Assembly (NCBI GenBank): GCA_902762785.1
Contig: CACWPL010000033.1
Coordinates: 1 to 46,473 of the forward strand
Direction of reading: 5' to 3'
Source: an uncultured Ruminococcus sp.
GTDB taxonomy: Bacteria > Bacillota > Clostridia > Oscillospirales > Ruminococcaceae
Length of the DNA: 46,473 nucleotides
In this document: piece by piece, positions 1 to 46,473 of the stretch
Layout: every line of letters starts with the position of its first letter
How positions within the stretch are numbered: the stretch's first letter is position 1
Notes under the pieces: model-generated
Seen by the model: the letters and a program-made list of their open reading frames with translations, nothing else
Told to the model about the DNA's origin: nothing
The model's database searches: none
Made by a program: the position numbers and the translations under genes

Positions 1-1099
1 TACCGCCCTGGCCCTGGATCTGGCTGTCGCCGGGCTCACGAGCGCCGTCCTTGCCGTTGGTGGTGCGGCTCGCGTCGTCGGAGATGCACTCGTTGCAGAT
101 GTCATACGCGTAGAGATCCAGCGTGGGGTACTGCGTCTTGATGGCGTTGAACATGTTCTTGATGTAGCTCTCCATGCGCTGATCCATCACGTCGGCGCTG
201 ACCCAATTGCCGCCGTTCTGGAAATTGTCCTTGAAGAACCAGCTCGGCGTCTGGGAGTGCCATACCATCGTGTGGCCGCGCATGCCGATGCCATGCTCGA
301 CGCAGAAGTCCATGATGGCGGCGCAGCTGTTCAGCGATACCTTGATATTCGTGTTCGTGGAGCCGCTCTGGACAAGAGTCGCGTCGGGCTTCGTCTCGTT
401 CTCGCACTCGATGGAGTTGCAGTCTTTTATCAAGCGCGCGGTGATCGCGGAATTCTGGATGGTGCCGCCGTTGAGGATGTTGCCGACGCGGAAATAGTTT
501 GCGAACTCGTCCTTCAGGCCCTTCTCAGCGGTCGCCGCGGACACGGTATTGACGGGCTTCTCCGAGGTGACGGTCACTTCATCGAAGCAGAAGTCGTTCG
601 TGGTGTCGGTCGTGACGGTCAGCTCGAACTCATAGGAGTCCTTGGGCGCCGTGTAAACGGCAGAGAGCTCCGTCCAAACGCCCGCCTGGACGTCCTTGGA
701 GAGGATCTCCTTGACGGTCTCCTCGCCGGTCTTCTGGTCGATCGTGCGCATGGTGAGGCGGAAGGTCTCATCGGTATCGGCCATGACCTGTACATGATAG
801 GTATACGCTACGCCGCCGACCAGATAGAATCCCTTCGACGACGCTGCGCCCTCTGCCGCGTCCGCACGGCCGGAAACGACCATGCCGCGCGAGCCTGCGA
901 AGCCTGCGCCATCGAGCGCGGTGACATCGACCGTCTGGGTGCTGCCGTGCCAGCCGCAATAGGTCTCTTCAAAATCATTGTGGACCGCCTCGGCCGCGGC
1001 GTGCTGGACACCGAAGTCCGGGTAGACCGCGCCAAGTCCCAGCGCACAGAGCACCGCCGTCGCAGCGGAGATCGCACGCAGATGCTTCTTCTTATCCAT
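1..1099 (-). CDS. GH10 endo-1,4-beta-xylanase with CBM22-like module (5' part, runs off left edge)
   Basis: Secreted xylan-degrading enzyme; about 366 codons are visible and the frame is still open at base 1. Translating the minus strand gives a signal peptide (MDKKKHLRAISAATAVLCAL, then a small-residue cleavage region near 33). A CBM22-like beta-sandwich follows at about 38-170, ending in FDEVTVTS. The GH10 barrel starts near 175 with NSIECENETKPD, then MRGHTMVWHSQTP (the substrate-binding GHTxVWHSQ motif) and YDICNEC, whose Glu matches the GH10 acid/base. The nucleophile motif lies beyond the edge, as would any dockerin. The start at 1099 is backed by AAAGGGGG about 8 nt upstream. It has its own promoter, with a leader of about 150 nt. 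Family call is strong; the full architecture is unknown. Confidence 0.9.
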   Translation of the reverse strand, partial: MDKKKHLRAISAATAVLCALGLGAVYPDFGVQHAAAEAVHNDFEETYCGWHGSTQTVDVTALDGAGFAGSRGMVVSGRADAAEGAASSKGFYLVGGVAYTYHVQVMADTDETFRLTMRTIDQKTGEETVKEILSKDVQAGVWTELSAVYTAPKDSYEFELTVTTDTTNDFCFDEVTVTSEKPVNTVSAATAEKGLKDEFANYFRVGNILNGGTIQNSAITARLIKDCNSIECENETKPDATLVQSGSTNTNIKVSLNSCAAIMDFCVEHGIGMRGHTMVWHSQTPSWFFKDNFQNGGNWVSADVMDQRMESYIKNMFNAIKTQYPTLDLYAYDICNECISDDASRTTNGKDGAREPGDSQIQGQGG

Positions 1100-1170
1100 C
1101 TTAAGTTCCCCCTTTAAAAATGATCGTCATCTTCTGTCGGACAGTTTGTCTCCAGCGCCGCCCCGCGTAG

Positions 1171-3453
<2,283 letters not shown>

Positions 3454-3482
3454 CAAAAACAGGGAGACGCATCGTCTCCCTG
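3454..3482 (-). terminator. rho-independent terminator of the pseudouridine synthase gene
   Basis: Perfect 10-bp stem CAGGGAGACG / CGTCTCCCTG with loop CAT. Read on the minus strand it is followed by TTTTT, so it terminates the leftward gene; on the plus strand there is no T tract, but the stem may still affect ligA mRNA. Confidence 0.8.
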
Positions 3483-3488
3483 CCTGAG

Positions 3489-4436
3489 TCATAGCACTGT
3501 ATGCGGGAAATACCGCTGCACGAAGGACGGCATCGGCCCTGTGACGGTCTTCCGTGAGAGCGCCGCGACCGCAGGATCGGCGAGCGTCCCGAACGTGAGC
3601 CGCCAGGCGCAGAGGCACTGGTTCTCCTCGCCCGCGGCATCGGCCATGCCGTACTTCGGATCGCCGAGGAGCGGGGCGCCGAGATGCTGGAGATGGGCAC
3701 GGATCTGGTGCGTGCGCCCCGTGTGGAGCGTCACGAGCACGAGCTGCCGGCCGCCCTCCTCCGCGAGGACCTCCGCCTCGGTGCGGATGCACTTCCAGCT
3801 CCCGTCCGGGCAGTCGTCGCGGACGGTGACATGGGTGCCGTCCTTGCGGAGCCAGGCGGTGTAGATGCCGCTCCGGCGTGGGAGCGGCGCGGCCGTGACA
3901 GCGAGATACTGCTTGTTCACCCGCCGCTCGCGGATCGCCTCGTTCATGGCACGCAGGGCCGCTGCCGTCTGTGCGGCGATGACGAGGCCCTCGGTATTGC
4001 GGTCGATGCGGTTGCAGAGGGCAGGCGCGAAGGTCTGCTCGGCGGCCGGGTCGTAGACGCCCTTGCGCCAGAGATACTTCTGCACCTCGTCGAGGAGCGA
4101 GATCTCGCCGGGCGTGTCCGTGTGGCAGAACTGCCCCGTGGGCTTGCAGACGATGAGGATGCCCGTGTCCTCGTAGACGATCTGCGGCGCCCCGTCTGCG
4201 GCCATGAAGCGGCCGGTCGGGCGGGACGTGAAGAACTCGTCACGGGCAAAGATGCTGATGCTGTCGCCCTCGCGGAGCATCTCGCTGCCCTGGCAGCGCT
4301 TGCTGTTCAGGCGGACGTCCTTCGTGCGGATGAGCTTGTAGAGCATCCCCTTGGGACAGGCGGGCATCAGCTTCATCAGGAATTTGTCCAGTCGCTGACC
4401 GGCATCGTTCGCAGCGACGGTGATCGTTTTTCTCAT
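3489..4436 (-). CDS. RluC/RluD-family RNA pseudouridine synthase
   Basis: Isomerises uridine to pseudouridine in structured RNA, most likely 23S rRNA. The 315-residue product has an N-terminal S4 RNA-binding domain (about 11-60, RLDKFLMKLMP) and a catalytic domain whose motif NRIDRNTEG carries the catalytic Asp at 145 (usual form HRLDRxTSG). RTHQIRAHLQHLGAPLLGD near the C terminus is a further family signature. The start at 4436 follows AAAGGAGA; the open frame continues upstream but without homology. Asn and Ile in place of His and Leu in the motif occur in clostridial members. The exact target uridine cannot be assigned. Confidence 0.92.
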   Translation of the reverse strand: MRKTITVAANDAGQRLDKFLMKLMPACPKGMLYKLIRTKDVRLNSKRCQGSEMLREGDSISIFARDEFFTSRPTGRFMAADGAPQIVYEDTGILIVCKPTGQFCHTDTPGEISLLDEVQKYLWRKGVYDPAAEQTFAPALCNRIDRNTEGLVIAAQTAAALRAMNEAIRERRVNKQYLAVTAAPLPRRSGIYTAWLRKDGTHVTVRDDCPDGSWKCIRTEAEVLAEEGGRQLVLVTLHTGRTHQIRAHLQHLGAPLLGDPKYGMADAAGEENQCLCAWRLTFGTLADPAVAALSRKTVTGPMPSFVQRYFPHTVL

Positions 4437-4490
4437 GTGACGTTCTCCTTTCTGGAGAGCAGGGAAGGGCGGTCGGATGTGATATGAACT

Positions 4491-4496
4491 ATTATA
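4491..4496 (-). promoter_or_regulatory. extended -10 of the pseudouridine synthase promoter
   Basis: Minus-strand TGG-TATAAT, a consensus -10 with TGN extension. The -35 hexamer at 17 nt spacing is weak (TTTCCA), fitting an extended-10 promoter. Confidence 0.6.
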
Positions 4497-4537
4497 CCAC
4501 ATTTTTTGAAAAATGGAAAGCCTCTTTTTGAGACGAC

Positions 4538-4552
4538 AAGGATGACATCCTT
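4538..4552. promoter_or_regulatory. perfect dyad AAGGATG-A-CATCCTT upstream of the radC-uvrB-uvrA run
   Basis: A 7-bp perfect inverted repeat with one central base lies about 50 nt before the radC start, in a gap with no other coding use. It does not match the Firmicutes LexA box. It could be an operator or a short hairpin; I see no clear sigma-A promoter next to it. Confidence 0.3.
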
Positions 4553-4599
4553 TGGGAGCATCTCGATCACAGCTCAGATATGGCGGAAAGGACATTACG

Positions 4600-5388
4600 A
4601 TGGCAAAGGGGACGAAACAGGAGAACGCGGATCCCGCAGAGAAGGCATCCTCCAAGAAGAAAAAGGCACCCAAGCCCGATCTGCAAAAGGCGGCTGCTAC
4701 GCCCAGCCAGCTCCACGCCGGCCACCGCAAGCGGATGCGCGCACGCTTCGAGCAGAGCGGATTCAGCTCGTTCTCGGAGCATGAGGTGCTGGAGTATCTG
4801 CTCTTTTACGGGATCCCACGGGTGGATACGAACGCGCTGGCACACAGGCTGATCCTGGCGTTCGGCTCGCTCGAGAACGTGCTCGATGCGGACGAGATCG
4901 ACCTGCTCGCGATCGACGGCGTCGGGCGGTCTGCGGTGAACGCCATCCGGATGTACAAGGAGATCGGCGCCGCGGTCATGCGCTTTTCCCGCAAGACCCA
5001 GTGTCTGCGTACCTATGAGGCGCGGCGGGAATACTTCTATCGTCTGCTCTCGGGCGAGAACGATGAGGTCTTCTACCTGACCTGTCTCGATGACCAGCTC
5101 AACGTCATCAACACCGTTCGCGTCGCCGACGGTGCGCCGAACCACGTCGAGCTCCAGAAGGACAAGATCGTCCGTTTGGCGCTCCGGCATCACAGCTCCT
5201 TCGTCATGATCGCGCACTGTCATCCGCGCGGTATCGCGAGCGCCTCGGACCAGGACGTCCATGCGAGCTTTGGACTCGCACGGTCGCTCGGCGGGGTGGG
5301 GATCAAGATGGCCGATCACATCATCGTGTCCAAGAACAAGGCGGTCTCCATGATGGAGACGGGAGAACTATCGCCCATCCACTGCTGA
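4600..5388 (+). CDS. radC: RadC/JAB-domain protein
   Basis: RadC-family protein of 262 residues; the cellular role of this family is unsettled despite the 'DNA repair' label. After a basic N-terminal tail (about 1-35), a helix-hairpin-helix region (IDGVGRSAVNAIR) leads into a JAB/MPN domain. The metal-site pattern HxHPxGx4SxxD is present (His206, His208, Ser216, Asp219). The ATG at 4600 was chosen because AAAGGA lies just upstream and the earlier ATG at 4552 adds only unconserved residues and overlaps the dyad. It leads a tight run with uvrB 27 nt downstream, which suggests co-transcription with excision-repair genes. Confidence 0.9.
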   Translation: MAKGTKQENADPAEKASSKKKKAPKPDLQKAAATPSQLHAGHRKRMRARFEQSGFSSFSEHEVLEYLLFYGIPRVDTNALAHRLILAFGSLENVLDADEIDLLAIDGVGRSAVNAIRMYKEIGAAVMRFSRKTQCLRTYEARREYFYRLLSGENDEVFYLTCLDDQLNVINTVRVADGAPNHVELQKDKIVRLALRHHSSFVMIAHCHPRGIASASDQDVHASFGLARSLGGVGIKMADHIIVSKNKAVSMMETGELSPIHC

Positions 5389-5415
5389 ATGTGAGCCTGC
5401 AAGAAGGAGGGAATC

Positions 5416-7377
5416 ATGGACGGCTTCAAGCTCCACGCGCCCTATGCCCCCGCCGGCGACCAGCCGAAGGCGATCCGCGCACTGACGGAGGGATTCCAGA
5501 ACGGCCGCGACATCCAGACGCTCCTCGGCGTCACCGGCTCCGGCAAGACCTACACGATGGCGAACGTCATCGCGAATCTGAACAAGCCGACTCTCGTGCT
5601 CGCGCACAACAAGATCCTCGCGGCACAGCTCTGCTCGGAGTTTAAGGCGTTCTTCCCGGAGAACGCGGTGGAATACTTCGTCAGCTACTACGACTACTAC
5701 CAGCCGGAGGCCTACATCCCCTCCACCGACAGCTACATCGAGAAGGACTCCTCCATCAATGACGAGATCGACAAGCTCCGCCATTCCGCCACCACTGCGC
5801 TCGCGGAGCGGCGGGACGTCATCATCGTGGCGTCCGTGTCGTGCATCTACTCCCTCGGCTCGCCGGAGGAGTACCGCAATATGACCGTCTCGATCCGCCT
5901 GGGCATGGAGAAGCCCATCCCGGAGCTGGCGCGGGAGCTGGTCGGCATCCAGTACGAACGCAACGACATCGACTTTTCGCGTAACAAGTTCCGCATCCGA
6001 GGCGATGTCCTGGAGATCTTCCCGGCCAATTCCACCGACACGGCCATCCGTGTGGAATTCTTCGGTGACGAGGTCGACCGCATCTGCGAGGTCGATGCCC
6101 TGACCGGCAAGATCCGCGCCACCCTCCAGCACGCCGCCATCTTCCCGGCGTCCCACTATGTCGTGGGCGACGCCAAGATCGAGGCAGCCATCAAGGACCT
6201 CGAGGCCGAGATGGAGGAGCGCGTGGCCTATTTCACGGAGCAGCACAAGCTCATCGAGGCCCAGCGCATTGCCCAGCGCACGCGCTACGACATCGAGATG
6301 CTGCGTGAGATCGGCTTTTGTCCCGGCATCGAGAACTATTCCCGCGTGCTCGCAAGGCGGCCAGCGGGGAGCGTGCCGTATACGCTGCTCGACCATTTCC
6401 CGGAGGACTTCCTCCTCATCGTGGACGAGAGCCATGTGACCCTCCCGCAGGTGCGCGCCATGAGCGCGGGCGACCGCGGCCGCAAGAGCACGCTCGTCGA
6501 GTACGGATTCCGTCTGCCGAGCGCCTTCGACAACCGGCCGCTCGTCTTTTCGGAATTCGAGAGCCACATCCGGCAGGCATTGTTCGTCAGTGCCACGCCG
6601 GGCGATTATGAGAAAGAACACTCGTCCGCCATCGTCGAGCAGGTCATCCGACCGACCGGCCTCGTCGACCCGGAGATCAGCGTCCGTCCCATCGACGGCC
6701 AGATGGACGACCTCCTCTCGGAGATCCATCTGCGCGAGGAGAAGCACGAGCGCGTCCTCGTCACGACCCTGACCAAGCGCATGGCCGAGGACCTGACCAA
6801 GTACCTCGAGGACATGGGCGTCAAGGTCCGCTATCTCCACCACGACATCGACACCATCGAGCGCATGGAGATCATCCGTGACCTGCGCCTGGGCGAATTC
6901 GACGTGCTCGTCGGCATCAACCTGCTGCGCGAGGGCCTCGACATCCCGGAGGTCTCGCTCGTGGCGATCCTCGATGCGGACAAGGAGGGCTTCCTCCGCA
7001 GCGAGACGTCCATGGTGCAGACCATCGGCCGTGCGGCGCGCAATGCGCACGGCATGGTCATCATGTACGCCGACAACGTCACAGGCTCCATGGAGCGCGC
7101 CATCCGTGAGACGGAGCGCCGCCGGAGCATCCAGATGGCATATAATGAGGAACACGGCATCGTCCCCAAGACGATCATCAAGGACGTCCACGAGGTCATC
7201 GAGATCTCGAAGAAGGAGGACGTCGAGGCCAAGACCTCGCAGAAGAAGATGAGCAAGAAGGACCGCGAGGAGCTGATCGCGTCGCTCACCAAGCAGATGA
7301 AGGAGGCCGCCAAGATGCTCGAGTTCGAGCACGCCGCCTTCCTGCGTGACGAGATCCGCAAGCTCCAGGGACAGTGA
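5416..7377 (+). CDS. uvrB: excinuclease ABC subunit B
   Basis: DNA-damage verification helicase of nucleotide excision repair; accepts DNA from UvrA and recruits UvrC. The 653-residue product is full length: Walker A GVTGSGKT (38-45), the beta-hairpin region [19 protein letters not shown] that clamps the strand, helicase motifs including DESHVT and the QTIGRAAR motif VI, and a C-terminal UVR domain ([18 protein letters not shown]) that contacts UvrC. AAGGAGG precedes the ATG. It lies between radC and a small membrane-protein gene, with uvrA one gene further on. Confidence 0.98.
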
Positions 7378-7404
7378 TCCGCGGTCTCACAGAAGGAGAC
7401 AGAG

Positions 7405-7899
7405 ATGGCAAACGAGAACAAGGAGACGAAAAAGGCAGCCCCCAAGGCGCCGCTCGCGGATAGGATCATGGAGATCGTGCTGTTCGCGGGACTTGTGCTG
7501 CTGATCGCGCTGGTCGTCTGCGTGGCCGTGATGCGGCGGGGCGCGTATGAGCGCCTGATCTTCCTGAACACGCAGGCACAGGTGGTCTATGTCAATGCCG
7601 AGGACTACCGCCACAACGTCGGCCCGCTCGACACCACGAGCGGCCGCCTGTCGCCCGGCGCGGACGGCCTCGACGGCTATCTGAGCCAGAACATGAAGAA
7701 CGCCGGCGAGTCCTGGTATGCGGTCGTCTGCGACCAGGAGGGGAACGTGCTCTACACGCTCTATGCCGCCGCCCCGATCGCGGAGCAGTACCTGACCGAC
7801 CCGCCGGAGACGGGCGAGGAGAGCGCCGCGATGCTCCGCCGCCTCCAGGATCCCTTCCAGAGCCGCACGGCCGTCGGGATCTATTATCCCAAGGGCTGA
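7405..7899 (+). CDS. single-pass membrane protein of unknown function
   Basis: I recognise no family. The 164-residue product has a Lys-rich cytoplasmic start, one clear transmembrane helix (about 23-45, IVLFAGLVLLIALVVCVAVM) and an extracytoplasmic domain of about 115 residues with no cysteine pair or lipobox. AGAAGGAGA precedes the ATG. It sits 27 nt after uvrB and 62 nt before uvrA, so it is probably co-transcribed with them, but nothing in it suggests a DNA-repair role. Confidence 0.75.
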   Translation: MANENKETKKAAPKAPLADRIMEIVLFAGLVLLIALVVCVAVMRRGAYERLIFLNTQAQVVYVNAEDYRHNVGPLDTTSGRLSPGADGLDGYLSQNMKNAGESWYAVVCDQEGNVLYTLYAAAPIAEQYLTDPPETGEESAAMLRRLQDPFQSRTAVGIYYPKG

Positions 7900-7961
7900 T
7901 GCGTTAGACCTTCTGCCAAGCGCCGCGTCCGCTGGGACGCAAAGATAAGGATGTACTGACC

Positions 7962-10787
<2,826 letters not shown>

Positions 10788-10816
10788 CCCCATCCTGACG
10801 AAAGGAGCGTACTGCG

Positions 10817-12355
10817 TTGCGACGGACCATCCGGAAGCTCATCCGTATCCTGCTGAATCGAAACACGCTGTTCATCCTGATGCTGCTGCTCCAGGTGACG
10901 GTCCTCGTTTTGACGGTGCTGTTCCTGAGCCAGCACTACCTGCCGATCTATCTGCTGCTGATGGCCCTCGACCTCGTGCTCGTGGTCTATATCTCGAACA
11001 CGTCCGAGGATCCGTCCATGAAGCTGCCGTGGTTCATCTCGATGCTGGTCTTCCCGCTCTTCACGGGGCTTGCGTACCTGATGGTCAAGACGGACGCCGG
11101 GCACCGCCACCTCAAGCAGCGCTGCGCCGAAAAGGCAGAGAAGTCGCGGCAATACCTCCCCCAGAGCCCCTATGTCATGGAGCAGCTCCGCAGCCGCTCC
11201 ACCCGTGAGGCCAACCTCGCGGCCTACCTCCGGGACTATGGCGCCTATCCCGTCTATGCCAACGAGGAGAGCGTCTACTACCCGGACGGCGCGCTCATGT
11301 TCGAGGCCATGAAGCAGGAGATCGCCCGCGCCAAGCGGTACATCTTCCTCGAGTTCTTCATCATCTCGGCAGGGGAGATGTGGGAGGCGCTGCACGAGCT
11401 CCTGCGTCAGAAAGCCGCAGAGGGCGTGGAGGTGCGTCTCATGTACGATGGCTTCGGGACGCAGTTCCTCATGCCGCGGCGCTACTTCGCCGGCCTCGCC
11501 GATGAGGGGATCCGCTGCCGCGTGTTCAACAGCTTCAAGCCGCTGCTCACGTCCTCCCAGAACAACCGCGACCACCGCAAGATCCTCGTCATCGACGGCG
11601 AGGTCGCCTTCACGGGCGGCATCAACATCGCCGATGAGTATACCAACAGCAAGCGCCGATTCGGCCATTGGAAGGACGGCGGCATGCTGTGCCGCGGGGC
11701 GGCTGCGTGGAGCTTCACGGTGATGTTCCTCCAGCTCTGGGACCTCGAGGACAACGAGGCGGACGTCACGGCGCTCCGTCCCCCGGAGACAGTGCCCGTC
11801 CGCACTGACGGCTTCATCCAACCCTACAGCGACTCGCCGACCGATAATGAGAACGTCGGTGAGCTCGTCTACCTCGACATCATCAACAATGCCGAGCATT
11901 ATGTCTATATCATGACCCCCTACCTGATGCTGGACCATGAGCTGGTCACGGCGCTGGGGCTCGCGGCGAAGAAGGGCGTGGACGTGCGGATCATGACCCC
12001 GCACATCCCCGACAAGTGGTACGCCTACTGCACCGCCTGGAGCTACTATCGCGACCTCCTCGAGCAGCATGTCAGGATCTTTGAATACGAGCCGGGCTTC
12101 GTCCACGCCAAGAACATGTGCGCAGATGACCGCATCGGCGTCGTCGGCACGATCAATATGGACTACCGCAGCCTCTACCTCCATTTCGAGTGCGCCGCGG
12201 TGGCCTACGGTGCGGAGATGGTCCGCGACATCCGGCGGGACTTCACGCAGTCGCTCGAGCGCTGCATCGAGATCCGTCTGGAGGACTGCGCCAAGCGGCC
12301 GCTCTTCCAGCGCGCCGCCGGGTGGATCCTGCGCATCTTCGCGCCGCTGCTGTGA
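10817..12355 (+). CDS. cls: cardiolipin synthase (phospholipase D family)
   Basis: Membrane enzyme that condenses two phosphatidylglycerol molecules into cardiolipin. The 512-residue product starts with two transmembrane helices (about 14-38 and 43-60) plus a third hydrophobic stretch near 71-90, then two PLD domains. Both HxK(x)4D motifs are complete: His253/Lys255/Asp260 and His430/Lys432/Asp437. The start is a TTG with AAAGGAG 9 nt upstream; there is no better ATG before the conserved N-terminal helices. It follows uvrA by 29 nt and is probably read through from it. Confidence 0.92.
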   Translation: MRRTIRKLIRILLNRNTLFILMLLLQVTVLVLTVLFLSQHYLPIYLLLMALDLVLVVYISNTSEDPSMKLPWFISMLVFPLFTGLAYLMVKTDAGHRHLKQRCAEKAEKSRQYLPQSPYVMEQLRSRSTREANLAAYLRDYGAYPVYANEESVYYPDGALMFEAMKQEIARAKRYIFLEFFIISAGEMWEALHELLRQKAAEGVEVRLMYDGFGTQFLMPRRYFAGLADEGIRCRVFNSFKPLLTSSQNNRDHRKILVIDGEVAFTGGINIADEYTNSKRRFGHWKDGGMLCRGAAAWSFTVMFLQLWDLEDNEADVTALRPPETVPVRTDGFIQPYSDSPTDNENVGELVYLDIINNAEHYVYIMTPYLMLDHELVTALGLAAKKGVDVRIMTPHIPDKWYAYCTAWSYYRDLLEQHVRIFEYEPGFVHAKNMCADDRIGVVGTINMDYRSLYLHFECAAVAYGAEMVRDIRRDFTQSLERCIEIRLEDCAKRPLFQRAAGWILRIFAPLL

Positions 12356-12439
12356 GCCATCTGTCTCCCGCAAGGGAGCTGTGGATATGTCAAAAACGGC
12401 GTCCCTTGGACGTCCGATGAACAAAAGGAGAATACCGTT

Positions 12440-13267
12440 ATGAGTGAATGTACACATGATTGCAGCACCTGCGGCAGCAGCTGTGCCGACCGCACGGCGC
12501 CGCAGAGCCTGCTCGAGAAGCCGAACGCACTGAGCAAGATCGGCAAGGTCATCGCCGTCGTCAGCGGCAAGGGCGGCGTCGGCAAGTCGCTGGTATCGTC
12601 GATGCTGGCGGTGGGGATGCAGCGTGCGGAGAAGCACGCCGCCATCCTCGATGCGGACGTGACCGGCCCCTCCATCCCGAAGGCCTTCGGCATCAAGGAG
12701 AAGGTGCTCGGCAATGAGCTGGGCATGCTCCCCGCACGCTCGAAGTTCGGCACGGACATCATGTCCGTGAACCTGATGCTCGAGAACGAGACGGATCCTG
12801 TCGTATGGCGCGGCCCCGTCATCGCGGGCGTGGTCAAGCAGTTCTGGACGGACGTCATCTGGGACCAGGTGGACTACATGTTCGTGGACATGCCCCCCGG
12901 GACCGGCGATGTGCCGCTGACCGTGTTCCAGAGCATCCCGGTGGATGGCATCATCATCGTGACCTCGCCGCAGGAGCTGGTGTCCATGATCGTGCAGAAG
13001 GCCGTGAACATGGCTAAGATGATGGACATCCCGGTGCTCGGCATCGTGGAGAACATGAGCTACGCCGTATGTCCCGACTGCGGCAAGAAGATCATGATCT
13101 ACGGCGAGAGCCACACCGCCGAGATCGCCAAGGAATACGGCATCCCGCTCCTCGCACAGATCCCGTTCGACCCTGCCCTCGCACGCTGCGTGGACCAGGG
13201 CGTGATCGAGCTGCATGAGTCTGACGCGATGGACTGCGCCGTCGCGACCCTCCTCGGCGAAAAGTGA
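12440..13267 (+). CDS. Mrp/NBP35-family iron-sulfur carrier ATPase
   Basis: ParA-like P-loop ATPase thought to carry and deliver Fe-S clusters to apoproteins in the cytosol. The 275-residue product has a deviant Walker A GKGGVGKS (43-50), Switch/Walker B DMPPGTGD, and the family CxxC (Cys211, Cys214) that binds a bridging cluster at the dimer face. An extra Cys-rich N terminus (CTHDCSTCGSSC) resembles the NBP35-type clostridial variants. AAAAGGAG precedes the ATG. A GC-rich hairpin follows the stop, so this is probably the last gene of the uvr run. Confidence 0.92.
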   Translation: MSECTHDCSTCGSSCADRTAPQSLLEKPNALSKIGKVIAVVSGKGGVGKSLVSSMLAVGMQRAEKHAAILDADVTGPSIPKAFGIKEKVLGNELGMLPARSKFGTDIMSVNLMLENETDPVVWRGPVIAGVVKQFWTDVIWDQVDYMFVDMPPGTGDVPLTVFQSIPVDGIIIVTSPQELVSMIVQKAVNMAKMMDIPVLGIVENMSYAVCPDCGKKIMIYGESHTAEIAKEYGIPLLAQIPFDPALARCVDQGVIELHESDAMDCAVATLLGEK

Positions 13268-13273
13268 CCCCCT

Positions 13274-13301
13274 GCGCCCTCCGGCTATGGCCGGAGGGCG
13301 C
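13274..13301 (+). terminator. hairpin terminator after the Mrp-type gene
   Basis: Perfect 12-bp stem GCGCCCTCCGGC / GCCGGAGGGCGC with loop TATG, starting 7 nt after the stop codon. Only a short T-containing tail (TAGCTTTCG) follows, so efficiency is uncertain. Confidence 0.6.
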
Positions 13302-13438
13302 TAGCTTTCGCGGCATCCGTGTATTTTTGTGAAGATCTGACAGATCGGCGGTTGAAAAAGAAATGGCGATATATCGCGAGAAATCGTCGATGTCACGAAT
13401 TTTTCGCATCCTCGCGAAAAAAAGATCACAAAAACCCC

Positions 13439-13467
13439 TTGCGATCTTCGTTGGAATGTGGTATTAT
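13439..13467 (+). promoter_or_regulatory. sigma-A promoter for the glycosyltransferase operon
   Basis: TTGCGA (13439-13444), 17-nt spacer ending in TGTGG, TATTAT (13462-13467). The 137 nt before it are AT-rich with an inverted TCGCGAG...CTCGCGA pair (13374-13380, 13411-13417) and no gene. Confidence 0.75.
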
Positions 13468-13503
13468 AAAATAGTATTGGTATGGACGTCAGGAGGTTTT
13501 GAT

Positions 13504-14481
13504 ATGCGTTTGATCACAGTCATAGTTCCATGCTACAATGAAGAAGATGTGCTCCCCATGTTCTATGAGGAGATCCAAAAGGTCATGGCCCAGATGCAGG
13601 AGGAGCATCACGAGCTGGAGTTCGAGCTTTTGTTCATCGACGACGGCTCCCGTGACAAGACCCTGCACATCCTGCGGGAGATGGCGCTCCACGACCAGCG
13701 TGTGCGCTATATCTCGTTCTCGCGGAACTTCGGTAAGGAGGCGGGCATGTATGCCGGTCTCGAGAACGCCCGCGGCGACTATGTGGTCGTGATGGATGCT
13801 GACCTGCAGCACCCGCCGGCCTTCCTGCCCAAGATGTACAACTACGTCAAGGACGGCAAGTACGACTGCGCCACTACCCGCCGCGTGAGCCGCGAGGGCG
13901 AGTCCAAGATCCGCTCGGCGTTCGCACGGCTGTTCTACAAGATCATGAACAAGATCTCGCAGACCGAGATCGTGGACGGCGCGCAGGATTTCCGCTTCAT
14001 GAGCCGTCAGATGGTCGACGCCATCCTCCAGATGCCGGAGTACAACCGTTTCTCCAAGGGCATCTTCAGCTGGGTCGGCTTCCGCACGAAGTACATCGAA
14101 TATGAGAACGTCGAGCGTCCCGCCGGCACGTCCTCGTGGTCGTTCTGGGGCCTGTTCCGCTATTCGCTCGAGGGCATCTTCGCCTTCTCGACCGCCCCGC
14201 TGGCCGTCGCCGCCATCCTCGGCGCGCTGACCATCTTCATCGCGCTCGTGCTGATCGTGGTGCTGATCGTGAAGGCATGCCTGGTGACCGATGCGGACCT
14301 GCGGTTCCTCACGGCGCTCACGATCTTCTGCCTGCTCAGCGGCCTTCAGCTCTTCTGCACGGGCATCCTCGGGCAGTACCTCTCGCGGACCTACCTCGAG
14401 AGCAAGCAGCGCCCCATCTATCTGATGCGTGAGAACGAGGAGATCTACCGCGCCCGTGTCGCGGAGCGTGAACGCAAGTGA
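13504..14481 (+). CDS. family 2 glycosyltransferase (GtrB/DPM1-like)
   Basis: Probably transfers a sugar from a nucleotide donor to polyprenyl phosphate at the cytoplasmic face of the membrane. The 325-residue product has an N-terminal GT-A domain (VIVPCYNEEDVLP at 7-18, metal-binding DAD at 98-100, DLQHPP) and two C-terminal transmembrane helices (about 230-260 and 275-300), the layout of undecaprenyl-phosphate glycosyltransferases. The ATG at 13504 follows AGGAGG; an earlier in-frame ATG at 13363 lies upstream of the promoter. Its stop overlaps the next gene by 4 nt, so the two are translationally coupled. Donor and acceptor are unknown. Confidence 0.9.
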   Translation: MRLITVIVPCYNEEDVLPMFYEEIQKVMAQMQEEHHELEFELLFIDDGSRDKTLHILREMALHDQRVRYISFSRNFGKEAGMYAGLENARGDYVVVMDADLQHPPAFLPKMYNYVKDGKYDCATTRRVSREGESKIRSAFARLFYKIMNKISQTEIVDGAQDFRFMSRQMVDAILQMPEYNRFSKGIFSWVGFRTKYIEYENVERPAGTSSWSFWGLFRYSLEGIFAFSTAPLAVAAILGALTIFIALVLIVVLIVKACLVTDADLRFLTALTIFCLLSGLQLFCTGILGQYLSRTYLESKQRPIYLMRENEEIYRARVAERERK

Positions 14482-15491
14482 GCAGCCGCGCCAAGCTCCT
14501 TGTCTCGGTGCTGTTCATCGCCGTCATCCTGCTGTGTATCGGCCTGACGCGGTTCTATTTCGACGTCACGAAGAACACCGGCGAGAACGGGCAGAGCGAT
14601 AAGATCGCCGACATCGTCCGTGACTACGGCGATAAGCGCGTGTTCCGCAGCACCACCGGGTATTGCGGCGTCATCAATGATGCCGGCGCTGTCCTGATCG
14701 AACCGGAGTGGATGGAGGTGCTCGACGTGACCGACAGCATGGTCGTCGTCTCGCGCCGGATGCACGAGGACGTGCTGATCGGCGGCATCGACTATGAGGA
14801 GAACGTCCAGCTCCCGTTCGTGTTCCGCACGATGGAGAGTCTGGGCGGGCGATATTTTGCCGGCACCGTCGACGAGGACGAGACCATCCTCATCTACGAC
14901 AGCGCCTTCCGGCTCGCGTTCCCGCGCAGCTATGAGGCGGTCGCGCTCGAGGGAGACCTGCTCTCCCTGACGGCGGACGGCCGGTGCTTCTCCTACGACA
15001 TCAGCGGCGACGTACCGCGGCTCCAGCGCGCGGACATGCTGTGCAGCGTCTGCGGATGCCCGCTGGCATGGCGCGTGTCCAACCAGACGATCCTGCGCGA
15101 TGTCAGCGAGGATGACCTCGTGCGCATCGACCGCAGCGTCACCGCCTACATGGACATGCTCCAGCAGAGCGAGTTCGATGCGCTCCCGGACATCTCCGGC
15201 AGCGACTACATCGGCGCCCTCACGAAGCCCGGCAGCTTCACGGACATGCAGTTCGACAGCGTCGGCGGCTTCTCCTTCTCGCCTGCCCCCGGTGCGGGCG
15301 AATATGACCTGCAATTCACGGCCGCCTACCACCTCACCACCGAGGAACAGGAGGCCGACACCGCCCCGGCCGTACAGGTGCAGCTCCATTTCCGCCGCAA
15401 TGCGGAGATGAAGATGATCCTGACCGCGGCGAACCTCAACTTCCAGGGCACCGGCTTAGGGACCCAGAAGGAGACCGAGGCAGAGGCATGA
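14478..15491 (+). CDS. membrane-anchored protein with WG-repeat-like segments
   Basis: 337 residues, GTG start overlapping the preceding stop (GTGA). One N-terminal transmembrane helix (about 5-27) is followed by an extracytoplasmic domain. The stretch GYCGVINDAGAVLIEPEWME and the next strands resemble WG/KWG beta-propeller repeats (GxIdxxGkxvippxyd), though I can see only one convincing copy. A CSVCGC cluster lies near residue 191. The tight coupling to the glycosyltransferase suggests a shared envelope role; function is not established. Confidence 0.7.
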   Translation: MSSRAKLLVSVLFIAVILLCIGLTRFYFDVTKNTGENGQSDKIADIVRDYGDKRVFRSTTGYCGVINDAGAVLIEPEWMEVLDVTDSMVVVSRRMHEDVLIGGIDYEENVQLPFVFRTMESLGGRYFAGTVDEDETILIYDSAFRLAFPRSYEAVALEGDLLSLTADGRCFSYDISGDVPRLQRADMLCSVCGCPLAWRVSNQTILRDVSEDDLVRIDRSVTAYMDMLQQSEFDALPDISGSDYIGALTKPGSFTDMQFDSVGGFSFSPAPGAGEYDLQFTAAYHLTTEEQEADTAPAVQVQLHFRRNAEMKMILTAANLNFQGTGLGTQKETEAEA

Positions 15492-15493
15492 TC

Positions 15494-15551
15494 CCGTCCG
15501 TATGGACGGTGCATAGACCGCAGCGGAGCCGCACCGTGCAGGCTGCTGCGG
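15494..15551 (+). promoter_or_regulatory. structured leader before purE with competing hairpins
   Basis: Three overlapping inverted repeats: CCGTCC/GGACGG (15494-15499, 15504-15509), ACGGTGC/GCACCGT (15506-15512, 15531-15537) and CCGCAGC/GCTGCGG (15518-15524, 15545-15551). The second shares bases with the first and interleaves with the third, so they cannot all form as nested hairpins. There is no T tract and no purine-riboswitch core. It may be only a transcription-pause or processing site. Confidence 0.35.
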
Positions 15552-15585
15552 GCATACACGCACGGAGAAACGAGGTATTCACACA

Positions 15586-16086
15586 ATGGCAAAGAAAGTG
15601 GCAGTCATCATGGGCAGCGACAGCGACTTCCCGGTCGTGAAGGGCGCGGTCGAGGTCCTCAAGAGCCTGAACATCCCCTTTGAGGCACATGTCATGTCGG
15701 CACACCGCACCCCGGACGCGGCAGCCGAGTTTTCCAAGCACGCAGCCGAGAACGGCTTCGGTGCGATCATCGCGGCCGCCGGTAAGGCAGCGCATCTGGG
15801 CGGTGTCCTGGCGGCGCACACCATCCTGCCGGTCATCGGCATCCCGATCAAGTCCTCTGCGCTCGACGGTCTCGACGCGCTGCTCTCTACCGTCCAGATG
15901 CCGCCCGGCATCCCGGTGGCAACTGTAGGCATCGACGCCGCAGCGAACGCCGCCATCCTGGCAGCGCAGATGCTCGCGCTGAGCGACCCTGCCCTCGCGC
16001 AGGCGCTGCAGAGCATGAAGGACGACATGGCACAGAGCGTCGCCAAGAAGGACGCAGCCATGCAGGAAAAGGTAAGCTCCCTCTGA
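15586..16086 (+). CDS. purE: N5-carboxyaminoimidazole ribonucleotide mutase PurE
   Basis: Purine biosynthesis: forms CAIR for the next enzyme, PurC. The 166-residue product carries the phosphate-binding GSDSDFPV (10-17) and the active-site SAHRTP with its catalytic His. I cannot decide between the class I mutase (needs PurK) and the class II carboxylase from sequence alone; purK is not in this window. Weak RBS (GAGG) upstream. First gene of the purine run; purC follows after 76 nt. Confidence 0.95.
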
Positions 16087-16162
16087 GCCGCCAAGGCGTA
16101 GAGGGTGGATACATCCGGGAGACGCCGCGCGGCTCCCACAAGCATTATTGGAGGTAATGGTA

Positions 16163-16882
16163 ATGGCAAACGTAGTCAAGGGCGAACAGTTGTATGAGGG
16201 CAAGGCCAAGAAGGTCTTTGCCACCAATGATCCGAATCTGGTCATCGTGGATTACAAGGACGATGCCACCGCGTTCAACGGCGAGAAGAAGGGCACCATC
16301 GCGGGCAAGGGCGTCATCAACAACCGCATGACGAACTACATGTTCAAGCTGCTCGAGCAGGAGGGCGTACCGACCCATCTGGTCGAGGAGATCTCTGACC
16401 GTGAGACGATCGTGAAGAAGGTCTCCATCGTGCCGCTCGAGGTCATCATCCGCAACGTGGCCGCCGGCAGCTTTTCCAAGCGCATGGGCGTCGAGGAGGG
16501 CAAGAAGCTCCTGACCCCCATCCTGGAGTTCAGCTATAAGAACGATGACCTGGGCGATCCGTTCATCAATGACTACTATGCCCTGGCGCTCGGCCTCGCC
16601 ACCCGTGAGGAGCTCGACACCATCGCCAAGTATGCCTTCAAGGTGAATGAGTTCATGGTCGGCTTCTTCAAGAAGATGAACATCGACCTCATCGATTTCA
16701 AGATCGAGTTCGGCCGCACCCCGGACGGCACCATCATCCTGGCCGACGAGATCTCGCCGGACACCTGCCGCTTCTGGGACAGCACCACCCACGAGAAGCT
16801 GGACAAGGACCGCTTCCGCCGCGACATGGGCGGTGTCGAGGAGGCCTACCAGGAGATCATGAAGCGTCTGATGGGGGAGTAA
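16163..16882 (+). CDS. purC: SAICAR synthetase PurC
   Basis: ATP-dependent ligation of aspartate to CAIR. The 239-residue product has the usual length and motifs: [12 protein letters not shown] near the N terminus (ATP binding), [15 protein letters not shown], and DFKIEFG with [15 protein letters not shown] (substrate and Mg2+ site). The ATG at 16163 was chosen over 16157 and the TTG at 16148 because GGAGG (16150-16154) then lies 8 nt upstream. One base separates its stop from the next start. Confidence 0.97.
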
Positions 16883-16883
16883 G

Positions 16884-18305
16884 ATGGGCGGATTTTTCGG
16901 AGCAGTGTCCGAAAATGACTGCGTGACCGATGTCTTTTTCGGAACGGATTACCATTCCCACCTCGGCACCCGCCGCGGCGGCATGACGGCCTGGTGTAAG
17001 ACCCACGGCTTCCAGCGTGCGATCCACAGCATCGAAAATTCACCCTTCCGCACGAAATTCGAGAGCGATGTGGCTGCGATGCACGGCAATTCCTGCATCG
17101 GCTGCATCAGTGACACCGACCCCCAGCCCATCCTGATGCGCTCGAAGCTCGGCGTCTATGCCGTTTGCAGCGTGGGCATCATCCGCAATGCGGAGGCGCT
17201 CGTCGAGGAGCTCCTCGAGAAGGGCTGCGCGAGCTTCGAGTCCATGAGCAGCGGGAGCATCAACTCCGGAGACCTCATCGGTGCGCTCATCTCGCAGTGC
17301 GGCTCGTTCACCGAGGGCATCCGCTATGCCCAGGAGAAGATCGAGGGCACCATGGACCTCATCGTGCTCACCGAGGAGGGCATCATCTGCGCCCGCGACA
17401 AGGACGGCAGACTGCCCATCATCATCGGCAAGCGCGACGACGGCTATTGCTGCTCGCTCGAGTCCTTCGCCTTCCAGAAGCTCGGGTATTACACCTACCG
17501 CGAGCTGCGTCCCGGCGAGATCGTCCGCCTGACGTCCAAGAGCTGCGAGACGCTCGCACCCGGGAACGACCGGCTGCATATCTGCTCGTTCCTGTGGACG
17601 TATTACGGCTACCCGAACGCCGTTTATGAGGGCGTCACCGTCGAGACCATGCGTACCCGCAACGGCGAGATCATGGCCGAGAACGACATGAAGGCCGGCC
17701 GTCTCCCGGACGTGGACTATGTCTGTGGTGTCCCGGACTCCGGCACGCCCCACGCCATCGGCTATGCCAACAAGAGCGGCATCCCGTTCGCACGGCCGTT
17801 CATCAAGTACACCCCCACCTGGCCCCGGAGCTTCATGCCCACGAGCCAGAAGCTGCGCAACCAGGTCGCCAAGATGAAGCTCATCCCCGTACACGAGCTG
17901 ATCGAGGGCAAGCGCCTGCTCTTCGTGGACGACAGCATCGTCCGCGGCACGCAGATGCGCGAGACCGTCGAGTTCCTGTATGAGAACGGCGCCAAGGAGG
18001 TCCACATGCGCTCGGCATGTCCTCCGATCATGTACGGCTGCAAGTACCTGAACTTCTCCCGCAGCACCTCCGAGATGGAGCTGATCGCGCGTCAGGTCAT
18101 CGACAAGTTCGAGGGCGCCGACGGCGTGAAGTATATCGAGGAATACAGCGATTCCGAGACCGAGCGCGGCAGACGTCTGCGCGACGAGATCTGCCGTCAG
18201 CTCAAGCTGACCAGTCTGGAGTTCCAGTCCCTGCCGGGCACGATCCGCGCGATCGGGCGGCCGGGCTGCGACCTCTGCACCTACTGCTGGAACGGCAAGG
18301 AATGA
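16884..18305 (+). CDS. purF: amidophosphoribosyltransferase-like protein lacking the N-terminal catalytic Cys
   Basis: First committed step of purine synthesis: PRPP to phosphoribosylamine. The 473-residue product has an Ntn-glutaminase fold (about 1-240) and a phosphoribosyltransferase domain with PRPP loop DDSIVRGT (349-356). Fe-S ligands seem kept (Cys234, Cys386, Cys462, Cys465). The mature enzyme normally begins with Cys2 (MCG...), the glutaminase nucleophile; here it begins MGGFFGAVSENDC, so position 2 is Gly. No alternative start exposes a Cys. I believe clostridial genomes carry similar MGGFFG variants; whether they use ammonia, a partner glutaminase or another residue is not clear. 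GGGGGAG at the end of purC serves as RBS. Confidence 0.9.
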   Translation: MGGFFGAVSENDCVTDVFFGTDYHSHLGTRRGGMTAWCKTHGFQRAIHSIENSPFRTKFESDVAAMHGNSCIGCISDTDPQPILMRSKLGVYAVCSVGIIRNAEALVEELLEKGCASFESMSSGSINSGDLIGALISQCGSFTEGIRYAQEKIEGTMDLIVLTEEGIICARDKDGRLPIIIGKRDDGYCCSLESFAFQKLGYYTYRELRPGEIVRLTSKSCETLAPGNDRLHICSFLWTYYGYPNAVYEGVTVETMRTRNGEIMAENDMKAGRLPDVDYVCGVPDSGTPHAIGYANKSGIPFARPFIKYTPTWPRSFMPTSQKLRNQVAKMKLIPVHELIEGKRLLFVDDSIVRGTQMRETVEFLYENGAKEVHMRSACPPIMYGCKYLNFSRSTSEMELIARQVIDKFEGADGVKYIEEYSDSETERGRRLRDEICRQLKLTSLEFQSLPGTIRAIGRPGCDLCTYCWNGKE

Positions 18306-18422
18306 CATCCGCCGCGTCCGCGCGGTACATGACCTGGGACGATCCCCCACGCCCTGCGCGGGGCGCCGTCCGGGGATCTCTAAAGAGGATATATCGACGA
18401 CCAAGATAGGAGGTCAAGACCC

Positions 18423-19460
18423 ATGAACAACAGTTTCTCTGACAGCTACAAGAAGGCCGGTGTCGATGTCACGGCCGGTTACGAGGCCGTGCGCCTCATG
18501 AAGGAGCACATCGCCAGGACGAACGTCCCCGGCGTGCTCAGCGGCATCGGCGGCTTCGGCGGCCTCTTCGAGCCGGACCTGACGGGCATCGAAAAGCCCG
18601 TATTCGTCTCCGGCACGGACGGTGTCGGGACCAAGCTCAAGCTGGCGTTCCTGATGGACAAGCACGATACCGTCGGCATCGACTGTGTCGCCATGTGTGT
18701 CAATGACATCATCTGCTGCGGCGCGAAGCCCCAGTTCTTCCTGGACTATATCGCCGTAGGCAAGAACTATCCCGAGAAGATCGCGACCATCGTCTCCGGC
18801 ATCGCAGAGGGCTGTGTGCAGTCCGGCTGTGCGCTCGTCGGCGGCGAGACCGCGGAGATGCCGGGCTTCTATCCGGTCGACGAGTATGACCTGGCGGGCT
18901 TCGCCGTCGGCGTCGTGGACAAGAAGAAGATCGTGGACACGTCCTCCCAGAAGGCGGGCGACGTGCTGATCGCACTGAAGTCCTCCGGCGTCCATTCCAA
19001 CGGCTTCTCGCTCGTCCGCAAGGTGTTCGCCATCAATGAGAAGAACCTGGCCGTCAAGTTCGACGAGCTCGGTGCGACCCTCGGCGAGACGCTGCTGACC
19101 CCCACTAAGATCTATGTCAAGCCCGTCCTCAAGCTGATGGAGCAGGTGACGGTCAAGTCCGTTTCCCACATCACTGGCGGCGGCTTCTATGAGAACATCC
19201 CGCGCTCCCTCCCGCAGGGCATCTCCGCCCACATCGCGAAGAAGGACGTGCAGGTGCTCCCGATCTTCGACCTCATCGCCCGCACCGGCCACATCCCGGA
19301 GCGTGACATGTTCAACACCTTCAATATGGGCGTCGGCATGATCGTTTCCGTGGCTGCGGAGGACGCTGACAAGGCCGTCAACATCCTGAACGCCGCCGGC
19401 GAGACTGCCTATGTCCTCGGTGAGCTGGTGGCTTCTGAGGAGGGCGTCATCCTCGACTGA
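18423..19460 (+). CDS. purM: phosphoribosylformylglycinamidine cyclo-ligase PurM (AIR synthetase)
   Basis: Closes the imidazole ring of AIR using ATP. The 345-residue product is full length, with [14 protein letters not shown], the [18 protein letters not shown]-site motif, [19 protein letters not shown] and [19 protein letters not shown] lies 9 nt before the ATG. A 117-nt gap before it holds a GC hairpin (CGCCC/GGGCG near 18350) but no clear promoter, so it is probably part of the pur transcript. Confidence 0.97.
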
Positions 19461-19461
19461 C

Positions 19462-19980
19462 ATGGGACCGCACATCCTGCGCCCACGCGACCTGACCCGT
19501 GGTGAGGTCATCGTGCTGGGCGCGGCAGCGGCGGTGAGCGTCGTGCTGTTTTTGCTGCATGTGCAGCAGTGGGCGTTCCTGACGATGCTCGGAGCGCTGA
19601 CGCTGATCCCGGTCACACGTCTGATCTGCTATCTGCTCGCCATGCGCGACACCTGCACCGCTGATGCGCTGGTCGTGGACTTCGACACCGACTACTACCG
19701 TGTCCACAGGCACTTTTATGGGGAGTACAACGACTATCTCTTGTATCGGCCGACCGTGACGTTCGACACGCAGGGCGGGGAGATGCGTGCGGTCTATCCG
19801 ACCTTTTCGGACGCCCAGCGATTCGAGGTCGGCATGACCTACCAGATCCGCTATTCTGTGAGCGATCCGCGCGTCTTCTGCTTTGTGTCCTGTCCGCATG
19901 ACCTGGTCGTGAGCTATGTGCTGACGGCAGTGACATGGGGGGCCCCGATGGCGTTCATACTCTATCTGCATAGCCTGTGA
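19462..19980 (+). CDS. DUF3592-like membrane protein
   Basis: 172 residues with two close N-terminal transmembrane helices (about 17-33 and 37-60), a beta-rich soluble segment with tyrosines and aspartates (DFDTDYYRVHRHFYGEYNDY), and a C-terminal helix (about 148-170). This layout recalls DUF3592 proteins, whose role is unknown. It starts one base after the purM stop and lies 48 nt before purN, so it rides in the pur operon without an evident link to purine chemistry. Confidence 0.7.
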   Translation: MGPHILRPRDLTRGEVIVLGAAAAVSVVLFLLHVQQWAFLTMLGALTLIPVTRLICYLLAMRDTCTADALVVDFDTDYYRVHRHFYGEYNDYLLYRPTVTFDTQGGEMRAVYPTFSDAQRFEVGMTYQIRYSVSDPRVFCFVSCPHDLVVSYVLTAVTWGAPMAFILYLHSL

Positions 19981-20028
19981 GAGGGGCGGCATGTGGTCCG
20001 ATCAAACCGACAGAAAGGGAAAATAGCT

Positions 20029-20664
20029 ATGAAAAACATCGTAGTCCTCGTCTCCGGCGGCGGCACGAACCTCCAGGCGCTGATCGACGCGCAGCAGCGC
20101 GGTGAGATCCACGGCGGCGAGATCTCCTGCGTGATCTCCTCCAAGGAGGGCGCCTTTGCACTGGAGCGCGCGAAAAAGGCCGGCATCCGTACCCGCGTGC
20201 TGGCGCGCAAGAACTTCCCGGATAACCTGACCTACAGCGATGCGCTGCTCACCTTCCTGCGGGAGGAGAGCGCCGACCTCATCGTGCTCGCCGGGTTCAT
20301 GGTGATCCTGGACGAGATGCTGATCCATGCCTATGAGAACTGCATCCTCAATGTACATCCCTCGCTGATCCCGTCCTTCTGTGGTGACGGCTTTTACGGA
20401 CTGCATGTCCATGAGGCCGCGCTCAAAAAGGGAGTCAAGGTGACGGGCGCGACCGTGCATCTCGTCAACGAGATCTGCGACGGCGGTCCCATCGTCCTCC
20501 AGAAGGCAGTCGCTGTCGAAGAGGGCGACACCCCTGAGACCCTCCAGAGGCGCGTCATGGAGCAGGCAGAATGGCACATCCTCCCGCAGGCCGTGGACCT
20601 CTTCTGCCAGGAGCGGCTCGACATCCGGGACGGCGTCGTACATATCATCGATCAAATGGACTGA
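20029..20664 (+). CDS. purN: GAR transformylase PurN
   Basis: Transfers formyl from 10-formyl-THF to glycinamide ribonucleotide. The 211-residue product has the phosphate loop SGGGTNLQAL (9-18) and the catalytic trio Asn108, His110 (NVHPSLIPSF) and Asp151 (DGGPI). In place of the usual HPSLLPxYKG loop it has HPSLIPSFCGDGFYG, a clostridial-type variation. AGAAAGGGA precedes the ATG; the earlier in-frame ATG at 19993 would add residues absent from homologues. Confidence 0.95.
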   Translation: MKNIVVLVSGGGTNLQALIDAQQRGEIHGGEISCVISSKEGAFALERAKKAGIRTRVLARKNFPDNLTYSDALLTFLREESADLIVLAGFMVILDEMLIHAYENCILNVHPSLIPSFCGDGFYGLHVHEAALKKGVKVTGATVHLVNEICDGGPIVLQKAVAVEEGDTPETLQRRVMEQAEWHILPQAVDLFCQERLDIRDGVVHIIDQMD

Positions 20665-20724
20665 TGCTGCTTCCCGCCAGGCGGGATGCGGCACCGTCCG
20701 CTTTCATAAGGAGGCATCTTTGCT

Positions 20725-21444
20725 ATGAAAACATTGGACATCTATGAGGAGCTGCGCACCAATCCCTATCCGGGACGCGGCATCATCCTTGGCAAGTCGG
20801 CCGACGGCAAGTCTGCCGTGACGGCCTACTTCATCATGGGACGCAGCGTGAACTCCCGCAACCGCGTGTTCACCGAGACGGCCGACGGCATCCGCACGGA
20901 GGCGGCTGACCCGTCCAAGCTCTCCGATCCGCACCTCATCATCTATGCGCCGGTGCGCGTCCTGGGCAACAAGACCATCGTCACCAACGGCGATCAGACC
21001 GATACCATCTATGAGATGATGGACAAGCAGCTCACCTTCGAGCAGTCCCTGCGCGGCCGCGAGTATGAGGACGATGCCCCCAACTACACGCCTCGCATCT
21101 CCGGCATCATGCATGTGGAGGACGGCAAGTATAATTACGCCCTCTCCATCCTGAAGTCCGCCGACGGCGACCCGGCGAGCGTAGAGCGCTTCACCTATGC
21201 CTACAGCTCCCCGATCGCAGGCTTTGGCCATTTCATCCACACCTACATCGGTGACGGCAGCCCGCTCCCGTCCTTCGAGGGCGAGCCGAAGAAGATCACC
21301 ATCCCGGACGATATGGACGCCTTCGCTGAGGGCCTCTGGGACGCGCTGAACGCGGACAACAAGGTCTCCCTCTTCGTCCGCTACATCGACATCGCCACCG
21401 GCGAGGCCAAGTCCCGCATCATCAACAAGTACGAGAAGGCGTGA
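20725..21444 (+). CDS. purO: PurO-type IMP cyclohydrolase
   Basis: Final ring closure of FAICAR to IMP. The 239-residue product matches the archaeal-type IMP cyclohydrolase family (PF07826): NPYPGRGIILGKSADGKS, YFIMGRSVNSRNRVF, HLIIYAPVR and TNGDQTDTIYE. In most bacteria this activity is the N-terminal half of PurH; here it is a separate, unrelated protein paired with the AICAR transformylase gene directly downstream (36 nt). AAGGAGG precedes the ATG. Confidence 0.92.
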   Translation: MKTLDIYEELRTNPYPGRGIILGKSADGKSAVTAYFIMGRSVNSRNRVFTETADGIRTEAADPSKLSDPHLIIYAPVRVLGNKTIVTNGDQTDTIYEMMDKQLTFEQSLRGREYEDDAPNYTPRISGIMHVEDGKYNYALSILKSADGDPASVERFTYAYSSPIAGFGHFIHTYIGDGSPLPSFEGEPKKITIPDDMDAFAEGLWDALNADNKVSLFVRYIDIATGEAKSRIINKYEKA

Positions 21445-21480
21445 AGCTCACACCTTGCACAATGCTAGGAGGTATTTCCC

Positions 21481-22662
21481 ATGGCAAATGAAATGCAGTT
21501 GAAGTACGGTTGCAACCCGAATCAGAAGCCGTCCCGCGTGTTCATGGCAGACGGCACCGAGCTGCCGATCACGGTGCTGAACGGCAAGCCCGGCTTCATC
21601 AATCTGCTCGATGCCCTCAACGGCTGGCAGCTCGTCCGCGAGCTGAAGAAGGCCACCGGCGTCTGTGCAGCGACCTCGTTCAAGCATGTGTCCCCGGCAG
21701 GCGCGGCGATCGGCCGTCCGCTGTCCGACACGCTCAAGAAGATCTACTGGGTCGACGACCTCGGCGAGCTGACCCCGCTGGCCTCGGCCTATGCAAGAGC
21801 GCGCGGCGCGGACCGTATGTCGTCCTACGGTGACTTCATCGCGCTGTCCGACACGGTCGATGTCTGCACCGCGAAGATGATCCAGCGCGAGGTGTCCGAC
21901 GGCGTCATCGCCCCCGGCTATGAGCCCGAGGCGCTCGAGATCCTGAAGTCCAAGCGCAAGGGCACCTATTGCATCCTCCAGATGGACGAGAGCTACACGC
22001 CCGACCCCATCGAGCGCAAGCAGGTGTTCGGCGTGACCTTCGAGCAGGGCCGCAACGAGCTCGACATCAACAAGGAGCTCCTCGCGAACGTCGTGACCCA
22101 GAACAAGGACATCCCCGCCGACAAGCTCGACGACCTGATGATCTCGCTCATCACGCTGAAATACACGCAGTCCAACTCCGTCTGCTATGTCAAGGACGGC
22201 CAGGCGATCGGCATCGGCGCCGGCCAGCAGTCGCGCATCCACTGCACACGTCTGGCAGGGCAGAAGGCCGATAACTGGTGGCTCCGCCAGTCCCCGCAGG
22301 TGCTGGGCCTGGAGTTCGTGGACGACATCCGCCGCGCCGACCGTGACAACGCGATCGACGTCTACATCGGCGACGAGTACGAGGACGTGCTCCGCGAGGG
22401 CGAGTGGCAGCGCATCTTCAAGGTGAAGCCCGCTGTGTTCACCCGCGAGGAGAAGAAGGCTTGGCTCGCCAAGAACACGGACGTTTGCCTCGGCTCGGAC
22501 GCGTTCTTCCCGTTCGGCGACAACATCGAGCGCGCCCGCAAGAGCGGCGTGGCCTACATCGCCGAGCCGGGCGGCTCCATCCGTGACGACAATGTCATCG
22601 AGACCTGCGACAAGTACGGCATCGCGATGGCCTTCACGGGCATCCGTCTGTTCCATCATTGA
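21481..22662 (+). CDS. purH: stand-alone AICAR transformylase
   Basis: Formylates AICAR with 10-formyl-THF. The 393-residue product corresponds to the transformylase half of PurH only; it has no MGS-like cyclohydrolase domain. The catalytic Lys-His pair is in [10 protein letters not shown] (Lys68, His69); [23 protein letters not shown] and [14 protein letters not shown] are family signatures. Together with the PurO-type gene upstream it replaces bifunctional PurH. AGGAGG precedes the ATG. A GC-rich hairpin follows the stop. Confidence 0.95.
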
Positions 22663-22670
22663 TGAAAAAG

Positions 22671-22696
22671 CCGTCCTCCCCGGGCGGGGAGGGCGG
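22671..22696. terminator. GC-rich hairpin after the AICAR transformylase gene
   Basis: CCGTCCTCCCC / GGGGAGGGCGG (one T-G pair), loop GGGC. It is preceded by AAAAA and followed on the plus strand only by TCTTAC. It is probably a weak or partial terminator inside the operon. Confidence 0.45.
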
Positions 22697-22744
22697 TCTT
22701 ACATAATATAGATAGGCACGATGAGACGTGCCAAGGGGGATCCT

Positions 22745-23260
22745 ATGACAAAACCTACGGTAACAAGAACGATGGCAAAGACCGCGCTCATCTGTGCGGC
22801 GGTCTGCTTCGCCTTGCAGGTGGTCTGCGTCCTTGGTACGAAGCAGCTCGCGGTGCTGTTCATGGGCGGGACGAGCGTGGAGGACGTAGAGATCCCGATC
22901 GCGGTGACGCTCCTGCGGATCGTGACGGCAGCGGTGCGGACAGTGCCGTTCGCGCTGCTCGGGGCATGGAGCATGAAGCAGACCCAGATCACGGGATCGT
23001 CGGCCTCGATGACCGCCGTGCTGACCCCCATCGCCTTCGTGGTGACGGCAGCGGTCTGCGCGGGGCTCAGCGTGCTCACCACCCAGCTCACCGCGCACCT
23101 CATGAGCGCAAAGACCTATGCCGTGCTCGCGAGCACGAACGTGGTGATGAGCCTCACCGGCTATCTCGCCACGGCGGCGATGGTGCTGCTGTGCTGCGTG
23201 GGCGCGGTGGAGCTGTACGCGGTCAGTCATACACAGGATACGCCTAAGACAGGCGCATAA
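22745..23260 (+). CDS. four-helix integral membrane protein, function unknown
   Basis: 171 residues with hydrophobic helices at about 12-34, 48-72, 86-110 and 130-158, and no motif I can place. I chose the ATG at 22745 because AAGGGGG lies 5 nt upstream; an earlier ATG at 22721 lacks one. It ends 11 nt before purD, so it is likely translated from the same mRNA. A transport or DUF2975-type role is possible but unsupported. Confidence 0.65.
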   Translation: MTKPTVTRTMAKTALICAAVCFALQVVCVLGTKQLAVLFMGGTSVEDVEIPIAVTLLRIVTAAVRTVPFALLGAWSMKQTQITGSSASMTAVLTPIAFVVTAAVCAGLSVLTTQLTAHLMSAKTYAVLASTNVVMSLTGYLATAAMVLLCCVGAVELYAVSHTQDTPKTGA

Positions 23261-23271
23261 GGAGGAACGAG

Positions 23272-24555
23272 ATGAAGATCTTAGTAGTCGGCGGCGGCGG
23301 CAGAGAGCACGCCATCATCATGAAGCTCGCGGAGAGCCCGCGCACCACGGAGCTGTACTGTGCGCCCGGGAACGGCGGTATCTCGCGCTATGCCAAGTGC
23401 TTTGACGTCAAGGCGACAGACATCGAGGGCATGGTCGCGCTCGCGAAGGAGCTGCGGCCGGATCTGGTCGTGGTCGCGCCGGACGATCCGCTCGTGCTCG
23501 GGATGGTCGACGCGATGCAGGCAGAGGGCTTCATGACCTTCGGCCCGAAGGCGAACGCCGCCATCATCGAGGGGAGCAAGGTGTTCTCCAAGGAGCTGAT
23601 GAAGAAATACGGCATCCCGACCGGCGGCTATGAGGTGTTCACGGACAGCGACTCCGCCATCGCCTATATCAAGGCACAGAACACCTATCCGACCGTCATC
23701 AAGGCAGACGGCCTCGCGCTCGGCAAGGGCGTCATCCTCGCGCAGGATGAGGCCGAGGCAGTCGCGGCGGTCAAGGAGATGATCGACGAGCACAAGTTCG
23801 GCCAGTCCAGCGCGCGCATCGTCATCGAGGAGTTCCTGACCGGCCCGGAGGTCTCCGTCCTGAGCTTCACGGACGGCAAGACGGTCGTGCCGATGATCTC
23901 CAGCATGGATCACAAGCGCGCCCTCGACGGCGACCAGGGCTTGAACACCGGCGGCATGGGCACCATCGCCCCGAACCCGTACTACACGGACGCCATCGCC
24001 AAGGAGTGCATGGAGACCATCTTCCTGCCGACCATCCGTGCGATGGCCGCGGAGGGCAGAGCCTTTACGGGATGCCTGTATTTTGGCCTGATGCTGACGC
24101 CCAAGGGGCCGAAGGTCATCGAGTACAACTGCCGCTTCGGCGACCCGGAGACGCAGGTCGTGCTCCCGCTGCTCGATTCCGACCTCGTGGACATCATGGA
24201 GGCGACCTTCAAGGGCACCCTCGACACGCTCGACGTCAAGTGGAAGTCCGGCAGCGCGGCATGCGTGGTCATGGCCAGCGGCGGCTACCCGGTGAAGTAT
24301 GAGAGCGGCAAGGCCATCTCCGGCCTCGACGACAAGGGACAGACGGAGAACGTCTTCGTCTACCACGCAGGCACGCGCTTTGCGGACGGCACCTTCCTGA
24401 CCGCCGGCGGCCGTGTGCTCGGCGTGACGGCCGTAGGCGAGACCCTTGAGGCGGCGCTCGCGACATCCTACAAGGCAGTCGAGACGATCTCCTGGGAGCA
24501 GGTGCATTACCGTCACGACATCGGCCAGCGCGCGCTCCAGGCGAAGCAGGGGTGA
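23272..24555 (+). CDS. purD: phosphoribosylamine-glycine ligase PurD (GAR synthetase)
   Basis: ATP-dependent ligation of glycine to phosphoribosylamine. The 427-residue product has the N-domain start MKILVVGGGGREHAI, an ATP-grasp domain (VIKADGLALGKGVILA, EFLTGPEVSVLSFTDG), DHKRALDGDQGLNTGGMG and the metal site EYNCRFGDPETQVVLP. AAGGAGG precedes the ATG. It is the last purine gene here, acting directly on the PurF product and feeding PurN. Confidence 0.97.
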   Translation: MKILVVGGGGREHAIIMKLAESPRTTELYCAPGNGGISRYAKCFDVKATDIEGMVALAKELRPDLVVVAPDDPLVLGMVDAMQAEGFMTFGPKANAAIIEGSKVFSKELMKKYGIPTGGYEVFTDSDSAIAYIKAQNTYPTVIKADGLALGKGVILAQDEAEAVAAVKEMIDEHKFGQSSARIVIEEFLTGPEVSVLSFTDGKTVVPMISSMDHKRALDGDQGLNTGGMGTIAPNPYYTDAIAKECMETIFLPTIRAMAAEGRAFTGCLYFGLMLTPKGPKVIEYNCRFGDPETQVVLPLLDSDLVDIMEATFKGTLDTLDVKWKSGSAACVVMASGGYPVKYESGKAISGLDDKGQTENVFVYHAGTRFADGTFLTAGGRVLGVTAVGETLEAALATSYKAVETISWEQVHYRHDIGQRALQAKQG

Positions 24556-24561
24556 TGCGCG

Positions 24562-25182
24562 ATGCATCCTCGTCTAAAGCGCTGCTTTGAGTTCGGGCAG
24601 CTCGCGAACATCTTCTTTTTGCTGTTCGCGTTCTGTGCATATGTCTATTATTGGTCGATCTCGCGGCACGGGCTCGTGCTCGTCCCGCTCGAGATCGCGG
24701 CCTACACCATCGAGGTGGGCGGGTTCATCTTCATGGCGCTCTCGCTCCTGAATTTCCACAAGATCGTCCGCCATCGCTACATCATGAAGACCGCCATGCT
24801 GATCTACCTCATCACCGAGGCGGTCATCATGGTGCTGGACTTCAATGCCGACAAGATCTCGTGGTATGAGTCCGGCTCCGTGGCGCTGAACATCGGCCAC
24901 GCGATCTTTTCGGGCGTGATCTGCTTCACCTATCTGGCGCTCGAGCCGAAGAACACGGCGCTCGAGATCGCGCTCATCATCGCGGAGGTCATCATCCTCG
25001 CGGGGATGTTCGGCATCGTGTTCGGTGCGCATGTGTATGTGACGCTGTTCACGAACTCGATCGCGTATGTGGTCTTCTTCGGGATCATGCGGTTCCTGCT
25101 CGCGCAGGAGCGCATCATGATCGACTGCCACGGCGACCGCGCCCGCGAGGCGAAGTTCCGCAGCGACCTGTTCGATGAATGA
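24562..25182 (+). CDS. six-helix membrane protein, function unknown
   Basis: 206 residues; hydrophobic helices at about 14-30, 37-58, 70-92, 105-120, 130-150 and 158-178, then a charged cytoplasmic tail (DRAREAKFRSDLFDE). Starts 6 nt after the purD stop with GGGGTGAT as RBS, so it is probably the last gene of the purine transcript. I recognise no family. Confidence 0.65.
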   Translation: MHPRLKRCFEFGQLANIFFLLFAFCAYVYYWSISRHGLVLVPLEIAAYTIEVGGFIFMALSLLNFHKIVRHRYIMKTAMLIYLITEAVIMVLDFNADKISWYESGSVALNIGHAIFSGVICFTYLALEPKNTALEIALIIAEVIILAGMFGIVFGAHVYVTLFTNSIAYVVFFGIMRFLLAQERIMIDCHGDRAREAKFRSDLFDE

Positions 25183-25205
25183 TACTGTGCCATGCGGCGC
25201 AGCGG

Positions 25206-25233
25206 TGCCTCCCTGTCCCTTGGCGGGGAGGCA
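25206..25233. other. hairpin in the purD-uvrC gap
   Basis: TGCCTCCC / GGGAGGCA stem (25206-25213, 25226-25233) with a 12-nt loop and no T tract. It may be a processing or weak termination signal before uvrC. Confidence 0.35.
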
Positions 25234-25309
25234 TACGGATGCTATCCGGTAGGATCGGGAAAGGAGGCGCCGGGATGATCCTGACAAAGCATATCGCCCG
25301 GGACACGAG

Positions 25310-27105
25310 ATGTCCGGCGTGAACACCTGGATCCTGGAGGAGCAGAACAGCCGTCTGCCCTATCTCCGGGAGAAGACGGCGCAGCTCACGACCTCCCCGG
25401 GCGTCTACCTGATGAAGAACGCGCAGGGGGGCATCATCTACATCGGCAAGGCCAAGAACCTGCACAACCGCGTCTCGAGCTACTTCCGGCTCGGCGCCGA
25501 CCATCTGCCGAAGGTGGCAAGGATGGTCTCGCATGTGTACGATTACGACTTCATCGTCACCGGCTCGGAGTACGAGGCGCTGCTCCTCGAGTGCAGCCTC
25601 ATCAAGCAGCACAAGCCCCATTACAACATCCTCCTGAAGGACGACAAGGGCTCATCGGCCCCTACACCGGCGGCTCCGTGACGCGCTCGACGGTCGAGGA
25701 GGTCAACGCCGTCTTCCGGCTGCCGACCTGCAAAAAGCGGTTCCCGGAGCAGTTCGGGAAGGCGCGGCCGTGCCTGAATTACCACATCCATCGCTGCATG
25801 GGGCTCTGTCAGGGCAGGATCTCGGAGGACGAATACCGCGAGATCATCGACCAGGCCGTCGCCTACATCCGCAGCGGTGCGACCGCGTCCGTCGAGCGGA
25901 TGCAGAAGGAGATGGAGGACGCCGCGGAGGCGCTCGATTTCGAGCGTGCCGCGATCCTGCGCGACCGCATCCGCGCCATCACGAAGGCGGCGGAGAGCCA
26001 GAAGATCATCGACAACCGCTTTCGTGACGCCGACGTCATCGGCATGGCCGCCGGTGCGGACGACCTGTGCATCTCCGTCCTGATGTACCGTGAGGGGCGG
26101 CTGTATGACAAGGTCAATTATCATTTTGAGGATCAGGCAGACGAGTCCCCGCTCGAGGCGTTCGTCCCCATGTTCTATCACGGACGGACGGACCTGCCGC
26201 ACACCATCCTCCTCGAGACGCCCATCGCCGAGATGGACATGCTCGCGGACATGCTCTCCGCCCAGGCGGGACGGCGCGTCAAGCTGACGGTGCCGCAGCG
26301 CGGGGCGGGCGCAGAGCTGACGCGCATGGCGAAGGAGAACGCGGTCGAGTATATCGCCGTCCATGAGGATCGGACAGGACGCGAGCTGCTGGCCGTCGAG
26401 GCGCTGGGTAAGGTGCTCGGGATGGACAAGCTCCCGCAGTACATCGAGAGCTATGACATCTCGAACCTCGCCTCGGAATCCATGGTCGCGGGCATGGTCG
26501 TCTTTGAGAACGGGCGGCCGCTCAAGCGTGCCTACAAGCGCTTCTCCATCAAGGAGCAGGCCGGACAGGACGACTACGCCTGCATGCAGGAGGTCATCCG
26601 CCGGCGTCTCTCCCATCTCGGCGACCCGGACGATCCCTATTTCGCCCGTGAGCCGGACCTGATCCTGCTCGACGGCGGCAAGGGACATGTCAACGCCGTC
26701 CGCCCGATCGTGGAGGCGATGGCACCGAACATCGCCCTCTTCGGCATGGTCAAGGACTCGAAGCACCGCACCCGCGCCATCGCGACGGGCGGCGGCGAGA
26801 TCAGCGTCTCCGGGACGCAGAGCGCCTTCCAGCTCCTGACCCGTATCCAAGACGAGGTCCACCGTTATTCCGTAGCGTTCATGCACAAAAAGCACAAGAA
26901 GCGCACCTTCGCCTCGGAGCTGACGCAGGTGGAGGGCATCGGCGAAAAGCTCGCGCAGAAGCTGATGGTGCATTTCAAGACCAAGGACGCGATCTACGCC
27001 GCCGATCTGGCCGCGCTGCATGCCGCGGGGATCTCGGAGGCGACAGCAGCGCGTCTCTACACCTTCCTCCACGGCGAGGAGGGAACGCAAGGAGGTACAT
27101 CATGA
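25310..27105 (+). pseudogene. uvrC: excinuclease ABC subunit C, disrupted by internal deletion and frameshift
   Basis: The nuclease subunit that cuts both sides of a lesion after UvrB loading. The first frame (stop at 25679-25681) encodes an intact GIY-YIG domain (SPGVYLMKN...GIIYIGKAKNLHNRVSSYFR) up to NILLKDDKG. The family then has about 27 residues (YPFI...) before GPY; here they are missing and the sequence continues in another frame with IGPYTGGSVTRSTVEEVN. The rest is complete: Cys-rich segment, UVR domain, RNase H-like nuclease and HhH tail to 27105. The lost segment is about 80 nt and not a multiple of 3. A GTG at 25678 overlaps the stop (GTGA), so reinitiation is conceivable but has no evident RBS. 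rsmD overlaps the end by 4 nt. Confidence 0.85.
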
Positions 27106-27656
27106 GAGTGATCACAGGCACCGCCAAGGGCATCCGTCTCGAGACGCTCGAGGGACTGGATGTCCGCCCGACCACCGACCGCGTGAAGGAGGGCATGTTC
27201 TCGGCGATCCAGTTCGACATCCCGGGCGCACGCGTGCTCGACCTGTTCGCCGGCTCCGGCCAGCTCGGCATCGAGGCGCTGAGCCGCGGCGCGAAGCAGG
27301 CAGTGTTCGTTGACCAGTCGCAGCAGTCGCTCGATGTGGTGAAGCGCAATCTGCAAAAGGCACATCTCGCAGACCGTGCGGAGATCCACCGTGTCGACGC
27401 GGAGAGCTATCTGCACCGCGCCCATCCCCACAGCTTCGACATCATCCTCCTCGATCCCCCCTATCGCATGGACATCCTTACGCCCCTCCTGCCCAAGCTC
27501 GTGCCGCTTTTGACGGAAAAGGGCATCATCCTTGCAGAACACGAAAAAAACTGCTGTCTGCCTAAAAAAATTTCGGAATTACAGTTGCAAAAGGAATATT
27601 TTTATGGTAAAATAGTAGTATCGGTGTACAGACCGGGGGAGGGGGACGAGCCATGA
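27102..27656 (+). CDS. rsmD: 16S rRNA m2G966 methyltransferase RsmD
   Basis: SAM-dependent methylation of 16S rRNA in the 30S subunit. The 184-residue product starts MRVITGTAKGIRL, has the RPTTDRVKEGMFSAI signature, SAM-binding motif VLDLFAGSGQLGIEALSRGA and catalytic LDPPY. It overlaps the uvrC stop by 4 nt and coaD by 4 nt; rsmD-coaD is a classical pair in bacteria. Its 3' end contains a promoter for coaD. Confidence 0.95.
   Translation: MRVITGTAKGIRLETLEGLDVRPTTDRVKEGMFSAIQFDIPGARVLDLFAGSGQLGIEALSRGAKQAVFVDQSQQSLDVVKRNLQKAHLADRAEIHRVDAESYLHRAHPHSFDIILLDPPYRMDILTPLLPKLVPLLTEKGIILAEHEKNCCLPKKISELQLQKEYFYGKIVVSVYRPGEGDEP
27585..27613 (+). promoter_or_regulatory. sigma-A promoter inside rsmD, driving coaD
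   Basis: TTGCAA (27585-27590), 17-nt spacer ending in ATGG, TAAAAT (27608-27613). It lies in an AT-rich patch at the 3' end of rsmD, about 40 nt before the coaD start, and would let coaD be transcribed independently of the broken uvrC. Confidence 0.65.
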
Positions 27657-28147
27657 GAAGGGTCGCCGTTTGTCCGGGCAGCTTTGACCCGGTGACTCTC
27701 GGGCATTTGGACATCATCACGCGCGCAACGACACTGTTCGACAAGGTGATCGTGCTGATCTCCACCAATGCCACCAAGAGCACAGCGAGCTTCACAGCCA
27801 CAGAGCGGATGATGATGATCGCGGATGCCACTGCGCATCTCGACAATGTGGTCATCGACATCCTTGACGGACTGCTGGTGGACTACGTCAAGCGTGTCCA
27901 GGCGGTCGCGATCGTCAAGGGCTTGCGCGCTGTTTCTGATTTTGAGTACGAATTCCAGATGGCGCTGACCAATAAGGTGCTGTATGAGGGCGCGGAGACC
28001 GTGTTCCTCACCACGAGCAAGGAGAACATGTATCTGAGCTCGAGCGTCGTCAAGCAGGTCGCCTATTTCGGCGGAGACATCAGTCCGTTCGTGCCGGAAT
28101 GCATCCTAGAGACCATCCAAAAACGCCTGATCAAGGAGGAGCGATAA
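27653..28147 (+). CDS. coaD: phosphopantetheine adenylyltransferase CoaD
   Basis: Penultimate step of coenzyme A synthesis: ATP + 4'-phosphopantetheine to dephospho-CoA. The 164-residue product has the nucleotidyltransferase start CPGSFDPVTLGHLDII (TxGH motif) and the C-terminal TSKENMYLSSSVVKQVAYFGG (related to the family's SSSxVR). GGGGGACGAG serves as RBS inside the end of rsmD. Its TAA stop overlaps the next ATG (TAATG), so the downstream gene is translationally coupled. Confidence 0.97.
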   Translation: MRRVAVCPGSFDPVTLGHLDIITRATTLFDKVIVLISTNATKSTASFTATERMMMIADATAHLDNVVIDILDGLLVDYVKRVQAVAIVKGLRAVSDFEYEFQMALTNKVLYEGAETVFLTTSKENMYLSSSVVKQVAYFGGDISPFVPECILETIQKRLIKEER

Positions 28148-28710
28148 TGAGTATTGAAGAGATCCTGGACGATATGGACGAGCTGCTGGACAAGGCAGCG
28201 GGGGTACCCTTTGCGGGGCATCGTTCGATCATCGACGGGGAGCGGCTGCGGGAGCTGATCAACGACATCCGGCTCAATCTGCCGCAGGAGATCAAGCACG
28301 CCAAGATGGTCGCCTTCGACCGCGACCGCATCATCAAGGAGGCCGAGGCAAAGGCCGAGCAGGTGGTACGGCAGGCCGAGGAGCGCGCCAAGATCATCGT
28401 TTCGGATGAGACCATCGTCCGCGAGGCGAAGAACCGCGCTGTCGAGGCCGTCACCAAGGCCAAGAAGGAGTGCGACGACCTCCGTGCCCAGGCCAATGAC
28501 GACGTGGCACGCATCCGCCAGGACTGCGAGGCCATCAAGCAGGCGACCGATACCTACATCAACAATCGCTTCAAGGAGGCCGAGGGCTATTATGCCGGCG
28601 TCCTGAAGGACATCCAGGAGCGCAAGGCCAAGCTCGACAAGCTCCGCAAGCGCAAGGACGCGCCTGTGGTCCCGAAGCCCCAGCAGCCGATGGATCCCAA
28701 CAAGAACTAA
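28147..28710 (+). CDS. coiled-coil protein (ATP synthase b/H-subunit-like)
   Basis: 187 residues, almost entirely helical and highly charged. A long coiled coil rich in Glu, Ala, Lys and Arg spans about 55-170 (IKEAEAKAEQVVRQAEERAK), with a short Pro/Asn tail (PKPQQPMDPNKN). No transmembrane helix. Such products are often annotated 'ATPase' by resemblance to V-type ATPase subunit H or F-type b, which is only a compositional match. The ATG at 28147 overlaps the coaD stop by one base, with AGGAGCG upstream. Role unknown; a scaffold or DivIVA-like cell-division role is a guess. Confidence 0.75.
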   Translation: MSIEEILDDMDELLDKAAGVPFAGHRSIIDGERLRELINDIRLNLPQEIKHAKMVAFDRDRIIKEAEAKAEQVVRQAEERAKIIVSDETIVREAKNRAVEAVTKAKKECDDLRAQANDDVARIRQDCEAIKQATDTYINNRFKEAEGYYAGVLKDIQERKAKLDKLRKRKDAPVVPKPQQPMDPNKN

Positions 28711-28750
28711 GGCAGCCCGAACAAGATAGAGAGATATGATCTGCGCAAAG

Positions 28751-28787
28751 GAGCGTACTTCACCAAGGGGGAAGTACGCTCTTTTTT
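28751..28787 (+). terminator. strong rho-independent terminator of the rsmD-coaD transcript
   Basis: 11-bp perfect stem GAGCGTACTTC / GAAGTACGCTC, 9-nt loop, followed by TTTTTT (28782-28787). Confidence 0.92.
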
Positions 28788-28816
28788 CGTTTATATCCAG
28801 GATGAGGAGGAAGTTT

Positions 28817-29269
28817 ATGGACCAGATCGACGAGAAGCTGATCACGATCCTGCAAGGCAACGCCCGGATGCCGCTCAAGGCGATCGCACAGCAGGTGTAC
28901 CTGTCCGCGCCGGCGGTGTCGGCGAGGATCGAAAAGCTCGAGACACAGGGACTGATCCGCGGCTACCATGCCGAGATCGACCGCCAGAAGCTGGGCTATC
29001 ACATCACGGCGTTCATCAGTCTCGAGCTGCCCGCACAGCAGAAGGCGGAGTTCTATCCGTTCATCGAGGCATGCCCGAACGTGCTCGAGTGCAACTGCAT
29101 CACGGGCGTGTATTCGATGCTGATCAAGGTGGCGTTCCCGAGCACGCAGGCGCTCGACAGGTTCATCGGGGAGCTGTCCAAGTTCGGGAACACCTCGACG
29201 CAGATCGTCTTCTCGACGCCGGTCCCGCCGCGGGACGTGACCGCGCCGCCGCCGCCGGAAGAGGCATAG
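28817..29269 (+). CDS. Lrp/AsnC-family transcriptional regulator
   Basis: DNA-binding regulator that typically senses an amino acid. The 150-residue product has an N-terminal helix-turn-helix (about 18-42, LKAIAQQVYLSAPAVSARIE) and a C-terminal RAM/ligand-binding domain (FISLELPAQQKAEFYPFIEA...CITGVYSMLIKVAF), then a Pro/Glu tail. The ATG at 28817 follows GAGGAGG; the earlier ATG at 28736 lies before the terminator. It converges tail-to-tail with the recombinase gene with one base between the stops. Confidence 0.92.
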   Translation: MDQIDEKLITILQGNARMPLKAIAQQVYLSAPAVSARIEKLETQGLIRGYHAEIDRQKLGYHITAFISLELPAQQKAEFYPFIEACPNVLECNCITGVYSMLIKVAFPSTQALDRFIGELSKFGNTSTQIVFSTPVPPRDVTAPPPPEEA

Positions 29270-29270
29270 C

Positions 29271-30269
29271 TCAGGGCAGCTTCTTGCGCTTGACGTCCGC
29301 GAGGGGGGAATGATCCATCGCCTCCTGGACGGTCGTGTCGGAGAGATGGGTGTAGATCTCGGTGGTGGCGATGCTCTCGTGACCGAGGATGGTCTTCAGT
29401 GTGAGGACGTCCACATGTCCGTGCTGGTACATGAGGGTCGCGGCGGTGTGGCGGAGCTTGTGGGTGGAGAGCCCGCGCCCGTCGAGCCCTGCGGCTTTGA
29501 GGGCATCCTCCACGATCTGCTGGACGCGCCGCCGGGAGATCCGCCGGAGCCGCGAGGAGAGGAAGAGCGCGGTCGAATCCGTCTCAGCCTCGAGACGGAC
29601 GAAGAGATACTCCCGCAGCGCCGTCATGCAGGCGGGGTTGAGGTAGACGATGCGCTCCTTCGAGCCCTTACCGAGCACGCGCATGCGCTTCTCGTCCATG
29701 TCCAGCGAGGAGAGGTCGAGCCCGACCAGCTCCCCGAGCCGGATCCCGCAGTTCAAGAAGAGCGTCAGGATGCAGTAATCCCGCACCTGCGCGCGTTTGT
29801 TGGACTGCTCTGTGAGGGACTTGAGGAGATTCAGGCTCTCGCCGAGGTTGAGATACTTCGGGAGGGCGTGCTTGGGGGAGGCGAGCTCGAGGTGGGTCGT
29901 GGGGTCCTCCTCGAGGTAGTGCGCCTGGGTGGTGAGGTAGCGGAAGAAGCCGCGCAGCGCGGAGGCCTTGCGCGACCGGATCTTGTCGTGGTTCTGACAT
30001 TCCGCCGTGACGAAGCCATAATACCGCCGGATGTCCGCGAGGGTGACGGTGCGGATCGTCTCGATGGGGATGTCCGCGATGGGCGTCTCTGCGAGGCGTT
30101 CGGCCGTGATGTCCTGCACGCCAGCCCGCGCGAGCGCGAGATAGCGCAGGAATTGCCGGATGTCCTGGTAGTACACGCCGATCGTGCTGGCCGCAAGTCC
30201 CTTGACCACGGTCAGGTGCGTGACGTATTCATTGAGATACTCCGGGTTCTCCGATGGGATGATCTTCAT
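29271..30269 (-). CDS. XerC/D-like tyrosine recombinase
   Basis: Site-specific DNA strand exchange. The 332-residue product has an N-terminal SAM-like core-binding domain (about 8-112) and a catalytic domain with every active-site residue: Arg177 (GIRLGEL), Lys204 (GKGSKER), His270 and Arg273 (HKLRHTAAT), His297 (LGHES) and Tyr306 (TEIYTHL). I chose 30269 rather than 30275 because AAGGAGG is then 8 nt away. It could be the housekeeping dimer-resolution recombinase or an element integrase; about 40 extra residues between the SAM-like helices and a neighbouring scar leave this open. Confidence 0.9.
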   Translation of the reverse strand: MKIIPSENPEYLNEYVTHLTVVKGLAASTIGVYYQDIRQFLRYLALARAGVQDITAERLAETPIADIPIETIRTVTLADIRRYYGFVTAECQNHDKIRSRKASALRGFFRYLTTQAHYLEEDPTTHLELASPKHALPKYLNLGESLNLLKSLTEQSNKRAQVRDYCILTLFLNCGIRLGELVGLDLSSLDMDEKRMRVLGKGSKERIVYLNPACMTALREYLFVRLEAETDSTALFLSSRLRRISRRRVQQIVEDALKAAGLDGRGLSTHKLRHTAATLMYQHGHVDVLTLKTILGHESIATTEIYTHLSDTTVQEAMDHSPLADVKRKKLP

Positions 30270-30294
30270 GGCCATCGCCTCCTTGTCTTCTCGT

Positions 30295-30323
30295 ATTATA
30301 CCATATATTGCTGATCAAGTCAA
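30295..30323 (-). promoter_or_regulatory. strong sigma-A promoter for the tyrosine recombinase
   Basis: Minus strand: TTGACT (30318-30323), 17-nt spacer, TATAAT (30295-30300) with TGG extension. Transcription would begin near 30288, only about 18 nt before the start codon. Confidence 0.9.
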
Positions 30324-30497
30324 TGAGCTCATAGGAACAGACCGCTTTGCTCCCCGTCAGATCGCGTATCGACGGGCTTTATCAGCATTCGTGGTGGATG
30401 CATATCATGAGAAGACCGTCTTTTTTCTACCAGCTTTTCTGCCAGGAGCGCTCGTTTTCGTTCTCTTTTCCTCGCCATTTTTTTCAGAATGATATGA

Positions 30498-30840
30498 GGT
30501 CGCGATTCATCCGCAGATGGGGCGCGCAAGCAGGAGGCGGCGCGCAAGAAGGAGGCCCTCGAGAAGGACAAGGAGGCCTTCCGCGAGCCGTGACGCGGAG
30601 CAGAACAAGGCCTACAGGGCGGAGGCCGCGAAGTCCAAGCTCTTCAACGAGTTCACGGACAGCATCACGACGGTCTCCAGGCTCGATGCGGCCAAGTCGC
30701 TCGCGGAGAAGGGCAGCACCACGCTCTGCGACCTGAACAAGAAGGGCCCCGATCCCGCCCCCAAGAAGAAGGATCGACTTATCGTCGCCCACACGAGCCC
30801 CACCGTCATGGTGGGGCTCTCGGTCTGTCAAAAAAGCCTC
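30498..30840 (+). pseudogene. decayed coiled-coil coding fragment beside the recombinase
   Basis: One frame reads DGARKQEAARKKEALEKDKE then AFREP and a stop (30591-30593). A shift of frame continues the same Lys/Glu/Ala-rich style: RDAEQNKAYRAEAAKSKLF, then EFTDSITTVSRLDAAKSLAE. No start codon with RBS is visible, and the upstream 170 nt (30324-30497) are more AT-rich with no recognisable gene. I read this as the tail of a helical protein cut off at the left and frameshifted. It could also be non-coding GC-rich sequence; the amino-acid pattern is the only evidence. A GAGCCCCACC/GGTGGGGCTC hairpin (30795-30819) closes it. Confidence 0.4.
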
Positions 30841-30874
30841 GTCTTCGGCGCAGTGGGGATCACTTTCGGTGTGC

Positions 30875-30903
30875 TTGACTTTGTGGGCGAACTATGCTAT
30901 GAT
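30875..30903 (+). promoter_or_regulatory. sigma-A promoter for the MaoC-like gene
   Basis: TTGACT (30875-30880), 17-nt spacer, TATGAT (30898-30903) with TGC extension. Predicted transcription start near 30910. Confidence 0.75.
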
Positions 30904-30961
30904 AAAGGGGATAGAAATAAGAAGGACGGCCGTGATGCTGTTCGTCAAGAAAGGAACAAGA

Positions 30962-31396
30962 ATGATGTATTTTGAAGCGCTCGCCTGTGGGATGACGCGC
31001 CGCCTCCCGCCTGTGACCATGCAGGAAGAGGAGATGCTCGCGTTCGCCCGACGTTATGCCGATGTCCCGCTCCATACCGATGAGGACTACGCCAAAACGA
31101 CCCGCTTTGGCCGTCTCCTGGCGCCCGGGATGCTCAGCTTCCTGGCCGTTTGGGCGGCCTATCTCGAGGAGGACTTCTTCGGGGAACAGCTCGTGGCCGG
31201 GCAGTCCCAGCACATCGAGTGGCATGCGCCGGTGTTCGCGGGGGATGTTCTGTGCGCTCAGGCCGAGATCACCGCGCTCACGCCGCGTTCGCCCCGCACC
31301 GGGACGGCCGAGCTGACGATCCGCGTCACGTCCCCGGACGGCAAGCCTCTCCTCACCGGGGTGACGCAGGCCGTCGTGCAAAGGCAGCCGGGATGA
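30962..31396 (+). CDS. MaoC-like hotdog-fold dehydratase/hydratase
   Basis: 144 residues of the MaoC/R-hydratase hotdog family, which act on acyl-thioesters. The motif RYADVPLHTDEDYAKTTRFGRLLAPGMLSFLAVW matches the family region (D/H hydratase site, normally DxNPxHxD; here DVPLHTD), with WHAPVFAGDVLCAQAEI in the second half. The ATG at 30962 follows AAAGGAA; an ATG at 30935 with AAGGAC upstream is a possible alternative. It overlaps the lipoprotein gene by 4 nt. Substrate unknown. Confidence 0.85.
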   Translation: MMYFEALACGMTRRLPPVTMQEEEMLAFARRYADVPLHTDEDYAKTTRFGRLLAPGMLSFLAVWAAYLEEDFFGEQLVAGQSQHIEWHAPVFAGDVLCAQAEITALTPRSPRTGTAELTIRVTSPDGKPLLTGVTQAVVQRQPG

Positions 31397-32040
31397 GGCG
31401 GCTCCTGGGCGTCCTCCTGCCAGTGCTGTGCCTGACTGGGTGTGGGAAGGCGATGTATGATGCGGACTACCAGCAGCCGGTGGACGTCGTACCGGTGATC
31501 GAGATGACCGCGCCGCCGATCGTGCCGTCCGTGCAGACAGAGACGGCAGCGCAGGAGACGACGTCGGACGTGCCGGAGACGGCCACAGAGACCGTCCCGC
31601 CGACGGAGATGCCGGCGACGGAGACGATGCCAGCCACCGTGCCGGCATCTGCGTCCCTGCTGTCCTCTCCGAACGACATCGACCTGCACGATACGGACGG
31701 CAAAGAGCGCGACTATGTCTTCACCTACAACGGAAAAGAATATACCGCGATCCGCACCTGGCACCATTGGCGCATCCTCGATTCCTACGAGATCACGAAC
31801 GCGGCCGACATGCACATCATCTGCGAGGCGCTCTGCGCGGTCCAGCAGATCCCCAGCGCGGACGGCGAGGGATGGCGCACGCCGGAGGACATGGTCTACG
31901 AGTGGTCGCAGCATAACCTCGCCTATGCGTTCCTCCCGGAGGGGTCGAGCTGGCGCCGCCATGCCAAGGACGTCGACTTCGACCCCGATGACCAAGGGCG
32001 GAGCCTCTATGAGATCTACCGCGACAGGAAGGGGTCGTGA
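31393..32040 (+). CDS. lipoprotein with Thr/Pro/Glu-rich linker, function unknown
   Basis: 215 residues; lipobox LTGC with the lipidated Cys at 17. A low-complexity linker of Thr, Pro, Glu and Ala (about 40-95) separates the anchor from a compact C-terminal domain of about 110 residues (YVFTYNGKEYTAIRTWHHW, DMHIICEALCAVQQIP, MVYEWSQHNLAYAF). I recognise no family. ATGA overlap with the preceding gene implies translational coupling; an exported partner of a MaoC-like cytosolic enzyme has no obvious logic. Confidence 0.75.
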   Translation: MRRLLGVLLPVLCLTGCGKAMYDADYQQPVDVVPVIEMTAPPIVPSVQTETAAQETTSDVPETATETVPPTEMPATETMPATVPASASLLSSPNDIDLHDTDGKERDYVFTYNGKEYTAIRTWHHWRILDSYEITNAADMHIICEALCAVQQIPSADGEGWRTPEDMVYEWSQHNLAYAFLPEGSSWRRHAKDVDFDPDDQGRSLYEIYRDRKGS

Positions 32041-32052
32041 GGTGCGTTTGCG

Positions 32053-32769
32053 TCACGCCTCACCGATCAGCGGGGCGAGGCGGAGCGCCGTGCCTTCGAT
32101 GGCGGCACGGATGGCATCCTCGTCATCGAGATGCATCAGGTACACGGTGACGCCCTGCGCTGTCAGCGCCTGCAGCGTCGGGAGGACGGCAGGGAGATGG
32201 ACATGCACGCCGCTGTCGATCATCGCACATTCCGTATATAGGATGTCGCCCGGTGCGAGCAGCGGGAGGAAGGACGTGAGCGTCCGCGTGTCGCCGGTGT
32301 AGACGACATGCCGGCCGCCGACCTCCAGCAGATAGCCGAAGCACTTGCCCGGGAGCTGGTCGGCGTGGAGCGTCGGGACAGCGCGGCAGAGCCACGGGGC
32401 AGGGAAGGCGTCCGCGGTCGTGAGCGTGTACCACCCATGCTCACAGCCCTCGATGTCCTCGAGCAGACAGCGAAGGTCCGCCGCGACCGCCTTCGACGGC
32501 GCGATCACCGTGAGACGGGTCTCTTGTGATCTGATCTTGCTGAGCACGAACCAGACGTAGTCTACCACATTGCCAAGGCCTCCGACGTGGTCGCCGTGGG
32601 TATGGGTCACGAGGACGCAGATCTCGCGGAACGACGCAAGATCGAGCCGCTTGAAGGCCGGGAAGGCCGAGGCAGGGCAGTCGAACAGGACGAGCGTCCT
32701 GTCGATGGCGAGATAGGCGGAATTGTGGGCATCCGCGAAGGCGGAGCCGCGTCCGAAGAAAGTCAGCAT
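32053..32769 (-). CDS. metallo-beta-lactamase-fold hydrolase
   Basis: 238-residue metallohydrolase, probably a phosphodiesterase or RNase Z relative. The metal-binding HTHGDH is at 56-61; further ligands are likely in LHADQ, VVYTGDTRT and the late MHLDDED. The start at 32769 has GAGGTGAT about 5 nt upstream; the open frame extends further but would overlap the promoter region. It is transcribed away from thpR and converges with the lipoprotein gene. Substrate unknown. Confidence 0.85.
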   Translation of the reverse strand: MLTFFGRGSAFADAHNSAYLAIDRTLVLFDCPASAFPAFKRLDLASFREICVLVTHTHGDHVGGLGNVVDYVWFVLSKIRSQETRLTVIAPSKAVAADLRCLLEDIEGCEHGWYTLTTADAFPAPWLCRAVPTLHADQLPGKCFGYLLEVGGRHVVYTGDTRTLTSFLPLLAPGDILYTECAMIDSGVHVHLPAVLPTLQALTAQGVTVYLMHLDDEDAIRAAIEGTALRLAPLIGEA

Positions 32770-32824
32770 CGAGATCACCTCATAGTTGGGATAGGGTCGG
32801 ATGACGGCGCGTGCGCCTAACTTT

Positions 32825-32833
32825 ATCATAGCA
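32825..32833 (-). promoter_or_regulatory. extended -10 promoter of the metallo-beta-lactamase gene
   Basis: Minus-strand TGC-TATGAT; no good -35 at 17 nt. The sequence TATGCTATGATAAAG is identical to that at the MaoC promoter (from about 30893). Confidence 0.5.
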
Positions 32834-32904
32834 TATCCGGCGGCAAAAGATGTGGAATAATTGTAAAAAAATGGGCACGATGCCCAGTGCAAGGGGGATG
32901 AGCC

Positions 32905-33417
32905 ATGAGACTATTCATCGCGGTCCTGCTGTCCGATCAATGCAAGGCAGCACTGACGGGGGCGCAGGATGCACTGTACAAAAGCGGCTACCGCGGCCAT
33001 TATTCCGATGAGGCCGCGCTCCATGTGACCGTGGCGTTCATCGGCGAATACGATGATCCCGATCATGTCCTCGAGGTCATGGAGACGGTGCCTTTCGCGC
33101 CCTTCCAGATGGAGCTCGCGGGCTATATCGGCAATTTCGGTGACCTGCTCTGGGCAGGCGTCCGCGCGGACGATGCCCTCGGGCAGTATGTCAAGCGGCT
33201 CCGTCATGCGTTGGCAGACGCGCAGATCCCGTTCGACCGCAAGGCGTATCATCCGCATATCACGCTGCTGCGTCACGCCCATGGACAGCGCCCGTTCGCG
33301 GAGATCCACGTCCCCGAGGCGGTGATGACCGTCCGGAGCATCGTGCTCATGCGCTCCGATCGGCGGCAGCGCGGCGCCGCTTATACAGAGCTCGGCAGGA
33401 TGGAGGCGATCGGATGA
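32905..33417 (+). CDS. thpR: RNA 2',3'-cyclic phosphodiesterase ThpR (2H phosphoesterase, LigT-like)
   Basis: Hydrolyses 2',3'-cyclic phosphates on RNA ends and may ligate tRNA halves. The 170-residue product has both HxT motifs of the 2H superfamily: His40-Val-Thr42 and His118-Ile-Thr120, with RLFIAVLLSD at the start. AAGGGGGATGAG precedes the ATG. Its stop overlaps the start of the secreted GH16 gene (ATGA), an odd coupling of an RNA enzyme with an exported glycosidase. A small hairpin TGGGCA/TGCCCA lies at about 32869-32884. Confidence 0.9.
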   Translation: MRLFIAVLLSDQCKAALTGAQDALYKSGYRGHYSDEAALHVTVAFIGEYDDPDHVLEVMETVPFAPFQMELAGYIGNFGDLLWAGVRADDALGQYVKRLRHALADAQIPFDRKAYHPHITLLRHAHGQRPFAEIHVPEAVMTVRSIVLMRSDRRQRGAAYTELGRMEAIG

Positions 33418-35330
33418 AGCGGATCCTGGCAGCCGCGGCGGCCGCAGCGTTGCTCCTGCTGTCCTGTCCCGCACCGGCGGCAGCGGCAGAGGAGGACATC
33501 TTTTTTGAGGACTTTTCGGGGACACGCCTCGACCCCGCCAAATGGCGAATCGCCGAGAAGAACTGGGGCGGCACCGTCACGGAGGACGGCCGCACGGTCG
33601 ACTATAACGGCGGCGTCATCGCGGAGAACGTTGCGGTGCGCGGCGGCGAGCTCGTCCTGACCGGCCTCGGCAACGACTATGCGGGCGACCTCCGCGGCAT
33701 CGCGCGAGACGGCTCCCGCCGTGAGGACGGCAAGCGCTGCGGCGGTGCGATCGCGACCGATGCGTACTTCGCCTCCGGCAGCTACGAGATCCGCGCGAGG
33801 ATCGCGCCGGAGCTGGGGTGCTGCTCGGCGATGTGGACGTTCGAGTATGAGGAGGACTATTCCGGCGACACGCTCACCGTCACGAACCACGAGATCGACA
33901 TCGAGTTCCCGGGACGTGACGCGGACGACGCCTTCAGCCTGTCCCACGCGCTCTGCACGACCTGGGTGACGGAGGAGGACTATCTGACCCGCTCCGTCCC
34001 CTGCGGCGATCAGGCGGACGGCGCCTACCACACCTACCGCTTCGACTGGCACACCGGCAGCGATACGGAGACGCCCCGCGTGGAGTATTACTTCGACGAC
34101 GTGCTGACCTACACGTCCTATGACCACATCCCCACGAACGAGAGCCGCCTCTGGCTCGGCCTCTGGTTCCCGCGGTATTGGGCGGGGACGCCGGACTTCG
34201 AGACGACTGCGTTCTATATCGACTATGTGAAGATCACACCGTTCCACGAGGAGGGAGACACCATGCAGCACGAATCTTACCCCGACCACGGCTGGGCAAC
34301 ACCGGCCGCCGATCTGCCGAAGGGCTGGCTCCTGTGGCACAGCTACAGCACCTATGGCGCATACGACAGCCGCCTCTTCCTGCGTGCGCCGGACGGCATA
34401 GTCACCGAGATCACCGGTGACTTCTACAGCGCCATGAACGCCAGCTTCGGCACATCGCCGCAGCAGTTCACCTTCATGGCGAAAGACCCGGCCACGAACG
34501 AGTGGGACATCTTCCTCTATGACCACGGCACGATCACGAATCTGACGAAGGACAGCGATTTCCAGAACGAGGACCCCAAGCTCTCCCCGGACGGGACGCA
34601 GATCGTGTTCAAGCGCCGTATCTGGGACGGGAGCATCGGTGACTTCGTGTATGATCTGGCGCTCCTGGACATCGAGACGCGCTCTGTCACGATGCTGACG
34701 GATGATGCCGCTGAGGACGCTATGCCGTCCTTTTCGGCGGACGGCAGCGCGGTCTTTTTTGCACGCTATTCCGGCGAGATCGGGTCGATCTGCCGCCTGG
34801 ATCTGGCCACGCGCACGGTCGAGACGGTCTACCATGAGGAGGGCGTCAATGCCTATTACCCGATCGTGCAGGGCGACCGGCTCTACTTCACAAAATGGTA
34901 CAGCGCCGAGAACAGGTGCGACCAGCTCATGTGCTGGGACGGTGAGACACTGACGGCGCTGCCCTTCGATTCGGAGCGCTACGACTGCTCCGATGCCTGC
35001 CCGATCGACGCCGAGATGATGGTCTACAGCAGCACCGAGAATGGCGCGTACAGCCTCTATCTCTATGACGGACAGACGTCCCTGCCGCTCGATGTAAACA
35101 GTGAGCAGAACGACCTCGGCGCTGCCTTCTTCCCGGCGCCGCGCGGCGACGTCGATGCAGACGGCGACTGCGACACGGCCGACGTCGTCCTGCTGCAAAA
35201 ATGGCTACACCACGCCACACGCACGGCGCTGCCAGATGCAGAGGCGGCGGATCTCGATGGGGACGGCCGCGTGGACGTCCTCGACCTGGGGCTTTTGAAG
35301 CGGACGCTGCTCGCGTCCCATGACCGATAA
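33414..35330 (+). CDS. secreted GH16 glycoside hydrolase with beta-propeller domain and type I dockerin
   Basis: Extracellular beta-glucan or related hydrolase that should dock onto a scaffoldin cohesin. In 638 residues: signal peptide (about 1-25), GH16 catalytic domain (about 27-280) with EIDIE motif (nucleophile Glu160, acid/base Glu164), a TolB/PD40-like propeller of about 270 residues (blades such as NEDPKLSPDGTQIVFKRR and AMPSFSADGSAVFFARY), and a C-terminal dockerin with two Ca2+-binding repeats (DADGDCDTADVVLLQKWL and DLDGDGRVDVLDLGLLKRTL). It is tightly coupled to thpR. A propeller between GH16 and dockerin is unusual; it may bind carbohydrate or protein. Confidence 0.92.
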   Translation: MKRILAAAAAAALLLLSCPAPAAAAEEDIFFEDFSGTRLDPAKWRIAEKNWGGTVTEDGRTVDYNGGVIAENVAVRGGELVLTGLGNDYAGDLRGIARDGSRREDGKRCGGAIATDAYFASGSYEIRARIAPELGCCSAMWTFEYEEDYSGDTLTVTNHEIDIEFPGRDADDAFSLSHALCTTWVTEEDYLTRSVPCGDQADGAYHTYRFDWHTGSDTETPRVEYYFDDVLTYTSYDHIPTNESRLWLGLWFPRYWAGTPDFETTAFYIDYVKITPFHEEGDTMQHESYPDHGWATPAADLPKGWLLWHSYSTYGAYDSRLFLRAPDGIVTEITGDFYSAMNASFGTSPQQFTFMAKDPATNEWDIFLYDHGTITNLTKDSDFQNEDPKLSPDGTQIVFKRRIWDGSIGDFVYDLALLDIETRSVTMLTDDAAEDAMPSFSADGSAVFFARYSGEIGSICRLDLATRTVETVYHEEGVNAYYPIVQGDRLYFTKWYSAENRCDQLMCWDGETLTALPFDSERYDCSDACPIDAEMMVYSSTENGAYSLYLYDGQTSLPLDVNSEQNDLGAAFFPAPRGDVDADGDCDTADVVLLQKWLHHATRTALPDAEAADLDGDGRVDVLDLGLLKRTLLASHDR

Positions 35331-35339
35331 GGAGGGCCT

Positions 35340-35870
35340 ATGCGATACATCGTATTCGACGTCGAGACGCCGAATCGCGCGAACGACCGCATGAGCGCGA
35401 TCGGGATCACCGTGATCGAGGGCGGCCGCATCGCCGACAGCTTCTTCTCCCTTGTCGACCCTGAGACGCATTTCGATAGGTTCAATACGCAGCTCACCGG
35501 CATCAGCGCCAGTACCGTGCAGGGTGCGCCGAATTTCCCGGCGCTCTGGCAGCGGATCGCGCCGCTCATGAGCAGCGGGATCCTCGTGGCGCACAATGCG
35601 GTGTTCGATATGGGCGTGCTGAAAAAATGCCTGCAGGGCTACGGCATCCCGTGGAAGGCGACCGCCAAGTACCTCTGCACGGTGCAGTCCGCCAGACGTC
35701 TCCTGCCGGGGATGAAGCACAGTCTGGACGTGATGTGCGAGCACTACGGCATCCCCCTCGACCACCACAAGGCGGACAGCGACGCCCGCGCCTGTGCGGA
35801 GATCCTGCTGCGCTACCTACAGAGCGGCGCGGACGTGACGCAGTTCATCCGTACCTACCGTCTGACGTGA
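35340..35870 (+). CDS. DEDDh 3'-5' exonuclease (DnaQ-like)
   Basis: 176 residues of the DnaQ/epsilon exonuclease superfamily. Motifs: FDVETP (Asp7, Glu9), HNAVFD (Asp90) and HHKADSDARA (His143, Asp148), a full DEDDh set. Fold length matches stand-alone exonucleases rather than the polymerase III epsilon subunit; role may be RNA or DNA end trimming. AAGGAGG precedes the ATG. It begins 10 nt after the GH16 stop and the TSUP fusion starts 15 nt after its end. Confidence 0.9.
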   Translation: MRYIVFDVETPNRANDRMSAIGITVIEGGRIADSFFSLVDPETHFDRFNTQLTGISASTVQGAPNFPALWQRIAPLMSSGILVAHNAVFDMGVLKKCLQGYGIPWKATAKYLCTVQSARRLLPGMKHSLDVMCEHYGIPLDHHKADSDARACAEILLRYLQSGADVTQFIRTYRLT

Positions 35871-35884
35871 CAGGGGGACACCTT

Positions 35885-37405
35885 ATGGAGCATCTCTGGT
35901 ACATCATCGCCGCGCTCGGCGCCGGGATCGGCACGGGACTCGCGGGACTCTCCGCCGCCACGGTCATGGTCCCGATCCTGATCGTGCTGTGTCCGTCCTT
36001 TGCGGGGGAGACCGGCGCCTATCAGGCGACCGCGATCGCGCTGGCCTCGGACATCCTCGGGTCGGCGGTCACGACCTACACCTACGCCAAGCACAAGAAC
36101 CTCGACCTCAAGCGCGGATGGATCATGCTGGCCTGCATCCTGACGATGTGTACCGTCGGGAGCTATGCGGCGTTCCGCGCGGGGAACGTCGTCCTCGGCG
36201 CGTTCACGCTGTTTTTGACGTTCGGCATCGGCATCCGATTCCTCGTAAAGCCCGACAGCAGCCGGAAGGAGACGGCCGCAAAGGGCGCCAAGCTGGGGTG
36301 GAAGGGCGTCGCGGTGTCGCTGTTCTTCGGCCTCACGATCGGCTTTGGGACGGGCTTTGTGGGGACGGGCGGCGGCATGATGATGCTGATCGTGTTCACG
36401 GCCTTCCTGGGCATGGAGCTGAAGACGGCCGTCGGCACGAGCACCTTCATCATGACCTTCACGGCGCTGATTGCGTCGGTCAGCCACATCCTGATCCACC
36501 CGGCGATCGTGCTGGAGAAGTGGGACGTCATGCTCCTGTGCATCGTGGTCGCCACGGCCGCGAGCCTCGTCTCGGCGCGCTTTGCGAACCGCGTGAAGGA
36601 CCGCACGGTCGGGCTCGTGACGGGCGCGGTGCTGACCGTCCTCGGCGCGGCGATGCTGATCCTCCACTATTGGGGCATCCTCTCGCGGCTCCGTCTCTTC
36701 GTGGACGTCCTGTCCTGTGCGGGCGTGCTCGCGGCGTACATCCTGCCGTGTGTGGCCGTTTTGCTGCCGATCCGTTTCCTGACGAAGGTGCCGTCCTTCG
36801 TGTTCCGCAAGCTGCTCCACATCGTCGCGTTCACCTGCATCTCGCTGATGATCCTGGCGGCGCGGAGCTGGCAGGCCGCCGCGCTGACGGCCGTGCTCAT
36901 CGCCGTCCTGATCTACCCGATCCTGGCGGCGCTCGAGAAGGAGGCATGGTACCCGCGCCTTTTCGTGGAGAAAAAGCCCGGGGAGATCAAGATGAGCCTG
37001 CTCCTGCTGTTCTTCATGTTCGCGGCCGTGATCGCGGTCTGCTGGGGCATCTTCGACCGGCCGGAGCTCGCGGCGGCGGCGATCCTGATGTGGGGGACGG
37101 GCGATGCCGCGGCGGCGCTGGTCGGCATCCCGTTCGGGAAGCACAAGGTACGCTCGCGCCTGACGGACGGCAAAAAGTCCTGGGAGGGGAGCGGGGCGAT
37201 GCTGGCTGTGTCGTTCCTTTGTGGGACGGTGCTCCTCCGGCTCGCACAGGGGATGCCGCTGCCGCAGGCGATCCTTGCGGCGTTCTTGGGGGCGCTCCTG
37301 GGGACGGCGACCGAGCTCGTGTCACCGAGCGAATGGGACACTGTGACCGTCCCCGCCGTGACGGCGGCAGCGCTCCTCGCACAGTCCTTTGCGATGCGGC
37401 TGTGA
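35885..37405 (+). CDS. fusion of TSUP (TauE/SafE) transporter with CTP-dependent lipid kinase-like domain
   Basis: 506 residues in one continuous frame. Residues about 1-260 form a TauE/SafE anion transporter (GAGIGTGLAGLSAATVMVPI and a second GFGTGFVGTGGGMMMLIVF repeat, eight helices). Residues about 270-506 look like the dolichol kinase / phytol kinase / CTP-transferase family: LLHIVAFT, GTGDAAAALVGIPFGKHKV and DGKKSWEGSGAMLAVSF. AGGGGG precedes the ATG. Separate genes are the norm for these families, so this pairing of anion export with lipid phosphorylation is notable. A longer reading from 35627 only covers the previous gene. Confidence 0.85.
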   Translation: MEHLWYIIAALGAGIGTGLAGLSAATVMVPILIVLCPSFAGETGAYQATAIALASDILGSAVTTYTYAKHKNLDLKRGWIMLACILTMCTVGSYAAFRAGNVVLGAFTLFLTFGIGIRFLVKPDSSRKETAAKGAKLGWKGVAVSLFFGLTIGFGTGFVGTGGGMMMLIVFTAFLGMELKTAVGTSTFIMTFTALIASVSHILIHPAIVLEKWDVMLLCIVVATAASLVSARFANRVKDRTVGLVTGAVLTVLGAAMLILHYWGILSRLRLFVDVLSCAGVLAAYILPCVAVLLPIRFLTKVPSFVFRKLLHIVAFTCISLMILAARSWQAAALTAVLIAVLIYPILAALEKEAWYPRLFVEKKPGEIKMSLLLLFFMFAAVIAVCWGIFDRPELAAAAILMWGTGDAAAALVGIPFGKHKVRSRLTDGKKSWEGSGAMLAVSFLCGTVLLRLAQGMPLPQAILAAFLGALLGTATELVSPSEWDTVTVPAVTAAALLAQSFAMRL

Positions 37406-37480
37406 CTTGCCATGTCTTAACGAAAAAACACCGATCGTCACATGCGCAATCTGTACTCGATAGAAAAAGGGGGATATACC

Positions 37481-38353
37481 ATGAAAAAACGAATGCTCGC
37501 TGCGATGCTCGGGCTTTGCCTGACACTGACCGGCTGCGCTGCCGGGACGTCCGCGCCCGCCGATCCGACCTTCGTCCAGAAGACGGTCGAGGAGATGGCG
37601 ATCGACTACGGCTCCTACGGCGCCGAGGCCGACAGCCGGATCGAGACTTTGCTGACGCAGCTCTCCGACGCCGACCCGACCGCCGGCACGCGCTGGCGGA
37701 CGATCATGGATCTCTGGCAGTCGCCGGAGCTGGGGACACCGCTCCATTATGACGTCCTGCCCGACGGTCTGCCGGACACAGACGCGCTCTGCATCGTGGT
37801 GCTTGGCTTCCAGCTCGAGCCGGACGGCTCGATGAAGGACGAGCTCGTGCAGCGTCTGACGGTCGCGCTGCACAGTGCCGAGAAGTACCCGAACGCCTAC
37901 ATCGTCTGCACCGGCGGCGGCACGGCCTCCGAGGCTCCGGATGCGACCGAGGCGGGCGAGATGGCCAAGTGGCTTGAGGCAAACGGCATCGACCGATCGC
38001 GGATCATCGTCGAGGACAACTCGATCACGACCGCGCAGAACGCCATCTTCACCTACGACATCCTGACCTCCCGCTATCCTTCGGTGAAGTCGCTGGCGAT
38101 CGTCTCGAGCGACTACCACATCGCGACGGGCGAGCTGCTCTTCAAGGCAGAGTCCATCCTTCGCGCCAACGCGCCGGGCAACGAGCGCTTCGAGGTCATC
38201 TCCAATGCGGCATGGCAGGCGCCGTCCGGGACGCTCTCGACGATGTTCCAGGCCGGCGCGCTGATCGAGCTGTTCGGCGATGTGGAGACGGCCTTCGATG
38301 TCTACTACGACAATTACGACATCCACAGCCTCCCGCCGCTGGGAAGCCACTGA
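37481..38353 (+). CDS. YdcF/ElyC-family (DUF218) lipoprotein
   Basis: 290 residues; signal peptide with lipobox TLTGC (Cys19). The DUF218 domain is at about 100-265: ALCIVVLGFQLEPDG, YIVCTGGGTASE, the TEAGEMAKWLEANGI segment and IIVEDNSITTAQNA, then SDYHIATGELLF. ElyC-type members act on envelope polysaccharide or undecaprenyl-linked metabolism; the biochemistry is unresolved. The ATG at 37481 follows AGGGGG. Followed by a strong terminator. The usual family forms are membrane proteins; a lipid-anchored version is less common. Confidence 0.88.
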   Translation: MKKRMLAAMLGLCLTLTGCAAGTSAPADPTFVQKTVEEMAIDYGSYGAEADSRIETLLTQLSDADPTAGTRWRTIMDLWQSPELGTPLHYDVLPDGLPDTDALCIVVLGFQLEPDGSMKDELVQRLTVALHSAEKYPNAYIVCTGGGTASEAPDATEAGEMAKWLEANGIDRSRIIVEDNSITTAQNAIFTYDILTSRYPSVKSLAIVSSDYHIATGELLFKAESILRANAPGNERFEVISNAAWQAPSGTLSTMFQAGALIELFGDVETAFDVYYDNYDIHSLPPLGSH

Positions 38354-38397
38354 CACGCGGCGCCTTGGCATGCCGCAAGGCCTGTTATTCACAGGAT

Positions 38398-38432
38398 CCC
38401 GTCCTTTGCATGCAGAGGGCGGGACTTTTTTT
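38398..38432 (+). terminator. rho-independent terminator after the YdcF-like gene
   Basis: CCCGTCCT / AGGGCGGG stem (one T-G pair) enclosing TTGCATGCAG, followed by AC and seven T (38426-38432). Confidence 0.9.
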
Positions 38433-38442
38433 ACAAAACATC

Positions 38443-38471
38443 TTGCGTTCGCGCGCAAGGTGTGGTATAAT
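38443..38471 (+). promoter_or_regulatory. sigma-A promoter with CTTGC-N8-GCAAG dyad
   Basis: TTGCGT (38443-38448), 17-nt spacer, TATAAT (38466-38471), TGG extension. An inverted repeat CTTGC (38442-38446) / GCAAG (38455-38459) overlaps the -35. The stretch CATCTTGC-N8-GCAAGGTGTG-N-TATAATA recurs at 43279-43312. Confidence 0.85.
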
Positions 38472-38517
38472 AGTATCATAGAGTATGCATATGCTAACTA
38501 TATGATCGGAGGGTACG

Positions 38518-39012
38518 ATGGACTGGGAAAGAACAGTGTTAGATGGGATCGTCCTATGCGTAGTGTTCAATGCGGTGGTAGGGCTCTTTTTCTTTGTGTT
38601 CCCGCAGGCCTACAGCAGGATGTTCCCGAAGGGGATCAGAGAAGCCGCGGCGCCCTATGTCAAGAAAAAGGACGTAACGCTCCTGGGCTGCATCCTGATC
38701 GCGTTATATCTGCTGATGTTCCTCTACATGGCGGTCAGCGCGCGTCATGCCGGGACATCCGGCTTTCGCGACCTATTTTGGACAGGCTACACGGAGATGA
38801 TGTTCGTGAATGTCGGTGACTTTTTCCTGCTGGATGTGCTGGCGAGGATCTATGCCATGGACAAGGGCCTCATCCAAGGCGCGGAGGGACATCCCGACTG
38901 GAAATGGTGCGGATGGTGGCGGCTCGCCGTCCCGGAGCACGGACTCGGCTGGCCGCTGCTGTTCTGTCCGCTCGCGGGACTGATCGTGGCGGGGATCGGG
39001 ACGATCGTATGA
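38518..39012 (+). CDS. four-helix membrane protein, function unknown
   Basis: 164 residues with transmembrane helices at about 9-29, 52-74, 88-108 and 143-163. The loop after the third helix is charged and Trp-rich (HPDWKWCGWWRLAVPEHG). GGAGGG precedes the ATG. First gene of an operon with the GNAT/AKR fusion and the methyltransferase, under the dyad promoter. I do not recognise a family. Confidence 0.75.
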   Translation: MDWERTVLDGIVLCVVFNAVVGLFFFVFPQAYSRMFPKGIREAAAPYVKKKDVTLLGCILIALYLLMFLYMAVSARHAGTSGFRDLFWTGYTEMMFVNVGDFFLLDVLARIYAMDKGLIQGAEGHPDWKWCGWWRLAVPEHGLGWPLLFCPLAGLIVAGIGTIV

Positions 39013-39081
39013 AAGAACGATCTGAGATCGCTGCACATGCACGAATACCATCAAATGACTGATCGGAAAGGAGCTTGCAAA

Positions 39082-40653
39082 ATGAAGCGTGTCAGACATT
39101 TATCCGAGGGAACGATCGACAAGGTCGCCGCACAGATCGGCGAGTCCTTCTGGGACTATCCCTATGCGGAGGGCGAGGGCGGACTGCGAACGTTCTTCCC
39201 CTCCAAGCAGGCGATGTGCGACTATATGCGGTCCTTCGTGGTCGCGGGGCTCGAGAGCGGCACGCTCTACAGCACCGATGGCGGCGAGGGCTACATCCTG
39301 CTCACCTCCTCCGACGGCGAGCACCCGGGCCTCATGAGCCTCCTGCGGATGAGCCACAGCATGAAGGAGGCGCTCGGCGGATGGCGCGCGCTCGCCGGAT
39401 TCCTGAAGGCAGCCAACGGCGGCGGCACGCCCCTGGAAACGGTCATGAAGCGGCAGAAGAAGCCCTATGTCAAGGTCGAGATGCTGATCGTCACGAAGGA
39501 CCATCAGGGACAGGGCTATATGCGCGAGCTCATGGGCTTTGCCTACAGGATGGCGGCGAAGAAGCATGCATCCCTCATCCTCGACACGGATGCCAAGGGC
39601 AAGTGCGACCGCTATCTCCACCTCGGCATGAAGCTCGAGCGGACACGGACAGCGGCAGGCTTCCCCATCTATGACCTCATCCGCGAGGCGCCAGTGCTGG
39701 CGAAAAAGCCGGTGAAGCTGCCTGTGACCGACCCGCTGCGTCCGCTGGCGGTCGTCGGGACGAATTCCTGGGGCAGCGCGGCCTACGGCAGGGTGCTGCG
39801 CGGGAGCAGCGTGCCGGAGCAGGTCATCGCAGAGACGGTAGAGACCGCGATGCAGACGGGGCTCCTGATCTTCGATACGGCGCAGGACTACGGCCTCGGC
39901 GAGGGACAGAGGATGATCGGCCGCCTCTGCCCGGAGGGGGCGCTGATCTCCTCGAAGTTCACGCCGGGAGGACGCTATGTGCCGGGACAGGTGCGCCGGT
40001 CGTTCGAGAAGGACCTTGCGGACTTCGGTCGCGATTCTCTGGACATCTACTGGCTCCATCTGCCGAACCAGATCGAGGAGAATCTCGCGGAGATGATCGC
40101 GCTCTATCAAGAGGGGAAGATCCGTAACATCGGCGTTTCCAATTTCACGCTGGAGGAATGCAGGACCGCGAAGGCCATCCTCGACCGTGCCGGCATCCCG
40201 CTCTATGGCGTGCAGGATCATTACAGCATCCTTGCAAGGGAATGGGAGAAGAACGGCCTGGTGAAGTGGTGCCGGGAGAACGGCGTGCAGTTCTGGGCAT
40301 GGGCGGTCCTGGAGGAGGGGATGCTCGTCCCGCCGGACGGGCATGAGAAGCCGTCCGTCATGAAGCTGCTCTTCCGCAGCAAACGCAAAAAGCTCGCTCC
40401 GCTCTACCGCAGGATGCAGCAGATCGGGCACGCGCATGGTCTGACTGCCGCACAGGTCGCGATGGCGTTTTGCAGCAGCAAGGGCCTCGTCCCGATCTGC
40501 GGATGCCGCAAGCCCTATCAGGCGCAGGCGCTCGCCGAGGCGGTCCGCGTGACGCTCACGGAGAGCGAGATCGCGCAGCTCGAGCAGACCGCAGACCGCC
40601 TCGCGGTCCGGGTGCTCGGGGCGGATATGTTCCGGTTCGCAGTCAGATCGTGA
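39082..40653 (+). CDS. GNAT acetyltransferase fused to aldo-keto reductase
   Basis: 523 residues in one frame. About 1-205 is a GNAT N-acetyltransferase (VEMLIVTKDHQGQGYMREL; acetyl-CoA pyrophosphate loop HQGQGYM). About 215-523 is an aldo-keto reductase TIM barrel with its catalytic tetrad Asp265, Tyr270, Lys292 and His326 (FDTAQDYGLGEG, SSKF, YWLHLPN) and NIGVSNF, ending in a NADPH-site segment (GLVPICGCRK). The ATG at 39082 follows AAAGGAG; the ATG at 39037 has no RBS. The joined activities suggest reduction and acetylation of one metabolite, perhaps detoxification; substrate unknown. Downstream gene starts after 14 nt. Confidence 0.88.
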   Translation: MKRVRHLSEGTIDKVAAQIGESFWDYPYAEGEGGLRTFFPSKQAMCDYMRSFVVAGLESGTLYSTDGGEGYILLTSSDGEHPGLMSLLRMSHSMKEALGGWRALAGFLKAANGGGTPLETVMKRQKKPYVKVEMLIVTKDHQGQGYMRELMGFAYRMAAKKHASLILDTDAKGKCDRYLHLGMKLERTRTAAGFPIYDLIREAPVLAKKPVKLPVTDPLRPLAVVGTNSWGSAAYGRVLRGSSVPEQVIAETVETAMQTGLLIFDTAQDYGLGEGQRMIGRLCPEGALISSKFTPGGRYVPGQVRRSFEKDLADFGRDSLDIYWLHLPNQIEENLAEMIALYQEGKIRNIGVSNFTLEECRTAKAILDRAGIPLYGVQDHYSILAREWEKNGLVKWCRENGVQFWAWAVLEEGMLVPPDGHEKPSVMKLLFRSKRKKLAPLYRRMQQIGHAHGLTAAQVAMAFCSSKGLVPICGCRKPYQAQALAEAVRVTLTESEIAQLEQTADRLAVRVLGADMFRFAVRS

Positions 40654-40667
40654 ACGGAGGGGCCGAC

Positions 40668-41147
40668 ATGAAACAAAAGCTCCCCCTGTATGGCATCGGC
40701 CCTGTGTACGGCGCGATCGTCCTCGCACTGACGGTCGCGGCGGCCGTTTGCAGGGATCTGCCGATCTTCGCATCCGGCCGTCTGCCGATGCTCCGGATCC
40801 CGCTGTGCGTGGCCGGCATCCTGCTGATCCTGATCGGCATCTTCATGTGGATCCACGCCAACTTCATCTCCAAGATCGACGACGGCATCCACAACAGCCG
40901 TCTGGTCACGACCGGGATCTATGCATGGGTGCGAGACCCGATCTATTCCGCGATCATGATCGTCTGCACGGGCATCCTCTGCATCCTCGGGAACGTATGG
41001 TTTTTGGTGCTGCCCTTCGTCTTCTGGGGCACGATGACCGTGCTGCTGCGAGCAACGGAGGAAAGGTGGCTCCGGGAGATGTTCGGACAGGAGTATGAGG
41101 ACTACTGCAAGCGTGTGAATCGCTGCATCCCGTGGAAACGGAAGTGA
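40668..41147 (+). CDS. isoprenylcysteine carboxyl methyltransferase-like membrane protein
   Basis: 159 residues; transmembrane helices at about 12-28, 42-62, and 95-125. The family signature is clear: HNSRLVTTGIYAWVRDPIYSA and the tail ATEERWLREMFGQEYEDYCK, which form the SAM site in the ICMT/PEMT superfamily. Bacterial members methylate small molecules or phospholipids; the substrate is unknown. CGGAGG precedes the ATG. Last gene of its operon; converges with the alpha/beta hydrolase with 42 nt between stops and no visible terminator. Confidence 0.88.
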   Translation: MKQKLPLYGIGPVYGAIVLALTVAAAVCRDLPIFASGRLPMLRIPLCVAGILLILIGIFMWIHANFISKIDDGIHNSRLVTTGIYAWVRDPIYSAIMIVCTGILCILGNVWFLVLPFVFWGTMTVLLRATEERWLREMFGQEYEDYCKRVNRCIPWKRK

Positions 41148-41189
41148 GCTGTGCGGGAGGACGGACGATGCCGCGTTCGGCGGATCTCG

Positions 41190-42401
41190 TCAGCGGCCGC
41201 CGCTCGTCAGTTCCGCATTTTTGCGGTCCGTCTCCGTGATCCAATGCATGATGGTATCCAGCGCGAGCTTGGCGTTGCCGACCTGACAGTGATCCGCCGC
41301 AGACTCCTGCTCCGTGAACAGCCAGAACGTCAGCGAACGGACATTGGTCATGGCGTCGATCTCCTGACTGACCTTATGATAGTCGATGAAATGATCGGCG
41401 CTCGCGCCTAGGATCAGCACGTCCTGTGTCAGCCGGTGCGCGACAGGACGGATGTCGTAGCGTGCCAGTTTTTTTGCCCAGTCATAGGGACTATCCGCCT
41501 CGTAGGCATACATCCCGTGCCGGATCGCCCAGTTCACCATGGGGTCCTTTTTGCACTTGATCCCGAAGACCAAGTTCAGCAGAGGCTTCGCATGCAGCTT
41601 CATCATCGCATAGAAAGCCGTTTCGAGCACCTTGCCCTGTGTACCGATGACGGAGCCCAAAAAGCTCGGGAACACGCTCCAGCAGACGACCTTTTTGATA
41701 CGCGCATCGAATGCCGCTGCACGGGGCGCCAGATAGCCGCCGAGGGAGATGCCGATGATCGTCACGTCCTGTAGATGGAGATGATCGAGCACCGCCTTGA
41801 CGGGGCGCTCCCACTCGTGCGTGAAATGCTTTCCCTGCGTCCGCACGACGCCGCCCTGCCCCGGCCCCTCGAACAGATACACCTCGAAACCACATTCCCG
41901 CAGATACAGCACCGAGAACAGGAATTCCTCCATATAGCTGTCGTTCCCGCCGTGCAGCACGATCGTGTCCTTCGGCGTCCCCTCCGGCGCGAGATGCCAT
42001 ACGGGGAGCACGATGCCCTCATAGGGGACGGCGAGACGTTCGATGATCGGCGTATCGCCTGTGAAATAGTCGCGGTAATACGCATAGAACATCGCCGTCG
42101 CGCGCTTGTAGTAGCGCAGCTTGTCCGGGTCGCCGTCCTCCATGAAGAACTCGCTCATGCGGTAATAGCCGATCGCGGGCGAGATTCGGCCCTCCTTGTA
42201 GGCGCGGTCACCGAGGGCGATGAGGGCACGCTTCCAGTCGGCACTGCTGCGGATGCGCTTGCCGACCTTCTGCACGTCCTCCAACGTGCCGCCGTTCCAG
42301 TGGATGACACGGCAGAGCTGATAGTTGAAATTCGGCTCCTCGTTCAGATGATACATCCCCGATGTGAAGCGGATGGGCTGACGGATATCGTATTTGTCCA
42401 T
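41190..42401 (-). CDS. alpha/beta hydrolase (FrsA/C-C bond hydrolase-like)
   Basis: 403 residues: a helical N-terminal cap (about 1-125) and an alpha/beta-hydrolase core. Nucleophile Ser219 in GISLGGYLA; oxyanion loop LHGGNDSYMEEF; acid in LGASADHFI and His in ADHCQVGN. The extended N terminus resembles the FrsA / 2,6-dihydropseudooxynicotine hydrolase group, whose members cut C-C or ester bonds. The start at 42401 follows AGGAGGAGA. Its own -10 lies at 42423-42428. The AraC-type gene upstream on the same strand may control it. Confidence 0.88.
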   Translation of the reverse strand: MDKYDIRQPIRFTSGMYHLNEEPNFNYQLCRVIHWNGGTLEDVQKVGKRIRSSADWKRALIALGDRAYKEGRISPAIGYYRMSEFFMEDGDPDKLRYYKRATAMFYAYYRDYFTGDTPIIERLAVPYEGIVLPVWHLAPEGTPKDTIVLHGGNDSYMEEFLFSVLYLRECGFEVYLFEGPGQGGVVRTQGKHFTHEWERPVKAVLDHLHLQDVTIIGISLGGYLAPRAAAFDARIKKVVCWSVFPSFLGSVIGTQGKVLETAFYAMMKLHAKPLLNLVFGIKCKKDPMVNWAIRHGMYAYEADSPYDWAKKLARYDIRPVAHRLTQDVLILGASADHFIDYHKVSQEIDAMTNVRSLTFWLFTEQESAADHCQVGNAKLALDTIMHWITETDRKNAELTSGGR

Positions 42402-42422
42402 AGTGATCTCCTCCTTGCTTCT

Positions 42423-42428
42423 ATTATA
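42423..42428 (-). promoter_or_regulatory. -10 box before the alpha/beta hydrolase gene
   Basis: Minus-strand TATAAT with no convincing -35 at 17 nt, in the 50-nt gap between the AraC-type gene and the hydrolase gene. A weak -35 fits activator-dependent transcription. Confidence 0.45.
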
Positions 42429-42451
42429 GAGGAGATCGGTCGGAGATGCTT

Positions 42452-43186
42452 TCAAAGATCGGCTATGTTTTTCTGTGAACGCAAAAATGCAGACAGCGAG
42501 ATCCCGAACATCCGCTTGCATGTCGCGGCCAGGTGGGAGGAGGAATCGAAGCCGGCGTACATCGCCGCATCGGTCAGGAACATGCCGCGCTCTGCGTACT
42601 CAAAGGCCTTCCGCAGCTTCATAAAGGCGAGGTACCCGGCGAGCGTATCGCCGGTCTGTTGCTTGAAGAGGTGCGATAGGCGGCTCTGGGAGAGGTAGGT
42701 CCTCTGGCAGAGCTGTGCCATCATATCCGCCCCGATCGACGGCGCCGCTTCGATCTCTGCGATGGCCGCCAGGACACGTTCATCGGCCGTGATCTTCCCC
42801 TCGCTGTCGATCCCGACCAGCGTTAGGATCTGGGTGTCCATATCGTCTCGCGTTTGGCGGCACAGTGCCTGTATCTCTGATACGGCCGCCTCTGCCAGGA
42901 CCGCGTGGTCGGAGGATGCCAGGTACTGCGACGTCATCCGCTCTGCGATCGCGGACAAGTTAGCCATAAGGAACACGGCCATGCGTCCGTCCGCCTGGAT
43001 CTCGTGCGCGACCTCCGACCGGATCATGATCCCTCCACATGTGACCTGCGTCGTCCCGACCGTACAGCGCAGCGTCCCCTCGACCGCACATACCAGATGT
43101 GCGGTCGGATGCCGGTGCCGTTCGGGAGAGCCATGATCTGCGATCATACAGAGATATTCCGGCGTGTAGCGTATCACCTTCGTCAT
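42452..43186 (-). CDS. AraC-family transcriptional regulator
   Basis: 244 residues: an N-terminal cupin sensor (about 10-75, PERHRHPTAHLVCAVEGTL) and a C-terminal double helix-turn-helix (about 140-240; LCQRTYLSQSRLSHLFKQQT and FDSSSHLAATCKRMFGISLS). The start at 43186 follows AAAGGAGG. It lies immediately upstream of the hydrolase gene on the same strand and divergent to the 43.4-45.6 kb operon; either could be its target. Effector unknown. Confidence 0.9.
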   Translation of the reverse strand: MTKVIRYTPEYLCMIADHGSPERHRHPTAHLVCAVEGTLRCTVGTTQVTCGGIMIRSEVAHEIQADGRMAVFLMANLSAIAERMTSQYLASSDHAVLAEAAVSEIQALCRQTRDDMDTQILTLVGIDSEGKITADERVLAAIAEIEAAPSIGADMMAQLCQRTYLSQSRLSHLFKQQTGDTLAGYLAFMKLRKAFEYAERGMFLTDAAMYAGFDSSSHLAATCKRMFGISLSAFLRSQKNIADL

Positions 43187-43219
43187 CGTGCTGCCTCCTT
43201 TTGCGATGATGCTATCCTC

Positions 43220-43228
43220 ATCATAGCA
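43220..43228 (-). promoter_or_regulatory. extended -10 promoter of the AraC-type gene
   Basis: Minus-strand TGC-TATGAT; -35 candidate TGTACT (43243-43248) at 17 nt is poor. Confidence 0.5.
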
Positions 43229-43282
43229 CATTTTTAGGAAAAAGTACAGTGTATCCCGTAAGTTTTTTTTCAGATCTGCATC

Positions 43283-43311
43283 TTGCAATGAAAGGCAAGG
43301 TGTGCTATAAT
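43283..43311 (+). promoter_or_regulatory. sigma-A promoter with CTTGC-N8-GCAAG dyad (second copy)
   Basis: TTGCAA (43283-43288), 17-nt spacer, TATAAT (43306-43311), TGC extension. CTTGC (43282-43286) and GCAAG (43295-43299) form the same dyad as at 38442-38459, with the same spacing to the -10. Confidence 0.85.
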
Positions 43312-43389
43312 AATAGATGGTAAGCAACAACTAACTAATTGCGATCCGATCGTGTATCACACACGGTCGCTCGAACAGGAGGGATCTCT

Positions 43390-44109
43390 ATGGGATCGGA
43401 TGACAAAACACCGTCTGCAAAACAGCTCGACTGGGTACAGATCCGCACGCTGCTGTTCCTCGGACTGCTCGGCGGATGCATGACGTTCGTCGGTGACTGG
43501 CTGCTGGGGTACGGCGTGACCGACGCGCGCCTGACAGGCCTCGAGCGCAAGCTGTCACAGTATCTCGTGCTATCCGACCGCACATTGTTTTGGTCGGCAT
43601 TTCTGGGGCTGATCGGCATCTCCCTGGAAGGGGTCTGCTATCTCGGCATCTGCCGGCTCCTCCGGAGCGAACGGTATGCCCATGTCTTCCGGGTCGGTGC
43701 GTTCGGCTATATGCTGTTCGCCGCGTGTGGTGTGCATGTGCCGTGCCTGGCGACCGTGTTCTTTTATAAACACATGATGCTCGCATCCCCGGAGACGGCG
43801 TATGATCTGACGGTCACGTTCGGGCTGTATTTCCTGCTCCCGGCGATGATCCTGTTCCTGGCCGCCTTCCTGGTGATGAGCGCCGCACAGATCGGAGCGT
43901 TCGCCAAGGGACTGACGCCGTACCCGAGATGGTGCTGGATCTTTTCGATGCCGGTCGCCATGGCGGCGACCATGCTATTGAAGCTCACGGGCGATCATGC
44001 TGTCACGAACGGACTGACGGCCGCTTGGATCAGCATCGGCAATATCTGGATGTTCGGCGGTCTGCTGATGATGATGCGTCGTGCAAAGGAAAGGAGTCAT
44101 ATCTCATGA
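43390..44109 (+). CDS. multi-pass membrane protein, function unknown
   Basis: 239 residues with about seven transmembrane helices (near 20-37, 64-85, 98-120, 138-165, 180-198 and 210-232 among them). Cytoplasmic start of 15 polar residues. I cannot name the family with confidence. AGGAGGG precedes the ATG at 43390; the earlier ATG at 43339 lies in the leader. First gene of an operon under the dyad promoter, overlapping the esterase gene by 4 nt. Confidence 0.78.
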   Translation: MGSDDKTPSAKQLDWVQIRTLLFLGLLGGCMTFVGDWLLGYGVTDARLTGLERKLSQYLVLSDRTLFWSAFLGLIGISLEGVCYLGICRLLRSERYAHVFRVGAFGYMLFAACGVHVPCLATVFFYKHMMLASPETAYDLTVTFGLYFLLPAMILFLAAFLVMSAAQIGAFAKGLTPYPRWCWIFSMPVAMAATMLLKLTGDHAVTNGLTAAWISIGNIWMFGGLLMMMRRAKERSHIS

Positions 44110-45092
44110 AACAGGATCCATTCGTAACGGTCGTGAAGGCCCCCGATGCCTCGCAGGAGCCACGTTATCGGCTGGTGGAGCTGGCGGTCAAGGCGGCAGG
44201 TCTGCGCAAGAGCCTGATCGGCACGAAGGAGGAGGTCCTTGCGAAGGCAGCAAGGGTGAACGCGAAAAATCGGCATTTTTTCATGCCGACGGACAGCAGG
44301 GCGCATTACACCGACCATCTGATCGGCGGGCAGTACCATTGTGTCGAGATCGACACGGACATCCGCCGCAAGGACAAAGCCGTGCTGTTCGTGTTCGGCG
44401 GCGGCATGATCCTCGGGTCGGATGCGGGCGACATCGGCTTGTCCCGCCGTATCGCAAAGGAGACCGGCGCGGACGTGTGGTTCCCCTATTATCCGCTGTG
44501 TCACGAGCATGATATACTGGAGAACGTGCAGATGCTCTTTGGGTGCTATCGAGAGATGCTTCGTTTCTATGCGCCGGAGGACATCGTATTTCTGGGATTC
44601 TCGTCCGGCGGTGCGCTGATCCTTGATCTGATCACCTATCTCAACGAGCTGCGTGACCGCGGTGAGACGGTCCCGATGCCCGGTATGCTGATCCCGATCT
44701 CTCCTGGCAGCGTCCCGGTCAATGATCGGGAGCGCGACCGTCTGCGAATGCTCGACAGCCGTGATATGATGATCCCTGCCTCCTTTATGGATCTTGCCGA
44801 GGAGATCATGCGCCACGGCCATGACATCCCGCAAAAATACACCGCAACGGCACACGGCGACTTCCGCGATGCACCGATGACGCATTTCTATTACGGGTCG
44901 GCAGAAACGCTCTATGGCTTTGCTCCGAGCTATGCCGCGAGCTTCCGAAGGGCGAAGGCACGCTGCGTCTTCCACATCGGAAAGGGGATGCACCATTGCT
45001 ATGCGATGCAGTATTTCATCCCCGGATGCAAGCCGGCGTTCGATGAGGTCATGGGGCTGATCCTGCACTATTTTGAAAGGGGCCGTTCCTGA
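44106..45092 (+). CDS. alpha/beta hydrolase, HSL/esterase type
   Basis: 328 residues. Nucleophile Ser166 in GFSSG (GxSxG). The oxyanion motif is FGGG (97-100) in place of the common HGGG. Acid and base are likely in the C-terminal part (APMTHFYYGSAETLYG and KGMHHCYAMQYF). A carboxylesterase/lipase-like (hormone-sensitive lipase) family fits. AAAGGAG precedes the ATG. Overlaps the preceding membrane-protein gene by 4 nt. Substrate unknown. Confidence 0.87.
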   Translation: MKQDPFVTVVKAPDASQEPRYRLVELAVKAAGLRKSLIGTKEEVLAKAARVNAKNRHFFMPTDSRAHYTDHLIGGQYHCVEIDTDIRRKDKAVLFVFGGGMILGSDAGDIGLSRRIAKETGADVWFPYYPLCHEHDILENVQMLFGCYREMLRFYAPEDIVFLGFSSGGALILDLITYLNELRDRGETVPMPGMLIPISPGSVPVNDRERDRLRMLDSRDMMIPASFMDLAEEIMRHGHDIPQKYTATAHGDFRDAPMTHFYYGSAETLYGFAPSYAASFRRAKARCVFHIGKGMHHCYAMQYFIPGCKPAFDEVMGLILHYFERGRS

Positions 45093-45131
45093 TGACGGAG
45101 CGGCGTCGATACTGGAAATGGAGGTAGGCAA

Positions 45132-45632
45132 ATGCTTTTGACGGTATTCCTCACGGTCGTGTTTTGCGCGGCGATCACGCTGATGCTCTTGTCGGCAGTC
45201 ACGTTCATCCAGGACATCCGATTCTTTTCCTCTGCACCGAAGGAGGCGCAGGCCGTCCTGCGTCCAAGAGAGCAGGAGCTGTTCTGCGGTGCCAGGGCCA
45301 TCGGATGGACACTGATGGCCTTTAGTCTGCTGATGATCCTGGGCGTCGGCGTGGTCGCGATCTGGGACGGAGCAAGGAGCGGCTATACGTTCTGGCAGTA
45401 TTTCTTGCGGTTCGTTTTCATCTTCACTGTATATAAGCTCTATGACATGACCTTCTTTGACTGGTACCTGCTTTGCCGTGCCCGATTTTTCCAGTACTAT
45501 TTCCCGGAGACCGCATCGGTCTACAACGGCAGGCGATACGGCTATAACATCAAGAGCCAGCTCTTGAAGCTGCTCGTGATCTTCCCGGCGGCATCCGCAC
45601 TGGCAGCGTGGATCTGCACGCTGGCGCAGTGA
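45132..45632 (+). CDS. four-helix membrane protein, function unknown
   Basis: 166 residues; helices at about 5-25, 56-77, 86-103 and 142-162, with a Tyr/Phe-rich loop in between (FFDWYLLCRARFFQYYFPE). GGAGG lies 8 nt before the ATG. Last gene before a strong terminator, so it ends the operon that begins at 43390. I recognise no family. Confidence 0.75.
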   Translation: MLLTVFLTVVFCAAITLMLLSAVTFIQDIRFFSSAPKEAQAVLRPREQELFCGARAIGWTLMAFSLLMILGVGVVAIWDGARSGYTFWQYFLRFVFIFTVYKLYDMTFFDWYLLCRARFFQYYFPETASVYNGRRYGYNIKSQLLKLLVIFPAASALAAWICTLAQ

Positions 45633-45671
45633 TCGAGCGGGATGTGTCAAAGCGGCCTCTAAAAGCACATG

Positions 45672-45708
45672 CTTCTCTGCGCTGACGATCGGCGCAGAGA
45701 AGTTTTTT
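45672..45708 (+). terminator. rho-independent terminator
   Basis: Perfect 11-bp stem CTTCTCTGCGC / GCGCAGAGAAG, 9-nt loop, then TTTTTT. It insulates the peptide locus from the upstream operon. Confidence 0.93.
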
Positions 45709-45837
45709 CGCGCATGATCGTATGACTCAAGGGGGTGTCGATCACTTTGTGACATAATGATGCAAAAGAGAAACGCGATATGACGTATCTGCGCTATATT
45801 GACGGTCGATGCTGTGACAAAAGATCGTCTTTCGTAT

Positions 45838-45866
45838 TTGCAATCGTTGGTGAGATATGGTATGAT
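45838..45866 (+). promoter_or_regulatory. sigma-A promoter of the small-peptide locus
   Basis: TTGCAA (45838-45843), 17-nt spacer ending in ATATGG, TATGAT (45861-45866) with TGG extension. Upstream (45736-45754) TGTCGATCACTTTGTGACA contains a TCAC-TTT-GTGA dyad, and a related GTCGATGCTGTGACA lies at 45805-45819; both could be regulator sites. Confidence 0.75.
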
Positions 45867-45899
45867 ACTGATAGAGGGAAAAAACGAGGAGGTGATAGG

Positions 45900-45980
45900 A
45901 TGAGCAAGCCCACGATCGCTGTCGTTCTCGCTGTTGTCGATGTCGCTTTGACGATCATCAAGATCGTCACGAAGAAGTGA
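45900..45980 (+). CDS. 26-residue amphipathic, cationic peptide
   Basis: Very strong RBS CGAGGAGGTGATAG directly before the ATG, under its own promoter. The peptide runs MSKPTIAVVLAVVDV then ALTIIKIVTKK: a hydrophobic helix with a narrow polar stripe (Asp14, Thr18, Lys21, Lys25) and a Lys-Lys end; net charge about +3. No signal peptide or cleavage motif. It physically resembles phenol-soluble modulins, leaderless bacteriocins or membrane-acting type I toxins; I see no antitoxin RNA, immunity gene or exporter nearby. Reality as a gene rests on promoter, RBS and helix pattern. Confidence 0.65.
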   Translation: MSKPTIAVVLAVVDVALTIIKIVTKK

Positions 45981-46014
45981 CGTCCGCGCTCTGCATGCTC
46001 GAGGAGGTGATAGC

Positions 46015-46107
46015 ATGAAGGTCGATGTGATCGCTGAGATCGTCACCACAGTCTCTGACTGTGTCGTGAAGATCCTGAAGGCAGTGGATGAGGGGAGGGA
46101 CGACTGA
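46015..46107 (+). CDS. 30-residue amphipathic, anionic peptide
   Basis: Begins 34 nt after the first peptide stop, with the near-identical RBS CGAGGAGGTGATAG. The peptide runs MKVDVIAEIVTTVSDC then VVKILKAVDEGRDD. Polar residues recur on one face (Asp4, Glu8, Thr11, Asp15, Lys19, Lys22, Glu26) and Ile/Val/Leu on the other, a clean amphipathic helix. Net charge about -3, opposite to peptide 1. IIKIVTK in the first and VVKILKA in the second suggest common origin. One Cys (16) could allow dimerisation. Confidence 0.65.
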   Translation: MKVDVIAEIVTTVSDCVVKILKAVDEGRDD

Positions 46108-46128
46108 GCCGCCCCCCGTGCAAGTGAT

Positions 46129-46145
46129 GAGGAGGGGATAGCATG
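46129..46145 (+). repeat. third copy of the RBS/start cassette
   Basis: GAGGAGGGGATAGCATG matches the start cassettes of peptides 1 and 2 (ending at 45902 and 46017). From its ATG the frame has no stop before the tRNA genes, so no sensible short peptide follows; probably a remnant of a third unit. Confidence 0.55.
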
Positions 46146-46193
46146 CGCGACCCCACCATCGGCTCGTGTGCCGCATCTTTTTTCAAAAAAGAC

Positions 46194-46222
46194 TTGACAA
46201 ACCGGGCCGATCGTGTTATAAT
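46194..46222 (+). promoter_or_regulatory. consensus sigma-A promoter of the tRNA operon
   Basis: Perfect TTGACA (46194-46199), 17-nt spacer, perfect TATAAT (46217-46222), TGT extension. It lies just after TCTTTTTT-C-AAAAAAGA (46176-46192), whose T run may end the peptide transcript. Confidence 0.95.
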
Positions 46223-46247
46223 AAATAAGCTATGGTATAGCAACGAT

Positions 46248-46321
46248 GGCGGTATAGCTCAGTTGGCTAGAGCACTTGGTTCATACCCAGGGGGTCGCTG
46301 GTTCAAATCCTGCTGCCGCTA
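46248..46321 (+). tRNA. tRNA-Met (CAT), elongator type
   Basis: Cloverleaf folds: acceptor GGCGGTA/TGCCGCT (first pair G-T), D arm GCTC...GAGC, anticodon stem CTTGG/CCAGG with loop TTCATAC (anticodon CAT), T loop TTCAAAT. A G-T pair at 1-72 argues against the initiator (C-A). The T stem GCTGG/CCTGC has one T-T mismatch in the middle. CCA is not encoded. A lysidine-modified tRNA-Ile is less likely from the acceptor and anticodon-loop sequence. Confidence 0.93.
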
Positions 46322-46327
46322 TCCATC

Positions 46328-46402
46328 GGCCCGTTGGTCAAGAGGTCAAGACACCGCCCTTTCACGGCGGAATCATGGGTTCAATTCCCGTACGGGTCAC
46401 CA
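46328..46402 (+). tRNA. tRNA-Glu (TTC)
   Basis: Acceptor GGCCCGT/ACGGGTC, anticodon stem CCGCC/GGCGG with loop CTTTCAC (anticodon TTC), T loop TTCAATT, and encoded CCA at 46400-46402. Six bases after tRNA-Met. Confidence 0.96.
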
Positions 46403-46411
46403 TTCAATGTT

Positions 46412-46453
46412 CTCGGAAACAGCGTAATTACGTTGTTTCCGAGTTTTTCTTTT
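46412..46453 (+). terminator. strong terminator of the tRNA operon
   Basis: 15-bp stem CTCGGAAACAGCGTA / TACGTTGTTTCCGAG (one G-T pair) with a 2-nt loop, then TTTTTCTTTT. Confidence 0.95.
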
Positions 46454-46473
46454 ATACCGAAAATAGGCTTTGT

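Follow-up and report, generated by a model that had tools for sequence, protein, structure and literature searches.

Two open reading frames of 26 and 30 codons, set one behind the other under a single promoter near the end of a contig, raise the question of whether sequences this short form a genuine peptide locus and, if they do, what their products are for. The window analysed here, 46,473 nucleotides in length, corresponds to contig C33 in full, one of the 62 contigs that make up a 2.82-Mb genome, and the elements of the array, from the terminator-like stem to the last start cassette, all lie on its plus strand. The original prediction of two ORFs with near-identical start cassettes, placed under one sigma-A promoter with a terminator upstream, was confirmed by reading and by consensus scans: a 166-aa membrane-protein gene (45132-45632), which is without a family match, is followed downstream by an intrinsic terminator-like stem of 15 pairs with a T tail (45671..45703), and a sigma-A-type promoter, TTGCAA-17-TATGAT with a TG before the -10 (an extended -10), occupies positions 45838..45866. 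The first ORF (P1, 45900..45980) encodes the peptide MSKPTIAVVLAVVDVALTIIKIVTKK and the second (P2, 46015..46107) the peptide MKVDVIAEIVTTVSDCVVKILKAVDEGRDD. Each is preceded by a perfect Shine-Dalgarno (SD) sequence, AGGAGGTGAT, at 45887..45896 and 46002..46011 respectively, located 3 nt before the ATG, and both start cassettes conform to CGAGGAGGTGATAG(G/C)ATG.

Among all ATG, GTG and TTG codons on both strands of the window, those of P1 and P2 alone have a 10/10 match to this SD sequence 1-8 nt upstream. Tandem exact cassettes within ~130 bp of each other were found in one of 396 family genomes sampled, namely the genome of the window itself, where they occur three times. The tandem exact SD pattern was present in three stretches of a species collection (which may omit this genome), with no mini-peptide array among them, and in 2 + 9 stretches of viral contigs, with no related array. 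Short ORFs with an SD of at least 8/10 numbered five in 74,372 strand-bases of comparison sequence, consisting of contig C30 of the same genome and 6 kb of genome G023, and two of these five are the sister pair of P1 and P2 described below.

A third SD and start cassette, AGGAGGGGAT-3-ATG, lies at 46130..46145 with its ATG at 46143, and its frame remains without a stop through both tRNA-Met (46247-46325) and tRNA-Glu (46328-46402); it is therefore not a credible gene. Because only its first bases align with the start of the third gene of the sister locus, which encodes a DUF4230 protein, this cassette looks like a remnant and is probably the former start of a third gene, and the arrangement suggests that a deletion removed from the window locus a gene such as that DUF4230 gene. 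The remnant region (46143-46247) ends at the tRNA promoter, TTGACA-17-TATAAT. When positions 44000-46473 were compared with Rfam, the two tRNAs alone passed the gathering score, and in five related loci a single tRNA and nothing else passed.

The sister locus was located through a DNA match of the array to positions 1149-1468 of contig C30 (81% identity over 324 query bases, E 3e-78). Both of its small ORFs are intact, with peptides 81% (P1') and 83% (P2') identical to those of the window and with no indels or stops. The lack of stops means little, because 96-100% of random placements of the substitutions are also stop-free. P1 and P1' are separated by 13 differences, with 8 of the 13 changed codons synonymous (dN 0.09, dS 0.57), and their identity of 21/26 lies above the 17.5 +/- 1.3 obtained under random placement (p=0.011); from this comparison P1 looks coding. 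P2 and P2' are separated by seven differences in five codons, none synonymous (dN 0.076, dS 0.10, p=0.83), and the selection signal of P2 is uninformative. For both ORFs taken jointly, identity against random placement gave p=0.057. These figures bear on a reading in which the function of the mini-ORFs lies in trapping ribosomes or in RNA structure, and not in their peptides. Tandem repeats of a perfect complement to the anti-SD would suit such a role, as would P2 changes that are all replacements, but the conservation of P1 protein identity beyond chance and the recurrence of similar peptides in two other genomes (G025 and G016) make it the least probable of the alternatives considered here.

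The third gene of the C30 locus encodes a protein with a hydrophobic N-terminus that matches DUF4230 (39.7 bits against a cut-off of 27). Some 65 bp beyond this gene, and ~0.7 kb from the peptide pair, the end of contig C30 carries a CRISPR array with seven or more repeats. The repeat of this array (L006 1-440, G000:C30) is approximately GTCGCAACTCACCCCTACGCGGGGACGAAWAC. DUF4230 was considered as a general partner of such pairs and rejected: 20 of 21 matches are in 15 other genomes, and a similar peptide pair was seen solely in C30, in a check that covered at most 900 bp upstream of each match, a shorter stretch where a contig ended and none at L060, and whose SD filter missed P1'.

A third array of the same genome lies on C58, a 4.2-kb contig, and comprises ORFs of 19, 29, 29 and 30 aa followed by an 80-aa Ala/Gly-rich protein. 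Between the second and third of these ORFs 14 of 87 positions have changed, and the changes fall in 12 codons, each of them a replacement, while the last three cassettes are preceded by identical 41-bp spacers (0/41 against 14/87 for the ORFs, p=0.005), which selection or conversion may have kept constant. That the C58 cassettes contain no synonymous change at all is by itself short of significance (p=0.12). A protein beside the C58 array has an ending that resembles that of a window protein (33414-35330) with, by eye, a dockerin-like C-terminus. Across the three loci of this genome there are eight ORFs of 19-30 codons, each with an SD of 9-10/10 located 3-4 nt from its ATG.

All three arrays are preceded by one common operator, in which an imperfect inverted repeat is followed at a distance of exactly 60 bp by the half-site GTGACAAA. 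In the window the distal site, TGTCGATCACTTTGTGACA, occupies 45736..45754, a position equivalent to that in C30 and C58, and the proximal half-site occupies 45814..45821; upstream of each array the distal site has the form TGTC-N8-TGTGAC. The 57 bp between the aligned sites have pairwise identities of just 18, 20 and 24 of 57. With a spacing of 55-65 bp allowed, the compound operator was found three times in this genome and in none of 395 other family genomes sampled, seven of them of the same genus, and no other observation speaks as strongly for a putative regulon made up of the three loci. The distal operator alone, with one mismatch, gave 33 matches against 13 in a reversed control; most of the 29 examined fall within long open frames, and among these 29 a second GTGAC at +78 is present in the three arrays only. 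The pattern GTGACAAA-N(20-50)-TGGTATNATA has three matches in this genome, all before arrays, and none in the reversed control, and the promoter form with N(25-50) and TATGATA was found in one of 37 other genomes of the genus, before an unrelated gene (this match, in G023, precedes a 206-aa protein and is without mini-ORFs). Because of the sister pair, the common operator and the related arrays, the reading of C33 as a dedicated peptide locus, part of the original prediction, is supported by the sequence comparisons; the word "two" in that prediction undersells the arrangement, as related loci have up to eight small genes.

The same promoter and operator data bear on type I toxin-antitoxin systems, in which the peptides would be toxins repressed by antisense RNA. 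P1 is small and hydrophobic and the loci are duplicated, as such a reading would have it, but consensus scans detected no antisense promoter-like site in the window array, the C58 mini-ORFs or the C30 pair (in C58 the sole plus-strand promoter match sits in the operator region), and one antisense RNA per toxin is hard to reconcile with perfect SDs that are open, an operator in common and several ORFs per promoter. We regard this explanation as very unlikely.

What, then, can be said of the peptides themselves? The charges of +3 and about -3 originally given for P1 and P2 were reproduced by computation (+3 and -3), and P1, which has a lysine tail and one Asp, is hydrophobic, with a mean Eisenberg value of +0.37. 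The amphipathic character claimed for both fared less evenly. Against shuffled sequences, the hydrophobic moment in an 18-residue window gave p=0.03 for P2, for which a "regular" helix is a weak description, and p=0.07 for P1, so that amphipathicity is marginal; the likeness noted between IIKIVTK of P1 and VVKILKA of P2 is too short for a statistical test. Neither peptide has a match above cut-off in Pfam or NCBIfam. P1 matched none of the leaderless bacteriocin models of these libraries, and P2 gave matches at chance level only, to IcmR (E 0.02) and a carrier protein (E 0.01), both below cut-off. One 29-aa peptide of C58 and a lengthened version of its 19-aa peptide, which with P1 and P2 make up the set of small peptides scanned against the family libraries, likewise gave nothing above cut-off. 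P1 and P2 were also without matches in PHROGs and PADLOC, PDB sequences yielded chance-level matches with no phenol-soluble modulin (PSM) among them, and no PSM model was matched in the family libraries scanned, a library search as distinct from a direct comparison with PSM sequences.

These properties do not bear out the suggestion that the pair represents PSMs, a two-peptide bacteriocin or membrane toxins. Multi-peptide leaderless bacteriocins and PSM operons have a gene layout of tandem leaderless small ORFs, and leaderless peptides that are exported to disrupt the membranes of competitors would account for runs of several leaderless ORFs of 11-43 aa and for the variable peptides and constant spacers of C58. 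Known leaderless bacteriocins, however, are cationic, whereas four of the eight peptides of the three home loci are acidic (-2 to -6); the neighbouring genes that were read at the three loci, some of them also scanned and those of C58 confined to 4.2 kb, include none recognised as an export, transporter or immunity gene, no family match rises above cut-off, and the relatives of the arrays adjoin defence genes. Secretion as a bacteriocin or modulin is thus an unlikely explanation, and the related loci appear to point to phage defence rather than to bacteriocins.

Relatives of P1 and P2 outside the genome were sought in several collections. The P2 profile found no relative in 37 other genomes of the genus, 16 of which gave chance-level matches (E 0.06-1); two of these matches, when opened (L040, L042), contained no similar short ORF. 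P1 was sought in the genus as DNA, together with the whole array; no relative of the array DNA was found in the same 37 genomes, and nearly all of the outside matches listed correspond to the tRNA-promoter part. P2 has no relative among 41 pattern stretches of the species collection or 27 of the viral contigs, P1 none among 10 pattern stretches of the viral contigs, and searches for P2 in plasmids and P1 in phages returned no match. The outcome that was to refute the original prediction, a lack of conservation in relatives, is half borne out: the peptides are conserved between paralogs, but neither the P2 profile nor the array DNA found a relative in the other 37 genomes of the genus. As no relative of P1 or P2 was found outside this genome, their link to arrays in defence islands runs only through the common operator and the 80-aa protein of C58.

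This 80-aa protein has clear relatives in three other species: in G025 (53% identity), in G016 (43%) and in G366, which belongs to another genus (E 8e-16). The count omits the weak matches in G018 (E 0.003), G383 and G111 (E 7e-4), whose frames of 184-205 aa led to their exclusion; of these loci, that of G018 (L115) was checked for SDs. No relative of the 80-aa protein or of the 100-aa family was found in viral contigs (95 and 51 stretches), and there was no match for the 80-aa protein in plasmids and phages or for the 100-aa protein in plasmids. All three relatives lie amid mini-ORFs, most of which have an AGGTGAT-type start: ORFs of 24, 11, 18, 22, 79 and 24 aa in G025; of 26, 43 (with a weak SD), 11, 20, 80, 27 and 15 aa in G016; and of 14, 80, 52 and 35 aa in G366, where the 35-aa ORF starts with GTG. 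G025 and G016 have a common order, with other ORFs interspersed, of MKNYV.., RPLIDL (11 aa), ML.., the 80-aa protein and VLD(I/V)(L/I)LD. Between these two genomes the 80-aa protein has a dN of 0.15 and a dS of 1.11, values that are indicative of purifying selection.

The 11-aa ORF common to G025 and G016 (7/11 identical, dN 0.17, dS 1.02) is one argument for peptides that are regulatory or adaptor molecules, short linear motifs that would bind one partner, such as the 80-aa or DUF4230 protein or a component of replication or of CRISPR, and would not be membrane-active. A possible hydrophobic-Asp-hydrophobic motif also recurs, by eye, in many of the peptides (RPLIDL, VLDIL, IDVLDEL). P1, however, is simply hydrophobic with one Asp, and there is no known partner, so that we would give an adaptor role little credence, about as much as a secreted bacteriocin.

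The neighbourhoods of the three relatives suggest a different setting. In G025 the neighbours are CRISPR repeats, Cas13d (PADLOC E 1e-291; NCBIfam NF038189, 864 bits against 150), viperin (NF038283, 233 bits against 180) together with a pair of proteins that match WYL models of PADLOC (E 5e-9 and 7e-8) and have no Pfam match above cut-off. This locus (L120, G025:C155) packs a type VI-D system into 8.4 kb, with Cas13d, viperin, a 97-aa protein, the two WYL-type proteins and the mini-ORF array. The neighbour in G366 is viperin (240 bits), and that in G016 is a type II cytosine methyltransferase (E 3e-120); adjacent ORFs of 499 and 489 aa beside the methyltransferase (L121 31-2993, G016:C81) have no PADLOC match. 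One protein family of 97-118 aa (A7) is present in each of the three loci, with no PADLOC match for any of the three members, none above cut-off in Pfam, and none in NCBIfam for the two scanned. In the G366 locus (L119, G366:C224) the operator TACTGYTTTTCTGAAAA occurs at five places in 4.5 kb, all on one strand and none on the other, where it precedes the A7 gene, the unit of mini-ORFs and 80-aa gene, a 119-aa gene and viperin, with one further place.

Linkage to defence genes thus holds for all three other species with clear relatives of the 80-aa protein; C30 has only its CRISPR array nearby, and no defence gene was found close to the window array. The part of the 46 kb scanned with PADLOC (E 0.01) consisted of P1, P2 and six further ORFs in the vicinity of the array, and from C58 the 80-aa protein and a single peptide were included; none of these gave a match. 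Among 15 ORFs of C30, four have PADLOC matches (PDC-S07, mad2/methyltransferase, a PD-T4-6 kinase-type and a weak ATPase-type), each at a distance of over 10 kb from the pair, and these may reflect shared common domains only; the DUF4230 protein and its nearest neighbours, also scanned, have none. The home arrays are outside any clear defence island.

Our preferred reading, which we hold tentatively and at somewhat less than even weight, is that P1 and P2 are co-expressed, leaderless, membrane-active peptides, possibly defence effectors, and that they belong to a mini-peptide regulon with three member loci. One regulator would bind both operator sites cooperatively, the GTGAC boxes being 65 bp apart or about six helical turns, and so switch the operon; independent and efficient ribosome starts on each ORF would then yield several short leaderless peptides made together in abundance. 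At the membrane these peptides would act as short helices, each by itself or in combination, and two of the arrays would supply a partner protein, the 80-aa Ala/Gly-rich protein in C58 and the DUF4230 protein in C30. For this last step, at the membrane or in defence, we infer that the most likely function is that of an infection-induced effector that damages the membrane or inhibits phage growth inside the infected cell, a role favoured because the mini-ORF clusters of the 80-aa relatives adjoin Cas13d, viperin and methyltransferase genes. Drawn as it is from the relatives, the effector role would have less support than abundant co-production and membrane action.

A broader proposal, which we consider possible and rather more doubtful, is that these loci represent a type of anti-phage module, in which operons located in Cas13d/viperin islands, and under the same control as viperin, combine many mini-ORFs of 11-43 codons with strong SD cassettes, the 80-aa Ala/Gly-rich protein and a partner of 100 aa, and release a fast-changing cocktail of leaderless peptides upon infection; the window pair would be a reduced version that has moved elsewhere and has a two-site switch of its own. 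The arrays may be of a new kind, as family matches are missing and the portions of the literature available to us contain no description of such mini-ORF arrays. ORFs of fewer than 50 codons routinely go unannotated; that a set of them is genuine is shown here by the operator common to the three loci, by the sister loci and by the relatives that one array has in other species. Should the peptides prove to be effectors, RNA-targeting CRISPR and viperin loci would include a component not known to have been described, and one that supplies natural mixtures of membrane-active peptides.

Set beside known systems, what the arrays share with leaderless bacteriocin and PSM operons is being short, leaderless and tandem, and no further defining feature was seen. 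Leaderless bacteriocins of the aureocin A70 and garvicin KS type are likewise encoded by tandem leaderless ORFs of ~30 codons, each with its own SD, but the arrays described here are without a cationic bias, a recognised transporter or immunity gene, or a family match, and their relatives lie in a defence neighbourhood. Staphylococcal PSMs are similar in length range and in being short leaderless peptides of multi-peptide operons, yet they belong to another lineage, with no sequence match in the libraries searched and no transporter seen here. The Ldr and Ibs type I toxins are also short, hydrophobic and encoded by tandemly duplicated loci, whereas the present arrays have a common operator, open SDs and no antisense promoter-like site that could be found. 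Lastly, although six window ORFs, P1, P2, one C58 peptide and the 80-aa protein are without a PADLOC match, type VI-D CRISPR (Cas13d) and prokaryotic viperin loci are the known systems that house relatives of the 80-aa protein together with mini-ORFs, both of them in G025 and viperin in G366.
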